Assembly (NCBI GenBank): GCA_030550315.1
Contig: JAUQPP010000002.1
Span: 1 to 64,000, forward strand
Source of the DNA: Thermotogota bacterium
Lineage (GTDB): Bacteria > Thermotogota > Thermotogae > Thermotogales > Fervidobacteriaceae
Direction of reading: 5' to 3'
Length of the DNA: 64,000 nt
Below the pieces are notes generated by a model that was not told where the DNA came from, ran no database searches, and saw nothing but the letters and a program-made list of their open reading frames with translations. How positions within the stretch are numbered: position 1 is the first letter of the stretch; each line of letters starts with the position of its first letter. The position numbers were made by a program, and so were the translations under genes. This document shows positions 1 to 64,000 of the stretch, one piece after another.

Positions 1-957
1 GTTTGTGCCTGCGATACCTAAATCCGCATTTTTTCCTTCACCAATACCGTTAACGACACATCCAAGTACCGAAACCCTTATTGGTTTGTTAACGCTTGAC
101 AAAGCTCTCTCGACTTCCATTGCAATATCTTCTACATCGAACACACTTCGCGCACAAGTTGGGCAGGCAATAACGTCTACACCTTTCCGCAACCTCAGAA
201 AGGTAAGCAATTTCTTCGCTGCGATGACCTCGTTGACAGGGTCACCGGATATCGAGATGCGAAGTGTATCGACTAGTCCTTCCAGCAAAAGCACGCCGAG
301 CACGATAGAAGATTTGATAAGTGAATTGTACAGCGTACCAGCCTCGGTAACACCTACGTGTATAGGATACTCGATGTGTTTTGCTATATACCTGTTTGCA
401 TCTATTGTTTCCATCACATCCGAACTTTTAACAGATACGACAATGTTTTCAAAACCAAATCTTTCGAGAATTCGTACTTCTCTCAGTGCCGCTTCCGCAA
501 GTGCCTGCCATTTGGGCAGCGAAGAAAGGTCTTTTGGCAGTGAACCACTATTTGCTCCAACACGAATGGGTATACCGTATTCTCTCGCTACTGCGACAAC
601 CTCTCGAATTTTCACTTCGCTTCCGATGTTTCCAGGATTTATCCTGATTTTGTCTACGCCGTTTTTAATAGCTTCAATTGCTATTCTGTGGTCAAAATGT
701 ACGTCTCCTACAATGGGGATGGAGACAGATTCTTTAATTTCACGAACCAATTTGGTACATTCAATGTCCGGTAATGAGATTCGGACAATTTCGCATCCTG
801 CGAGTTCCAGCTGCCTAATTTGTTCTACTGTTGCTCGAACATCGTGCGTATCTGTATTTGTCATCGACTGGATTGTTATGGGGGTTCCTCCACCTATGGT
901 TAAGCTCCCAACTCGTACCAACTTCGTTTTCCTGCGTGGAAAATTAGCGCTGGACAA
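1..957 (-). CDS. ispG: 4-hydroxy-3-methylbut-2-enyl diphosphate synthase (IspG/GcpE), C-terminus cut by window edge, TTG start
   Basis: Minus-strand translation from TTG at 957 reads MSSANFPRRKTKLVRVGSLTIGGGTPITIQSMTNTDTHDVRATVEQIRQLELAGCEIVRIS..., typical IspG N-terminus; AAGGAGG Shine-Dalgarno just upstream (966-973). Absent from the ORF track; the + ORF 5..988 is its antisense. Confidence 0.95.
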   Translation of the reverse strand, partial: MSSANFPRRKTKLVRVGSLTIGGGTPITIQSMTNTDTHDVRATVEQIRQLELAGCEIVRISLPDIECTKLVREIKESVSIPIVGDVHFDHRIAIEAIKNGVDKIRINPGNIGSEVKIREVVAVAREYGIPIRVGANSGSLPKDLSSLPKWQALAEAALREVRILERFGFENIVVSVKSSDVMETIDANRYIAKHIEYPIHVGVTEAGTLYNSLIKSSIVLGVLLLEGLVDTLRISISGDPVNEVIAAKKLLTFLRLRKGVDVIACPTCARSVFDVEDIAMEVERALSSVNKPIRVSVLGCVVNGIGEGKNADLGIAGTN

Positions 958-991
958 AATGATTTGCCTCCTTATTAGAATCTTCTAAATA

Positions 992-1000
992 ATTATATCA
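992..1000 (-). promoter_or_regulatory. Extended -10 promoter element TGATATAAT for ispG
   Basis: Reverse complement of attatatca; intergenic, ~35 bp upstream of ispG start. Confidence 0.5.
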
Positions 1001-1063
1001 AAGTTGCGAACGCTTGTGTATAATTAACTTGGTTGGTTTGAACTGAGAAAGGGGGTAATAGCA

Positions 1064-1942
1064 ATGAAGTTCTTTATTGTTGACGCATTCACTGATAAGC
1101 CTTTTCATGGGAATCCAGCAGGTGTGCTTCTTTTGCAAGAAGACGAAGACCTGCAGGACGAGGCAATGCAAAAACTTGCTTCAGAGTTGAGATTTTCCGA
1201 GACGGTTTTCGTCAAAAAAAGGGACGAGGATCTGCAACTTCGTTACTTTACCCCGGTTTCCGAGATTGAACTGTGCGGTCACGCGACGATCGGTGCTTTT
1301 CAGGCGATGATTGAAGCTGGTTGGGTTGAACGGTACGGGGAATACAAGTTCGATACGAAGTTAGGAAAGTTGAATGTCCGTGTCGACAGTGGGTTAATTA
1401 TGATGAAACAAGATATTCCAAAAATTCGCGAGGTGATTTCTTCGCCTGAAGAAATCGAAAAGATAGCATCAATGCTCCAATTAAAATTTGAGGATATCAT
1501 TAGCGATGGTGGCAGACTATCCCCGGCAATTGTCAGCACAGGTCTTTGGGATCTACTTGTACCTGTAAAAGACATTGATACGCTTCTGCACATGGTACCA
1601 GATTTGAATGCTATCGAGTATTACACAAGGGAAAAGGGGTTGGTAAGTGTTCACGTATTTACATTTGGCGAGCGTGAAGGTGTCTTGTGCCATGCACGAG
1701 ACTTTGCACCACTTTACGGAATTCCGGAAGAAGCTGCAACAGGAACAGCCAACGGCGCGCTGGTCTATTACTTGTACCACCTTGGGTTGGTAGACGCGAA
1801 CAAGTTGCACAAGATAAGACAAGGTGAGTCAATGAATCGTCCTTCGGAGATTTTTGCACAGGTTTATACTGACGAAACTGGTGTGAGCGTATTTGTGGGA
1901 GGATATGGAAAAGTCATAGTCAGTGGTGAACTTAAGATTTAA
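1064..1942 (+). CDS. PhzF family isomerase/epimerase-like protein
   Basis: MKFFIVDAFTDKPFHGNPAGVLLL... SETVFV...YFTPVSEIELCGHATIGAF... AATGTANG: classic PhzF motifs; GGGGG SD. Confidence 0.92.
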   Translation: MKFFIVDAFTDKPFHGNPAGVLLLQEDEDLQDEAMQKLASELRFSETVFVKKRDEDLQLRYFTPVSEIELCGHATIGAFQAMIEAGWVERYGEYKFDTKLGKLNVRVDSGLIMMKQDIPKIREVISSPEEIEKIASMLQLKFEDIISDGGRLSPAIVSTGLWDLLVPVKDIDTLLHMVPDLNAIEYYTREKGLVSVHVFTFGEREGVLCHARDFAPLYGIPEEAATGTANGALVYYLYHLGLVDANKLHKIRQGESMNRPSEIFAQVYTDETGVSVFVGGYGKVIVSGELKI

Positions 1943-1985
1943 TGATAATTTCAGAAAAAGGACTTCGCGGGAAAGTGGGAATAAA

Positions 1986-2025
1986 GAAAAAGAAAAAGAA
2001 AAAGAAAGAGGAGCCAAGGCTCCTC
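1986..2025 (-). terminator. Intrinsic terminator of the rpoZ operon (hairpin GAGGAGCC/GGCTCCTC followed on minus strand by a T/C-rich tract)
   Basis: gaggagccaaggctcctc at 2008-2025; minus-strand downstream tract is TTTCTTTTTCTTTTTCTTTTTC. Confidence 0.7.
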
Positions 2026-2027
2026 AT

Positions 2028-2261
2028 TCATTTTACCGATGGTAGTAGCACTTTCAAGATGTCTTCATTTTTGATTCTTATATATCCTTGCTGCAATTCT
2101 TTGAATGCAATGGTGACGGTGTAGTCGTCATGGGATTGAACAAAAGGTTTAGCAAAGTCATTCAGTGCTTCGGCTCGTTTGGCGATTACAACTGGTATTG
2201 CGTACTTGTACGGGATTTTTTCGAGAAGTTTGTCGTAATTTATGATATTCTTAGCCATCAT
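2028..2261 (-). CDS. rpoZ: DNA-directed RNA polymerase omega subunit
   Basis: [33 protein letters not shown]...; follows gmk with overlap. ORF track start at 2288 is likely too long. Confidence 0.85.
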
Positions 2262-2886
2262 GGTCACCTCCGTAAAGGTTTCTAACAATTTCCAAGTCTT
2301 TTAAGCGTTCGAATTTCAACCTTTCAGCATGGATTATTGAGATCAAGTTTGATATAGATGTTTCTAGATCTTCATTTATCAGTAGGTATTCGAATTCTGG
2401 TATGTGCTTCAACTCCCGCTTGGCATTCTCCAACCTTCTTGCAATTCGTTCATCGCTCTCCGTTCCTCTACGCCTAAGTCTTTCGCGCAGTGTTTCGAAA
2501 CTTGGGGGGGCAATGAACACAAACTTTGCTCCAGGATACGATGCTTTCACCCTCAAAGCCCCTTGTACATCGATGTCAAGGATAACATCTAACCCCTTTT
2601 CCAGGTTCTCTAAGACGAAAGAAGCTGGTGTCCCGTAATAATTATCATGAACAACAGCCCATTCTAGGAAAGCATTTTCCGATATCATCTGCTGAAATTT
2701 CTCGGTTGACACAAAGAAGTAGTCAATTCCATCTACCTCTCCCGGTCTCTGCGGACGTGTAGTACACGAAACGGAAAACACTAAATGCTCGACTCTTTCA
2801 AGCACTGCACGTATAATACTCGTCTTCCCCACTCCACTTGGGCCGCTGATGACAAAGAGTATACCTTTTGACCTTGGTAAACTCAT
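2251..2886 (-). CDS. gmk: Guanylate kinase
   Basis: [23 protein letters not shown]...[23 protein letters not shown]. Confidence 0.97.
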
Positions 2887-2892
2887 GTATCA

Positions 2893-3183
2893 TTAACCCT
2901 TCCTTATTTTTTCAAGCTGCTTTTCGATCTCAATCATGGACTCGATGAACCTTTGCGCAATCGTCTCAGGTTGAATGGCACTCAGAATTATGTGGTTCGA
3001 ATCAGTTATCAATATGGATCTGGTCTTTCGACCGTACGTAGCATCGATAAGTTTTCCTTCGGTTTTTGCATCTTCTTTTAATCTCTTGAGAGGAGCGCTC
3101 TCGGGATTTACTATTGCGATGACCCTGTCACCAGCAATAACATTGCCAAAACCTATGTTGATCAAACCGAACATACTTTGCAC
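2893..3183 (-). CDS. remA: RemA/DUF370 family regulator
   Basis: [30 protein letters not shown]...[29 protein letters not shown]; yicC-remA-gmk-rpoZ synteny. Confidence 0.9.
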
Positions 3184-3214
3184 CTCCTGATGTTTTTTGA
3201 GCTACCTTAACATT

Positions 3215-4093
3215 CTACTCAATGTTGGCAATTTGTTCTTTAAACTGTGATGCGATGTACTTCCCTTCTAGGGCAAGATTACTTATTTCGAGCAGGCGAC
3301 TTTTTGAAAGTATCGTGTTAAATTCACGGGAAATCTCCTGAGATATAAAGTTCAACAAATCACCGATTGGTTGGTCGGACTCCAGAAGTTCATCTGTCCT
3401 ACTAAGGTGACTTTGGAGCCGAACAAGTTCTTCTCTTATATCGGCCCTATCAGCTATCATGGCAACAGCGTTTTCAAAAAGCTCTCTGTTCAGTTCTACG
3501 TCGTCAGGTAAGATTTCTCTCACGTTTTTCCTAAGCCTGTCAGCGATGTATCTTGGAACTTCGTCTGCTTTTTCTGAGATGAGACTCACAATTTGTTTCA
3601 TTCTATTTGTCATCGCTTTCAGATCTTCTGTCAGTTTCTTGCCTTCCTTTGCACGTTCCTCTACAACCTGTTTCAAAGTTTCTTCTAGTACCTGCTTTGC
3701 GGAAGCCCACGCATGTTCTATGTCTTCGCTAGAGAATTCAAACTGGAAAGCGTCCCTGAAATTTAGCAAGTGGGATAAATCAACAGTCGATGGAATGCTA
3801 AGATTTTCCCGTACTTCGTTAAGTATTTCAAAGTACGTGCGAACCATTGAGAAATCAAAGGAAATTTGAACCGGTCGGAGAAATTTAACGTAGAGTCTAA
3901 CATTGACTTTACCCCGTGAGATGTATTTTTTTACTAAGGCAATCACATCCAGTTCCTTAGAGTTCAGAAAGTAAGGCAACGAAACATCAACGGAAAACCC
4001 CTTGGAATTTAATGTCTTTATCTCACAAGAGATCTTGTATTCGTCAAGCAGCGTTTGCAATTTGGCATATCCTGTCATGCTTTTAGGCACCAA
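3215..4093 (-). CDS. yicC: YicC family endoribonuclease-like protein
   Basis: MVPKSMTGYAKLQ...; DIREELVRLQSHL...GDLLNFISQEISREFNTILSKS. Confidence 0.93.
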   Translation of the reverse strand: MVPKSMTGYAKLQTLLDEYKISCEIKTLNSKGFSVDVSLPYFLNSKELDVIALVKKYISRGKVNVRLYVKFLRPVQISFDFSMVRTYFEILNEVRENLSIPSTVDLSHLLNFRDAFQFEFSSEDIEHAWASAKQVLEETLKQVVEERAKEGKKLTEDLKAMTNRMKQIVSLISEKADEVPRYIADRLRKNVREILPDDVELNRELFENAVAMIADRADIREELVRLQSHLSRTDELLESDQPIGDLLNFISQEISREFNTILSKSRLLEISNLALEGKYIASQFKEQIANIE

Positions 4094-4276
4094 GGAAGCA
4101 CCTCACATGAATTTGAAAATGATTGCAAGAACAAGCAAATGGAAAGATCTGACTACTCTTTGGTAATAAATTCTTGTAGATAGCCACACACTTATATTAT
4201 ACACGCTGAACTGAAAAAATCAAAGCGTTTACACAAAAAATTTCGAATTTCTAAGTTTCGTAATTTTATAAAACTT

Positions 4277-6148
4277 TCAGTACTCTTTCAGAACTTTCTC
4301 GACGATTCTCTCGGCTTTTAACCCATAAATCTCGAACAACAATTTTGCATCTCCCGAAACAGGAAACTCTTCAAGCCCTATTTTGATGAATTTCCTCGGT
4401 AATATCCCCATTTCGAAAAGCTTCTGGGCTATTAAGCTACCCAATCCATTGTAAACGTTATGGTCCTCAACAACAACAACGAAATTCGAAAACGTTTTCA
4501 GCACCTGCTCATCCAGATCGTACGGACAAGGGACATTTATTACTGCGAATTTAAAACCTTTCTCTTTTAACAATTCCCAAGCACGCAGAGCCTCGGGAAC
4601 TGCTGAGCCCATCGTGTAAATAGCCCCATCTTCACCTTCGCGAAGAATGTCCATTTTTCCATATTCGAAAACGTAATTTTCATCAAAATAAAGCGTTCCA
4701 TCAACTTTTCGAATCGGTTCAAGTTTACTTCTCCCAACGGCGATTACATAATTTCCATAGCGGGAAGCAACGTATCTCACGACTCGGTCAGTTTGGTTTG
4801 GGTCCGCTGGTACAATTACTTTAAAACCATACCAGGCAAGAGGTGCTCCAACGTAATTGAGTCCGTGGTGTGTCTTTCCATCCTCACCAACATCTATTCC
4901 ACAATGAGTTACGACGACCTTTAAATTTGTGTTGTTTATCGCGTTGAGTCTATGTTGATTGAACGTCTCATCGATACCAAACACACCGAAATCAGCAAAG
5001 AAGGTTACCAGACCATCAGCTGAAAGTGCACCGGCCAGCGCCGCCGCATTATGTTCCTGTACGCCAACTTCAATTAGTCTATCCGGCCGCTCCTTATCAA
5101 GATAATCGAGCTTGACCGAACCTTTGAGATCACAGTCTACGGCAACGACGTTGTCGTTTAAAAGAGCCAAATCTGCAATCGCACGACCCAGAGCGCTGCG
5201 GTTGTCCGTCTCTTTCTCGTAAACACGCGGCGTGCCTGTGTTAAGGTTTACTTGGTATTGGAGCTTTACTTTCTCATGAGCTTTGATGGGAAGCTTTTTA
5301 CGTTTTTCTTCGTACAGGGCAATATCATTTTCAATACCAAGTATCTTCAACGCTTTGTCGAGTTCCTCTCGGGTCAACGGTTTTCCATGGTAGTCCGGTT
5401 TATCTTCCATGAAGTTCACACCTTTACCGATTATAGTTCGTGCAATGATAGCTGTTGGCGCACCATCGTTCTTCGCAATTTTGAGAGCAGCAAGTATTTG
5501 TTCGTGGTCATGTCCGTCAATTTCTATTGTTTTCCAACCCGCTGCTTCGAATTCAGCTTTTATATCGACATACATAACCTCATGGGCGTGTCCGCTTATC
5601 TGAATATCGTTGTAATCAACAAGTACGGTAATGTTGTCAAGGTTGTATTTACGTGCTGTACGTTTTGCTTCCTGCACTTGTCCTTTTGCACTTTCTCCAT
5701 CGCTCATGATTACGTAAACATGATAGTTCTTCTTTTTGAACTTCGCTGCAAGCGCGAAACCAACACCGGCGGAAAGTCCTTGGCCTAGGTTTCCCGTTGT
5801 CCATTCGACACCTGGGATTCCCCTCGTAATGTGACCTTCAAAAATAGAAGCCGGATGACGAAAACCAACAATGACGTCTTCTCTGTTGACAAATCCATAA
5901 GCAGCTAACGTTGCGTACACTGCGGGGGATATGTGACCATGACTTATGACAATTCTATCTCTGTCCTCGTTCCAAGGAACTTCCGGGAAGACGTTAGCAA
6001 ACGCGTACAGCGTAACTAGCAGGTCAATTGAAGACATCGAACCTCCCGGATGCCCTGAGTTCGCAAGCGTTGTCATCTTCAAAATATCACCGCGGCAACG
6101 TTTTGAAATCTCTTTTAGTGTTTCGGTGTCAATCTGCCTCATCTTCAT
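4277..6148 (-). CDS. tkt: Transketolase
   Basis: SGHPGGSMSSIDLLVTLY, GNLGQGLSAGVGFALAAK, VQEHNAAALAGALSADGLVTFFADFGVF; single full-length ORF. Confidence 0.93.
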   Translation of the reverse strand: MKMRQIDTETLKEISKRCRGDILKMTTLANSGHPGGSMSSIDLLVTLYAFANVFPEVPWNEDRDRIVISHGHISPAVYATLAAYGFVNREDVIVGFRHPASIFEGHITRGIPGVEWTTGNLGQGLSAGVGFALAAKFKKKNYHVYVIMSDGESAKGQVQEAKRTARKYNLDNITVLVDYNDIQISGHAHEVMYVDIKAEFEAAGWKTIEIDGHDHEQILAALKIAKNDGAPTAIIARTIIGKGVNFMEDKPDYHGKPLTREELDKALKILGIENDIALYEEKRKKLPIKAHEKVKLQYQVNLNTGTPRVYEKETDNRSALGRAIADLALLNDNVVAVDCDLKGSVKLDYLDKERPDRLIEVGVQEHNAAALAGALSADGLVTFFADFGVFGIDETFNQHRLNAINNTNLKVVVTHCGIDVGEDGKTHHGLNYVGAPLAWYGFKVIVPADPNQTDRVVRYVASRYGNYVIAVGRSKLEPIRKVDGTLYFDENYVFEYGKMDILREGEDGAIYTMGSAVPEALRAWELLKEKGFKFAVINVPCPYDLDEQVLKTFSNFVVVVEDHNVYNGLGSLIAQKLFEMGILPRKFIKIGLEEFPVSGDAKLLFEIYGLKAERIVEKVLKEY

Positions 6149-6172
6149 AAACAACCTCCCATTGGCGAGTTA

Positions 6173-7330
6173 CTATTCATAAGCTATCTCGTATATCTTT
6201 CGGATATCCTCAGTTTTCAGTTCTCTAACGGTTCCAAACGGTGCGTGCTTGGCAGCGATTAACGTCAATTCTTCGATGTCAGATTTGCTGAAACCAAGTT
6301 CCTTCAAGGTCGTCGGAGCTCCTATCGATTTATACCAATCCTTCAACGCTCTTATTGTGCGTTGTGGGGTAATTTTACCACGCAACTTCAGAACATTCTT
6401 ACCAAATCTTACCAATTTCTCACTAACGAGTTCAGATACGTACTCAAGCCAAGCGGGAAAGACCACCGCTAAACCTGCTCCGTGAGCCACATGAGGATTA
6501 AGCGCGCTAACAGCGTGCTCAAGTTCGTGCGAAGACCAATCACCGCCATCTGTTCCAAGCCCAGTTAAACCGTTAAGCGCTAATGTCGTCGCTAAGCAGA
6601 AGTTAGCCCTGGCTTCATAGTCTGTTGGATTTTTCAAAATAGTCTCTGTTGTTTCTATAATTGTCACCAGAATAGATTCGTCGATACGATCGATAAGAAC
6701 ACTGCCACTAACATCAAAATAGTACTCCATAACATGACTTATTGCGTCTATGGCACCGTAGACAACCTGTTCTTTCGGTAGTGAGTACTGACTCGTTGGA
6801 TCGACAATCGAAACAACCGGGAAGACGTGCTTCGAGCTGAAGTAGAACTTTTCTTTCGTTTTCTCGTTTGTCACAACTGCGTTACCGTTCATTTCAGTTC
6901 CCGTTGCAGACATTGTTAGTACAACATAGAGAGGCAAAGCTTTTTTGACATTGTATTTTCCGATAAACGCATCCCAAATGTCACCCTCGTAATAGAATCC
7001 AGCGGCTACTGTTTTTGCGCTATCAACGACGCTACCCCCACCGACGGCCAAAATTGCTTCCACGTTCTCTCTGCGCGCCGTTTCTATTGCCTCGTACACT
7101 TTGGAGAGTACAGGGTTTGGCTTGACACCGGAAACCTCAACCTTATCGATGCCGTTCTCGTAAAGCGAGCGAACAACTTTTTCGTAAACTCCATTTTTCT
7201 TTATAGAACCAGTGCCGTACAAAAGTAGTACTTTTTTGATTCCATCTCTCTTAATGTACTGGCCGATTTGCTCGACGGTTCCAGCCCCGAAAACGAGCTT
7301 TGTCGGGTTGTGAAAGACAAAATTTTTCAT
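6173..7330 (-). CDS. Iron-containing alcohol dehydrogenase (butanol dehydrogenase-like)
   Basis: MKNFVFHNPTKLVFGAGTVEQIG...GGGSVVDSAKTVA...HELEHAVSALNPHVAHGAGLAVVFPAW. Confidence 0.93.
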   Translation of the reverse strand: MKNFVFHNPTKLVFGAGTVEQIGQYIKRDGIKKVLLLYGTGSIKKNGVYEKVVRSLYENGIDKVEVSGVKPNPVLSKVYEAIETARRENVEAILAVGGGSVVDSAKTVAAGFYYEGDIWDAFIGKYNVKKALPLYVVLTMSATGTEMNGNAVVTNEKTKEKFYFSSKHVFPVVSIVDPTSQYSLPKEQVVYGAIDAISHVMEYYFDVSGSVLIDRIDESILVTIIETTETILKNPTDYEARANFCLATTLALNGLTGLGTDGGDWSSHELEHAVSALNPHVAHGAGLAVVFPAWLEYVSELVSEKLVRFGKNVLKLRGKITPQRTIRALKDWYKSIGAPTTLKELGFSKSDIEELTLIAAKHAPFGTVRELKTEDIRKIYEIAYE

Positions 7331-7392
7331 AAGCTCACCTCCTAAGTCTAGAACTGAATGGAAATTCTTTCAAAAATTTGCTTTTCTAACCA

Positions 7393-7401
7393 ATTATACC
7401 A
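7393..7401 (-). promoter_or_regulatory. Extended -10 element TGGTATAAT for Fe-ADH gene
   Basis: Reverse complement of attatacca, ~60 bp upstream of the CDS. Confidence 0.5.
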
Positions 7402-7566
7402 CCCTTTCCGAAGTTGATAAAGACCTGGCTTGTAAATTGTTCCTCTCGGATTAAATCAAAGATTGCAGGTATCCACACTACGACTAATGAAAATTTCAGG
7501 TACTTGATTTTTCTCCAAACTGTGATAAAATTATAACCGCTGATATTTCGAAATTTCGCAACGTGT

Positions 7567-7642
7567 GGGGCCGTAGCTCAGGTGGGAGAGCGCTACCATG
7601 GCACGGTAGAGGTCGTGGGTTCAAGTCCCATCGGCTCCACCA
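7567..7642 (+). tRNA. tRNA-Ala (anticodon GGC), CCA encoded
   Basis: GGGGCCG...GAGCG CTACC ATGGCAC GGTAG ... GTGGGTTCAAGTCCCAT CGGCTCC ACCA; full cloverleaf pairing by eye. Confidence 0.95.
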
Positions 7643-7648
7643 AATGCT

Positions 7649-7686
7649 AAAAAGCCGTGGTAACTCCAAGTACCACGGCTTTTTTA
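7649..7686 (+). terminator. Intrinsic terminator after tRNA-Ala
   Basis: AAAAGCCGTGGTA-actccaag-TACCACGGCTTTTTTATTT. Confidence 0.9.
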
Positions 7687-7833
7687 TTTACAAATGGGGT
7701 TTCGAAAGTTGGCACTTTTAGTACGCTTGTGCAAGAACTCAAAAAGTACAATTATTTGCCTTTAAACATAAAAATCAACGTGAAATCGTCAAAATTGGTG
7801 CTTAACAAGTCGCCTTTTTTTGTTATACTTAAA

Positions 7834-7860
7834 TTAGCAAACAAAATAATAGAGTGCCAA
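7834..7860 (+). promoter_or_regulatory. Degenerate CIRCE operator (HrcA site) upstream of groES
   Basis: TTAGCAAAC-N9-GAGTGCCAA versus consensus TTAGCACTC-N9-GAGTGCTAA, with exact 9-9-9 spacing; lies just after a TTAACA-N16-TATACT promoter (7802-7829). Confidence 0.75.
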
Positions 7861-7907
7861 AACCGGGAAAATGCAAAGATTTGCTGTGAGAGGAGGGGGT
7901 TGGAGTC

Positions 7908-8177
7908 ATGAAAGTAAAACCGCTTGGCGAAAGGCTCTTGATAAAGCCCATCGTGGAAGAGAAGAAGACGGCTGGCGGAATTGTGTTGCCCGACGCGGCG
8001 AAGGAAAAACCGATGAAAGCTCAGATTGTTGAAGTTGGTAAACTTCCCGAGGACTGTACATTGAAGGTCGGAGACAAGGTTATCTTCAACAAGTACAGCG
8101 GGACGGAGATTAAGATCGACGAGGAAGACTACATCATTATCGATTTAAACGACATTTTAGCAAAAATTGAAGAGTAA
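7908..8177 (+). CDS. groES: Co-chaperonin GroES
   Basis: [35 protein letters not shown]. Confidence 0.98.
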
Positions 8178-8193
8178 GAAGGAGGTGTGAGAT

Positions 8194-9810
8194 ATGGCAA
8201 AGTTGCTTAGGTACAGTGAAGAAGCAAGAAGGGCTTTGGAAGCTGGTGTTGATGCTGTTGCTAATGCTGTTAAAATCACACTTGGTCCGAAGGGAAGAAA
8301 CGTTGTCATTGAGAAATCTTGGGGTAGTCCAACGATAACAAACGACGGAGTTTCCATAGCTAAGGAAATTGAACTTGAGGATAAGTTTGCGAACCTTGGT
8401 GCCCAACTTGTTAAGGAAGTCGCCAGCAAGACGAACGATGTAGCTGGTGACGGAACAACAACTGCGACAGTTCTTGCTCAAGCAATGATTAAAGAAGGTC
8501 TCAAAATGGTTGCTGCTGGTGCGAATCCGATTCTCATCAAGAGGGGTATCGACAAGGCTACCGCAAAAGTTGTCGAGGAAATTAAAAAGATTTCTAAGAA
8601 ACTCTCCAGCACCGAGGATATTGCACATGTTGCAGCAATCAGTGCAAACAGCGAAGAAATCGGTAAACTGATTGCAGAAGCTATGGATAAAGTTGGAGAG
8701 GACGGAGTTATAACTGTTGAAGACAGCAAAACCATTGACACGTACGTTGAATTCACCGAAGGTATGCAGTTTGATAGGGGTTATATTTCACCATACTTTG
8801 TGACCGACCCTGAAAAGATGGAAGTTGTTTACAACGAACCTTTCATACTCATTACGGATAGAAAACTTTCAAACGTTAAACCATTGATTCCAATTCTTGA
8901 AAAAGTCGCCCAAACTGGAAAACCGCTTGTCATTATTGCTGAAGATGTTGAAGGTGAGGTTCTCACAACACTGGTGCTCAACAAGCTTAAGGGTACGCTC
9001 AACACGGTTGCTGTCAAAGCTCCTGGTTTTGGTGACAGAAGGAAGGCAATGCTCCAAGACATCGCTATCTTGACTGGTGGTATTGTTGCGAGTGAAGAGG
9101 TAGGTATAAACCTTGAAGACCTTACACTTCAAGATCTTGGAAGAGCAGACGTTGTTAGGGTCAAGAAAGATGAAACAATCATCGTTGGCGGTAAAGGTAA
9201 ACCAGAAGAGATCAAGAAGAGGATAGCTCAAATAAAAGCACAGATCGAGCAAACGACAAGTGAATACGAAAAAGAAACACTCCAGGAAAGGATGGCAAAA
9301 CTTGCAGGTGGCGTTGCAGTGATTAAAGTCGGTGCTGCCACTGAAACCGAATTGAAAGAAAAGAAACACAGAATCGAAGACGCTCTCAGCGCTACAAGGG
9401 CAGCTGTTGAAGAAGGTATCGTCCCTGGTGGCGGTGTTACGCTGTTGAGGGCAAGAAAAGCTATCGAACCACTTCTCAACGAACTCACCGGCGACGAAAA
9501 GCTTGGTGCTCAGATTGTTTACAATGCGCTCGAAGCTCCTATCAAACAGATTGCCACTAACGCTGGTTACGATGGTGCAATCATTGTCCATAACGTTCTG
9601 GCGAAGGATGATGTAGCGTACGGGTTCGATGCGCTTAGAGGCGAATACTGCAACATGTACGAACGTGGAATCATCGACCCAGCGAAGGTTACAAGGAGCG
9701 CGCTCCAGAACGCCGCTTCAATTGCTGGAATGCTCCTGACGACCGAAGTACTCGTTGTGGAAAAACCGGAAGAAAAGAAAGGTTCGACGCCCGAAATGCC
9801 GGAATACTAA
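8194..9810 (+). CDS. groEL: Chaperonin GroEL
   Basis: [75 protein letters not shown]. Confidence 0.99.
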
Positions 9811-9820
9811 TCAAAACGCG

Positions 9821-9829
9821 TGATATAAT
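9821..9829 (+). promoter_or_regulatory. Extended -10 element TGATATAAT immediately before the groEL terminator
   Basis: gcgTGATATAATtcaaggg; perfect TGN-TATAAT. Confidence 0.5.
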
Positions 9830-9830
9830 T

Positions 9831-9863
9831 CAAGGGAGCGGGAAACCGCTCCCTTGATTTTTT
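9831..9863 (+). terminator. Intrinsic terminator of groESL
   Basis: CAAGGGAGCGG-gaaa-CCGCTCCCTTG-ATTTTTT; perfect 11-bp stem. Confidence 0.92.
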
Positions 9864-9882
9864 GCTTTACGAGGTGATAGGT

Positions 9883-10404
9883 CTGCGTATCAGGTTGGTT
9901 GCTGTGACGGACGTCAGGGGAGTTATAGCGACGAGCGAAAACGATCAAATTGCTTGGTCGAGTCGAGAAGACAAAGAACTTTTCAAAGCAATTACTCTGC
10001 GCTCAGGTTTGGTGATCATGGGGCGCAAAACTTACGAAGCGATAGGAAGACCCTTACCTGGCCGGTTGAATGTGGTTCTGAGTCGAAGTATGGACAAATT
10101 CCACGGTGTTTCAATACCGGATCTGGTACTTTCTGGAAATGTTAAGGAAGTTGTTGAAAAAGTTAAGAAAATCGGATATAATGATATCTGTGTCATTGGT
10201 GGTCAGAGCGTATTCACACAGTTCTTGGAGTCGGGATTGGTGACGGATCTTCACCTTACTATTGAACCGATTGTATTGCCTGGAAACGTAAACCTCTTTG
10301 ATAGATTGAAATCAATAAGTGAAAAGCTCCGTTTACGATTGGAAAAAGTGATGAAATTAAACGAAATCGGCACGTTAAACTTACATTACCGATTTGAGAG
10401 ATAG
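9883..10404 (+). CDS. folA: Dihydrofolate reductase; start probably CTG at 9883 (ORF track start at 9862 lies in the terminator T tract)
   Basis: RIRLVAVTDVRGVIATSENDQIAWSSREDKELFKAITLRSGLVIMGRKTYEAIGRPLPGRLNVVLSRS...DICVIGGQSVFTQFL; GAGGTGAT SD at 9871-9878. Confidence 0.85.
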   Translation: MRIRLVAVTDVRGVIATSENDQIAWSSREDKELFKAITLRSGLVIMGRKTYEAIGRPLPGRLNVVLSRSMDKFHGVSIPDLVLSGNVKEVVEKVKKIGYNDICVIGGQSVFTQFLESGLVTDLHLTIEPIVLPGNVNLFDRLKSISEKLRLRLEKVMKLNEIGTLNLHYRFER

Positions 10405-10490
10405 TTGTACGAGTTTGAGGTTGCTGAGCCTCTTTGCTAAAATGGACGGAGATTGTTTAATCACTACTAAATACAGTTGGAGGTGGGGAA

Positions 10491-12548
10491 ATGTCTGCGA
10501 AGGAAAAGAGAACAGTAGCTCTTGTAGGGCACAACGGCTCCGGAAAGTCGACATTGATGCTGGCTGCGCTTAACCTTGGAGGGATGAACGTTACGAAGAA
10601 AGATATTGATTCAGACCCTATCGAGGCACAAAGAGGAGCCAGCATCAGCTCGCATGTGGGAACCTTCAAATTCGATGGAAAACAGTTTACGCTAATCGAC
10701 ACCCCTGGATTCAGCGATTTCATTGGAGAAGTCATCAGTGCGATTTTTGTCTCAGAAAATGCTCTCGTTGTTGTTAACGCAACTGCTGGTGTCGAGATTC
10801 AAACCGAAAGGACATGGGCAATCGCGACCGAGATGGAAAAACCCATAATCGTTTTTATAAACCAGATGGATAAAGAAAGGGCAAATTTTGAAAATAGTTT
10901 GAGTTCTCTGAAGGAAAGATTCGAGCAAAAGATAGTCCCTGTAGCCTACCCAATCGGTCAGGAAAGCAGCTTCAAGGGAATCGTTGATTTACTGTCCGGG
11001 AAAGCCTACATTTACGAAAACGGAAAAGCCAAAGAAGTAGACGTCCCAGCAGAAGTGAAAGATAAAGTTGAAGAGTTAAAGATGTCAATCATTGAAGACA
11101 TTGTTTCCCTTGACGATAATCTTATGGAAAAGTACTTTGCCGAAGAGCCGATTTCAGCTGAAGAACTGTGGGGAGCCCTTAGGAAAGGGGTTGTTGGGAG
11201 GCAAGTTGTTCCCGTTGTTGTTGGCTCGGCTGAAAAGAACATAGGTGTCGATTTCTTGCTTAAAGTTGTTGAGCGTGTCGGTGCATCCCCATTTGATGCA
11301 AAACCACTTAAAGCTCGGCTGGAAAGTGGTGATGAGGTCGAGGTCCAGTATTCAGAAACTGACCCATTCGTTGGTTATACCTTCAAAGCGGTAGTTGACC
11401 CATTCGTTGGAAAACTCAGTTACATTAAAGTCATAGCAGGTTCTCTCAAACCAGGAGATTCTTTCGTGAATGTGAACAAATCAACACAAGAAAAAATTGG
11501 TCACTTGTATTTTGCAAAGGGTAAGGAAACCTATGAAGTACAAGAAGTAAGCTGTGGAGACGTTATTGTTTTGCCAAAGCTAAAAGAAAGTGCTGTCAAA
11601 GATACAGTTACGCACAGGGACAGAAAATTAAATATTCTTCCTCCGGAATATCCTGAACCAATGATTTCAAAGAGCGTCACGCCAAAATCGAAATCAGATA
11701 TTGACAAAATCAGCAACGGTTTGAGCAGGCTTGCTGATTCTGATCCAACATTTGGTTGGGAATTTGATCCTGAAACATCTGAAACGGTCATTTCAGGAAT
11801 TGGCGGTATGCACCTTGACGTAATGGTTGAAAGACTCAAGAACGTATTTGGAGTAGATGTCGAAGTTGGAAAACCGAAGATCGCGTACAGAGAAACGATT
11901 ACTGCCAAAGCAGTTGCAGAGCACAAGCACAAGAAACAAACCGGTGGCCACGGTCAATACGGACACGTAAAGATCGAAATTGAGCCACTCGAGAGAGGCA
12001 AAGGGTTTGAATTCGTTGATAAAATCGTTGGTGGCGTTATTCCGAGAAACTTCATACCGTCGGTTGAAAAAGGTGTCAGGGAAGCGATGAAGAAAGGAGT
12101 TCTCGCAGCGTACCCGGTTGTGGACGTTCGCGTGACATTGTTCGATGGTTCGTACCACGAAGTTGACTCGTCTGATATATCTTTCCAAATCGCCGCAATC
12201 CAGGCATTTAAGAAAGGGATGCAGCAGGCTCGCCCAGTACTCTTGGAACCCGTCATGTACGTGGAAGTTTACACTCCCGACGAAAACGCAGGAGACGTTA
12301 TGGGTGACATTAGCTCAAGAAGGGGAAGACCAATGGGGATGGAACCGGCGGGTAAAGGAATGACGGTTGTTAAAGCGGAAGTTCCGCTGGCAGAAATGCT
12401 TGATTTCCAGGGAAGGTTGTCGTCCATCACAAGCGGTAGGGGATACTTCACAATGAAATTTGCGCGTTACGATATAGTTCCACCAAACATTCAGGAAAAG
12501 ATTATCGCTGAAAGGAAGAAATACCTCGAAGAACAAGCTGAAGAGTAA
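10491..12548 (+). CDS. Elongation factor G-like translational GTPase (EF-G paralog family)
   Basis: G1 GHNGSGKST, G3 DTPGFSDF, G4 variant NQMD, C-terminal EF-G domains (YHEVDSSDISFQIAAIQAFKKGMQQARPVLLEPVMYVEVYTPDENAGDVMGDISSRRG). Confidence 0.9.
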   Translation: MSAKEKRTVALVGHNGSGKSTLMLAALNLGGMNVTKKDIDSDPIEAQRGASISSHVGTFKFDGKQFTLIDTPGFSDFIGEVISAIFVSENALVVVNATAGVEIQTERTWAIATEMEKPIIVFINQMDKERANFENSLSSLKERFEQKIVPVAYPIGQESSFKGIVDLLSGKAYIYENGKAKEVDVPAEVKDKVEELKMSIIEDIVSLDDNLMEKYFAEEPISAEELWGALRKGVVGRQVVPVVVGSAEKNIGVDFLLKVVERVGASPFDAKPLKARLESGDEVEVQYSETDPFVGYTFKAVVDPFVGKLSYIKVIAGSLKPGDSFVNVNKSTQEKIGHLYFAKGKETYEVQEVSCGDVIVLPKLKESAVKDTVTHRDRKLNILPPEYPEPMISKSVTPKSKSDIDKISNGLSRLADSDPTFGWEFDPETSETVISGIGGMHLDVMVERLKNVFGVDVEVGKPKIAYRETITAKAVAEHKHKKQTGGHGQYGHVKIEIEPLERGKGFEFVDKIVGGVIPRNFIPSVEKGVREAMKKGVLAAYPVVDVRVTLFDGSYHEVDSSDISFQIAAIQAFKKGMQQARPVLLEPVMYVEVYTPDENAGDVMGDISSRRGRPMGMEPAGKGMTVVKAEVPLAEMLDFQGRLSSITSGRGYFTMKFARYDIVPPNIQEKIIAERKKYLEEQAEE

Positions 12549-12578
12549 ATCTGAAGTTTGCTTACTTTTTGAAAGTGC

Positions 12579-12615
12579 AGCGGTGACGATTCAAACGTCA
12601 CCGCTATTTTTTTTC
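12579..12615 (+). terminator. Intrinsic terminator
   Basis: AGCGGTGACG-attcaaa-CGTCACCGCT-ATTTTTTTTC. Confidence 0.9.
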
Positions 12616-12685
12616 AAGGAAGACTAGGGATGTAAAGAGAATTATTAACTGTGGTAGTTTTACAACCTAAGCGAGGAGTGAATCA

Positions 12686-13636
12686 ATGGCGAAATTTGAT
12701 AAAAGAAAACTGTTTCTCGTACTGGTTGGGGTAGTATTTGCTGTTGTGGTCATGTCACTTCTTTTCTTCTACGGATACGCTAATTTTCTTGCAAGACAGC
12801 TATATGGTCCATCAGCTTCGATTTTTGGCGGATGGAGAAATTACGTTAGCTACTTGTTTTCGAAAGTTCCACTGTTAAAAAATTTTGTTGAATATCAGCC
12901 GTTGGAAGCCGTTACTCCGTACGCTTATTTTGAGAAGGTGTTGGACGAATACAAAGAGGAACTTGAAAAGCTGATGGCCGAGATCGAAAGTCGGGAGCAG
13001 GCTGTCAGCCAAAAAGAAAAAAGCATAGACGATATCATAAGGGCTTTGAAGGCAGTTGAAGAAACTTGGAAGGAGGAGCGCCTCAAGGAGGAAATTTCAA
13101 AGCTGGAACCTACGTTAACAAAAAAACGGATTGATGAAATTGTTGATACTTTCTTGAATTCAGACCCATCCCAATTAAGGAGACTCTTGAATGCTGAGAA
13201 CATGACTGTTGAAACACTTGCGGTAATTTTTTCAAAGTTGCCGGCTGACACGAGGGCGGAACTTTTACAGTCTTTAACAGCTGTCAACCCTAGAAAAGCT
13301 GCCCAAGTAGTTGAAAAAATGGCTGGAGTTGACCAAATTATAAGTGACCTCGATCTGAGGATTGAGGAGTTAAAAGAAAAACTTAGAGAAGTTTTGGATG
13401 CCCAAGCTACTTTAGTGACGATGACGGGAATAAGTAAGGGAGTTTCAACCCTACTCTCAGAATTATCGTACGAGGAACTCTGGAACTTGGTCGACAAATT
13501 TAAGGGTAATCCAGATTTAGTATTTTACATCCTCTCGCAACTGGATAACAACACAATGGTCAGACTACTTAAGGATATCAAGGACAAAGACGAAAAACTT
13601 TTTATCGAAATCCTCAGCAGGGGGGCAAGATTTTGA
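12686..13636 (+). CDS. MotE-like flagellar protein: TM anchor, coiled coil and MgtE_N-like domain
   Basis: N-terminal TM (LFLVLVGVVFAVVVMSLLFFYGY), coiled coil, SKLPADTRAELLQSLTAVNPRKAAQVVEKM repeats; immediately upstream of fliK. Confidence 0.7.
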   Translation: MAKFDKRKLFLVLVGVVFAVVVMSLLFFYGYANFLARQLYGPSASIFGGWRNYVSYLFSKVPLLKNFVEYQPLEAVTPYAYFEKVLDEYKEELEKLMAEIESREQAVSQKEKSIDDIIRALKAVEETWKEERLKEEISKLEPTLTKKRIDEIVDTFLNSDPSQLRRLLNAENMTVETLAVIFSKLPADTRAELLQSLTAVNPRKAAQVVEKMAGVDQIISDLDLRIEELKEKLREVLDAQATLVTMTGISKGVSTLLSELSYEELWNLVDKFKGNPDLVFYILSQLDNNTMVRLLKDIKDKDEKLFIEILSRGARF

Positions 13637-16527
13637 TAAAGGTGATCAATTTTTTGGAGATTGTAAAACACCAACTTGAAAACGAAATAGCTGCATCAGG
13701 ACAAATGCAGGAGACGGGGGATAAAAGTTTCAACAGCATTTTTCAAGCGGTTTTGTCTAAACTCTCTACTGAACTGAGTACTGCAAATTCTGGCGAATTG
13801 GAACACAAGCTTCAATACAGCAAAAAAGAGGAAAATCTAAATTTTTCACAGAGAGTTTTCGATTCGAAACCTCCAAAGGACGAGCTTTCACCGAAGTTGG
13901 AACGTTTTGAAGGTTCTGACGAAAGTTCGAAAGGGCAGAAACCATTGCCAAAAACGGCAGTACTTTTAAGTAACGACGAAGCTAAAGTGTTTGAAAACGG
14001 AAAGGAAGTTTTGTTGCTATCTGAACTGCTCTCTCAGCTTGTTGATTCTCAAATATTTGATCAACCTGAGGAAATGTTAAGAAGTCTGGCCTTAGGAAAG
14101 GATGCTTCCCAAGACGTGATAGAGAACAAGTTGGGGCTTGAAGACTTGGCAGAAGAAAACCAAGAAACTCTTAGTACTCCGATTAGTACTCCGAACTCAA
14201 AATCATTATGCCTAAAAGGTCCTGACGAGTTGGAGCGAACGCAGAGAGAAAAAGAAGACGTGAGGAACAGGAACGGTTACTTCGTCTCACAAAGACTTGA
14301 TAACCCTATCCTAGCCAACGAATTAGCAAACAGAAAAGCGCATGAGATTAATATTCTCAGAACCGTAAATATTGGTATTCAAGATAGAAGATTCAGGGAC
14401 ATTGATATTGATGTTCTTGTTTCTGGCGGGGAAAAAGTAAATCACCAAGAATTGTTAGAAGAAGACACGCGCCCAGAGCTTGTAATTAGAATGGATCAGA
14501 ACGAAATAAAAAACAATTCATCGACGCACATTTCCGAGGTTAAGCGAGTGGTTGCTCATGGCGGATATAAGACAGGTTCGGAAATTCATCAAGAGGAACC
14601 GAGAACAAATAACCAAGTTGAAAACGTTAATACTAGGATTTTTCGTTCAGCAGAGAATTCCAAAAACTATGAGAGAACTATAGGAATAAAAAACTTGCAA
14701 CCGTCAACGGGTATTAGAACTGTGGAAGAGCAAAAAACGGGAAAATGGCACACAGAAACAGCCGCGAGGAGCGAGGGTAGGCAGCCTGGAAGTATGGAAA
14801 CGTCCATTAAGCTAGAAAGCGGTCGGATTGCGAATAGCAAGCAATACAACAGGGTGACGGTTGAGAGTGAGACAGTTGTGCATCACAACGCAGATTTAGA
14901 GCGAACTGAAGGACTTAGCGAACGCGTGTATTTTGATGGCCGAAACTTCAAGTTAATGGAGCAGGAAAAAGATAGTAAGGTAATAGTTGATGCCCAGAAC
15001 GCTCGGCTCGAGAAAATGAAAGACCAACAGTCAATTTGGTCGATAGTCAGTAACGAAACGGTGATAACTCAGAAATTAGAGGGTAGTGAGATAGGTCAGA
15101 AATCCAAAGTGGAGCTATTAGCTAAAGAAAGTAGCATCATAGATGGCAAGAAAATGAAGGTGGAACTATTAGAAAAAGAACCGCGTGTTGTGAAAGGGTT
15201 TGATGAAACGAAATCAGTATTTCGGCACGATATGAAGGCTGATTCGCAAATTACAATTCAAAAAGGAAATAATGCGTCTCTGCCAAATGCTCACTCAAGT
15301 AATAATTTAGTATCTGATACAAAAATGGCCATTCAACGATCTTTCGTAAAAGATTATGATTTTTCCCGGGTTGTTAGCAAATCTGAGGAACGAAACGTGA
15401 ATGAGAGTGATTCGAATCAAGTCAGAGTGAATTATTTGGCACAATTCGATAAAGTTGATTTGGTGCCAGAACGCTTTAAAACATTTTCTTTTGAAAAGAA
15501 TGCTATTCAGGACTTATCCATACAAGTCAACAAAATTTTAGAACTTGTGAAAGCCTTTCACTTGCATTTTCAATACTCATCACCCGTACAGAACGAAAAA
15601 GTTAAAGCTTCTGGAACTGTTACAAAAGCTATTGCTGAGGATGAAAATAAATTAAAAGGTCATGTTGATTCTAAACCTTTATTGGGCTTGGGAAAATATT
15701 TTGCAAATTTCAAAACTGCTTTGGAGAGCGCGCGGAACACAGAATCCAGATCTTATGTAATGGACAGCAGTTCACACGAAAAAAACGTAGAATCCCAAAG
15801 TGAAGGAAAACTTTTTGAGGTTAGGAATAATGGACTGGATGAATCGAAAAATATGTTGGAGATAAAAGATTTCAAGCATGTGGAGTTAAGACGTGAAATG
15901 AGCGTTGAGTTTGAACGTTCACTTAGTTTGAAAGAATTAATGCAGCTCGAGAAGGACTTAGCCCAGAAAACACAAGCGATGAACGAAAATTCAGACAAAC
16001 AGACTGAAGGTTTCGAAGGTAAGGAAAAAAACATAATAAGTACCGAGTACAGTGTTCTCAGTAATTCGGAGAGTCTAAATGTTTCAAACTCAAAAACGAA
16101 TAAGATAGAACTTTTTGAATTGCTCCATCATTCGCTGAATCTGAGAGAAATTTACGAAAGAATTAGAGATTTTACATTGTCAGCACGTACTGAAGAACGA
16201 ATTGATATAAAACTCCGACCGGATTTTCTTGGAAATCTCGAGATACAGTTGCGTAAAGAAGGTTCGGCTTTGTACGTGACGTTTGTTACTGAGTCAAAAA
16301 CTGGCAAAGAGATGTTGGAAAAGGGTATGTTTGTCTTACGAGAGAAGTTGGCTGAACTTGACTTTGAGGTAAGAAGTGTTGAAGTCAAGGTTCATGAAGA
16401 GGACCAACATATGCAGGAAAGAGACGATAGAAAACAGCACAGTGGGCAACAAGAAGAACAATTTGCCAATCAAGGTAAGAAGAGGTGGGTGGTTGGAAAT
16501 GATGATGAACGTGAACAAGATATCTAA
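13633..16527 (+). CDS. fliK: Flagellar hook-length control protein FliK (964 aa, TTG start)
   Basis: C-terminal Flg_hook-type domain: RIDIKLRPDFLGNLEIQLRKEGSALYVTFVTESKTGKEMLEKGMFVLREKLAELDFEVRSVEVKV; position before flgD/flgE. Confidence 0.85.
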   Translation: MIKVINFLEIVKHQLENEIAASGQMQETGDKSFNSIFQAVLSKLSTELSTANSGELEHKLQYSKKEENLNFSQRVFDSKPPKDELSPKLERFEGSDESSKGQKPLPKTAVLLSNDEAKVFENGKEVLLLSELLSQLVDSQIFDQPEEMLRSLALGKDASQDVIENKLGLEDLAEENQETLSTPISTPNSKSLCLKGPDELERTQREKEDVRNRNGYFVSQRLDNPILANELANRKAHEINILRTVNIGIQDRRFRDIDIDVLVSGGEKVNHQELLEEDTRPELVIRMDQNEIKNNSSTHISEVKRVVAHGGYKTGSEIHQEEPRTNNQVENVNTRIFRSAENSKNYERTIGIKNLQPSTGIRTVEEQKTGKWHTETAARSEGRQPGSMETSIKLESGRIANSKQYNRVTVESETVVHHNADLERTEGLSERVYFDGRNFKLMEQEKDSKVIVDAQNARLEKMKDQQSIWSIVSNETVITQKLEGSEIGQKSKVELLAKESSIIDGKKMKVELLEKEPRVVKGFDETKSVFRHDMKADSQITIQKGNNASLPNAHSSNNLVSDTKMAIQRSFVKDYDFSRVVSKSEERNVNESDSNQVRVNYLAQFDKVDLVPERFKTFSFEKNAIQDLSIQVNKILELVKAFHLHFQYSSPVQNEKVKASGTVTKAIAEDENKLKGHVDSKPLLGLGKYFANFKTALESARNTESRSYVMDSSSHEKNVESQSEGKLFEVRNNGLDESKNMLEIKDFKHVELRREMSVEFERSLSLKELMQLEKDLAQKTQAMNENSDKQTEGFEGKEKNIISTEYSVLSNSESLNVSNSKTNKIELFELLHHSLNLREIYERIRDFTLSARTEERIDIKLRPDFLGNLEIQLRKEGSALYVTFVTESKTGKEMLEKGMFVLREKLAELDFEVRSVEVKVHEEDQHMQERDDRKQHSGQQEEQFANQGKKRWVVGNDDEREQDI

Positions 16528-17155
16528 CGTTTTTGGCAACGCTATCGAGCGAATGACGAAGAAGGATATGGATAAGGAAGCTTTCCTAAGGCTTTTAATA
16601 ACTCAACTAAAAAATCAGGATCCTCTGGAACCTATGAAAGATAGAGATTTTATTGCTCAGTTGTCCCAATTATCTTCACTGGAACAAATTATGAACATGA
16701 GCAGATCTGTTCAAGCATTCGTAGACACAGCTTCGCATTTATACAGAACTCAGGCTGTCTCAATGATTGGAAAGACAGCTGTTGTGAAAACGAATACCAT
16801 AACTGTTCAAAACGGGATACCCGAAACTAAAGTTTTTAAAATTGACCAACCTTCAAATATCATCATTAGGATTTACGATCAAAACGGAAAATTAGTTAAG
16901 GAGCAAAAAATCGGTCAAGTTGATGCTGGAATGCAGCTTTTAGCTTGGGATGGAAAAGACGAAAACGGTATTAAGGTAAAAGACGGAAAATACGTGTTCA
17001 AAATACTTAGGTTGAAAGAAGACGGAACTTCCGAAGAGATTCCAAGTATTGAAAGTGGAATTGTTAATGGAGTGCAGTTCGAGGGCTCAAGAATCAACGT
17101 TGTAATAAATAGCAAAAGTTATGATATTTCAGAGATATCAGAAATTTACGCGTAG
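16499..17155 (+). CDS. flgD: Flagellar hook capping protein FlgD (start trimmed from ORF-track 16376)
   Basis: MDKEAFLRLLITQLKNQDPLEPMKDRDFIAQLSQLSSLEQIMNMS; FlgD Ig-like domain. Confidence 0.93.
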   Translation: MMMNVNKISNVFGNAIERMTKKDMDKEAFLRLLITQLKNQDPLEPMKDRDFIAQLSQLSSLEQIMNMSRSVQAFVDTASHLYRTQAVSMIGKTAVVKTNTITVQNGIPETKVFKIDQPSNIIIRIYDQNGKLVKEQKIGQVDAGMQLLAWDGKDENGIKVKDGKYVFKILRLKEDGTSEEIPSIESGIVNGVQFEGSRINVVINSKSYDISEISEIYA

Positions 17156-17167
17156 GGGTGAAGAGAT

Positions 17168-19486
17168 ATGATGCGTTCTTTTTACAGTGGCGTCTCTGGA
17201 TTGCAAGGATTTCAGCAAGAGATTGACGTTGTCAGCAACAACATAGCAAACGTTAACACGATCGGTTTTAAAGCTTCACGCGTAACGTATGCTACGAACT
17301 TTTCACAGGTGCTTGAACTGTCTAAGCGCGCAACAGAAACACGTGGTGGAACTAACCCAAAACAAATCGGATACGGTATTCGTGTTGCCTCTATTGATAA
17401 GATAATGAATCAAGGAAGCTTCCAAAACACTGGAAAGAAAACAGATTTAGCCATTCAAGGTGAAGGTTTCTTCATCCTATCAGACGGGCAGAGATACTAT
17501 TACACCAGAGCTGGAAACTTCGACCTTGACCTGTACGGGACTGTCGTACAACCAACCACAGGGCTAAAACTCCAGGGATGGGTGGCCGAAATAGATCCTA
17601 CCAGTGGACGAAGAGTTGTGGATACAAATAAACCTATTGGTAACATCCAAATTTCAGCAGGACTCAGCATGCCAGCGAAGCAAACGACAAGGATGCAACT
17701 TGCTGGAAATCTTGATGCTCGGGTTGGACCGGAGAAGTTTGTGATTGCTATAAATGGATACGCTGGGCGCACAATTAACACCAAGGTATCGTTTGAAAGA
17801 GACTTTGGAGGACTTGAGGATACGTTTGGTGACTACCAAATTTACGTTGCCAAAGTCGATGCCAACCTCGACGATAAGATTGATGGGAGAGTTTATATAA
17901 AATTTGACAAATTTGGGAACGTAGTCAATGCTGGAGCGATAAAACAGACATTGAACGCAAGTGCAAGTGGAAACACATTGAGCTTGTCCAATTTCATTCA
18001 GTTGCAAGATGGTAACTATACTTTCATCATTAGGGAGGCAGCCACTAACAGGATAATCGATGTAGTTTCAAGGAATGTTTCAAACGGTAGCGTTACCGAG
18101 CCTCTGGTTTCAGAAAAAATCACCCCAGATGGGAACTATATAGTTGAAGTTGCAGCTTCCACTCAAGAGATTATGGCCCCAGAAGTCATTCTTCACACAA
18201 ACGTAGTGACAACTTCTACAGATGGTCAGATTGCAACTTCAAATACTGTTAAGTACGTGGTGAAAAAACTTGATGGAACGCCAACTGCTGTTCCTGAGCA
18301 AACCATAACGAATGCCGGAATTCAGAGTGTGACGGATGCTTCTTTGGAAATCGGAAAACAGTACCGCATTGAGGTTTTGGTGAATGGTAAAGTAATAGGT
18401 TCGGAAGTCGTAACTGCTGTTGACGATGGTACGGGTCAAGGAAAGATTTCGTTTGAATATACAAGAGGAAAATATGGTCTTATAAACGTTGTTAGAGATG
18501 GTGTAACAGGGAACGTTGTAGGAATATACAACACTTTAGTTCTTGAGGGTTCGAATAACATTTTCGATGCAAATTTCAAAAACGGCCAGTCGTATGTTGT
18601 CGAACTTTATCAGCCTTCGAAGGTGGATTTGTTGACCGTGCCGGGCGCCGGAGAACCAAGGTTCTACGAAGCCGACAATCCAACGAACTTTGCTGTAGTT
18701 TCGTTCAAATCGCCATTCTACACAACATCGACTCAAGTGTACGATTCTTTGGGTAACGCCTATACTTTGTATGTTGATTTCGTAAAACTTGCGTCTGTCT
18801 ACGGGGATAAAGAAAATGTATGGGCATTTAGGGTTAGAAGCGCAAGTGGAGAGAACATAAAGTATCTCTCAAATTATGACACAGCCACAGAAATTACGGG
18901 TGGAGCTTTCGGAGTGTTGAGGTTTGACAAGTCAGGAAGGCTGAAAGCGGTTAATTCATTTAATCCATCAACAGGTCAAATAAGTGAAGGAGAAATCATA
19001 GATGGAATAATGTTCAACGCGGGAGAGAATGGTGATGGGATTGTCAAGATAAAACTTGATCTTAATAGTTTGACTCAGTTTGCGGCAATAATGGATGCAT
19101 TTGTCAAGTATCAGGATGGTAACGCACAAGGTGTTCTTGAGTCATTCTCGATTTCCAACAACGGTGACATCATCGGATCTTTCACGAATGGTTTGGTAGA
19201 TGTACTTGGAAAAGTAGCACTCGCAACTTTCAACAATCCAGCTGGATTACTCGAGCTTGGTAACTCTTTGTACGGCGAGAGTTCTAACAGTGGACAAGCG
19301 AGGATCGGTAAACCTGGCGAAGGTGGGTTCGGTCAGTTGTTAGCTGGTGCACTCGAGATGTCAAACGTTGATTTATCTGAAGAGTTCACCAAACTTATAA
19401 TAGCGCAAAGAGGATTTCAAGCAAATGCACGTACTATAACAACAGCTGATCAGATACTTCAGGAGGTAGTAAACCTCAGACGTTAA
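17168..19486 (+). CDS. flgE: Flagellar hook protein FlgE (772 aa)
   Basis: MMRSFYSGVSGLQGFQQEIDVVSNNIANVNTIGFKASRVTY ... EEFTKLIIAQRGFQANARTITTADQILQEVVNLRR. Confidence 0.97.
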   Translation: MMRSFYSGVSGLQGFQQEIDVVSNNIANVNTIGFKASRVTYATNFSQVLELSKRATETRGGTNPKQIGYGIRVASIDKIMNQGSFQNTGKKTDLAIQGEGFFILSDGQRYYYTRAGNFDLDLYGTVVQPTTGLKLQGWVAEIDPTSGRRVVDTNKPIGNIQISAGLSMPAKQTTRMQLAGNLDARVGPEKFVIAINGYAGRTINTKVSFERDFGGLEDTFGDYQIYVAKVDANLDDKIDGRVYIKFDKFGNVVNAGAIKQTLNASASGNTLSLSNFIQLQDGNYTFIIREAATNRIIDVVSRNVSNGSVTEPLVSEKITPDGNYIVEVAASTQEIMAPEVILHTNVVTTSTDGQIATSNTVKYVVKKLDGTPTAVPEQTITNAGIQSVTDASLEIGKQYRIEVLVNGKVIGSEVVTAVDDGTGQGKISFEYTRGKYGLINVVRDGVTGNVVGIYNTLVLEGSNNIFDANFKNGQSYVVELYQPSKVDLLTVPGAGEPRFYEADNPTNFAVVSFKSPFYTTSTQVYDSLGNAYTLYVDFVKLASVYGDKENVWAFRVRSASGENIKYLSNYDTATEITGGAFGVLRFDKSGRLKAVNSFNPSTGQISEGEIIDGIMFNAGENGDGIVKIKLDLNSLTQFAAIMDAFVKYQDGNAQGVLESFSISNNGDIIGSFTNGLVDVLGKVALATFNNPAGLLELGNSLYGESSNSGQARIGKPGEGGFGQLLAGALEMSNVDLSEEFTKLIIAQRGFQANARTITTADQILQEVVNLRR

Positions 19487-19522
19487 TTTGAATGATTATC
19501 TAATCTTTAAAGCTCTTAAGGA

Positions 19523-19753
19523 GTGAATTTTGTGATTAAGGTTACGGGGCTTAATGGTAAAGAATTTTACCTCAACGCGGAGTTCATAGAAAAGATTGAG
19601 GCTAACCCCGATACAACGATTACACTGTATAATGGAAAAAAATACATAGTCGCCGAGCCGGTAGAGGAGGTTGTTAAAAGAATCTACGAATACAAGAGAA
19701 AGGTGTTTTTACCTCCACTCCACGGGTTGGAAGGTGATGAGCGATGGACATAA
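19523..19753 (+). CDS. flbD: FlbD family flagellar protein
   Basis: VIKVTGLNGKEFYLNAEFIEKIEANPDTTITLYNGKKYIVAEPVEEVVKRI. Confidence 0.9.
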   Translation: MNFVIKVTGLNGKEFYLNAEFIEKIEANPDTTITLYNGKKYIVAEPVEEVVKRIYEYKRKVFLPPLHGLEGDERWT

Positions 19754-20532
19754 CCGTTCTGATTGGTGTTATTTTGGGGTTTGGTATGATGGTGTTCGGT
19801 ATCGTCAGTGGTTCAGGAGACTTCGCGACATTTATAAACATCCCGTCGCTCATCATCACTGTTGGTGGTGCAGTATCATCCGCTATAACAGCGAATAAAA
19901 AAGTTGTTACTTTCGGTATTGCAAAAACAATAATGACGGCCTTAAAGGAACCAAAAATTGATTATGTGGGAAACCTGCGTACATTGGTGAGTTTTGCCGA
20001 GAAGGCACGACGTGAAGGATTACTCTCGCTTGAGGCCAATATAGAGGAATTGCAGGATCCATTCTTTAAAAAAGCTGTGCAACTTGTTGTCGACGGTACA
20101 GAGCCTGAGGTCTTAAAAAGCATGATGGAAATAGAAATTGAGATGGCAACCAACGAACTACTTGACCAAAAGGGGTTCTTCGATTCACTCGGAACGTTTG
20201 GGCCTGCATTTGGGATGATTGGTACACTCGTTGGTTTAATTCAGATGCTAAAGAGTTTGAACAACCCAGAAACCCTTGGCCCATCGATGGCTGTGGCTCT
20301 TATAACCACACTTTATGGTTCAATACTTGCAAACATCGTAGGGATTCCAGTTGCTGAAAAGATTGCGAAAAGAGCTGCGGAGCTGGAGCTGAGTAAACGA
20401 ATGATTCTTGAGGGGGTACTCTCAATTCAGGCAGGTGAGAACCCCAGGGTATTGGAGGAAAAGTTGAAGTCTTACTTACCCTCCGGTGAACGGGCCAAGT
20501 ACGAAGCGCAGGTCCAAGGAGCGAGTGCTTGA
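19744..20532 (+). CDS. motA: Flagellar motor stator protein MotA
   Basis: MDITVLIGVILGFGMMVFGIVSG...GTFGPAFGMIGTLVGLIQMLKSLNNPETLGPSMAVALITTLYGSILANIVGIPVAEKI. Confidence 0.96.
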   Translation: MDITVLIGVILGFGMMVFGIVSGSGDFATFINIPSLIITVGGAVSSAITANKKVVTFGIAKTIMTALKEPKIDYVGNLRTLVSFAEKARREGLLSLEANIEELQDPFFKKAVQLVVDGTEPEVLKSMMEIEIEMATNELLDQKGFFDSLGTFGPAFGMIGTLVGLIQMLKSLNNPETLGPSMAVALITTLYGSILANIVGIPVAEKIAKRAAELELSKRMILEGVLSIQAGENPRVLEEKLKSYLPSGERAKYEAQVQGASA

Positions 20533-21401
20533 TGGCAAAAAAAGAAAGGTGTATTTGTAAGTCAGTTCCGGAATGGCTAAACACGTATGGAGACATGGTT
20601 ACTTTGTTGTTAACGTTCTTCGTTTTGCTTTTTTCAATGTCTACTATCACACCGGGAAAATTCCAGCAAGTGGTGGTAGGTATAACCCTGGCTTTACGCG
20701 GGAATCCGCCGAGTATTTTAACTGGTGGCCAAACGATGAGTGAAGAGGCGTTGATTTCCCAAAAACCGGGCATTTATCAAGAGCTTTTGAGAATTTCTGA
20801 GGAATACAAAGGCAAAATAACTATTGAGGAAAAAGATGAGGGCACTCTAATAACGCTGAGTAATTTCAAGATCTTCGAACCCGGAAGTGCAAGACTGACT
20901 GCGGAAGCTAAGGAGATAATTGAAAAACTTGGTGCAATAATTATCGAACATACGTCGAACATCCTCGAGGTGCGTGGTTACGCGGATGATAGACCGTTAA
21001 CTCCCGATTCGATATACCCATCAAACTGGCACCTAAGTAGCGCAAGGGCCTCCACGGTGGTTAATTTCCTTCTCACGGAGTTCAAGCAACGTCGAATGAT
21101 TATTCGTCTCTCCGAAATAAGATCTGGGCTGTTCGATATCGATTATTTCTACGCACCAGACAGGTTCGTTCCCATCGGGAAAGGCGATGTCGATGTCAAT
21201 AAGGAGCTAAAGGCACTGCGTACGAATTACGAGTACGATATGAATACGTTGAGAAGTGATTATGAAAATGGTAAAATATCTTTGGAAGAGTATAGAAGAA
21301 GGCAAAGCGAGCTAACAGCTAAATACAGCCAAGTTATCGACCAAACAAGAAATAAGTGGAGAAAGATCGAAATTTTGATAAAGCGTGAAACAAGGGGTTG
21401 A
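20532..21401 (+). CDS. motB: Flagellar motor protein MotB, with extra helical segment in OmpA-like domain
   Basis: SVPEWLNTYGDMVTLLLTFFVLLFSMS (MotB TM with Asp), OmpA-like VRGYADDRPL...WHLSSARASTVVNFL...RNKWRKIEILI. Confidence 0.92.
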   Translation: MAKKERCICKSVPEWLNTYGDMVTLLLTFFVLLFSMSTITPGKFQQVVVGITLALRGNPPSILTGGQTMSEEALISQKPGIYQELLRISEEYKGKITIEEKDEGTLITLSNFKIFEPGSARLTAEAKEIIEKLGAIIIEHTSNILEVRGYADDRPLTPDSIYPSNWHLSSARASTVVNFLLTEFKQRRMIIRLSEIRSGLFDIDYFYAPDRFVPIGKGDVDVNKELKALRTNYEYDMNTLRSDYENGKISLEEYRRRQSELTAKYSQVIDQTRNKWRKIEILIKRETRG

Positions 21402-21922
21402 TCAGCGTGCCAGAGGAAGCTGAAATCCAACAGGAACAAAAAAAGAAAGGTTTGCCCGAGATCGTTAAACTCGTTCTGATACCGCTTGTAGTTTCTGTAA
21501 TTGCGAGCATGCTCGTTCTCTTTGCACTGGGAACCAACAAACAACCTCAGGACAAGCAAAAAGAACAGAAAGTTACCGCACCCGTTCAAATCAAAGCTGT
21601 TGTGATAGCAGCCGGGAAATACCAGACTTTCATGCTTAAGGGTGGAAGGGACGTTGCCGTGGTCGATTCGTTAACTTTGCTGGTTGGTAGTGAACCGTGT
21701 CGTGCAGCGGTGGCAGAGAAAAATGATGAGATTATGGATGCTCTGGCAACGATATTTTTGAGTAAGGAAAAGTTCGACCTGGTTACTCCAGCAGGTTTGG
21801 ACCTCCTCAAAAAACAGATTCGTGAGGCAGTCAACGAGATTACCGGTTTTACCGGTGAGCGCGAAAAATTTGGTGTATTGAACGTGTACATCTACATCAA
21901 AGCTATCAGTTCTGTTCAGTAA
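21398..21922 (+). CDS. fliL: Flagellar basal body-associated protein FliL
   Basis: Short N-terminus plus single TM, VDSLTLLVGSE...NDEIMDALATIFLSKEKFDLVTPAGLDLLKKQIREAVNEI; position between motB and fliM. Confidence 0.85.
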   Translation: MISVPEEAEIQQEQKKKGLPEIVKLVLIPLVVSVIASMLVLFALGTNKQPQDKQKEQKVTAPVQIKAVVIAAGKYQTFMLKGGRDVAVVDSLTLLVGSEPCRAAVAEKNDEIMDALATIFLSKEKFDLVTPAGLDLLKKQIREAVNEITGFTGEREKFGVLNVYIYIKAISSVQ

Positions 21923-21965
21923 AGCTCACGGTTGACCCCATCCTGTTACAAAGGGGTGAGTAAGC

Positions 21966-22964
21966 TTGTCCGATGTTCTCAGCCAAGAGGAAATAGATAG
22001 GTTATTGGCTGCGTTGTCGCAGGGAGAAGTCAGTATAGAGGAAGTAAAAAAAGAAGGAGAAGAGAAGAAAGTAAGGATCTACGACTTCCTGCGACCACAA
22101 AAGTTTTCAAAGGAGCAAATAAGAACAATACAAATGATACACGAAAACTTTGCAAGGGGTGTGTCAACTTACTTTTCGGGTAAGCTTAGGTCTTTCACGT
22201 CTGTGAACGTTGTGGGTATTGATCAACTGACGTACGACGAATACATGAAATCGATCAATAATCCTTCATTTATCACAATATTTACCGCACGTGAGCTTGT
22301 GGGTAGCGCAATTTTAAACATGGCACTTGAAATATTTTACGGTGTTCTTGACGTACTGCTCGGAGGGCCCGGGGAGATACTGGACGTTAAAAGGGTACCA
22401 ACTGAGATTGAGATGGGCATTATTAGGAAAGAGGTTGTCAATATATTAACAGCACTCTCGCAGGCCTGGGGTTCTATTCACCCATTCATTCCAGTGGTTG
22501 AATCAGTCGAGACGAATCCGCAATTTGTGCAAATAGTGCCAAGCAGTGAAATGGTGCTTGCAATAACATTTTTTGTTACATTTGGTAAAGTCGAAGGGTA
22601 TTTGAGTCTTTGTTGGCCTTCGTCAGTTATTGAACCACTCGGTGAGAAATTGACGACGCAGAGCTGGTTCAAGGTAAAGCAAAAAGAGGTAACGGAGGAG
22701 ATAGTCGAAAGTTTAAGGGAAAATCTTTCAAAGACTAAAGTTGATGTCGTGGCAAAGCTTGGAACAACTGTTTTGACTTTAGGGGAAATATTATTCCTTG
22801 AATCTGGAGATGTAATTAGATTAAAAGAACACTATGATGAACCGATAAAAGTGGAAGTAAATGGTAAAGTCAAGTTCTTGGGAAAACCCGGCCAGTACAA
22901 AGGTAATTATGCGGTGAAAATCCTTCAAGTCATCGAGGAAGGTGAATCATATGATGAACAATGA
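21966..22964 (+). CDS. fliM: Flagellar motor switch protein FliM
   Basis: MSDVLSQEEIDRLLAALSQGE...VRIYDFLRPQKFSKEQIRTIQMIHENFARGVSTYFSGKLRSF. Confidence 0.97.
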   Translation: MSDVLSQEEIDRLLAALSQGEVSIEEVKKEGEEKKVRIYDFLRPQKFSKEQIRTIQMIHENFARGVSTYFSGKLRSFTSVNVVGIDQLTYDEYMKSINNPSFITIFTARELVGSAILNMALEIFYGVLDVLLGGPGEILDVKRVPTEIEMGIIRKEVVNILTALSQAWGSIHPFIPVVESVETNPQFVQIVPSSEMVLAITFFVTFGKVEGYLSLCWPSSVIEPLGEKLTTQSWFKVKQKEVTEEIVESLRENLSKTKVDVVAKLGTTVLTLGEILFLESGDVIRLKEHYDEPIKVEVNGKVKFLGKPGQYKGNYAVKILQVIEEGESYDEQ

Positions 22965-24030
22965 TTTTCTCTCACAAGAAGAACTCGACGCGTTGCTGAG
23001 ACAGATAGACACGTTAACAGATATAGAAAAAGACATGATTGGTGAGGTCGGCAATATAATACTGGGCGCCGGTGCTACGGCTCTATCGAGCATTCTCGGA
23101 AGGAAGGTTGACATTTCGACCCCTACGGTTGAAGTTAAGCCGCTGGACGAGTTAAGAAATGAATTGAGTGGTGAGAAAGTGTGTGTTGTTATTCACTTTG
23201 AAGGGGTAGTATCTGGAATTAACGCGTTGGTGTTGGAAAAAATCGTAGCTGCAGAGATAGCGGACATCATGATGGGAGGGATGGGTTCGGTACAATCAGC
23301 GGAACTGGACGAGCTTAAGCTTAGCGCGCTTGGTGAGGCTATGAACCAGATGATGGGCTCAGCGGCAACATCTCTTTCTGATATGGTGAAACGACCGGTC
23401 AGTATTACACCACCCCAAGTGGAGGTTCTCGATTTCTCCAAACCGGACGTCCAGTTTCCACCAGTTGGTGCACTTGACGAAAAAGTTGCAAAAGTGAATT
23501 TCACAATGGAGATAGAGGGACTGGAACCAGCTAAATTCTTTTTGGCAATGCCGATACCTTTTGTTAAGAGACTCTACGATATGATATTTACACCCGTTAA
23601 AGAAGAAAAACCAACCACCGCATCGGCTCCGAGTGCAAAATCGACGCAACCCACAGGAATTACTCAGGTACCGAAAAGAGAAGAAAAAAGTGCTGTAACG
23701 GCAAGACCTGTTCAATTTGAGGACTTTGGGAAAACTCAGCCGGTGCCAACAACTCAGGAACTTGTGATTGATGAACGATTACAACTCCTTTTCGACGTAC
23801 CTTTGAATGTAACGGTGGAGCTGGGACGCACAAAGCTTACTTTAAAAGAAGTTATGGAACTTGGTGTGGGCTCGCTTATAGAGCTTGATAAACTCACCGG
23901 TGAACCTGTTGATATTTACGTGAATAATAAATTGATAGCGCGTGGGGAAGTAGTCGTTATAGATGAGAACTTCGGGGTCAGGATAACGGAAATAGTGAGT
24001 CCAAAAGAAAGGTTCTACTCAATTAAGTAA
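22951..24030 (+). CDS. fliY: Flagellar motor switch phosphatase FliY (CheC-like plus FliN C-terminal domain)
   Basis: DFLSQEELDALLRQ; EKDMIGEVGNIILGAGATALSSILGRKVDISTP (CheC motif); C-terminal SpoA domain LLFDVPLNVTVELGRTKLTLKEVMELGVGSLIELDKLTGEPVDIYVNNKLIARGEVVVIDENFGVRI. Confidence 0.94.
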   Translation: MMNNDFLSQEELDALLRQIDTLTDIEKDMIGEVGNIILGAGATALSSILGRKVDISTPTVEVKPLDELRNELSGEKVCVVIHFEGVVSGINALVLEKIVAAEIADIMMGGMGSVQSAELDELKLSALGEAMNQMMGSAATSLSDMVKRPVSITPPQVEVLDFSKPDVQFPPVGALDEKVAKVNFTMEIEGLEPAKFFLAMPIPFVKRLYDMIFTPVKEEKPTTASAPSAKSTQPTGITQVPKREEKSAVTARPVQFEDFGKTQPVPTTQELVIDERLQLLFDVPLNVTVELGRTKLTLKEVMELGVGSLIELDKLTGEPVDIYVNNKLIARGEVVVIDENFGVRITEIVSPKERFYSIK

Positions 24031-24051
24031 TTTTCGTAATGACAACAAAAC

Positions 24052-24084
24052 AAAACCACCGACCGAAAAATGGTCGGTGGTTTT
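24052..24084. terminator. Bidirectional terminator between fliY and the GH1 gene
   Basis: AAAACCACCGACC-gaaaaat-GGTCGGTGGTTTT; A and T tracts on both sides of the convergent genes. Confidence 0.9.
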
Positions 24085-24101
24085 CTTTATCAGGTTAAAT
24101 G

Positions 24102-25421
24102 TTAACTTTTAAGAAATTCCCTTAACCAATAAGCGCTCTTTTTCCAAATACGCTTTTGCGTTGAGTAATCTACGTACACAATCCCAAAGCGTTTGGAATA
24201 ACCATAAGCCCATTCGAAATTGTCCATAAGAGACCAAATGAAGTACCCGCGCACATCCACTCCAGCATTAATGGCTTCAAGTACCTTCTCAAGATGCCTG
24301 ACCAAATAATCTATCCTATAGTCATCCTCTACAGTTCCGTTGACGAGCCTATCCGGTCCGGCCATACCGTTTTCGGTAATATAAACTGGTAACCGGTATC
24401 TTTCTTTCAAATACACAAGCATGTCGAGAAGTCCCTGCGGGTAAATTTCCCATCCCATTTCAGTTTTCGGTAAGTCGCCTTGAACGTACGAAAACCCCAT
24501 AGGGTTATTCGGATCGTATATAACGAGCGTTCTGGTGTAGTAGTTGACTCCTAAGAAATCGACGGGTGCGGAGATAATATCAAAGTCTTCATCTGGGACG
24601 TTTAATCCTCTTTCACGGTATAACCTCACAGCTTCTTCCGGGTATCGGCCATAGATGACCGGATCGTGAAACCACGCGTTGACCAATTTATCTACCATGC
24701 CAGCAGCCAAGAAGCTTTCTGGTCGGGCGTCGCCGGGTTCAACCTTCATTACAACGTTTGTCAGGCCGATTTTACCGTCTTTTATCTCTTCCCTGAATGC
24801 CTGGACTGCGTGACCGTGAGCCCTAAGTAAATTGTGAGCAGCTGTTAGCGCTTCTTGCAAGTTTTTGTGACCAGGTGCGTGTTCTCCTGTGAAATAGCCA
24901 AGAAAGGCAGAACACCATGGTTCGTTCAAGGTTATCCAATGTTTCACACGGTCGCCAAGTTCGGTGAACATAAACGTTGCGTAAGCTCTGAAATACATCG
25001 CTATATCAGGATTCAACCAGCCACCTTTTTCGTAGAGAGCTTGGGGCAGGTCCCAATGATAAAGAGTAATGAATGGGGTAATGTCGTTTTTGAGGAGTTC
25101 ATCAACAAGTCTGTTATAGAAATCAACGCCTTTTTGATTGACTTTTTTACCATCAGGCATAACACGAGGCCAGGATATCGAGAAACGGTACGCGTTTAGT
25201 CCAATCTCTTTCATGATTTGTACGTCTTCCTTGTACCGGTGGTAGTGATCACAAGCAACATCACCGTTATCGCCGTTGTAAGTCTTTCCAGGAGTGTGGG
25301 AAAAGACATCCCAGATTGAAGGTCCTCTGCCATCTTCCGCAACAGCTCCCTCTATCTGGTAAGCAGCCGTAGCGGTACCAAAGAAAAAACTTTTTGGAAA
25401 ATCACTTCGTTTCGGCATCAT
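24102..25421 (-). CDS. GH1 beta-glucosidase (start trimmed to MMPKRSDF)
   Basis: FPKSFFFGTATAAYQIEGAVAEDGRGPSIWDVFSHTPGKTYNGDNGDVACDHYHRYKEDVQIMKEIG; TLNEPWCSAFLGY; YITENGM. Confidence 0.96.
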   Translation of the reverse strand: MMPKRSDFPKSFFFGTATAAYQIEGAVAEDGRGPSIWDVFSHTPGKTYNGDNGDVACDHYHRYKEDVQIMKEIGLNAYRFSISWPRVMPDGKKVNQKGVDFYNRLVDELLKNDITPFITLYHWDLPQALYEKGGWLNPDIAMYFRAYATFMFTELGDRVKHWITLNEPWCSAFLGYFTGEHAPGHKNLQEALTAAHNLLRAHGHAVQAFREEIKDGKIGLTNVVMKVEPGDARPESFLAAGMVDKLVNAWFHDPVIYGRYPEEAVRLYRERGLNVPDEDFDIISAPVDFLGVNYYTRTLVIYDPNNPMGFSYVQGDLPKTEMGWEIYPQGLLDMLVYLKERYRLPVYITENGMAGPDRLVNGTVEDDYRIDYLVRHLEKVLEAINAGVDVRGYFIWSLMDNFEWAYGYSKRFGIVYVDYSTQKRIWKKSAYWLREFLKS

Positions 25422-25908
25422 AATATTCCCCCTCTCCAAAAAAGCTAACAGTACGCTGAGCAAGGTACGCGTTAACAATCGCTGACATTGAACCCAACAG
25501 CATCACAATTGGGAGCAACGAAAAAATTGCTCGAGATTTGATTAATAAACTTCCGACCAGAAATTGGACAAGGTTATTTGATATCATACCCACCAAGCTC
25601 ACTCCGAGTATACCAAAAATTCTCGTAAGAGATACGATCCTCTGAGCAACGGCTGCCGTCAAGGCTCCGAAGAATCCCATAAAAAAGCCAGGAGTAAAAA
25701 AAGAGCCTGAAATAAGGCCACCTACTATCGATTTCATCGATGCCAATAATAGAGCACTTTTAACGTTATTATAGTAAGAGAGCTGCAAGACCAAAAAATT
25801 CGAAAGCCCCCACTTACCTCCCGGAACTGGAAACGGTATAAGTCCTTCGAGCACGTACAACACGGAACTGATAGAGACCATGAGCGCGAATTTTGTGAGC
25901 TTTACCAC
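25402..25908 (-). CDS. Gx transporter family / HepA-like membrane protein (probable GTG start at 25908)
   Basis: KLTKFALMVSISSVLYVLEGLIPFPVPGGKWGLSNFLVLQLSYYNNVKSALLLASMKSIVGGLISGSFFTPGFFMGFFGALTAA; start overlaps upstream stop (ACGTGGTAA). Confidence 0.8.
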   Translation of the reverse strand: MVKLTKFALMVSISSVLYVLEGLIPFPVPGGKWGLSNFLVLQLSYYNNVKSALLLASMKSIVGGLISGSFFTPGFFMGFFGALTAAVAQRIVSLTRIFGILGVSLVGMISNNLVQFLVGSLLIKSRAIFSLLPIVMLLGSMSAIVNAYLAQRTVSFFGEGEYYDAETK

Positions 25909-26309
25909 GTTTGCACGTCGTACCTCAACGTATCTTTTCTTCCCTTTACCTCGATTATCATTTTGTTTGGTACGCAAATGATGCTTCCTCCCTCGGAAAC
26001 TTTGCCCGTCTTTTCGCAAATCTTATCTGGACATGTGCTGCCTTCTACCCAAACGTACCTACCTTCGAAATGCAGTGTTGTTATGCGCTGCCCAGTGTTG
26101 CTAAATATTGGAAATATTGGATATACACCATTTTTTGTTATTCTCTCCACAATCTTTCCCGAAATCCTTACCTCAACCATTAATTCGCTACTGGGAGTGT
26201 GCCTGTTATTTTGTATGTTTAGTAATAAACCGGAAAAGATAATGATTACCAACAGCAGCACTAAATCCGCCTTCGGAAAACGAAGAAGTTTCCGTTTTTT
26301 TCCAATCAG
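25902..26309 (-). CDS. NusG domain II-containing membrane-anchored protein (possible CTG start at 26309; GTG at 26261 is the alternative)
   Basis: TM segment then EVRISGKIVERITKNGVYPIFPI...VWVEGSTCPDKICEKTGKVSEGGSIICVPNKMIIEVKG. Confidence 0.8.
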   Translation of the reverse strand: MIGKKRKLLRFPKADLVLLLVIIIFSGLLLNIQNNRHTPSSELMVEVRISGKIVERITKNGVYPIFPIFSNTGQRITTLHFEGRYVWVEGSTCPDKICEKTGKVSEGGSIICVPNKMIIEVKGRKDTLRYDVQTW

Positions 26310-27496
26310 ATAACTAACCTCCCGTCAATCAGAACGTGTTCAACAAAGTTCTCCTGGAACATGTAGGGAATGTCCATAATCTCAGCTGTTTTCCAGAGAA
26401 CAAGATCCGCACAAAAGCCGGGTATGATCGCACCGGAGTTAAATCCCAAAAGTGTTGCACTGTTGTAAGTATACGCGGTGAGTACTTCTTCTGGTTCCAT
26501 TTGGAGGAATCTTATCGCAAGATGCATGACGAATCCAGGTTGGAAAATGGGCGATGAGCCGGGGTTAAAATCTGAACCTAGAGCAACTGCGATTCCTTTG
26601 TCGATTATGGATCTTGCTGGAGCGTAGGATTCGCCCAAGTAGAAACTCGTCGACGGCATTAAAACGACCATGGTATCCGAATTTAAAAGATAACCGATGT
26701 CCTCATCTGTAATCTTCAGCACATGGTCAACGCTTTTGGCACCCAACATCACTCCAAACCTTGTTGCACCAACGTTGGCAATTTCATCAGCGTGAAGCCG
26801 AAGCTCAAATCCTAACGACTTTGCTTCTCGAAGGAAGCGCTCTATAATAGATGGTTCGTAAACACCTTTATCGCAGAATGCGTCTACAAATCTTGCAAGG
26901 TCTTTTTCTTTAATCTTTTTAAGTAGTTCCTTCATCGTCTCGATATACGTCTCAACATCTTCATTGAGTGGTTTTGCATGGAGTCCCAAAAACGTGGAAA
27001 CAATTTTTGCTGGAACAATGATTTTCAGACGTTCGATAACTTCCAGCTGTTTTAGCTCCCCTTCAACAGACAAGCCATACCCGCTCTTGCACTCAACGCC
27101 AACAACACCGTGCTCAAGAAATTTCTTCACTTGTTTCTCACCAGCTGAGACTAATTCATCAAAGGAAGCATCGTTTACAAGTTTCGCGGTGTAGTGTATT
27201 CCGCCACCTGCGGCGAGGATTTCGATGTAACTCTTACCACGTGCTCTCATGAAGAACTCGAAAGCACGTGACCCGACGAATGGAACGTGAGTATGTGCGT
27301 CGAAAAACGCTGGAGTGACAAGTTTTGCTCTGATATCCGCGTTCTTGTGCTTTCTTATTTCAAAGACTTTACCATACTCGTCTACAACTATATCAACATC
27401 CACATATTCCACTATCTTTCTCATTTCACGTCCTCTTAACGGTTTTCCAGGTACCTCGGCTACGGGCGTAAGCACGCGCTCAGCGTGGATGACCAC
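26306..27496 (-). CDS. hutI: Imidazolonepropionase
   Basis: VTPAFFDAHTHVPFVGSRAFEFFMRARGKSYIEILAAGGGIHYTAKLV...HADEIANVGATRFGVMLGAKSVDHVLKI...ALGSDFNPGS. Confidence 0.92.
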   Translation of the reverse strand: MVIHAERVLTPVAEVPGKPLRGREMRKIVEYVDVDIVVDEYGKVFEIRKHKNADIRAKLVTPAFFDAHTHVPFVGSRAFEFFMRARGKSYIEILAAGGGIHYTAKLVNDASFDELVSAGEKQVKKFLEHGVVGVECKSGYGLSVEGELKQLEVIERLKIIVPAKIVSTFLGLHAKPLNEDVETYIETMKELLKKIKEKDLARFVDAFCDKGVYEPSIIERFLREAKSLGFELRLHADEIANVGATRFGVMLGAKSVDHVLKITDEDIGYLLNSDTMVVLMPSTSFYLGESYAPARSIIDKGIAVALGSDFNPGSSPIFQPGFVMHLAIRFLQMEPEEVLTAYTYNSATLLGFNSGAIIPGFCADLVLWKTAEIMDIPYMFQENFVEHVLIDGRLVI

Positions 27497-27525
27497 ACCA
27501 TTTCACCCCAGTCTCACTCAAAGTG

Positions 27526-28104
27526 TCAGATAAGTCCCAAGGAGCTCAGTATCTCAAAAAGCTTCTTAAACGCCACAGCCCGGTGACTTATGTGCTTTTT
27601 AATATCTTCACCAAGCTCTCCAAAAGTCTTGTTGTAACCTTCGGGTATGAATATTGGATCATAGCCGAAACCTTTTTCACCACGTATCTCCTCAGAAATG
27701 TACCCTCGTACTTCTCCCTGTACTGAAATAAGGAAAGGCTTGTTGGGGTCATAATAGGTGGCACAACAAACAAACTTGGCACTTCGATTTTTCACATTTT
27801 TCATCAATTCGAGTATACTTTCCATCTTTTCGCGGTAACTCGCACCTTCAAGATAGCGTGCACTCATCACTCCTGGAAATCCGTCAAGTGCGTCTACGGA
27901 AAGTCCCGAATCATCGGCTAAAACGGGGCCGCCAACACATTTGCCATACTCAATTGCCTTCAAAACGGAGTTCTCCAAAAAGGTTTCGCCATTTTCCTCA
28001 ACCGTCCAATCGCTTTCAATTGGCCTTAAGATTACGTGATCCGGTGTGACCAATTTGATCTCTTGTATTTTGTGGGGATTTTTTGAAGCCACAAATATGA
28101 CCAT
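27526..28104 (-). CDS. rdgB: XTP/dITP diphosphatase (RdgB/HAM1)
   Basis: VIFVASKNPHKIQEIK...GPVLADDSGLSVDALDGFPGVMSARYLEG...GEKGFGYDPIFIPEGYNKTFGEL. Confidence 0.95.
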   Translation of the reverse strand: MVIFVASKNPHKIQEIKLVTPDHVILRPIESDWTVEENGETFLENSVLKAIEYGKCVGGPVLADDSGLSVDALDGFPGVMSARYLEGASYREKMESILELMKNVKNRSAKFVCCATYYDPNKPFLISVQGEVRGYISEEIRGEKGFGYDPIFIPEGYNKTFGELGEDIKKHISHRAVAFKKLFEILSSLGLI

Positions 28105-30882
28105 TCATAAAACCTCCGTTTCGCAACATCTTTCAAGCACTTTTTTCAAATAGACCCCTGTCCAAGAATTAGGCATTTGGGCCAATTCTTCGGGTGTTCC
28201 TGTGGCAACAACGTACCCTCCTTCGTCACCACCCTCAGGTCCCAAGTCTACGATGTAGTCGGCAGATTTGATCACGTCAAGATTGTGCTCGATGACGATA
28301 ACGGTGTTGCCTTTTTCAACAAGTTTGTTCAGCACATTGATTAATTTTTTCACGTCGTCAAAATGCAATCCTACTGTAGGTTCGTCAAGGATATAAAGAG
28401 TCCTTCCGGTTGCCTTTTTCCTAAGTTCTGCTGCAAGTTTAACACGCTGAGCTTCTCCTCCAGAAAGTGTGGTTGCAGGTTGGCCTAATTTGATGTAACC
28501 GAGTCCCACATCGGATAGTACTTGCAATGTTTCGCGTATCGTTGGAATGTTTTTGAAAAATTCGAGAGCTTCGTCAACAGTCATATTGAGCACGTCGGCT
28601 ATATTCTTGCCTTTGTAGGTGACTTCTAAAGTTTCAGAGTTGTAGCGTGTACCTCTACACACATCGCATTCTACGTAAACCTCTGGAAGAAACATCATTT
28701 CAATTCTGATGACACCCTGACCAGCGCAAGCTTCACATCTGCCACCTTTAACGTTGAAACTGAACCGGCCTTTATCGTAGCCTCTTGCCTTAGCCTCGGG
28801 AGTCATAGCGTAAAGTTCTCTGATCGCGTCAAAAACTTTTGTATAAGTTGCGGGGTTGCTACGCGGTGTCCGACCAATAGGTGATTGGTCAATTGCGATG
28901 ACTTTATCTATCTCTTCTATTCCTTCGATTCGGTCATGTTCTCCAACGGGTAGTTTGGTTCTGTAGAGTTTGTTGGAAAGCGCAGGATAGAGTGTATCCA
29001 AGATGAGCGAACTCTTGCCCGAACCGCTTACGCCAGTAACGCAAATAAACGTCCCAAGAGGAAATTCTACGGTAATGTTTTTCAGGTTGTTGTGCCTCGC
29101 ACCAACTATCCGCAAGTACTTACCATTGCCTTTTCTTCTCACCTTGGGAACCTCTATCTTCAATTTTCCACTGAGGTATTTCCCGGTCAACGATTGTTCG
29201 CACTTCATGAGTTCCGTTACGGTTCCAGAGAAGACCACCCAACCACCATTTACACCTGCTCCAGGGCCAATGTCAATAACGTAATCCGCGCTTCGAATAA
29301 CGTCTTCATCGTGCTCGACAACAATAACAGTATTTCCCAAATCTCTTAATTGCTTTAACATGTTTATCAGTCGATCGTTGTCTCTTTGATGTAGTCCTAT
29401 CGTCGGCTCATCGAGAACATAGATGACGCCTGTAAGTTTTGAACCAATTTGCGTTGCTAAGCGTATTCTCTGAGCTTCACCACCGGAAAGTGTTCGGACG
29501 TTTCTTGCCAGTGTTAGGTACCCAAGTCCTACCTGATTGAGAAAGTCAAGACGTTTTTCTATCTCGTTGATAAGTTCACCAACAGCCTCAAGTTTACGTT
29601 CTCCGAGAATTGTTCTTAAATTCCTAATTACTTCAAGTTCTTTGGTGATTGGTAATTCCGTGAACTCTATTATGTTCAAACCTCCCACGAAAACCGATAA
29701 AGCTTCTGTTCGGAGCCTTTTTCCACCACAGGTTTGGCAGGTTCGTTCAACGAAGAAATTTTCAACTAACCATTCGCGCATCTCCTCAGAAGTATATTCT
29801 TCGTAGCGCTCCTTGATGAGTTTCACCAGTCCTTCGAAGTATTCGGTACCGTAGAGTAAAGCCTCTTTTACTTCTTCGGGTTGAGCTTTAAAAGGTAATC
29901 GTGGATCACCGTGGTATTCCCTAACGATTCTCTCTATCCTTTTCGGTAGCCATCCATCCGCTTTGTGACCGATCCGTAGGCCTTCGGTAACGGGTTTGTC
30001 TTCCTCAAATATAGAATCTTCGTCTACCTCTAACTTAAAGCCCAAACCATGGCAGTCCGGACACGCACCGTAAGGACTGTTGAAGGAAAAGAGTTTGGCG
30101 TTGATCTCCGGCATTGAAAAACCACAGTTCAAACACGAAAGCTTTTCGGAATACATATGTTCACTGCCGTCGTCAGTTTTCAATAAAACAAAGCCATTGC
30201 CTTCTTTAAGAGCAAGTTCAAGAGACTGAAAGAGCCTGTGGGTATTTTCTTCCGTTACACTGATGCGATCGATTACCAAGTTTATATCGTGTCTCACATT
30301 TTTGTTCAACTCTGGAACTTCTTCCAAACGGTAGATCGTTCCGTCCACCTCAACTCGAGTGTAACCTTTTTCGAGGTACTCTTGAAATTCCTCCTTGAAG
30401 GTGCCTTTTTTCTGTCTTGCAACAGGTGCGGTTATCGTAACCCTCCTTCCGGGGAAGTACTTGAATATATGCGACATTATCTCATCGACAGACATTTTTT
30501 GAAGTTCTCTTCCGCAATGTGGACAGTGTGGGACTCCTATTTGGGCGTAGAGGACTCGTAGATAATCGTAAATTTCCGTGACAGTTCCTACAGTAGATCT
30601 TGGGTTGTGCGAAACGCTCTTCTGGTCGATTGCTATTGCTGGTGACAACCCTTCGATAGATTCAACCTCAGGCCGTTTCAGCTCACCTATAAACTGTCTG
30701 ACGTAAGCTGAAAGGCTTTCCAAATAACGTCGCTGACCTTCTGTGAAGATCGTGTCCATAGCAAGTGAACTCTTACCGGATCCGGATAACCCGGTGATAA
30801 CCGTAAAACTAAACTTAGGTATCTCCACATCGATACCCTTTAAGTTGTGAACCTTTGCACCCTTTACGATGATTTTGTCCAT
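28105..30882 (-). CDS. uvrA: Excinuclease ABC subunit A
   Basis: [64 protein letters not shown]; two Walker A/ABC signature sets and zinc-binding CxxC motifs. Confidence 0.99.
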
Positions 30883-30885
30883 CTC

Positions 30886-31224
30886 TTAGCGTCTAAACCT
30901 CCTCCAAAACGCTGGCGCGATGGAGAAAAGAAGCAAGAAACCAAAAATGAGTATCTCTACACTTACCGCAATCGATTTCCTACGTACATCGTCCATCGAA
31001 AGGTATCCATAAGCACGTGCTTGAAATGGGAAAAACCACGTAATTGCAACAATTACGAAAGCTAAGACTAACGTAACAAACGCAGTACGAAGTATCGACC
31101 ATGTGTCATCCAGGTCATTTTCCAAAAGTTCGATTTTCATCCTGAGTTCTTCGTTTTCCTTTTTTAAAGCTTCAACGGAATGTTCCAACTCCTCTACACG
31201 GGACTGAAGATCGTCTTCAAGCAT
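30886..31224 (-). CDS. Hypothetical protein: coiled coil followed by two TM segments
   Basis: LQSRVEELEHSVEALKKENEELRMKIELLENDLDDTWSILRTAFVTLVLAFVIVAITWFFPF...ILIFGFLLLFSIAPAFW; lies between mgtE and uvrA. Confidence 0.6.
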   Translation of the reverse strand: MLEDDLQSRVEELEHSVEALKKENEELRMKIELLENDLDDTWSILRTAFVTLVLAFVIVAITWFFPFQARAYGYLSMDDVRRKSIAVSVEILIFGFLLLFSIAPAFWRRFRR

Positions 31225-31248
31225 ACTTCATCCCCCATGAAATCATTG

Positions 31249-32595
31249 CTATCTTATCCTCAAAATTGTCGTTGCGATGTAGAAATAAATCGCAATTCCG
31301 GCAAGATCAGCAATGGTGGTGATCAGTGGACCAGACATCACCGCAGGGTCTATGCGGAAGACTTTACCGACGAATGGTAGCATTGCACCTATTGCATTTG
31401 CGAAGACAATGATGGTAAGTATTGCAAGCCCTGCGGAGAAATTTATCTGAACATTCGTTGTGATCATAAAACCTCTAAGGAAAAGAGTAACACCTAAGAC
31501 TACTCCCATTATAATACCTATGTACGTTTCCCTCAAAAGAACCTTCCACCAATCCTTTAGTTCGATTTCTCCGAGAGCCATTCCCCTGATAATCAGTGTG
31601 CTACTCTGACCCCCTGCATTTCCACCGGCGTCTATCATTGTGGCCATGAAAGCCGCAAGTATGGGATAAAGTGACAAAACCTTTTCGTACCTGCTAACAA
31701 GTAAAGCACTTAAACTTTGAAAGAGAAGTAAACCAACGAGCCACGGAAGCCTGTTCTTGATGTACACCCATGGTGAGGTATGGAAATAGCTGGTCGACGT
31801 TGCGGTCATACCAGCCATCTTGTGGATGTCTTCTGTGGCTTCTTCTTCAATAATGTCGACAATATCGTCAATAACGATTATTCCAACCAATCTTAAATCA
31901 TTATCTACGACGGCTATGGCGTTGAGGTCATACCGTTTCATCAATTCTGCAACTTCTTCCTGATCGGTTGTTGTCTTAACGTAAATTGGGTTTGGATCAA
32001 AAATCTCCTCGATTGTGGTTTCCGGTTCTGAAAAGAGCAACTCCTCAAGTTTCACAGTTCCAACCAGAGTTCTATCTTCCTCAACAACGAAAATCGTGTA
32101 AATAGTCTCGGCGTCTTTTCCAAACTTGCGCACTTTATCCAGCGCCTCTTTAACCGTCATGCTCCGTGTGACGTAGACGAAATAGGGTGACATCAATCGA
32201 CCAGCAGAGTTCTCTGGGTAGTTCAGTACTTCTATAGTTCTATCTCGTTCCGTCTTTGGAAGAAACGATAGGAGCTTGGTAACAACGTCGGGAGGCAACT
32301 CATCAAGAAGCTCGGCACGGTCGGAAGGATCCATATTACGAAAAATGGACTTTATTTCATCATCGGTCAGTAATCTGACGAGCTCGAGCTGTTCGTCTGG
32401 CTCAAGTTTGGAAAAGACTTCCGCAGCAACATCTTTGCGGAGAAGACGGAACACGATGGCCTTTTCCGATGTTTCCAGTTCTTCGATCATTTCAAAAATT
32501 AGGTTTGGCTCTTGGTCTTCGAGTAGCAATTTCAGAGTTCTAAAATCTCCGCGTTCAATTAACTTATGCAAATCCACCTGTAGTTTGACCTTCAT
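31249..32595 (-). CDS. mgtE: Magnesium transporter MgtE
   Basis: MgtE_N repeats, CBS domains, TM domain with FMATMIDAGGNAGGQSSTLIIRGMALGEI. Confidence 0.96.
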   Translation of the reverse strand: MKVKLQVDLHKLIERGDFRTLKLLLEDQEPNLIFEMIEELETSEKAIVFRLLRKDVAAEVFSKLEPDEQLELVRLLTDDEIKSIFRNMDPSDRAELLDELPPDVVTKLLSFLPKTERDRTIEVLNYPENSAGRLMSPYFVYVTRSMTVKEALDKVRKFGKDAETIYTIFVVEEDRTLVGTVKLEELLFSEPETTIEEIFDPNPIYVKTTTDQEEVAELMKRYDLNAIAVVDNDLRLVGIIVIDDIVDIIEEEATEDIHKMAGMTATSTSYFHTSPWVYIKNRLPWLVGLLLFQSLSALLVSRYEKVLSLYPILAAFMATMIDAGGNAGGQSSTLIIRGMALGEIELKDWWKVLLRETYIGIIMGVVLGVTLFLRGFMITTNVQINFSAGLAILTIIVFANAIGAMLPFVGKVFRIDPAVMSGPLITTIADLAGIAIYFYIATTILRIR

Positions 32596-32769
32596 CCATG
32601 ACAGACCTCCCCTTTGCTTTTTTGCTATGGTGGTTTGTTTAGAGGATTACAACAACTCGGATAATCCACAGATCTTCACCTCCCTGACAAATTTTCACGG
32701 ATGTGTTTGAATTCGGCGGGAACGCATCTATCAGGTGGGACACACACAAATGTAGCTCGTTCACATGAC
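32596..32769 (-). promoter_or_regulatory. mgtE 5' leader with foldable elements
   Basis: ~170 nt between predicted TSS and mgtE start; inner hairpin GATGCGTT/AACACATC, alternative CCTGA/TCAGG versus CACCT/AGGTG pairings, second hairpin GGATTA/TAATCC. Confidence 0.45.
32625..32669 (-). CDS. Candidate leader peptide MDYPSCCNPLNKPP in the mgtE 5' leader (GTG start, TAG stop)
   Basis: Minus strand GGGAGGTGAAGATCT-GTG GAT TAT CCG AGT TGT TGT AAT CCT CTA AAC AAA CCA CCA TAG; near-perfect SD with ~9 nt spacing. Confidence 0.5.
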   Translation of the reverse strand: MDYPSCCNPLNKPP

Positions 32770-32775
32770 TATTTA

Positions 32776-32784
32776 ATTATACCA
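32776..32784 (-). promoter_or_regulatory. Extended -10 element TGGTATAAT for mgtE leader
   Basis: Reverse complement of attatacca. Confidence 0.55.
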
Positions 32785-32901
32785 AAGGGTTTGACTTTCT
32801 TCTTAGAAGCTTTATTTGATTATTCTTGAATTTTGTGTTAACATATCACTGGCTCAGGCGCATACTGTGTCAATTTGAATGTTCACTCCATTTGTGAGTC
32901 G

Positions 32902-32910
32902 TGGTATAAT
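32902..32910 (+). promoter_or_regulatory. Extended -10 element TGGTATAAT for leuS (with TTCACT at -35, 17-bp spacing)
   Basis: ttcact-N17-tataat at 32882-32910. Confidence 0.6.
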
Positions 32911-33007
32911 TTGAATTAAAGAGCTAAAGATTTCAGAAGGGCGAGCGGAAAGCTCGCTATTTGTCGCTTATAGAGTTTATATAGGAGTGCATATGGGAGG
33001 GAGACGG

Positions 33008-35464
33008 ATGAAGGAGTATAGACCGCATGAGATCGAACCAAAGTGGCAAAGGGTTTGGGAAGAAAAGAGTGTTTTCAACACCCCGCAGTATTCGGAAAAG
33101 CCGAAGTACTACGCACTTGTGATGTTCCCGTATCCTTCGGGAACGCTACATGTTGGTCACGTAAAGAACTACGTAATAGGTGATATTGTCGCAAGGTACA
33201 AGAGGATGCAGGGTTACAATGTGTTACACCCATTTGGCTATGATGCATTTGGACTACCCGCCGAGAATGCTGCAATTGCGAATAAAATACATCCGAAAAA
33301 ATGGACGTTTGACAACATAAACACAATAAGAGGGCAGATAAAAAAGCTTGGGATTAGTTATGATTGGTCAAGAGAAGTTATCACTTGTACGGAGGAGTAT
33401 TACAAATGGACTCAGTGGATCTTCTTGAAACTTTATGAGGCTGGCTTGGCTTACAAGAAACCTGGAGCTGTCAACTGGTGTCCAAGCTGTCAAACCGTTT
33501 TGGCGAATGAACAAGTGAAGGATGGCAAGTGTGAGCGGTGTGGAACGCCAGTGACGATGAAATATTTGGAACAATGGTACTTTAAGATCACGGACTACGC
33601 TGAAAAACTTCTCGAGGGACTTGACAGACTCGAAGGTTGGCCAGAACACGTTAAGACAATGCAACGAAATTGGATAGGCAAGAGCATCGGTGCGGAAATT
33701 GATTTTCCAGTTGAGGGAACGGACAAGAAAATAAGAATATTCACCACAAGGCCAGACACAATTTACGGTGTCACTTTCATGGCAATTGCACCAGAATCAC
33801 CACTTGTGCTGGAGTTGGTTACGGAGGATAAGAAGGCGGAAGTTGAGGAATTCTTGGCAAAAGTAGCCCTCGAGGACCGTTTTAGGAGAACCAGTTTAGA
33901 GGCAAAAAAGGAAGGAGTTTTCCTTGGCCGGTATGCAATTAATCCTGTTACCGGAGAGCGGATACCAATATACGTTGCGAATTACATTCTCTACGAATAC
34001 GGTACCGGTGCCATAATGGCTGTTCCAGCGCACGATCAGCGTGACCATGACTTTGCAAAAACTTACAATCTTCCAATCAGGCAGGTTATCAAACCCCACA
34101 ATGGTGATTGGAACGTTGAGGAAAGAGCTTACGAAGATGAAGGTATTATGGTAAACAGTGGGCCTTTTGATGGATTGAGTAGCAAGGATGGCATTGAAGC
34201 GGTGATAAAGTTCTTGGAAGAGAGAGGTATCGGAAAACGTAGCGTTCAGTATAAGCTGAGGGACTGGTTAATTTCTCGTCAGAGATATTGGGGTGCGCCG
34301 ATTCCGGTAATTTATTGTTCGGAATGTGGTATTGTCCCTGTTCCGGAAAACGAGCTTCCTGTCAAACTGCCGGAGAATGTCGAATTTCTTCCAACTGGTC
34401 AATCGCCCTTGATGCTGAGTGAGGAGTTCAAGGCTACCAAGTGTCCAAAGTGTGGAAGGCCAGCTCAGCGCGAAGTTGAGACAATGGACACTTTTGTTGA
34501 TAGTTCATGGTACTTCTTGAGGTACGTTAATCCGAAACTTGACGATAAGCCGTTCGACACTAACGATGTAAATTACTGGCTACCAGTGGATCAATACATT
34601 GGCGGTGTGGAACACGCAGTTTTGCATTTGCTCTATTCGCGGTTCATAACAAAGGTTTTACACGATCTTGGATACATCAACTTTGATGAGCCTTTTGAAA
34701 ACCTGTTTACGCAAGGTATGATTTATAAAGACGGATGGAAGATGAGTAAGTCAAAAGGTAATGTCGTATCCCCGGACGACATGGTGGAAAAATTTGGTGC
34801 GGACACGCTGAGGATGTACATACTCTTCATGGCACCGCCGGAGAAAGACGCGGAGTGGAATGATGCAGGTATTGAGGGTGTGCACAGATTCCTCAGAAGG
34901 TTGTGGAACAACTATTACAGGATTCTTGAACTGTTAAAATCTAGCCAAGTCGAAAACAGAGAACTGACCAAGGAAGAACGACAGCTACGTAGAAAGCTCC
35001 ATGCGATGATAAAGAAAATTAGAGAGGACATCGAAGGTGGTTTTAAGTTCAACACTGCCATTGCAGGCCTCATGGAATTCAATAACCAGCTTAGCGATTA
35101 CCTTGAATCGTCTAATTCCTTCCATGAAGGTCTGCTCAACGAAATCGCGGAGAAGGTTGCTCTTATACTCTCGCCGTTCGCACCACACATGGCCGAGGAA
35201 ATGTGGCATGACCTTGGCAAGGAAACGTTGATAGTTGAGGAAAAGTGGCCTGATTACGATCCAAGTGCACTTGTCGAGGAGGAAATAACTGTAGTTGTGC
35301 AAATTAATGGAAAGGTGAGAGGGAGGATAGTGGTACCAGCTGAAGCTGCCGAAGAGGAAATCAGAAACGAAGCCTTAAAGAATGTAGAAAAATTGATTGC
35401 CGGTAAGAACATTGAAAAAGTGGTGTACGTTCCACGGAAGTTGGTCAACATAGTTGTCAAGTAG
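33008..35464 (+). CDS. leuS: Leucyl-tRNA synthetase (start trimmed to MKEYRPHEIE)
   Basis: MKEYRPHEIEPKWQRVWEE...MFPYPSGTLHVGHVKNYVIGDIVARYKRMQGYNVLHPFGYDAFGLPAENAA; KMSKSKGN. Confidence 0.98.
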   Translation: MKEYRPHEIEPKWQRVWEEKSVFNTPQYSEKPKYYALVMFPYPSGTLHVGHVKNYVIGDIVARYKRMQGYNVLHPFGYDAFGLPAENAAIANKIHPKKWTFDNINTIRGQIKKLGISYDWSREVITCTEEYYKWTQWIFLKLYEAGLAYKKPGAVNWCPSCQTVLANEQVKDGKCERCGTPVTMKYLEQWYFKITDYAEKLLEGLDRLEGWPEHVKTMQRNWIGKSIGAEIDFPVEGTDKKIRIFTTRPDTIYGVTFMAIAPESPLVLELVTEDKKAEVEEFLAKVALEDRFRRTSLEAKKEGVFLGRYAINPVTGERIPIYVANYILYEYGTGAIMAVPAHDQRDHDFAKTYNLPIRQVIKPHNGDWNVEERAYEDEGIMVNSGPFDGLSSKDGIEAVIKFLEERGIGKRSVQYKLRDWLISRQRYWGAPIPVIYCSECGIVPVPENELPVKLPENVEFLPTGQSPLMLSEEFKATKCPKCGRPAQREVETMDTFVDSSWYFLRYVNPKLDDKPFDTNDVNYWLPVDQYIGGVEHAVLHLLYSRFITKVLHDLGYINFDEPFENLFTQGMIYKDGWKMSKSKGNVVSPDDMVEKFGADTLRMYILFMAPPEKDAEWNDAGIEGVHRFLRRLWNNYYRILELLKSSQVENRELTKEERQLRRKLHAMIKKIREDIEGGFKFNTAIAGLMEFNNQLSDYLESSNSFHEGLLNEIAEKVALILSPFAPHMAEEMWHDLGKETLIVEEKWPDYDPSALVEEEITVVVQINGKVRGRIVVPAEAAEEEIRNEALKNVEKLIAGKNIEKVVYVPRKLVNIVVK

Positions 35465-35504
35465 ATTGTTAGCTTAAGAAACTCAAGCAAAGGGAGTGGC
35501 GAGT

Positions 35505-36479
35505 ATGAAAAGATTTTTCGTTCCGCTTTTTCTAGCACTTTTTTTAGTGTTGGGGGGACAAAGCCTTGCTCAATCTGATATTGTTGCCGTTGTGAACGGC
35601 AGGATGATAACGATCGACGAGTGGAATAGGGAAGCGAATGTTCAAAAATTACTGATGGAAATCAAGGCAACCAACGAGGTCTTCTATGACATATTGGTAA
35701 ACACCCAGGAAGGACAAAGGGTACTTGATTTGTACAAGCTAAAAGTTTTGGACGTTTACATCAGGAAAATACTGTTTATACAGCTCGCGCAAAGTTTGAA
35801 CGTAGGACCTAGGGACGAGGATGTTAAACAAGACGTGGATGGTGAAATAGCCAAAATGCTGGCGGATTTAAAAATGACAGAGCAGCAGCTTGACGAATAC
35901 TTGATTCAACTGGGAATGGGCAAGTTAGAAGATTATAAACAAAAGTTGTACATTCAGAGAGCTTATTCACTTTCGTTGGCAAACGTTTACCTGTACTTCT
36001 TGCGTCCCAGCGAAGATGAAATTAAAAGGTACTACGAACAAAACAGAGCTCGATTTACAACACCCACAACATACGAACTAATACTGTTTCGGGTTAAGGA
36101 CCAGACAACTGCTGAAAGTATAAGACAAGATTTGTTAAAAACGAACGTTGGTTCAGAAGTTGCGCAAAAATACGGGATTACGGAATTCATAGATGATACG
36201 GTGGTCCAAGACGATACTTCCAAAATACCTCAGGGAGTTTGGGCATATATAAAGAATGCGGTTAGGGGAGTACCGATTACCTTTACGGTTGGTACTGACC
36301 GATACGTGTTGAAGGTCAAAAATGTGAAGCTTGGCGGAACAAAAGCGCTCGAACAAGCACGTGACGAGATAATAAAGGAACTGACTACCCAAAGGCAGCA
36401 ATCAGCAAATGAAGCGGTGAAAAAAGCATTTGATGAGTTTGTTTCTAAATCCAAAATTGAGTTGAGGATTAGGAAATAA
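35505..36479 (+). CDS. SurA-like/PpiC-type peptidyl-prolyl isomerase-like exported protein
   Basis: Signal peptide MKRFFVPLFLALFLVLGGQSLAQ; VAVVNGRMITIDEWNRE SurA_N-like; EDEIKRYYEQNRARFTTPTTYELILFRVKDQTTAE. Confidence 0.75.
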   Translation: MKRFFVPLFLALFLVLGGQSLAQSDIVAVVNGRMITIDEWNREANVQKLLMEIKATNEVFYDILVNTQEGQRVLDLYKLKVLDVYIRKILFIQLAQSLNVGPRDEDVKQDVDGEIAKMLADLKMTEQQLDEYLIQLGMGKLEDYKQKLYIQRAYSLSLANVYLYFLRPSEDEIKRYYEQNRARFTTPTTYELILFRVKDQTTAESIRQDLLKTNVGSEVAQKYGITEFIDDTVVQDDTSKIPQGVWAYIKNAVRGVPITFTVGTDRYVLKVKNVKLGGTKALEQARDEIIKELTTQRQQSANEAVKKAFDEFVSKSKIELRIRK

Positions 36480-36482
36480 AAG

Positions 36483-37514
36483 ATGATTAGAAATCGCGAA
36501 CTTGAGGAAACGATATTTCGAAAGATAAAAATTTCAATTCTTGGCATTGCAGCGATATTCTTTGCAGGTACTTTTTATTACTACTTTGTCGAAAAGTTGC
36601 CAGTTCTCGATGCAATGTTCTTCACTGCAATAACCATCTCAACAGTAGGTTATGGGTTGATGAAAGATTTATCGGTGCATGGAAAAGTTTTTACCATGCT
36701 GCTTATCTTTGCGGGACTATCATTCGTGTTGTACGGAATCTCGTCTGTTACAGCCTTGCTTGTTGAAGGTGAAGTTAACAAAGCCATTCGGGAACGACGG
36801 AAAGAAAGAAGGATTGGGAAAATGGATGCACATGTGATAGTTGTCGGAATAGGTAACATAGGTTCTCAGGTGGTTAGCCAACTACTAAGATATGGTGAGG
36901 AAGTTGTTGGAATTGACAAAGAACTCAGTGAGGAGAATCTGAGCGAACGGGTGAGGGTAACCTCTCCCGGCAAGTTTATCCTAATTAACGGAGATGCGAC
37001 GAAGGAGGATGTTCTAATAAAAGCTGGGATTCAACGAGCTCGCGCACTAATAACCACTTTACCGGACGACTCACAAAACGTTTTTGTGACACTCACTGCA
37101 AAAAATTTGAATCCTAATATCTTCGTTATATCTAACATCACTAATCTCAACAATCTAACGAAACTGATATACGCTGGTGTTGACCAACCCATAGCAACAG
37201 CTGAGATTGCTGGACTACGAATTGTTGAAAGTCTGCGCGGAAAAAAGGCTAAGGAGAGTTTGATTGACGTTTTGAACATTAGGAACAAAACCTTCAAGGT
37301 TGAGACTGTGAAAGTGGAAAATACAATCTTGGTTGGTAAAAGGATTGAAGAGCTAAGATTAAAAGAAAAGTACGGCATTTTCATTGTTGCCATCTTAAGG
37401 GATGAGGAGTTGCTTTTGGGGCCATCAAAGGACTATAGAATCGGACAAAACGATGTTCTTGTCATCTTCGGTGAGGAATCTGGTGTGGAAAAGTTCAGAA
37501 AATATCTGTTGTAG
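36483..37514 (+). CDS. Potassium channel with RCK (TrkA-N/TrkA-C) domain
   Basis: Two TM helices with selectivity filter TISTVGYG, then [19 protein letters not shown] Rossmann domain. Confidence 0.92.
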
Positions 37515-37527
37515 GAGGGGTTCAAAA

Positions 37528-38580
37528 GTGAAGCTCAAAACGATGACCATGGAGTGGACAGGTGACTCGTTGATTCTTGTTGATCAAAGGAGGTTACCAT
37601 TCGAAGAGGTTTACGTAACCTGTGCAGACTACCGGTCTGTAGCACTGGCAATTAAGGAAATGGTGGTGCGTGGTGCCCCTGCCATAGGTGCTACCGCAGC
37701 TTTTGGTTATGTGCTTGGGGCACGGGAGTTGATGAAGAAGAATTACAACTACGAACAAGTGGTGAATCACATGAAGAACGTAAAGGAAGTGCTTGCACGA
37801 ACCAGACCCACTGCAGTAAATCTTTTCTGGGCACTCAACAGGATGGAAAAAAGACTTGTGGAGCATGGTAGATACGAGGGATTACTGCGCGCACTTGAAG
37901 AAGAAGCGATAAATATCGCGCGCGAGGATATTGAAGTGAACAAGGCTATAGGTAGGTACGGTGCGGAACTTTTACAAGATGGTTTTGCGGTGCTCACGCA
38001 TTGTAATGCTGGTGCACTTGCTACTGTTGACTACGGTACTGCGCTGGGCGTGCTCAGGGCGGCAAAAGAACAGGGCAAAAGGATAAAAGTTTACGTTGAT
38101 GAGACACGCCCATACCTGCAAGGTGCGAGATTAACAGCGTGGGAGTTAATGAAGGATGGTTTTGATGTCACACTCATAACCGATAACATGGCTGGTTGGG
38201 TGATGAAGCAAGGTAAGATCAACGCGGTCATTGTTGGTGCGGATCGTATAGCCGCTAATGGTGACGTTGCAAACAAGATCGGTACCTACATGGTTGCGGT
38301 TCTTGCTAACAGACACGGAATACCGTTTTACGTTGCAGCTCCCACGAGTACACTGGACCTAAGTGTTAAAAGCGGTGCGGATATTCCCATCGAAGAACGT
38401 TCCCACGAGGAGGTTACAAATTGCGGTGGTAAGCGTGTTGCACCAAACGGAGTGAATGTATATAATCCTGCGTTCGACGTAACAGATCACGAGCTTGTAA
38501 CAGCAATTATTACGGAGAAGGGGATTGTCTATCCTCCATACGAGGAGAACCTCAGAAAAATCGTGGAACAAGGAGAGTGA
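37528..38580 (+). CDS. mtnA: S-methyl-5-thioribose-1-phosphate isomerase (GTG start)
   Basis: [58 protein letters not shown]...[28 protein letters not shown] before GTG 37528. Confidence 0.93.
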
Positions 38581-39858
<1,278 letters not shown>

Positions 39859-39894
39859 TTTCGTTCAGATAAATTTTGCGAGGTTCGAAATCCG

Positions 39895-41769
39895 ATGAGA
39901 GAGCAAGAGTTAATTGAAAAGATAAGAAAAATGAACTACGCTCAACTTGAGGAGTTTGCCAGAGAGGTTAGGCGTTACATAATTTCCGTTGTTTCGAAGA
40001 ATGGCGGACACCTTGCATCCAACCTTGGAACAGTTGAACTTACGCTCGCATTGTACAGGGTATTCGACCCTTTTGAGGATATCATCATTTGGGATACGGG
40101 GCACCAGACTTACACTCACAAGTTGCTCACTGGACGATGGGACACATTTCCAACGCTGCGCACATTTGGCGGAATATCTGGCTTCACTAATATATTCGAA
40201 TCTCCAACAGACAGGTTTGGTGCTGGTCATGTGGGGACCTCTATAGCAGCGGCGCTTGGTGTGGAAAAAGCTTTGAATTTACAGGGCGTAAAGAAAAACA
40301 TTGTGGTTGTTATTGGCGACGGAGCACTCACGAGTGGTGAAGCACTCGAAGCACTGAATCAGATAAAATCACAGAACTCTAAGATAAAGATTATTGTCAA
40401 CAGCAACGGGATGAGCATCTCCAAAAATGTTGGAGGGTTAGCACTTTTACTTGAAAACCTCCGAACAAGTCGTGTTTACAACAAATTAAAAGAGCTCGTC
40501 AAAAAAGGTCTCAACGACGCAGCCGAACTTGAGCTTAAGAAGATACGCGAGGCACTTAAAGTAGCGCTTGTGGGTGAAGACTTTTTCGAGTCACTTGGTC
40601 TGAAGCACTTTGGACCCATAGATGGACATGACATACACGACTTAGAACAAGCATTGAAGGGCATAAAGGACTATCCGTATCCCACAGTACTCACAGTTTT
40701 CACAGTCAAAGGAAAAGGTTACCAATTCTCAGAAGGCAATCCGACCAAGTTTCACGGAGTTGACAAGTTCGATCCAGATTCTGGGACTTTCGAAAAACCT
40801 GACGGAGCGGTATCTTATAGCGAGGTATTTGGTAACGCGCTTGTTCATATTGCAAGAAGGGATTCACGAGTCGTGGCTCTGACGGCTGCTATGCCGGATG
40901 GTACAGGACTTAGCGCGTTTGCGAGTGCCTTTCCAGAAAGGTTTGTTGATTTAGGTATCACGGAACAGTCCGTAGTCACGTATGCCGGTGCACTTGCGTT
41001 ATATGGCATGAAGCCTGTGGTGGCCATCTATTCCACGTTTCTGCAAAGGGCGTACGACCAAATCATACACGATGTAGCACTTCAGCGCTTGAAAGTAGTA
41101 TTTGCAATTGATCGTGCCGGGCTTGTGGGAGCCGATGGACCAACACACCACGGTGTTTTCGATATTGCATTCTTAAGACCTGTTCCGAATATACAAATCT
41201 TAACTCCACTTGATGCTAAAGATTTAGTGAATATGCTTGCTTTCATATTAGAAAACTTTGAAAAACTAAACGGACCGGTTGCCATAAGGTATCCAAGGGA
41301 TGTTGAGTTTGCCAAACTTGAAGAGATATGTGGTAAAATAGAACCAGTTGAACCGTACAGCTGGAAATTGAAGATTTCGGGTAAGAATGTAGCTTTGCTA
41401 AGTGTAGGCACGTTAACACGGCTATATGAAGAAGTGTGTCAAAGAAATGACTGGACCCTAGTTGGAGTGAGGAGCGTAAAGCCTTTGGATATCGTGATGC
41501 TGAAAGACGTTATTGAAAATCATGATGTTGTTGTAACTATTGAAGAAGGAACACTAAATGGAGGGTTTGCGGAAGCAGTGAATTCTTTCATTATGAGCAA
41601 TTTATTCGCAGACAAAGTCAAGATAATTAACATAGGCATAAAAGATCAATTTGTACCTCACGGTTCGCGAGAAGAACTCTTAAGATACACAGGTTTAGAC
41701 CCGGCCACCGTCGAGAAACGAGTGACGGAGTTTTTCCAAGTAAATGGCATAGTTGCAAGAAAGGGGTGA
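39895..41769 (+). CDS. dxs: 1-deoxy-D-xylulose-5-phosphate synthase
   Basis: GGHLASNLGTVELTLALYRVFDPFEDIIIWDTGHQTYTHKLLTGR...VVIGDGALTSGEALEALN. Confidence 0.96.
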   Translation: MREQELIEKIRKMNYAQLEEFAREVRRYIISVVSKNGGHLASNLGTVELTLALYRVFDPFEDIIIWDTGHQTYTHKLLTGRWDTFPTLRTFGGISGFTNIFESPTDRFGAGHVGTSIAAALGVEKALNLQGVKKNIVVVIGDGALTSGEALEALNQIKSQNSKIKIIVNSNGMSISKNVGGLALLLENLRTSRVYNKLKELVKKGLNDAAELELKKIREALKVALVGEDFFESLGLKHFGPIDGHDIHDLEQALKGIKDYPYPTVLTVFTVKGKGYQFSEGNPTKFHGVDKFDPDSGTFEKPDGAVSYSEVFGNALVHIARRDSRVVALTAAMPDGTGLSAFASAFPERFVDLGITEQSVVTYAGALALYGMKPVVAIYSTFLQRAYDQIIHDVALQRLKVVFAIDRAGLVGADGPTHHGVFDIAFLRPVPNIQILTPLDAKDLVNMLAFILENFEKLNGPVAIRYPRDVEFAKLEEICGKIEPVEPYSWKLKISGKNVALLSVGTLTRLYEEVCQRNDWTLVGVRSVKPLDIVMLKDVIENHDVVVTIEEGTLNGGFAEAVNSFIMSNLFADKVKIINIGIKDQFVPHGSREELLRYTGLDPATVEKRVTEFFQVNGIVARKG

Positions 41770-41773
41770 AATC

Positions 41774-42103
41774 GTGAAATTCCAGACGGAGTACGGTGAA
41801 ATCGAAATTACAGTAAACGCTATCAGGAAGCTTGTCTACCTTGCCGTTCTTGAAACTTACGGACCGATAAGTATCGGTACCGATAGTTGGTTTACACGCT
41901 GGTTTTCCTCCGAGGAGGGAAAGATCAAAGTTGAGGAGGATGATTACGGACACATCACAGTAGATATTTTCGTAGAAGTTGAGTACGGAACAAAGGTTAC
42001 GGAAGTTGCAAGAAATATTGAGGAAAACGTGCTACACAAACTTCGTACCTACGCTAACATTGAGAACGTAGATGTGAATGTCCACATAATCGGTGTTAAA
42101 TGA
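41774..42103 (+). CDS. Asp23/Gls24 family protein (GTG start)
   Basis: VKFQTEYGEIEITVNAIRKLVYLAVLETYGP...GHITVDIFVEVEYGTKVTEVARNIEENVLHKL; upstream of FakA-like gene. Confidence 0.88.
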   Translation: MKFQTEYGEIEITVNAIRKLVYLAVLETYGPISIGTDSWFTRWFSSEEGKIKVEEDDYGHITVDIFVEVEYGTKVTEVARNIEENVLHKLRTYANIENVDVNVHIIGVK

Positions 42104-42117
42104 AATGAGGTGATACT

Positions 42118-43737
42118 TTGCTCACCGCAATAAATGGCAAAGAACTCAGAGGTATCTTCATGAAAGGTACCGAAAATTTGCTTATGCACAGAGATGAAAT
42201 AAACGCTTTGAATGTTTTTCCTGTACCCGATGGCGACACTGGTTCCAACATGAGTTCGACCATGCTCGAAGCATGTAAGTACCTTGAGAATTTAACTGAC
42301 ACCAAATTGAAAAGTGTTTTAGATGCCATAAAGAAAGGAACTTTGATGGGAGCGCGTGGGAATTCAGGTGTAATTCTATCACAGATATTCCGTGGCTTTT
42401 GCGAGGCACTCGAGAAGAAGAACAAACTTACTGTTCCGGATTTTGTGAGAGCCATCAAAAACGCAAAAGAAGTGGCTTATAAAGCGGTTCTGAGACCTGT
42501 TGAGGGAACAATCCTGACGGTTGTTCGGGTCCTAGAGGAACGTTCAAAGGAACTTTCAAGTCTGGAAAGCTTTGAGGAGCTCTTCCAGCGCATGGAAGAA
42601 ATCTCGTATGAAGCGGTGAAGATCACTCCGATGCTCCTCCCAAAGTTGCGTGAAGCCAACGTTGTGGATGCGGGTGCAAAAGGATTGTATTACATAATCC
42701 AAGGTTTCAGGTTATACGTCCAAGGTGATACGAACATAAACCTCGAAGGGGTTGAGACGAAACCAGCCGAGGAAATAACAATCGCACCAGAGGAACTGAA
42801 GTTCCAGTATTGTACAGAGCTAATTGTACGCGCTAAGAGAAGAATACCTGAAAATGACAAAATAAAACTGGAAGCGTTTCTGAACGAAATTGGTGACTCT
42901 GTAGTATTCTTCATTCAGGATGATGTTGTTAAGTTACATGTGCACACGAATAATCCTGGGAATGTTATTGAGAAGTTCCTGGAGTACGGTGAGCTCTTGA
43001 AGGTTAAGATCGACAATATGAAAGAACAACACGAACATGTTGTGAGTGAACGGTACGAAAAGAAACGTGAAAGGAAAAAAGTGGCTTACGTTGCCGTTTC
43101 ACCAGGCGAGGGTATCTCAAGGGTGTTGCTCGATCTTGGGATAGACGAAATCGTTTCCGGTGGTCAATCGATGAACCCCAGCATGGCTGACATCTTGGAT
43201 GCTATTAGACGGGCGAATGCTGAACATGTGATCATATTCCCAAACAACCCGAACATAATCCTCACTGCCGAACAAGCTGCGAAAGTAGCCGAGAGCGAGG
43301 GGATAAACGTTCATGTAGTCAAAACAACGAACGTTCAGGAAAGTATTGCCGCGATGATCTACAAGTCGGGAGAAGAGGTTGAAGAAATTCTCGAAAGTAT
43401 TAAGCAAGTAATACCCAACGTGATTTCTTTGTCCATAACGATTGCGGTGCGCGATTCAAAGTATGCTGGAGAACGTATAAAAAAAGACGAATATCTCGGA
43501 TTCATCGGTAGAGATCTGGTGGCTCACCATCGGAATCTTGCGAACGTGCTTGATAAGCTTTACGAAAAATGTAATCTAGGTGAAAAGGAAATTCTCACAA
43601 TTTTCGTTGGCTCGGAAGCAACGCCAATAGAACAGGCGATTGTGGAAAAGTACACGAAAAAGAAGTATCCTAGCATTCAGCTGGAGTTCATCGATGGTGG
43701 GCAACCTCACTATCCTTTTCTTATGTTGGTTGAATGA
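42118..43737 (+). CDS. DAK2 domain (FakA/YloV-like) fatty acid kinase-type protein
   Basis: NALNVFPVPDGDTGSNMSSTMLEA...GARGNSGVILSQIFRGF; Asp23-DAK2 synteny. Confidence 0.92.
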   Translation: MLTAINGKELRGIFMKGTENLLMHRDEINALNVFPVPDGDTGSNMSSTMLEACKYLENLTDTKLKSVLDAIKKGTLMGARGNSGVILSQIFRGFCEALEKKNKLTVPDFVRAIKNAKEVAYKAVLRPVEGTILTVVRVLEERSKELSSLESFEELFQRMEEISYEAVKITPMLLPKLREANVVDAGAKGLYYIIQGFRLYVQGDTNINLEGVETKPAEEITIAPEELKFQYCTELIVRAKRRIPENDKIKLEAFLNEIGDSVVFFIQDDVVKLHVHTNNPGNVIEKFLEYGELLKVKIDNMKEQHEHVVSERYEKKRERKKVAYVAVSPGEGISRVLLDLGIDEIVSGGQSMNPSMADILDAIRRANAEHVIIFPNNPNIILTAEQAAKVAESEGINVHVVKTTNVQESIAAMIYKSGEEVEEILESIKQVIPNVISLSITIAVRDSKYAGERIKKDEYLGFIGRDLVAHHRNLANVLDKLYEKCNLGEKEILTIFVGSEATPIEQAIVEKYTKKKYPSIQLEFIDGGQPHYPFLMLVE

Positions 43738-43759
43738 TTCTGTTGCGGGGCTGAAAAAG

Positions 43760-44188
43760 ATGCGAGAAATAATGACTGTAGCTAAAATCGACGAAAATTA
43801 CGTTTATCTGAAGCCGGCATTTAATGAAAGCACGTGTGGAACTTGTGCAATATCAGGTAGTTGTTCGCTGAAAACGACAAAAGGTGAACTTAAAATTCGA
43901 AAATCCGCAGTTGAAGTTTCTCTTGTACCTGGTGACAGTGTTTTAGTGGATCTTAGATACAATCAAGCCATAATATCTTTCATTGTTTACGGTTTACCAC
44001 TCTGCGGTTTTGTGATGGGTATTTTGTTGGGATACATATTAGGTTTCAGCGACCCAATTTCGCTTTTGCTGGGAGTTGGAGGATTGGTTATTGGATTCCT
44101 TGAAACAAAGGTAATTGACAAAAGGTACGAAATAAAAATAATCGAAAAGTTGCCGCACGCCGTACATTACAACACGAACCTTCCATAA
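43760..44188 (+). CDS. RseC/MucC-like SoxR-reducing system protein
   Basis: CGTCAISGSCSLKTT cysteine motif and two TM segments; start trimmed from 43640. Confidence 0.75.
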   Translation: MREIMTVAKIDENYVYLKPAFNESTCGTCAISGSCSLKTTKGELKIRKSAVEVSLVPGDSVLVDLRYNQAIISFIVYGLPLCGFVMGILLGYILGFSDPISLLLGVGGLVIGFLETKVIDKRYEIKIIEKLPHAVHYNTNLP

Positions 44189-44234
44189 GGATAAAGGATA
44201 TTTAATCTTGGCTTACATGTGAGGAGTTGAGGAA

Positions 44235-44993
44235 ATGTTATACTCTTTCAAACGTGGTGAGCCAACCTACGGATATGTTGTGCTCGTTCACGGATTGGGT
44301 GAACATACAGGACGTTACGAGGCACTTATTGAAGAAATAATTTCGAAAGGATTGGCTGTGATAGGTTTTGACCTTCCCGGTCACGGTCAAAGTGGCGGCA
44401 GGCGCGGGGATACTTCGATTGAAGAGGCGATAAATATCATCGACGAACTGACAAAAAACATCGAGAAATTTCGCCTTTTCGGACACAGCCTTGGAGGATT
44501 GATTGCAATAAGGTACACAGAAGAAAGACCTCAACGCGTGGAGAAGCTCGTAGTTTCATCTCCAGCTTTACTTGTTAGACCAACCACTTCCCAGCGCGTA
44601 TTACTTGCTTTACTGTCGAAAATCGCACCGTTTGTAACTGTCGATAATGGTATAGACCCAAGTAAGCTTTCGAGGAGTAGAGAAGCTGTTGAAAGGTATC
44701 TTTCTGATCCTCTTGTGCACGATAGAATTTCAGTAAGACTCGGTGAAAGCTTGCTGCGAAACATTAAAAAGGCACATGAAGAAACTGACAAAATCGTCTG
44801 TCCTATAAGTCTTTTTGTTGGTACCGCTGACTCGATTACACCCCCTGAAGGGGCAAGGACGTTTTACGAGCGGTTGAAGAACCCGAGAAAAAAGATACTG
44901 GAGTTTCCAGATGGGTACCACGAACTTTTCGAAGATCCTCAGCACGCATCTTCGTTCAGGGTTGCTCTTACAAAGGAACTTCTTGAGATTTAG
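44235..44993 (+). CDS. Alpha/beta hydrolase (monoacylglycerol lipase-like)
   Basis: VLVHGLGEHTGRYEALIEEIISKGLAVIGFDLPGHGQSGGRRG; GHSLGG nucleophile elbow. Confidence 0.92.
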   Translation: MLYSFKRGEPTYGYVVLVHGLGEHTGRYEALIEEIISKGLAVIGFDLPGHGQSGGRRGDTSIEEAINIIDELTKNIEKFRLFGHSLGGLIAIRYTEERPQRVEKLVVSSPALLVRPTTSQRVLLALLSKIAPFVTVDNGIDPSKLSRSREAVERYLSDPLVHDRISVRLGESLLRNIKKAHEETDKIVCPISLFVGTADSITPPEGARTFYERLKNPRKKILEFPDGYHELFEDPQHASSFRVALTKELLEI

Positions 44994-45045
44994 AAGAGTA
45001 GAGATGCCCATCTCGTAGTTGAAGGTACAAAGGAGAGGTGTTTCC

Positions 45046-45465
45046 ATGTTATTCTCCACAAAATTGGGTGAGCTTGAACTTCAGGAGAACGAGATAATAA
45101 CGTTTCCAAACGGAATTCCTGGTTTCGAGCATCTCAAAAGATTTTCTGTGATTTCCCTTACTGAGACAAATCCGATATGCTGGCTTGTGAGTTTAGAAGA
45201 TGACTCTGTGGCACTTCCCATAATAGACCCGTGGTTGGTAGTTGAGGACTACGAAGTCAATCTTTCAGAAGAAGATGTTGAAGTTCTGGGTGTGGAGGAC
45301 CCTTCAGATCTGGTCGTCTGGGCTGTGGTAACGATTCCGCCAGGTTCACCAGAGCAAGCAACAGTGAACCTTAAAGCACCGGTGGTGGTGAACCTAAGGA
45401 ACGGTACCGGACTGCAAGTAATATTGGACAAGTACGAGCTTAGATATCCGATAAAGCGTTCGTAA
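45046..45465 (+). CDS. fliW: Flagellar assembly factor FliW
   Basis: [31 protein letters not shown]; followed by csrA. Confidence 0.95.
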
Positions 45466-45503
45466 TTATTCGTGAATTTTCAATCTCGGAAAGTGGTGAT
45501 AAA

Positions 45504-45728
45504 ATGCTTGTTTTGTCAAGGAAAATAGGGGAGAGAATCATAATCGGCGATAACATCGAGATCAAAATACTGAAAATTGAAGGTGCTTCCGTGAAGATCG
45601 GTATTGTTGCTCCTGCCGAAGTGAAGATTTACCGCGAAGAAGTTTACAAAAAAGTAGCCGAACAAAATAAAAGTTCTGCGTTGGTTGACACAGGCCAGGT
45701 TTCGGAAATCTTGAGGCATGTAAAATGA
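45504..45728 (+). CDS. csrA: Carbon storage regulator CsrA
   Basis: [51 protein letters not shown]. Confidence 0.97.
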
Positions 45729-45747
45729 GATTCGGAGGTGAGCGAGC

Positions 45748-46035
45748 TTGATAAAGATAGACGATAAGCTTGTAGAACATCTATGTAGGCTTTCAAAATT
45801 GAGTATCTCTGACAGGGATAGACTAAAAGCTGATCTGCAAAAGATAATTGATTATTTTGATATACTCAACGAGATTGATACATCAAGCTTTGAACCAATG
45901 TACACTCCGGTTGAAGATGCAGTTTGTTTAAGGGATGCACGTGTTCCTGAACCTGGTGAAGAGGTGGATGATATTGTTCAGAATTTTCCCGAAAAACAGG
46001 GACGACTTATCAAAATCCCAGGAATCTACGGTTGA
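45748..46035 (+). CDS. gatC: Asp-tRNA(Asn)/Glu-tRNA(Gln) amidotransferase subunit C
   Basis: IDDKLVEHLCRLSKLSISDRDRLKADLQKIIDYFDILNEIDTSSFEPMYTP. Confidence 0.9.
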   Translation: MIKIDDKLVEHLCRLSKLSISDRDRLKADLQKIIDYFDILNEIDTSSFEPMYTPVEDAVCLRDARVPEPGEEVDDIVQNFPEKQGRLIKIPGIYG

Positions 46036-46435
46036 TTTTGATTTAAATTTAGAATTCTTGATCAGAGCCTACACGGTTCCCAAATTCGATCGGAGCTTGC
46101 AAAAGCTCAGTTGGAAAGAAGCTGAAAACTTAGCAGCGGAGTACTTAGAATCGCGAGGGTACAAAGTCGTTGATAGGAACGTGAAAACACCGTTTGGGGA
46201 AATTGACATTGTGGCTGTTAAGAGAGGACATTATATCTTTGCCGAAGTAAAATCTGGTTACTCAAATCGCGTAAAACCTTCTGAACGTGTGGACCGTAAG
46301 AAGTACGAGAAGATGCTTAATGCTGTTGAGTACTACCTTTCGAAAAAGAAATTCCGTTCAGTAAGAATAGACGTCATAGAAATAACAAAAGACGGTATTA
46401 GACACTACGAAAACGTTGGGTGGGAGTATTCATGA
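45935..46435 (+). CDS. YraN family (UPF0102) endonuclease-like protein; start uncertain and probably downstream of 45935
   Basis: [47 protein letters not shown]. Confidence 0.85.
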
Positions 46436-46878
46436 AGTTGATAGCGACCAACAAGAAAGCTTACACGGATTACACTATAGTTGAGACGTACGAAGCTGGT
46501 ATCGTACTTGTTGGTACGGAAGTGAAATCCTTAAGAGAGCATGGTGCCAGTTTCAAGGATTCTTTTTGTCGTATCAAGGATGGTGAGATATTTCTTCTTA
46601 ATCTCCACATTCCTCCGTACAAGTTCGGCAATATCTACAATCACGACCCAGAAAGACCTCGAAAGTTACTGCTTCATCGAAAGGAGATTGACAGGTTGTG
46701 GGGTAAGGTCAGGCAGGAGGGGTATACTATCATCCCCACGAAAATCTACTTTAACGATAGAGGAATAGTCAAAGTCGAGATAGCAGTAGCACGTGGTAAA
46801 AAAGCTTACGATAAACGCGAGGAGATAAGAAAACGTGAGGTTGAAAGGAAAATTAGGGAACATTTGAAATACAGATAA
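46432..46878 (+). CDS. smpB: SsrA-binding protein SmpB
   Basis: [63 protein letters not shown]. Confidence 0.97.
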
Positions 46879-46911
46879 AAACTGTATCGGAGTGTGAATG
46901 GAGGTTTGAAT

Positions 46912-47649
46912 ATGAATCTGAGGGAAGCAATCGAAGAAAAACTAAAGCAACTTAAGAGTAATTACAAACCTCAAGAGGTCGAAATCAATACTGAACAGTT
47001 GAGCTTGAATACCTTTATCGAACACACGAATCTAAAGCCAACGGCAACAACTGAAGAGATAGAAAAACTTTGCGAAGAAGCAAAACTATTTGGTTTCAGG
47101 GGTGTGTGTGTCAATCCTACCTTTGTACCATTGGTCGCGGAAAAACTTAGGAACACAGGAATCCTCGTTGTCACCGTTATTGGTTTTCCACTTGGAGCAA
47201 CTGGAACACCGGTTAAAGCGTTCGAAGCAAATTGGGTTGTTCAAAATGGGGCACAGGAAGTAGATATGGTTATTAACATTGGTAAGCTTAAAGAGGGTGA
47301 TTACCAATACGTTTATGATGATATTCGGGCCGTTGTAGAAGCATCCAAGGTTCCTGTGAAGGTGATTATAGAAACATGCTATTTAACTAACGAGGAAAAA
47401 GTTGCCGCTTGTGTAATCTCAAAACTTGCGGGAGCAAAATTTGTAAAGACATCAACTGGTTTTGGAACGGGTGGTGCGAAGTTTGAAGATGTTCAGCTTA
47501 TGAGGTGGGCAGTCGATGGTGAGATCGAGGTAAAGGCTTCTGGAGGTATTCGTACATACGAAGATGCCATCAAAATGCTCAAAGCCGGAGCAACACGTAT
47601 TGGAACGAGCTCTGGAGTTGCCATTTGCTCAACACCGTTGAACGGTTGA
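46912..47649 (+). CDS. deoC: Deoxyribose-phosphate aldolase
   Basis: FIEHTNLKPTATTEEIEKLCEEAKLFGFRGVCVNP...VDMVINIGKLKEGDY...KFVKTSTGFGTGGA. Confidence 0.96.
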   Translation: MNLREAIEEKLKQLKSNYKPQEVEINTEQLSLNTFIEHTNLKPTATTEEIEKLCEEAKLFGFRGVCVNPTFVPLVAEKLRNTGILVVTVIGFPLGATGTPVKAFEANWVVQNGAQEVDMVINIGKLKEGDYQYVYDDIRAVVEASKVPVKVIIETCYLTNEEKVAACVISKLAGAKFVKTSTGFGTGGAKFEDVQLMRWAVDGEIEVKASGGIRTYEDAIKMLKAGATRIGTSSGVAICSTPLNG

Positions 47650-47682
47650 GCGTGAAATTGAAGTCCCGAGGGGGTTGACAGT

Positions 47683-48795
47683 ATGAAAGTTCTGGGGCTG
47701 ATTTTAGCGGGGGGGCGCAGTGAAGCTTTGGGAAAATTGGTTCACAAACGTGCAAGCGCAGCATTGCCAGTGTTTGGAAAATATCGTGCAATAGATTTCA
47801 CACTTAGCAACATGGTTAATTCGGGTATTTATAAAGTTGGTGTACTTACGCAGTACAATCCCCGTAGCTTGATGGACCACCTTGGTTCAGGTAAGGAATG
47901 GGATCTGGACCGTAAACATGGTGGCCTTTACATACTTCAACCTTATCTTGGGATGACTGGCGAATATTGGTACCGTGGAACGGCGGATGCAATTTTTCAA
48001 AATACCACAATGCTTAGACGCGGGGACGAGGACTATGTTTTGATAGGCTCAGGCGACCACATTTACAAGATGATATACAACGAGCTGTTCAGCTATCATT
48101 TCGAAAAGGGAGCTGATGTGACTTTAGTCGTAAAGGAGCTCGATGATACGTACGATATCAAACAGTACGGTGTAGTTGTTACAGATGTGGATGGAAGGAT
48201 TTTGGAATTCCACGAAAAAGTTGAAAATCCACCGACTCGCAAAGCGTTCCTTGGAGTTTACTTTATAAATAAATATCTGCTTCTGGACCTCTTATACGAC
48301 ACGGTTCCATCCGGGAAATACGATTTGCTTTTAGATGTCATCGTTCCGAACCTAAGCAGGCTCCGCGTGTATGCATACGAGTTCAACGGTTATTGGCGGA
48401 ACGTGAAAAAGGGAATCTTAGAGTATTACAGAATCAACATGGACGTGCTGAAACGCGAAGTACGGGAGGAGTTATTTCTTAAGAACGGTAAAGTATACAC
48501 CAAACTGAAGGATTATCCTCCAGCAAAATTTACAGGAACGGCAAAGGTTTCCAACTCGCTTGTATCGGATGGTTGTATAGTCTCCGGTATCGTAAAGAAC
48601 TCGGTGCTTTTTAGAGGAGTCGTTGTCAGAGCCGGGGCACTGGTGGAGAATTCTATAGTGATGCAGGATACGGTAATCGAAGAAGGTGCCTACGTGAGGA
48701 ATGCAATAATAGACAAGAACTGTGTTATCCGCGCGGAACAGTCGCTCATAGGAGACTTCGAACCGGTCGTTTTGGAAAAATGGATGGTAGTTTAG
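47683..48795 (+). CDS. glgD: Glucose-1-phosphate adenylyltransferase-like subunit GlgD
   Basis: LILAGGRSEALGKLVHKRASAALPVFGKYRAIDFTLSNMVNSGIYKVGVLTQY; adjacent to glgC. Confidence 0.9.
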   Translation: MKVLGLILAGGRSEALGKLVHKRASAALPVFGKYRAIDFTLSNMVNSGIYKVGVLTQYNPRSLMDHLGSGKEWDLDRKHGGLYILQPYLGMTGEYWYRGTADAIFQNTTMLRRGDEDYVLIGSGDHIYKMIYNELFSYHFEKGADVTLVVKELDDTYDIKQYGVVVTDVDGRILEFHEKVENPPTRKAFLGVYFINKYLLLDLLYDTVPSGKYDLLLDVIVPNLSRLRVYAYEFNGYWRNVKKGILEYYRINMDVLKREVREELFLKNGKVYTKLKDYPPAKFTGTAKVSNSLVSDGCIVSGIVKNSVLFRGVVVRAGALVENSIVMQDTVIEEGAYVRNAIIDKNCVIRAEQSLIGDFEPVVLEKWMVV

Positions 48796-48807
48796 GGGGC
48801 GTTGCGT

Positions 48808-50073
48808 ATGAAAAATGTTGTTGCACTAATTCTTGCCGGAGGGCAAGGAACGAGGCTTGGTGTACTTACTGAGAAGATTCCGAAACCGGCCGTTCAATTC
48901 GGGGGAAAGTACAGGATTATAGATTTCACTTTGAGTAACTGTGTGAACTCCGGAATATACCAAGTCGGTGTACTTGCACAGTATCGTCCACACTTGTTGA
49001 ACAAGCATATCGGGATTGGTAAGCCCTGGGACCTGGACAGAAAAGGTGGAGGGGTTACGATACTACAACCTTATTCAACACTCAAAGAAAGTGTTTGGTA
49101 CAAGGGAACGGCTGATGCTGTTTATCAAAACATCGAATTCATCGATGAGTACAAACCAGAATATATAGTCGTCCTCTCAGGAGATCACATATATTCGATG
49201 GACTACAGTGAATTTGTTTATTACCACATCTCGAAAGGTGCCCTGGCAACGATCGCGTGCATGGAAGTACCAATTACTGAGGCGCACAGGTTTGGCATAA
49301 TGATAACGGATATCGACAACAAAATCATCGAATTCGAAGAAAAGCCAAAAAAGCCGAGGTCAAATCTTGCATCTTTGGGAATCTACGTCTTCAACTGGAA
49401 CTTCATAAAAGAAGTATTAATCGAAGATGCCAAAGATGAATCCAGTGATCACGACTTTGGAAAGAATATTATTCCCAAAATATTGTCAACAGGAAAGGTT
49501 TACGCATTCCCGTTTGAAGGATACTGGAGAGATGTTGGAACAATATTATCATACTGGGAAGCAAACTTAGAGCTGACAAGACCAATTCCTCCGTTTAATT
49601 TGTACGATCCAAACTGGCGAATTTACACGAAATCAGAAGAAATGCAACCGGCTTACATTTCTGAGACCGGTGAAGTTAGGAACTCGATTATAAGCGAGGG
49701 ATGTGAAATTCACGGCTACGTTGATAACAGTGTCATATCCCAGGGGGTTATTATTGGTGAAGGTTCCGTGATACGCAACAGTGTGCTAATGACAAAGGTT
49801 TGTGTAGGAAGCAATGTCGTCATCGAGGATGCGATTATAGCTGATAACTCTGTAATAGGTGACAATTGTAAAATTGGCATCGGTAAATTTGCGGAAAGCA
49901 AGTACGATAAAAAGGTATACGATTCACACATAACCGTTATAGGTATGGACAGCAAGATCGGTGAAAACTGCGAATTTGGAAAAAATGTCGTTGTTGGTAA
50001 CGATGTTGTTGTGCCAGCTGGTACAAAAATTGAGAGTGGAGGATTCTTTTTCTCGGGGGTGAATGAGAAATAA
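48808..50073 (+). CDS. glgC: Glucose-1-phosphate adenylyltransferase GlgC
   Basis: [59 protein letters not shown]. Confidence 0.96.
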
Positions 50074-50110
50074 AGGAGTCGAAGAACTAAGAGGTTAGGA
50101 GTGATCGTTT

Positions 50111-51100
50111 GTGGACCTGTATTTCATCAAGGTTCGGGCGAGGAGTAAAGGAACAGCGGAAGAGATAATAGGTTATTTCTTTGGAAAGACGAACAGTGCA
50201 CCAGATTTTGATTTTCTGGTTGTTCCTATTAGGTACTCGAGCTTAATTTTAATTGATCAGTTTACTTTGGAAGAAAATCTCTCAGAATTTAAGGAAAAAC
50301 TTACAAAAGTCAAAGAAAACCTCAAAACCCAATCGAATGTGAGCGATGTAACGCTGGCTTTTTTAACTTATTTGAACAACGTTATGAATCGTCGTGGTAA
50401 GATCCCGCTGGGAATCGAATTCACAACCGCTATAAAGGAAGATGATGAAGAAGTCTTAAAGCTCATTATATCTGATTTGCTCGAAGAATGGAGCCCAAAA
50501 ATGGAAGTACTGGTCAAGGCAGAAGCCTTGACGTTAGAGGAATATTCTGCTTTAACCTTTTTCGACGTACAGGAGGACTTCTCAGATCCAGGAATTGCGC
50601 AGATTTATTCAAGACCAGATATTGTGGATTTACCCGAGGTCTTCCCGGTTATAGATCCGATAAACGGTGTCAGTATTGTCCAGTTTGACGTTGGTGATAA
50701 GATCCCTGTAGTTGTGTTGAACTACGGTAAGTACGAATCAGCTATTAAGAGCAAGATTCCTGATGTAGACACAACTAAGAGGGCTATCGAAGGAACTTTG
50801 GTCAGTAAGGAATTGTTGAGGGTCAAAGGTGGTACCGTTTATCTTATCAAGGTTGAGATTGCCGAAGGGATTGTTGGGAAAGGGCTAATTAGCCCAGCTT
50901 TAAAGATCCTAACGGACGAGACTTATTTTATGAGGAAGCGTTCAAGTGCAGTGTGGGAACAATCTGAACGTCAACCAGGTGTGAAGGAAATTAAATTGCA
51001 TGTGCCACCGACCACTGGTAACGAATTGTTGATTGCCTTCATGACAACGTTGCTTGTCACAGGTGCTTTGCTCATATTGGTTTATATATTTACCAAGTGA
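50111..51100 (+). CDS. Hypothetical protein, C-terminal single TM anchor
   Basis: Well-formed 329-aa ORF; C-terminus NELLIAFMTTLLVTGALLILVYIFTK; no family recognised. Confidence 0.7.
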   Translation: MDLYFIKVRARSKGTAEEIIGYFFGKTNSAPDFDFLVVPIRYSSLILIDQFTLEENLSEFKEKLTKVKENLKTQSNVSDVTLAFLTYLNNVMNRRGKIPLGIEFTTAIKEDDEEVLKLIISDLLEEWSPKMEVLVKAEALTLEEYSALTFFDVQEDFSDPGIAQIYSRPDIVDLPEVFPVIDPINGVSIVQFDVGDKIPVVVLNYGKYESAIKSKIPDVDTTKRAIEGTLVSKELLRVKGGTVYLIKVEIAEGIVGKGLISPALKILTDETYFMRKRSSAVWEQSERQPGVKEIKLHVPPTTGNELLIAFMTTLLVTGALLILVYIFTK

Positions 51101-51118
51101 GGGAGGTTATCGGCAAAG

Positions 51119-52099
51119 TTGAAGATTCAAAAAATAAGTGGCGAGTTCGTTGAAGAAGTTGCCAAGCTGATTTATCTGGAGAAGCAAAATTTCTACGATG
51201 AGCTCTTTGGCAGTGATGCCTTAAAGTACATAGAAAAAGCCTTGACTAACGATATCCCGCCGTTTCAAAAGGACTATGGATTAGTTGCTGTCGAAGACGG
51301 GAAGGTACTTGGTACGCTTCTTTTTGCGGACAAGGCTTCATTTAGACACGGTTATCAGAAGTGGTTGAAAATCCTGGGACTGAAGATATTTCCAGTGGGA
51401 AGCAAGATGATTTACATAATTCAAAGATTACTTATCGAGTTCGGAGTTAACGACCTATACATCGTAGCGTTGGCTGGGAATGTCAAGGAATATCTCTTAT
51501 ACACGTTCATCAAGCAAAATAGGTATAGGAAAGTCATAGTGGACACTGCGGATGATAAATTTTACACGAAGTTTGGTTTCCACGAGGGTACTCCCGTCCA
51601 CAACAAACTGAGGCGTTATGAGAAGCTTTGCGACTACGAAACGTTATCCGGTATCGGGTGGGATACGCACCCACTGATAAATGGTCGTGAACTCATTCTT
51701 GGAGGAGTAAAGATAGAGAATCAATTTGGATTAGATGGCCATTCTGACGCGGATGTTCTTTGCCATGCAATAATCGACAGCTTACTTGGGGTAGCCCTGA
51801 AAACGGACATAGGAATGCTCTTTCCTGAAACTGCTGAAAACAAGAATCGTAAGAGTTTGGAAATGCTTAGGAAAGTTGTTCAAAACTTGAATTTCCAGGG
51901 GTACTTTCCCTCATCGATAGACTGTGTTATAATCTCACAGGTGAAGTTGAGTTCCTACCGACAAATGATGATTGAAAGTGTTGAGAGTGTTACAAACTGT
52001 CCTGTTTCGATCAAGTTCAAGTCCGGGAATGGTGTATACCCGGAATCGGAGTTCAAGGGGATTACTGCTATTTGCGTGAGTAACGTGGAAAAAATATGA
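51119..52099 (+). CDS. Fusion: N-terminal GNAT-like acetyltransferase domain plus C-terminal IspF-like domain
   Basis: N-part: GLVAVEDGKVLGTLLFADK...VNDLYIVALAGNVKEYLLYTFIKQNRYRKVIVDTADDKFYTKFGF; C-part: SGIGWDTHPLINGRELILGGVKIENQFGLDGHSDADVLCHAIIDSLLGVALKTDIGMLFPETAENKNRKSLEML. Confidence 0.8.
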   Translation: MKIQKISGEFVEEVAKLIYLEKQNFYDELFGSDALKYIEKALTNDIPPFQKDYGLVAVEDGKVLGTLLFADKASFRHGYQKWLKILGLKIFPVGSKMIYIIQRLLIEFGVNDLYIVALAGNVKEYLLYTFIKQNRYRKVIVDTADDKFYTKFGFHEGTPVHNKLRRYEKLCDYETLSGIGWDTHPLINGRELILGGVKIENQFGLDGHSDADVLCHAIIDSLLGVALKTDIGMLFPETAENKNRKSLEMLRKVVQNLNFQGYFPSSIDCVIISQVKLSSYRQMMIESVESVTNCPVSIKFKSGNGVYPESEFKGITAICVSNVEKI

Positions 52100-52148
52100 A
52101 TTTAAAATTCAAATACAGACACATTGAACGGGATATGGAGGTGGAGTT

Positions 52149-52703
52149 ATGGTAAACTCGTTCCTTAAAACTGCGGAAGAGAAGATGAAAAAATCTGTTG
52201 AAAAAATTGCGGAAGAACTTAAGCATCTTAGAACAGGGCGCGCTTCACCAGCAGTGCTGGAAGAAATTAAAGTTGACTATTACGGCGTGCCAACCCCGAT
52301 ATTACAGGTTGCGCAAGTTACTACAGAAGAGCGGCAACTCATCATAAAGCCTTGGGAACGCACACTGTTAAACGCCATTGAAAAGGCTATCCTTGCAAGC
52401 GATCTAGGATTAACTCCCGTTAACGATGGAAACGTGGTTAGAATAGTCTTCCCAACTCCGACAACCGAACAGCGGCAGAAATGGGTCAAAAAGGCGAAAG
52501 AAATTGTTGAAGAAGGAAAGATAGCGGTAAGAAACATCAGGCGTGATGTTTTGAAAGACGTTAAAGACAAGAAAAAAGAAGGAGAAATTTCCGAAGATGA
52601 TGAAAAGAGACTCGAAAAGGAAATTCAGAATCTGACTGACAAATATATTGCTGAGCTGGATAAACTTTTCGAAAAGAAAGAAAAGGAGATAATGGAATTC
52701 TGA
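52149..52703 (+). CDS. frr: Ribosome recycling factor
   Basis: [58 protein letters not shown]. Confidence 0.98.
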
Positions 52704-53416
52704 TGGCTCTTAATAAGAAAGAACCTCCAAAGCACATTGCGTTCATAATGGATGGAAACGGTCGGTGGGCTAAGGAAAAGGGAAAACCAAGAACTTATGG
52801 ACATTATGTTGGGGCTTACAAAATAGAGGATGTCGTCAAGTGGTGTGCCCAGCGAGGAATCGAATTCACCACGTTTTATGCCTTTTCGACGGAAAATTGG
52901 AAACGTCCACCAGATGAGGTAAGTTTCTTGTTTAACCTTTTGGTTGAGAAAATAGGAGAATTTTATGAGCGAATGAATAAGGAAAACGTAAGATTGAGAT
53001 TCATTGGGAGAATAAATGACTTGCCGGAGGCTGTGAAAAGTAAGTGCCTCGAATACGAAGAGAAAACCAAGAATAACAACAGGATACAGGTCATAATAGC
53101 CTTAAATTACGGTGGTCGATCGGAAATCGTGGATGCGGTAAAAAAGATTGTCCAAAGCTGTTCTACTAGTTTGGATTTTCTCAACGAAGAGAATTTTCGA
53201 AATTTTCTTTACGCACCGGATGTTCCAGATCCAGATTTGATCATCCGAACTTCAGGCGAACAACGCATCAGCAATTTTCTGCTATGGCAGCTGGCCTACA
53301 GCGAGCTTTACTTTAGTCCCGTTTATTGGCCCGATTTCAACGAAGAGGAATTGGACAAGGCCATAAACTTTTACATGAGCCGAGACAGAAGGTTTGGGGG
53401 GATTGGGGACGGATGA
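52703..53416 (+). CDS. uppS: Isoprenyl transferase (undecaprenyl diphosphate synthase)
   Basis: HIAFIMDGNGRWAKEKGKPRTYGHYVGAYKIEDVVKWC...FYAFSTENWKRP...PDLIIRTSGEQRISNFLLWQLAYSELYF. Confidence 0.97.
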   Translation: MALNKKEPPKHIAFIMDGNGRWAKEKGKPRTYGHYVGAYKIEDVVKWCAQRGIEFTTFYAFSTENWKRPPDEVSFLFNLLVEKIGEFYERMNKENVRLRFIGRINDLPEAVKSKCLEYEEKTKNNNRIQVIIALNYGGRSEIVDAVKKIVQSCSTSLDFLNEENFRNFLYAPDVPDPDLIIRTSGEQRISNFLLWQLAYSELYFSPVYWPDFNEEELDKAINFYMSRDRRFGGIGDG

Positions 53417-54240
53417 GTAATCTGAAGGCTGAAACTATTCAACGTGTCATTAGTGCATTTGTCGTTGCTCCTTTCGTTGTGCTATGCTTTGTTTCCTACA
53501 ATAGCTTGGTGGGATTGGTCGCTGCAATTGTCATGGTCTCGAGCGGGGAATTCTTCTACACAACGTTACGAAAACATGGAGCTTGGTTGATGGTTGTCTA
53601 CACGGGTATAGTTTCGGCCTTTCCGATTCTGTACGGAACGTTTTTCCAGGAGAAACCAATGGAGCTCCTTGCTTACATTTACATTGCGGGAATCGTTTTC
53701 ACACTATCCCGAGTGAAAAATAAGGAAATCATTACAGAAATCTATTTTGCGTTTACTACAGCTCTCATTTACATTGCTTTTTTGCTCTCATTCTTTATCC
53801 CACTTTACGCAAAATTCGGAGCCGATGCCGCACTCTTGACGCTAACGTTGAGTTGGTCGTACGATAGCTTTGCGTTTGCGTTTGGTATGTCAACTGGTGG
53901 TAAGCACAAACTTGGGAGCTATTACAGTCCGAACAAGTCCTGGGAAGGGTTGTTCGGTGGAATATTTGGGACGACTTTGTACATAATACTTTACCAGAAC
54001 GTTGCAAGACTATTTTTCAAATCAGACTTGAGACTATCGCTTCCTGTAATCCTTTTGATAGCAACGGTAACGGCGATTTTTGATACTTTTGGTGACATCT
54101 TTGAGTCCTCGATAAAAAGACATTACAACGTGAAACACATGGGCAATTTGTTACCAGGACACGGTGGTATGTTGGATCGAATAGATGGGCTGTTGTTCAT
54201 TACTCCTGTGGTGTACGCGTTATTCACGATTTTCGGCTGA
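53413..54240 (+). CDS. cdsA: Phosphatidate cytidylyltransferase
   Basis: SYDSFAFAFGMSTGGKHKLGSYYSPNKSWEGLFGGIFGT...FGDIFESSIKRHYNVKHMGNLLPGHGGMLDRIDGLLF. Confidence 0.96.
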   Translation: MSNLKAETIQRVISAFVVAPFVVLCFVSYNSLVGLVAAIVMVSSGEFFYTTLRKHGAWLMVVYTGIVSAFPILYGTFFQEKPMELLAYIYIAGIVFTLSRVKNKEIITEIYFAFTTALIYIAFLLSFFIPLYAKFGADAALLTLTLSWSYDSFAFAFGMSTGGKHKLGSYYSPNKSWEGLFGGIFGTTLYIILYQNVARLFFKSDLRLSLPVILLIATVTAIFDTFGDIFESSIKRHYNVKHMGNLLPGHGGMLDRIDGLLFITPVVYALFTIFG

Positions 54241-54261
54241 GAATGATTACCCGGAGGTGCG

Positions 54262-56865
54262 ATGATGAAATACATGACCAGTGAAGAGATACGTGAGGCT
54301 TTCCTTTCATTTTTCGAATCGAAAGGACACAAGAGATTACCAAGCGCTTCGTTGATTCCTGACGATCCACAACTCATGTTCACTGTTGCCGGTATGGTTC
54401 CTTTCAAGCCCATTTTCTGGGGCAAGGTGGAACCGGTCTACACAAGGGTAACAACTTGTCAGAAATGCGTTAGGACTAATGATATAGAGAACGTTGGTAG
54501 AACTCCTCGCCATCATACTTTCTTTGAAATGCTTGGCAACTTCTCTTTTGGTGATTACTTCAAAAGGGAAGCGATCGAATGGGCATGGGAGTTTGTAACC
54601 CAAGTCCTTCGAATGCCTGAGGAGAAGTTATGGGTATCTGTTTACGAAGAGGATGATGAAGCGTTCGAGATTTGGAAAAGTATCGGTGTTCCTGAGCGAA
54701 AGATTGTTAGGATGGGAAAAGAAGACAACTTCTGGGGGCCGGCTGGTCCAACGGGGCCTTGCGGACCGTGCTCTGAGATTTTTTACGACACGGGCGTGGA
54801 GGTACCCGTTCCAGAAGGTCAGGAACCGACACCGGCCAACACAGATGGTAGGTTTATTGAAATTTGGAATTTGGTTTTTACCGAATTCTATCAGGACGAG
54901 GAAGGCAAACTCCACCCATTGCCGAAGAAGAATATCGACACCGGTGCTGGTTTGGAACGCATCGCGGCTATGATGCAAGGAGTTTACTGGAACTTCGATA
55001 CTGACCTTTTCAAACCTATTATCGATAAGATACAGGAAGTTCTGAATGTGAGATATAAGGAAGATCCTGTAAAGGATGTTTCGATACGGGTGATCGCTGA
55101 CCACGTTAGAGCAGTTACGTTTATTATTACTGACGGAGTGTTGCCCTCAAACGAAGGTCGAGGTTACGTTCTAAGAAGGATACTTCGAAGAGCTTTGAGA
55201 CACGGAACGCTTTTGGGAGCGAAGGAACCGTTCCTGTACAAGATCGTCGAGAGTGTAGTTTCGAAGATGAAAGCCATTTACCCAGAACTCGTTGAAAAAC
55301 AATCTTTTGTTGAAAATGTTGTGCGTAACGAAGAGTTGAGATTCATCTCGAATCTGTCTAAAGGCACGGAGATGGTGCACAGAGTGGCTTCCGTTTCGGG
55401 AGGGAGGATCTCCGGTGAGGATGCCTTTAAGCTTTACGATACTTATGGATTCCCGATAGACATTCTCAGAGACATTGCACGTGAAAATAATTATTCGCTG
55501 GATGAAGAAGGTTTTGAAAAGTACCTTGAGGAGCAGAGGGAACGTTCAAGAAGAGCACAAGGAGAGGTTGAGTTTGCCACAAGAACGGGATACGAAGGTC
55601 TCGAACTGGAGACAGTCTTTGTTGGGTACGACACTCTAAAAACCACCGCAAAGGTACTGAAAATCAAGGTGAATGAAGAGTTTGTTGAATCTGCACAGGA
55701 CTGCGAATGTGAGGTTGTTCTCGACGTTACGCCGTTCTACGCGGAAAAAGGTGGTCAAGTGGCGGACACGGGTTTAATCGTAGGTAGTGAGGGGAAGTTT
55801 GAGGTTAACTACGTCTACACACCTGTGGAGGGTGTGATAGTTCACAAGGGTTGTTTGAAGGGTAAGCTCTCCACTGGTGCAGAAGTCCAAGCTGTTGTAG
55901 ATGAGGAAAAACGAAGGGCTACAATGCGTAACCATACGGCTACGCACTTACTTCACGCGGCACTGAGAAAGGTCTTAGGAACACATGTGCGACAAGCAGG
56001 TTCGCTTGTCGAACCCGCGCGCTTAAGGTTTGACTTCACGCATTATCAAGCACTTTCGGACCAAGAAATTGCAGTCATTGAGGATCTAGTTAATGAGATA
56101 ATACTTTCAGCAATCCCTGTTGAAGTGAGTGTGAAGTCTTACGACGAAGCCGTGAAACAGGGAGCTATTGCCCTGTTTGATGAAAAGTATGGAGATTTTG
56201 TCAGGGTTGTGAAGGTTGGAGACTTCAGTGAAGAGCTTTGTGGGGGTACGCACGTGAAGAATACAGGAGAGATAGGTCTCTTCAAAATAACTTCCGAAGG
56301 TGCCGTAAGTGCTGGTGTACGTAGGATTGAAGCCATCACAGGATTGAACTCCTTAAGGTTCCTCCGCGCACTTGAAGCAAAAGTGAAATCACTTAGGGAT
56401 ATTTTGGAAGTTTCGGACGACCAGCTACCGGAAAAGGTTCAGAAGTTAATCGATGAAAGGAAGAAACTCGAGAAGGAAGTTGCCGAGCTTAAGAAGAAAG
56501 CAATCAACGTTGAAGAACTGATCGAGTTGGCAAGGGAGTATGAAGGTGTCAAATATGTTGCGCACGTTTTCGAAGGTATCGAACCCGAGGTTCTAAAAGA
56601 GTTGGTTGACGAACTATCCGATAGAATACAGGGGCCAGTACTTTTGATCACAAAGCTCGATGGAAAGGTAGTTTTCGTCATCAAGGTACCTAAAGGGTTA
56701 GCATCCACGTATCACGCCGGAAACATTGCAAAGGTTGTTGCGCAGACCTTGGGTGGTGGTGGTGGCGGTAGCCCGACTTTTGCGCAGGCGGGAGGAAAAT
56801 TAATTGACATGGTTCCTAAGGCTGTCGAAGTCTTTGAGAAATTAGTGAGAAGGGAAGTGCCCTAA
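54262..56865 (+). CDS. alaS: Alanyl-tRNA synthetase
   Basis: [48 protein letters not shown]...[14 protein letters not shown]. Confidence 0.99.
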
Positions 56866-57878
56866 TGTTTGGAAGACTGGATCTTGGCATTGATCTCGGA
56901 ACTGCAAACACACTTGTCTACGTGAGAGGTAAGGGAATTGTCGTCAACGAACCATCTGTGATAGCAATAAACGTCGAAACAAACGAAATTGTTAAAGTCG
57001 GTGAAGAAGCTAAAAAGATGATTGGTAAAACACCTTCGTTCATTCAAGCGATTCGTCCGTTAAAAGACGGAGTCATCGCCGATTACGATGTAGCGCTAGC
57101 CATGCTAACGTATTTCATAAGCAAGGCACAGGACAGATTTTCATTCTTCAGACCGCGCGTGGTAATCGGGGTTCCTGTGGGGGTTACGGAAGTTGAGAGT
57201 CGCGCACTTCTCACGGCGGGAAAGGAAGCGGGTGCGAAGAAGGTTTTTTTGATCGAGGAGCCAATGGCAACGGCGCTGGGGGCGGGGTTACCCGTTGAAG
57301 AGCCGCAGGGAAACATGGTGATTGACATCGGTGGTGGTACTACGGAGGCTGCTGTTATCTCTCTTGGTTCAATCGTAACTTGGTCGTCTACTCGCGTTGC
57401 AGGCGACGAATTTGACGAGGCGATTATTCAGTACGTTCGTGAAGTATATCGGGTCACGATTGGTGTTCGGACGGCAGAGCGAGTGAAGATAGAGATCGGT
57501 AATGTATTTCCGTTAAAAGAGTACGATGAACTTCAAACGGAGATCGTCGGAATAGAACTCTCCTCCGGATTACCAAAAAGATTGACGCTCACTGGTGGTG
57601 AAATCCGGGAAGCTATAAAATCAACTGCAATGCAGATTGTTGAAACTGCGAAAGCCACACTTGAAAAAACGCCTCCTGAACTCGTTGCAGACATCACAGA
57701 ACGTGGTATTATCGTGTCAGGCGGTGGCTCGTTACTCAGGGGAATTTGCGAACTCATTTCGAAAGAGACAGGTATAGACGTTTACCGGGCAGAAGATCCT
57801 ATGAGTTGTGTGGCACGTGGCGCTGGCATGGTCTTGGATAAGATGGATATTCTTGCGAGGTTGAAGAGTGTAGAATGA
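56865..57878 (+). CDS. mreB: Rod shape-determining protein MreB
   Basis: [30 protein letters not shown]...[17 protein letters not shown]. Confidence 0.98.
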
Positions 57879-58510
57879 GAACGAACATTTTGGCAACAGT
57901 TGCGATAATTTTACTGCTGATTTTGTCGCTTGACGTATTTAGCAATAACTCGCTTTCGAAGTTTGTTGCTGAAGTATTAACCAAGGTCTCGTTTCCGTTC
58001 TACGGTTATAGGGAGAAATTGGAAAATTTTTTTGAAAAATATCCCAGCATCCTGCATGTTACACTATTTAGCGAAAATGCCAAAGCACTTACTGTGTTGA
58101 GTGAGGACATAAAAGGCCTGTACGTGAGAAACCTACACGAGAAAGGTTTGGTGATTGATCCTCTGTCGAAACAGCTGATAGGCTTCGTTGAACGAACAGG
58201 AAAAATCGGTTACGTGAGAAAATGGTGGGTTTCGGAGTTTCCGGTGACGATAGAGGGTACGGAAACGAGAGCGGTAGGATTCTACAGAAAATTTAGAATT
58301 GAGGTACCAGATCCCTATGTGGATATTGGCGGGAAGGTTTATTTAGCCGATAGCGAAGAGTATGGCAGGCTGATGAGGTTGTATAACATTTCAATAGGCG
58401 TCTTTAAAAATGGCTACTTTTTGCCGAAGATTCCAACGATTCCAAAATACGTCGTTATTCTACCGTCGTATCACAACGGTTCCCGCAAACAAGAAGAGGG
58501 GGGGAAATGA
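57875..58510 (+). CDS. MreC-like candidate (single TM, short periplasmic domain)
   Basis: N-terminal TM, position directly after mreB (4-nt overlap), beta-rich segment [40 protein letters not shown] reminiscent of MreC. Confidence 0.45.
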
Positions 58511-59088
58511 TGTACGAGGAACTTTCTAAAGAACAGCTCATTCAAAAAATTCACGAATTGGAAGACGAAATTGCAAGACTTAAGATGCGCGAGAATGAAC
58601 TTGAAATGCTACTAAGCGAATACTCAACAATCATGAAGAAACAGTTCGAGGTTTTTGATGACTTTATCAGGGACGTTGGAACAAAGCGAATGATTGACCC
58701 ATTAACGAGGGTGTACTCTCACGAGCATATCATGAAGCTCATTTCATACTACCATCAGAAGGCTTTTGAAGAAAATTTCCAATACGCGCTAGTCACGGTA
58801 CGAATAAATAATTTTGAGAAAATGGAGCAAATTGAAAAAGAACAAGCACTCTTATCTGTGGGAAAACTTTTAAAAGAACTTGTTCGAGTCCCTCTCGATA
58901 GTGTTGGCAGGCTCAGTGATGATACGTTCATTGTGCTTCTTACTGAAATAACGAGGGAAAACGCGCTCAAGGTCAAAGAACGCATAGACAATGCACTTCT
59001 TATAAGGAACATCGATTGTAGTATAAAGTTCTCTAGTTATCCAGAGGATTCTACAAACCTTGAAGAGCTTGTCAAGCGAGTTACTTAA
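58507..59088 (+). CDS. Coiled-coil plus degenerate GGDEF domain protein
   Basis: [43 protein letters not shown]...[32 protein letters not shown] replaced by LSDDTF. Confidence 0.75.
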
Positions 59089-59141
59089 AGTGTGAAATTA
59101 GAGGTTACTACGACCACGTTGATGGAAGCGAGGATAGATAT

Positions 59142-60413
59142 ATGGGCGTTATCCTTGTGTCGAAGAGTGTCTTACACGGTGAGGTTGAAATTTCCGGGGC
59201 AAAGAACTCCGCACTCCCGCTTTTGGCTGCTACCATACTAACGGACGAAGAAGTAATCCTCAACAAGGTGCCACACTTGGCAGATGTAGAGACAATGTTT
59301 GATATCCTCAGAACACTCGGTAAGAAAGTTCAGTACGACACAGCTACTGGTACTGTGAGAGTCTCGGGGGCCGTTAATAATGCCCACGTTCCATACGATC
59401 TGGTACGAAAAATGCGTGCATCGTTTAATGTTATGGGACCGTTGACCGTGATGATGGGTGAAGCAAGTACACCGCTTCCCGGTGGTTGTGCAATAGGTGT
59501 TAGGCCTGTGGATTACCATATTGAAGGGCTCAAAAAGCTGGGGTTTGAAATCTCATTTGAGCATGGTGAAATCCGAGCGCGTGTTGGCAAAAAGGATGAG
59601 CTTGTAGTTGTACACTTACCTTTTCCAAGTGTTGGAGCTACAGAACATATCATGAGTGTGGCCACGATGCTTCCGGGAACGACCGTGATTGAAAATGCAG
59701 CCATGGAACCGGAAATTGTCGATTTGCAGGACCTCCTTAACAAAATGGGAGCGCGTGTACAAGGCGCGGGGACCAGTAAAATAATCGTTGAAGGCGTCAA
59801 CAAACTTCATGGTTGCGAGCATACGATTATCCCGGATAGAATAGAGGCAGGGACATATGCTATCGCAATACTTTCAACGGGTGGTGAAGGCAGGATAAAA
59901 AACGTCATTCCCGAACACTTGGATGCTCTCTGGTCGGTGCTTGAATACACCGGCGCGTCTATCAAAAAGGGAAGTAACTACGTGGATGTAAAGTCTCCGG
60001 GAAAGTGGCGTGCTTGCGATGTAAACGTCCTTCCCTACCCCGGTTTTCCGACCGACTTGCAACCGCAAATAGTCGTTTATCTTTCTATAGCGCAAGGTAC
60101 GAGTACTGTTACGGAAAACGTTTTCAAAACAAGATTTGCACACGTAGCTGAATTGGTCAGGATGGGTGCCAACATGAAACTCAAAGACAATACACTTATC
60201 ATCGAAGGAGTTGAAAAGCTACAAGGAGCGACGGTGATGGGCACAGATTTAAGGGCGACGGCCGCTCTCGTCGTAGCTGGTCTGGTTGCCGAAGATACAA
60301 CAGAAGTCACGCAGGTAGAACACATTTTCCGTGGGTATGAGAACGTTATTGAGAAATTCAGGAGGCTTGGGGGTGTTCTTGAATACAAGGCTGGAGGTGT
60401 ACCGGAGATTTGA
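59142..60413 (+). CDS. murA: UDP-N-acetylglucosamine 1-carboxyvinyltransferase
   Basis: [28 protein letters not shown]...[12 protein letters not shown]...[24 protein letters not shown]. Confidence 0.97.
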
Positions 60414-62230
60414 AAAATCTATCACACATGAGTTCTCGGCCCTTTCTCTTAAGATTGAGGAGAAAGATGGTATTGTTCCTAATTGATACCCTTTTATTAA
60501 TTTTGGCCGGAATAATGGCCTTGTTAGTCAGATTTGGAACGAATACCACGGAAATAAAAAAATTTTACAGTGGGGTAGTTACTCTCATCGTATTCATAGC
60601 CGTAGCAAACGTACTCAATGGAAGCTACAAGATTGTGTGGCGACACGCTACATCAAGAGATCTTATCGTCCTTCTCAGAGGACTTTTTCTCGGATATGCC
60701 ACTACATTGATTAGTTTGCATTACTTTCATTTTGTGCGCTTACCCAGGTCTGTAGGGATGCTAACCTTCCTTGGTTCCGCATTTCTCCTGATCACAGCCC
60801 GGTTGTTCTACCAATTCCTTCTGCTTAACAAAAATGCCGGTTCCAAGAGGGTGGCAATTGTAGGTGCCGGTGAGACTGGCGTTTCGCTAAGTGGGCAACT
60901 TAGGAGAAATGGATACGGGAAGGTTCTTGCGTTTATAGACGATGATCCTTCTAAAATCGGAAGAACCATTGCGGGCATAAGGATTTACGGTCCTATTGAA
61001 ATCATCATGGATGTCGTTGACAACCTCGATATCCAAGAATTGATCATAGCACTTCCTTCGGCATCATCCGAGCAAATGCAAAGAATACTGTCAAACATCG
61101 ATACAACGAAGGTACGGGTTAAGACAATTCCTCCTATTGACAAAGTTTTGGACAAGGGTATTTCAATTAAGGACATTAAGGATATCTCTCTTCAAGATAT
61201 CCTCGGTCGCGAACCCGTCAAGGTCAACCTTAAGGAAATCAGTGGGTATGTTTTAGATAAATGCGTTCTCATCACAGGTGCAGGTGGCAGTATAGGGAGT
61301 GAGATTGCAAGGCAAATATCCAGGTTTTCGCCTTCGCGGGTTGTGTTACTTGGTCGTGGGGAGAACAGTATCTACGAGATATTCAACGAACTCAAGGAAG
61401 GGTTTCCGAACGTTCATTTTGAACCGTTTATTGGTGACATTGCTGATGAACACCTGATGGAACTGGTTTTTCGGAATTTCAGACCTGATATTGTTTTCCA
61501 TGCAGCTGCTCATAAGCATGTTTTTCTGATGCAGACAAATCTTTACGAGGCTATCAGAGTTAACGTTGTCGGAACGATAAATCTTGCAAAACTTTCTTGT
61601 AAGTACGACGTAGAAAGGTTTGTCTTCATCTCCACGGATAAAGCGGTGAATCCTGTATCCTATATGGGAGCAAGTAAACGTTTGGCAGAGTTATACATCC
61701 TCTCGATCCCGAACTCGTGCGAAACAAAATTTGCAATAGTTCGTTTTGGAAATGTTATTGGAAGTCGTGGAAGTGTTTTTTGGAAATTCAAAAAGCAGAT
61801 CGAAAATGGTGGTCCGATAACCGTCACGGATCCGCGTATGAAACGATATTGGATGAGTATTCCGGAAGCAGTCGCATTGGTGATCCAAGCCGGTGCCTTT
61901 TCAAGCGGCCGGGATCTTTATGTACTCGATATGGGTGAACAGATTCCTGTGGAAAAAATAGCTAAGACACTGGCAAGGTTGATGGGAAGGCCTGATGTTG
62001 AAATTAAATACACCGGACCGATGCCCGGTGAAAAGTTCGAGGAAGAGTTACTCTACAATTTTGAACAACCGCGGCCAACGGAACATCCAAAGATAATGAA
62101 AGTATGTTACGAAAGCTTGAAAATCTCGGATCAGGAGATAGAAACCGTTGTAGAGGATATTCTTCGTCTTTCGTTGAATGGAGAAGAGAAGAAAGCTTGG
62201 GAAATGTTGAGAAGAGTTATCGCAGTTTAA
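60410..62230 (+). CDS. PglF/CapD-like membrane-anchored nucleotide-sugar 4,6-dehydratase/epimerase
   Basis: Four TM region, then two Rossmann domains: [17 protein letters not shown] and [40 protein letters not shown]. Confidence 0.93.
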
Positions 62231-62248
62231 AGCGTTTCTACATCGCTT

Positions 62249-63115
62249 CTAATCTCGGTCAAAATTGCGTAACAAATCAATCAATTCATCTTTTTCAAAA
62301 ACATACACACTACTGCACCACTTACAAGTAACCTCCGCTTTACCCTCTGCAATCAGACCGAGCATGTCATCTTTGCTGAGGACCAGCAATGCGTCCCTGG
62401 CCTTATCTTTCGAACAGCCACAGTGGAACATGACGTTAGAATTTTCGATGATGAGTTCGTTTGTTTCAAGTAACCAAGCAGCTAGTTCCTCTAGAGTACT
62501 CGAGCCCAAAGAGGAAGTAATGGAGAAATCTTGCATCTTGTTTTCAATTTTCTTGAGAATACCTTCATCAATTGACCTATCAAGCACTTGGATCGCAACT
62601 CCTCCAGCTCTAATAACTCCATCTTTATTCATCAGCACTCCTAACGCAAAAGCTGATGGAATCTGTTCGGAAACGGTAAAATAATACGCTACATCCTCGG
62701 CTATTTCACCCGAAACTATAGGAACCTTGGAAATCATCGGATTGCGTAATCCAACATCTCTGACCACCGTCAACGTCCCCTTTCCTACAGCGCTCCTGAC
62801 GTCAAATTTTCCGAGTTCGTTTCGTTCGAGCTCGAACTGTTTGTTTGTTATGTATCCCCTAACGGTAAATTTTGAATTTGCCTGCGCACTGACACTACCG
62901 GCAGGCCCGTCCCCACTCAGAACGAACGTGATCATTTCTCTTTCCGACAACCAGGGACACACAAGCCCCGCCGCCACCAGTAACCTTCCGAGCACCACTG
63001 TTGGCAGGTAAGAGAGGCCATGCTGTTTTCTTGCAAAATCCACAAAATCGGTACCATCAAGCAAAGAAAACCTTAACTTTCCGGCGTAAGCAGTGCCATA
63101 AACGATTTTTCCCAT
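62249..63115 (-). CDS. hslO: Redox-regulated chaperone Hsp33
   Basis: FHCGCSKDKARDALLVLSKDDM...VTCKWCSSVYVF zinc/redox cysteines. Confidence 0.95.
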   Translation of the reverse strand: MGKIVYGTAYAGKLRFSLLDGTDFVDFARKQHGLSYLPTVVLGRLLVAAGLVCPWLSEREMITFVLSGDGPAGSVSAQANSKFTVRGYITNKQFELERNELGKFDVRSAVGKGTLTVVRDVGLRNPMISKVPIVSGEIAEDVAYYFTVSEQIPSAFALGVLMNKDGVIRAGGVAIQVLDRSIDEGILKKIENKMQDFSITSSLGSSTLEELAAWLLETNELIIENSNVMFHCGCSKDKARDALLVLSKDDMLGLIAEGKAEVTCKWCSSVYVFEKDELIDLLRNFDRD

Positions 63116-63256
63116 ACCATCACTCCTTACAGAGGTTTAGTAATTGCACCGTGAGAAATCTTTAACCTGATTCGTTTTCATCTGGCTAATTGAGATTATA
63201 CTACAAAAGATTTCAAAATCTACATTTCTCTCTGTTTCTCTAATTCAAAGTGTGGG

Positions 63257-63265
63257 TGGTAAAAT
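63257..63265 (+). promoter_or_regulatory. Extended -10-like element TGGTAAAAT
   Basis: gtgggTGGTAAAATaaac upstream of the 63316 CDS. Confidence 0.4.
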
Positions 63266-63315
63266 AAACTGTGAAAGGCGAACGTAAGGCAAGCTGAAAT
63301 TGGGAGGGAGCTCCT

Positions 63316-63924
63316 GTGGCGTCTGCCGATGTATCGAAAATAGAGGAGCTAATATCGAGGGTTCCCGGCGTTAAGGCGGTAAAAGTCGTGGGAAGTGGTG
63401 GAGAACTGCAGGAAATTCACGTAATTACAACGAGTGATAAAAGCCCGAAGCAGCTTGTTCGGGATATAGAAACGGTTGTACTGGCGAGCACGGGTTTTAG
63501 ATTGGATCGGAAAATAATCTCCATCGCACAGGTGGAATCCGATGTCAAGTTACAGAAGGTCGTTCCGTTTCAATTGACGAGTGTGAAAATCGAAAGCGTT
63601 GATGAAAGAACTGTGCGTGTTAGGGTAACCATTGAACACGGGGAAGAGGAGTTCTACGGTGAATACACTGGTCCGAAAACGAGCAGAAACATTCCGAAGG
63701 TGGTTGGTACTGCTGTTTTGAATGCGCTGTCTGATGTTCATGATTTTGCTCTTTCGTTTGATGATTATGCGGAGGTTTTCCTTGTTGGCAAAAAGTACAT
63801 CGTTGTTCACGTTACTAAGCAGTACAATGGGGCGGAGGAAAGCGTTATCGGAACTGCGGCCTTTGATGGTAACTTAGAAAGGTCAATAGCTGAAGCGGTC
63901 CTCGACGCATTCCGACGAATGTGA
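63316..63924 (+). CDS. Hypothetical protein (GTG start)
   Basis: Strong SD (GGGAGGGAG) and coherent 202-aa ORF: ISRVPGVKAVKVVGSGGELQEIHVITTSDKSPKQLVRDIETVVLASTGFRLDRKIISIAQ. Confidence 0.75.
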   Translation: MASADVSKIEELISRVPGVKAVKVVGSGGELQEIHVITTSDKSPKQLVRDIETVVLASTGFRLDRKIISIAQVESDVKLQKVVPFQLTSVKIESVDERTVRVRVTIEHGEEEFYGEYTGPKTSRNIPKVVGTAVLNALSDVHDFALSFDDYAEVFLVGKKYIVVHVTKQYNGAEESVIGTAAFDGNLERSIAEAVLDAFRRM

Positions 63925-63952
63925 TTCTTATTGCAAGACCGCCAATTCCTGT

Positions 63953-63980
63953 AAGGGCTGAGGTGTTCCTCGGCCCTTTT
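63953..63980 (+). terminator. Intrinsic terminator
   Basis: GGGCTGAGG-tgtt-CCTCGGCCC-TTTT. Confidence 0.85.
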
Positions 63981-64000
63981 AATTGTAAACTTGTAACATT

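Follow-up and report, generated by a model that had tools for sequence, protein, structure and literature searches.

A short Pro-Pro-stop leader reading frame is conserved ahead of Mg2+ transporter genes in Thermotogota and may control their translation

The leader reading frame at the mgtE locus

The stretch of DNA analysed in this work (the window) comprises 64,000 nucleotides of the genome of a Thermotogota bacterium and carries, on its minus strand, the Mg2+ transporter gene mgtE preceded by a short open reading frame (ORF) with a ribosome-binding signal of its own (Table 1). Read from 32669 to 32625 on the minus strand, the codons of this leader are GTG GAT TAT CCG AGT TGT TGT AAT CCT CTA AAC AAA CCA CCA TAG, and its translation is M(V)DYPSCCNPLNKPP followed by the stop, the C-terminal end of the peptide being two prolines. 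The Shine-Dalgarno (SD) sequence of the leader is strong, its GGAGG being separated from the GTG codon by 9 nt. The element TGGTATAAT, at 32784 to 32776, is probably the promoter; this is inferred from sequence alone, with the transcription start not mapped, and most relatives in the family carry the same element ahead of their leader. No CorA above the Pfam cut-off was found in the window's genome.

An ATG codon out of frame with mgtE fits the usual SD spacing better than the start of mgtE itself, and the ATG[G/A]ATG arrangement formed by both starts is also present at loci L002, L006 and L008. This codon may be a decoy start, its role being unknown.

Table 1. Features of the mgtE locus in the window
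Feature	Coordinates	Strand	Description	Basis or remark
Predicted extended -10 promoter element	32776..32784	-	TGGTATAAT	sequence
SD of leader ORF	32676..32684	-	GGGAGGTGA	sequence; SD similarly placed in relatives
Leader ORF	32625..32669	-	GTG start, MDYPSCCNPLNKPP, 14 residues, TAG stop	sequence; kept at 29/30 mgtE loci of the order
SD of mgtE	32606..32612	-	GGGGAGG	sequence; 12 nt beyond leader stop codon
Out-of-frame ATG ORF	32564..32599	-	MDEGQTTGGFA then stop, 11 residues	sequence; opens 4 nt before mgtE ATG
mgtE	31249..32595	-	Mg2+ transporter gene, 448 aa	genome's only MgtE

Conservation of the leader ahead of mgtE

The MgtE protein of the window was used as the query in 45 genomes of the order and 104 of the phylum, and the upstream regions were oriented and then read. 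Directly upstream of 29 of the 30 mgtE genes of the order we found an SD-led ORF of 8 to 18 codons ending in Pro-Pro-stop, the sole exception being that of genome G033 (locus L030), and the number of mgtE leaders rose to 42 once further families of the phylum were added. Because the mgtE genes of the order share this ORF at the same place, we conclude that the leader of the window is a real ORF and not a product of chance.

The peptides (written here up to their stop codon) follow the form M[E/D][Y/C]PS...[K/Q]PP in the family of the window, ME[S/G][T/V]S...LPP with 12 residues in family f2, and ME[S/G][T/N][S/N]LPP with 8 residues in family f3. Outside the order, the leaders read MEDYP[S/G][N/S]RPP in f5, MG[E/D]D[Y/C]PSSRPP in f11, and MDSTGSFFEFSDLPP, MDNCDSSKQKPP and MEDPLSSYSNKPP, among others, in f10. 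Not every MgtE or CorA gene of the phylum has a Pro-Pro-stop leader, those without one being mostly divergent.

Three loci deserve separate mention. L064 and L069 are second, divergent MgtE copies of genomes G091 and G083; their leaders are acidic and lack Pro-Pro-stop (MSNEDSVPDSS... and MEEDLPDSYK...), hairpins were predicted on both the leader SD and the mgtE SD, and the leader is similar to an MgtL-like attenuator. At L022 (genome G040) a single in-frame TGA interrupts the mgtE match, being either a sequencing error or the mark of a broken gene.

Leaders ahead of corA and the link with Mg2+ transport

A leader ending in Pro-Pro-stop also precedes 24 corA genes, giving 66 leaders in total (42 of mgtE and 24 of corA) and 44 distinct peptides; this set was chosen by the Pro-Pro-stop ending itself. 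In the genomes searched of the window's family (f1), MgtE and CorA are mutually exclusive, g1 and g2 having only MgtE and g3, g4 and g5 only CorA, and the leader stands on whichever transporter is present: all nine corA genes of g3 to g5 are preceded by a leader ending in RPP-stop, for example MSSESYTSSYSDEPLPRPP. Further corA leaders were identified in f10 (MDYFSCSEDPLSRPP and MDSSSSSKDVVSLPP), in f7 (MESASNTEIPLRPP and MARNAEMPTRPP) and in f9 (MELYSSEGDLPP), with a related form in g27 (MELYSSESEPPL or an ending in PPP). The corA genes found in f3, and a small number of others, have no leader.

The association of the leader with Mg2+ transporters is thus shown by comparison. MgtE and CorA belong to unrelated protein families that have in common only the transport of Mg2+, and for this reason we tie the leader to the transport function rather than to the gene. 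That one leader type stands on both transporters indicates Mg2+ as the shared factor, an inference from comparison that does not demonstrate Mg2+ dependence.

Selection on the encoded peptide

The near-invariant parts of the leader are an early acidic residue, with Asp or Glu found within residues 2 to 5 in 64 of the 66 leaders, and the terminal Pro-Pro-stop. The residue preceding Pro-Pro is Leu in 31 leaders, Arg in 22, Lys in 9 and Gln in 4, with no others. At the nucleotide level, the 42 mgtE leaders encode Pro-Pro by nine codon pairs, end in all three stop codons (TAA 29, TAG 9, TGA 4) and start with GTG (18), ATG (13) or TTG (11). Since nine Pro-Pro codon pairs and all three stops occur in the mgtE set, it is the peptide and its stop that have been kept and not the nucleotides.

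Synonymous codons were in excess over column shuffles in five of the seven sets tested, comprising the mgtE leaders of f2 (p = 0.001) and of Thermotoga-like genomes (p = 0.011) and the corA leaders of g32 (0/1000), of Thermosipho-like genomes (p = 0.002) and of f9 (p = 0.012). Neither the six Fervidobacterium leaders of 12 residues (p = 0.34) nor the pair formed by the window and L002 alone (p = 0.14) gave a significant excess. The shuffles take no account of the relatedness of the sequences, and the labels Thermotoga-like and Thermosipho-like are inferred from peptides and gene content. In all four clades compared, conservation of the leader ORF exceeded that of the upstream 100 nt, of the leader ribosome-binding site and of the spacer, the respective values in the genus of the window being 0.91 against 0.54, 0.83 and 0.86. 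Selection on peptide and stop is in our view shown by these comparisons.

The original prediction, of a proline-containing 14-residue leader with a strong SD upstream of mgtE, held in sequence, coordinates and comparison. It had proposed that SD, frame, Pro codons and stop should be kept with synonymous drift across Fervidobacterium, Thermosipho and Thermotoga, and what we found meets and exceeds this, the leader of the Thermosipho-like genera lying ahead of corA and not of mgtE. Its emphasis on an early Asp and a terminal Pro-Pro-stop was also borne out, the early position being acidic almost without exception, whereas the early Pro held only in part, not being universal and being absent from MESTSLPP and MESTSSSFSLPP.

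Specificity of the leader

Three genomes (G000, that of the window, G024 and G037) and a reversed control were scanned for the pattern CCNCCN-stop followed by GGAGG within 25 nt. The pattern occurred at 9, 5 and 18 sites, respectively, which is not above the reversed control. A single site in each of G000 and G024, the mgtE or corA leader, consisted of an SD-led short ORF before a long ORF; the scan of G037 recovered the site of the mgtE leader and no other examined site qualified there, the mgtE site and one other not having been examined as loci. None of 58 mgtE genes whose upstream regions were examined in two other phyla had a Pro-Pro-stop leader directly before it, a result qualified by an offset of the search frame at loci cut by contig ends.

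Geometry and RNA structure

We measured the distance from the P site on the last Pro codon of the leader to the transporter start (P site to P site). Most loci give 26-33 nt. Values of 35-39 nt were obtained for several loci of Fervidobacterium and f11, smaller values for the mgtE loci of f10, and 84-96 nt for the corA loci of f9, in which 78-90 nt separate the leader stop from the corA start. The transporter SD lies 0-21 nt beyond the leader stop in most loci. Two ribosomes require roughly 27-35 nt, and a ribosome held at the leader stop would therefore hinder initiation in most species, though not in all.

When the corA loci of f9 and g27 were folded, most showed a hairpin covering the corA SD that was still predicted at 65 C. 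This prediction suggests that the output step may be a different one at these loci. Within f9 (L204-L207, L209 and L210) the SD-covering hairpin follows the leader stop in most cases, and the leader SD is another potential partner of its 5' arm (CCTCC) at several of these loci, which suggests alternative structures. Around the mgtE SD no common fold was predicted, the species differing from each other, and at 65 C the SD is partly open in most of them.

Scanned against Rfam, the window returned a tRNA only and no M-box (RF00380), and neither the M-box nor any other Rfam element reached the gathering score in the window and 20 related loci. The leaders of Thermotoga-like genomes could not accommodate a riboswitch, as the -10-like TTAGAAT precedes the leader SD by no more than about 20-30 nt. 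The absence of an M-box from the loci searched is thus shown, and the original proposal of control by a leader peptide rather than by an M-box is supported, the response to Mg2+ itself remaining an inference.

A possible mechanism

We propose that the leader peptide controls in cis the translation of the Mg2+ transporter, with the ribosome acting as the sensor. This is the most likely of the explanations considered, but we would not put it ahead of its negation: arrest, Mg2+ dependence, direction of control and occlusion are all inferred, and there are no expression, Mg2+ or toeprint data. According to this model, ribosomes would start at the strong leader SD and synthesize a short peptide, acidic near its start and ending in [L/R/K/Q]-Pro-Pro, whose release would be slow, peptidyl-Pro-Pro being a poor substrate at the stop codon. 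Proteins ending in Pro-Pro are fewer than expected, and such an end promotes tmRNA tagging because termination there is inefficient (PMC3985003). With sufficient Mg2+, ribosomes would reach Pro-Pro-stop and dwell beside the transporter SD, so that initiation would be hindered and expression would be low. When Mg2+ is scarce, ribosomes on the acidic peptide may lose stability and fall off, or the stop may be reached by fewer ribosomes; the lower occupancy at the leader stop would then free the transporter SD and expression would rise. In E. coli, the acidic and Pro residues of MgtL (EPDP) destabilise ribosomes at low Mg2+ and the resulting drop-off switches mgtA on (PMC11282234, PMC11552253). 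This direction was chosen on two grounds, that an importer ought to be turned down under ample Mg2+ and that MgtL and CorL act likewise; it has not been shown.

Some observations weigh on parts of this model. Against occlusion, the distances are borderline or too long in some species (35-39 nt, and the 84-96 nt of f9 corA), and drop-off is doubtful in MESTSLPP, which contains a single acidic residue and lacks an early Pro. A bolder reading, which we regard as rather more apt to fail than to stand, is that the Mg2+ sensor of Thermotogota is, across the phylum, the ribosome together with an ORF of 8-19 codons ending in Pro-Pro-stop that has been attached in turn to mgtE and corA, and that slow termination tuned by Mg2+ would gate the next SD without riboswitch, Rho or regulatory protein.

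Alternative explanations

Short ORFs are common, and a chance ORF could have been invoked for a single locus; the 29 of 30 orthologues of the order, the identical ending at 66 loci across the phylum and the 0 of 58 in two other phyla all but exclude this explanation. That the conserved element is an RNA (a riboswitch or an anti-SD hairpin) in which the reading frame is incidental receives some support from the hairpin predicted over the corA SD in f9, from the Pro-Pro codons CCTCCG of Thermotoga-like leaders, which could pair with GGAGG, and from conserved Ser codons that are mostly AGT. We nevertheless consider it very unlikely in view of the synonymous-codon excess, the variable stop and Pro codons and the changes in length that keep the frame, and also because there is no Rfam match, the mgtE leaders have no shared fold and most leaders use CCACCA or CCGCCA and not CCTCC.

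Two further alternatives are the main rivals of our model. Under ribosome loading, ribosomes terminating on the leader would re-initiate 20-33 nt downstream and leader translation would raise expression. Stop-to-start distances are indeed short in most loci, both ORFs have strong SDs, and re-initiation after leader peptides has been proposed to increase translation in bacteria (PMC4833913). This view is nonetheless improbable, as it accounts neither for the obligatory Pro-Pro ending, which slows termination, nor for the restriction to Mg2+ transporters, while each transporter has a strong SD of its own and the stop-to-start gap of f9 corA reaches 78-90 nt. The other rival, also unlikely though a little less so, is that the leader senses another aspect of translation (EF-P, release factor, the supply of Pro-tRNA or the general state of the ribosome), the transporter being part of a wider stress response. 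Pro-Pro-stop is a generic motif of slow termination (PMC3985003) and the Mg2+ dependence of the leader has not been demonstrated; against this possibility, the two genes that carry the leader are unrelated and have nothing in common but Mg2+ transport, and a sensor of this kind would be expected on further genes, of which the scans of three genomes gave no other that qualified.

Comparison with known systems

Searching the open-access literature, with subscription journals mostly outside its reach, we found no leader peptides described for mgtE or corA of Thermotogota. In other bacteria the M-box (ykoK leader) riboswitch controls mgtE-type genes in cis, and mycobacterial M-boxes carry upstream ORFs too (PMC12810186); the system described here differs in that no M-box was found at any locus searched and the 5' leaders of Thermotoga-like genomes are too short for one. 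In TnaC-type leaders, the stalling of peptidyl-tRNA-Pro at the stop codon controls the downstream genes, although what TnaC senses is tryptophan (PMC3985003), and we claim no sequence similarity. TnaC acts through Rho. The feature of arrest peptides that is relevant here, Pro as the last codon before the stop (in this case Pro-Pro-stop), is met in 29 of the 30 mgtE genes of the order, arrest itself being inferred.

The closest parallels are the enterobacterial leaders. CorL, the leader ORF of corA in Salmonella and E. coli, is likewise short and its translation is inverse to corA expression (PMC11552253); it differs in having a structured 5' region and Rho, and the relevant passages of that work describe no Pro-Pro-stop ending, whereas the corA leaders of Thermotogota end in [L/R]PP-stop and mostly lie immediately before corA. 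MgtL, the mgtA leader of the same two species, is also a short ORF with acidic and Pro residues before a Mg2+ transporter gene, and Mg2+ acts through its translation (PMC11282234, PMC11552253). MgtL differs by a long structured leader, by Rho-dependent termination and by a key motif, EPDP, that is N-terminal, whereas in Thermotogota the invariant part is the C-terminal Pro-Pro-stop, no structured leader is needed and no sequence relationship has been shown. Compared with an EPDP-type motif, the early acidic residue is there in 64/66 leaders and the early Pro in only some, and a long leader with alternative structures of the MgtL or CorL type was not found, the leaders of Thermotoga-like genomes being too short and the mgtE leaders as a whole showing no consistent fold.

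By analogy, then, the Thermotogota leader may work like MgtL and CorL, with Mg2+-dependent expression inferred and membership of the same class not shown. Being minimal (promoter, SD, eight codons, SD), the system permits a direct test of Mg2+ sensing by the translating ribosome. Enterobacteria provide the best-known cases of Mg2+ uptake controlled by leader peptides; if our reading is true, Mg2+ sensing by the ribosome would have arisen or persisted independently in a distant phylum that includes thermophiles, and on two unrelated transporters.

Follow-up and report, generated by a model that had tools for sequence, protein, structure and literature searches.

A single gene in the window under study (the whole 64,000-nucleotide stretch at the start of contig JAUQPP010000002.1 from a Thermotogota bacterium of the Fervidobacteriaceae) probably encodes, at odds which we put at roughly two in three, a sole MEcPP synthase with an N-terminal pseudo-acetyltransferase acting in cis on its IspF domain. 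The open frame (51119-52099, forward strand) is uninterrupted, begins with TTG and encodes 326 amino acids, and all the GNAT-like and IspF strings quoted in an earlier sequence-only reading are present in this one ORF. A check for a frameshift or an assembly join detected none, and an artefact joining 2 genes is ruled out because the same architecture lies within one frame in 19 further genomes. The aligned starts of the relatives of the fusion gene are preceded by a similar Shine-Dalgarno-like site. The features of the locus are as follows:

51119 to 52099, forward strand: gene fusing a putative pseudoGNAT to IspF, same architecture in 20 of 20 genomes of the Fervidobacteriaceae
51101 to 51106, forward strand: Shine-Dalgarno-like gggagg, 5' of the TTG start and right past the stop of the DUF4899 gene, read from the sequence
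51119 to 51646, forward strand: N-terminal domain of predicted GNAT fold, residues 1-176 (AlphaFold2, Foldseek, hhalign)
51332 to 51439, forward strand: beta3-beta4 insertion, residues 72-107 (conservation, AlphaFold2 model)
51473 to 51487, forward strand: remnant of the acetyl-CoA pyrophosphate loop, residues 119-123, reading AGNVK; the intact relatives show AVDKxYRGRGxGxK here
51650 to 52087, forward strand: IspF (YgbB) domain, residues 178-323 (Pfam PF02542, Foldseek)
51662 to 51670, forward strand: Zn ligands D182-T-H184 (E. coli D8 and H10), invariant in the alignments
51764 to 51766, forward strand: Zn ligand H216 (E. coli H42), invariant in the alignments
52019 to 52030, forward strand: K301-S-G-N304, standing for T132-T-T-E135 of the E. 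coli CDP diphosphate/Mg site (alignments)

The C-terminal half of the protein was readily assigned to IspF. Residues 178-323 match Pfam YgbB (PF02542) with 135 bits against a cut-off of 26.7 (E=3.7e-39), and a Foldseek comparison of the best full-length model with solved IspF structures gave a probability of 1.00 and a TM-score by target of about 0.8. Residues D8, H10, H34, S35, D38, H42, D56 and G58 (E. coli numbering) are invariant in 20/20 fused proteins, the 3 Zn ligands Asp8, His10 and His42 among them. A whole-genome search of the assembly, which is 98.6% complete, returned the window gene as the only YgbB match and no second ispF, answering the question of a canonical copy elsewhere. 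The companion genes dxs (39895-41769) and ispG (4-927, minus strand, truncated by the contig edge) were both located in the window, as had been claimed, and dxr, ispD and ispH are also encoded in the genome. Since it is the sole ispF, alongside dxs, dxr, ispD, ispG and ispH, the fusion protein is very likely, on this gene content, the working MEcPP synthase of the cell and not a spare paralogue. Its chemistry would be ordinary, with Asp, His and His holding Zn, the 2-phosphate attacking the beta-phosphate and CMP being released, and would run with a CDP site typical of core Thermotogota, where the second-metal ligand Glu135 has become Asn and Thr132 has become Lys.

IspF is essential and a target for both antibacterial and antimalarial agents; most descriptions present it as a trimer that stands alone or as part of an IspDF fusion. 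Compared with the stand-alone enzymes (E. coli, T. thermophilus, B. subtilis; PF02542), the fusion protein is alike in fold, Zn ligands, HSD motif, DIG motif and status as sole genomic copy, whereas it adds the N-terminal GNAT-fold domain, carries Asn for Glu135 and Lys for Thr132, and lacks F139 and the cavity pair R142/E144. The IspDF enzymes of C. jejuni (1w55) and H. pylori (8xhu) likewise consist of two domains with IspF at the C-terminal end, but the partner here is GNAT-fold instead of the IspD cytidylyltransferase; Pfam detected no IspD domain in the fusion protein, and IspD is a separate gene on another contig.

Regarding the C-terminal motif, a gapless alignment places KSGNGVY where TTTEKLG is expected, exactly as claimed from the sequence, and the alteration of the CDP/metal site is borne out at K301 and N304. 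The E. coli enzyme uses Glu135 to bind the second metal (Mg or Mn) together with the CDP phosphates. K132 and N135 are found in 55/55 aligned core-Thermotogota IspFs (20 fused, 33 without a comparable N-domain and 2, L052 and L053, with another N-extension), so that all 55 rows have Asn in place of an acidic residue (Glu/Asp) at 135, and deep-branching lineages have T132 and E135 in 13/13 aligned rows (TTNE/TTTE). Of 70 IspFs from outside the phylum, 64 have Glu at position 135, 2 have Asp and 3 have Asn, while 1 shows a gap there; Lys at 132 is common (21/70). Published surveys describe position 135 as strictly D/E in 450 sequences (PMC2151065) and as 81% E plus 18% D of 854 (PMC3927217); an acidic 135 is therefore not an absolute criterion, and as the acidic residue is near-universal in those surveys, Asn135 across the core of the phylum is a notable natural exception. 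An altered use of the second metal may follow in core-Thermotogota IspF.

The sequence-only reading had implied a link between this motif and the fusion, and this link is refuted: KSGN occurs in every core-Thermotogota IspF sampled, stand-alone ones included, so in the alignments the motif is independent of the fusion. A single event giving rise to both was rejected on the same finding. In E. coli IspF, residues 139, 142 and 144 shape the isoprenoid-binding core cavity (PMC2151065), and these are not retained in the fused proteins; at 142-144 the alignment is uncertain for more divergent families. Two further departures in this region were recorded. Asp56 of the DIG motif (E. coli numbering) is Asn or Ser in 18/35 core IspFs outside the fused family, another active-site change, seen in families f9 and f10 (e.g. 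L057-L071, L016-L020), and 3 sequences from outside the phylum (L101, L105, L108) have TTTN, that is Asn135 without Lys132, in frames of 382-399 amino acids which are possibly IspDF fusions.

A repurposed IspF domain, which would no longer be a MEcPP synthase, had also been proposed. The changed CDP/metal motif and an NCBIfam ispF score slightly under the cut-off (114.5 against 116.45) speak for it, but the gene is the only ispF of a genome in which ispD, ispG and ispH are present, every Zn and catalytic residue is retained, and stand-alone, sole-copy IspFs throughout the core phylum carry the same motif; we regard this idea, unsupported by these data, as highly improbable.

The GNAT nature of the N-domain is hardly shown from the single sequence. 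Pfam Acetyltransf_7 remained under threshold on the window protein (E=0.17, 12.7 bits against a gathering value of 27) and matched 2 of 19 N-domains, with a best E of 0.017, and a search of the PDB with an N-domain sequence profile yielded nothing useful. An AlphaFold2 model of the N-domain, built on 7 window and locus sequences, reached a pLDDT of 83.6 and a pTM of 0.81 and predicted the element order b1-a1-a2-b2-b3-insertion-b4-a3-b5-a4-b6-b7. With this model as query against the PDB, Foldseek returned GNAT-fold structures for all of its 50 best matches, the top one being 4m85_C (E=8e-8). A weak match of the N-domain profile led to a stand-alone GNAT of ~200 amino acids in a Thermosipho-type genome, and 10 such relatives were collected from these genomes, that of the window's own genome included (G000:C33, locus L173). 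Comparison of both sets by hhalign gave 97.0% and E=1.2e-10 over 159 columns, a homology which takes in the beta3-beta4 insertion. The predicted model and the profile match to real GNATs together uphold the GNAT fold attributed to the N-domain.

The same comparison located what the fused domains have lost. The motif R/Q-x-x-G-x-G/A between beta4 and alpha3 is absent in all the aligned N-domains (19, from the 20 fused proteins) and present in 10/10 stand-alone relatives, in which R-G-x-G-x-G is invariant. In the joint alignment, about 10 residues (VDKxYRGRGx) are missing from the fused domains exactly at the loop site, where the remnant is variable and shows a 3-residue indel between genera. 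The N-x-x-A-x-x-(L)Y segment past beta5 is also partly missing; the stand-alone GNATs retain both YRGxGxG and the downstream N-x-x-A-x-x-LY, whereas the fused domain has neither of them intact. With none of the 19 aligned N-domains retaining the pyrophosphate loop, binding of acetyl-CoA seems unlikely, and the linked acetyltransferase suggested earlier finds no support. A missing loop does not by itself prove inactivity, since some GNATs bind acyl-CoA through unusual loops, but on these alignments the N-domain would be catalytically inactive.

Conservation appears to have moved to the beta3-beta4 insertion, a pattern consistent with a pseudo-enzyme that has been retained for a different function. 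The insertion has the lowest mean entropy among the larger elements of the N-domain and holds 12 of its 31 invariant residues (K72, F75, R76, Y79, W82, L86, G87, K89, G94, K96, I101 and L105). It is mostly helical in the AlphaFold2 model, where it is the least certain region (pLDDT 58-76), and the stand-alone GNATs have an insertion at the equivalent place. The invariant residues of the insertion could be catalytic, and a still active acyltransferase, with a non-canonical acyl-CoA site and acting on some metabolite or protein close to the MEP pathway, would agree with the GNAT fold and with the number of invariant polar residues (K22, D27, K72, R76, Y79, K89, K96, D112, Y114 and D142), which exceeds what a pure scaffold needs. 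We consider this activity improbable, given that the pyrophosphate-binding loop is deleted, its site is variable with indels and the segment past beta5 is shortened too.

The fusion proved to be a family trait. Across 103 genomes of the phylum Thermotogota, it was present with the same N-domain in 20/20 genomes of the Fervidobacteriaceae, covering 5 genera, Fervidobacterium and Thermosipho among them, with ispF frames of 329-359 amino acids. Outside these 20 genomes, where the domain was always fused and matched the N-domain profile strongly (E below 1e-70), the profile gave only 4 marginal matches (E 0.001-0.009); the domain on its own, unfused, was not found in the 103 genomes, and the IspF of Thermotoga-type relatives is without it. 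Within the family the gene order glgD-glgC-(DUF4899)-fusion is conserved; at other loci of the phylum, most of which have short flanks, ispF was never found next to any of these flanking genes. In the window, the DUF4899 protein (50111-51100) lies directly 5' of the fusion and is its neighbour in most of the family. An earlier description of an IspF-GNAT fusion was not found in the open-access literature.

Several irregular loci were recorded in this survey. In 2 members of family f11 (L052:4131-4922 and L053:4439-5290), IspF carries a different N-terminal extension of ~120 amino acids, which by eye looks like the latter half of a GNAT without the loop; a relation of these extensions to the GNAT domain was not demonstrable by hhalign (0.2% and 0.7%), yet their IspF domains cluster with the fused family at moderate support (86/81, long branches), so that an older origin common to both is conceivable. 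One draft genome has ispF broken into 3 frames (G041:C7:407989-408445, L051), probably by sequencing errors, and in 2 genomes with a completeness of at least 93% (G002 and G055) ispF was not found, which may reflect assembly gaps. IspH (G000:C62:1314-2114 and family genomes) has frames of 700-890 amino acids in 2 family genera and of about 812-819 in another, probably an IspH fusion, whose partner may be ribosomal protein S1, against 270-276 in the remaining ones.

The N-domain is under purifying selection, with a dN/dS of 0.07-0.11 in 4 pairs of relatives (counting method, where a value was obtained); when the window is paired with its genus-mate, dS has reached saturation. Its substitution is slightly faster than that of the IspF domain in 4/5 usable comparisons. 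This somewhat faster evolution would suit a purely structural or assembly module, serving thermostability and trimer or higher-order assembly without any ligand or regulatory role, as would the thermophilic hosts and the N-terminal partners that IspDF enzymes tolerate on the IspF trimer (1w55 and 8xhu are among the Foldseek matches). Such a module is unlikely, as the invariant residues, many of them charged or aromatic, are concentrated in a single insertion, which is more like a binding site, and Thermotoga-type relatives do without the domain.

The closest described parallel of a loop-less GNAT domain is yeast acetylglutamate kinase (NAGK). Its DUF619/GNAT domain has the R/Q-x-x-G-x-G/A motif replaced and the acetyl-CoA site blocked, and deleting the domain showed that it makes the enzyme more stable, slows its catalysis and modulates its feedback (PMC3329491). 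Both proteins have thus lost the motif in a GNAT domain fused to a biosynthetic enzyme, but the yeast domain is C-terminal, belongs to another enzyme and has a proven stabilising and feedback role, whereas here the domain is N-terminal and its role inferred. On account of this parallel, we favour an in-cis regulatory or structural role for the N-domain of the pseudo-acetyltransferase-IspF protein. A GNAT domain would have been joined in frame ahead of ispF in the ancestor of the Fervidobacteriaceae, from a subfamily that persists as intact stand-alone enzymes in these genomes, and the pyrophosphate loop would have been lost after that fusion. What remains would stabilise the IspF trimer, tune its activity or both, perhaps with the strongly conserved insertion as the binding site for a partner or for some ligand that is not acetyl-CoA. 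A bolder version is possible though doubtful: the N-domain would sense a ligand unrelated to CoA (an isoprenoid diphosphate, a nucleotide or a partner protein), replace the lost feedback site of the core cavity (Arg142/Glu144, Phe139) and control MEP flux, and core-Thermotogota IspFs would at the same time need no second metal, Lys132 taking the place of Mg/Mn.

With IspF fused throughout the family to an acetyltransferase that appears dead, bacteria would have their own counterpart of yeast NAGK, and whether a MEP enzyme is controlled in cis can be tested directly. The Asn that the core of the phylum carries in place of a supposedly required acidic ligand offers a natural test of the need of IspF for its second metal.
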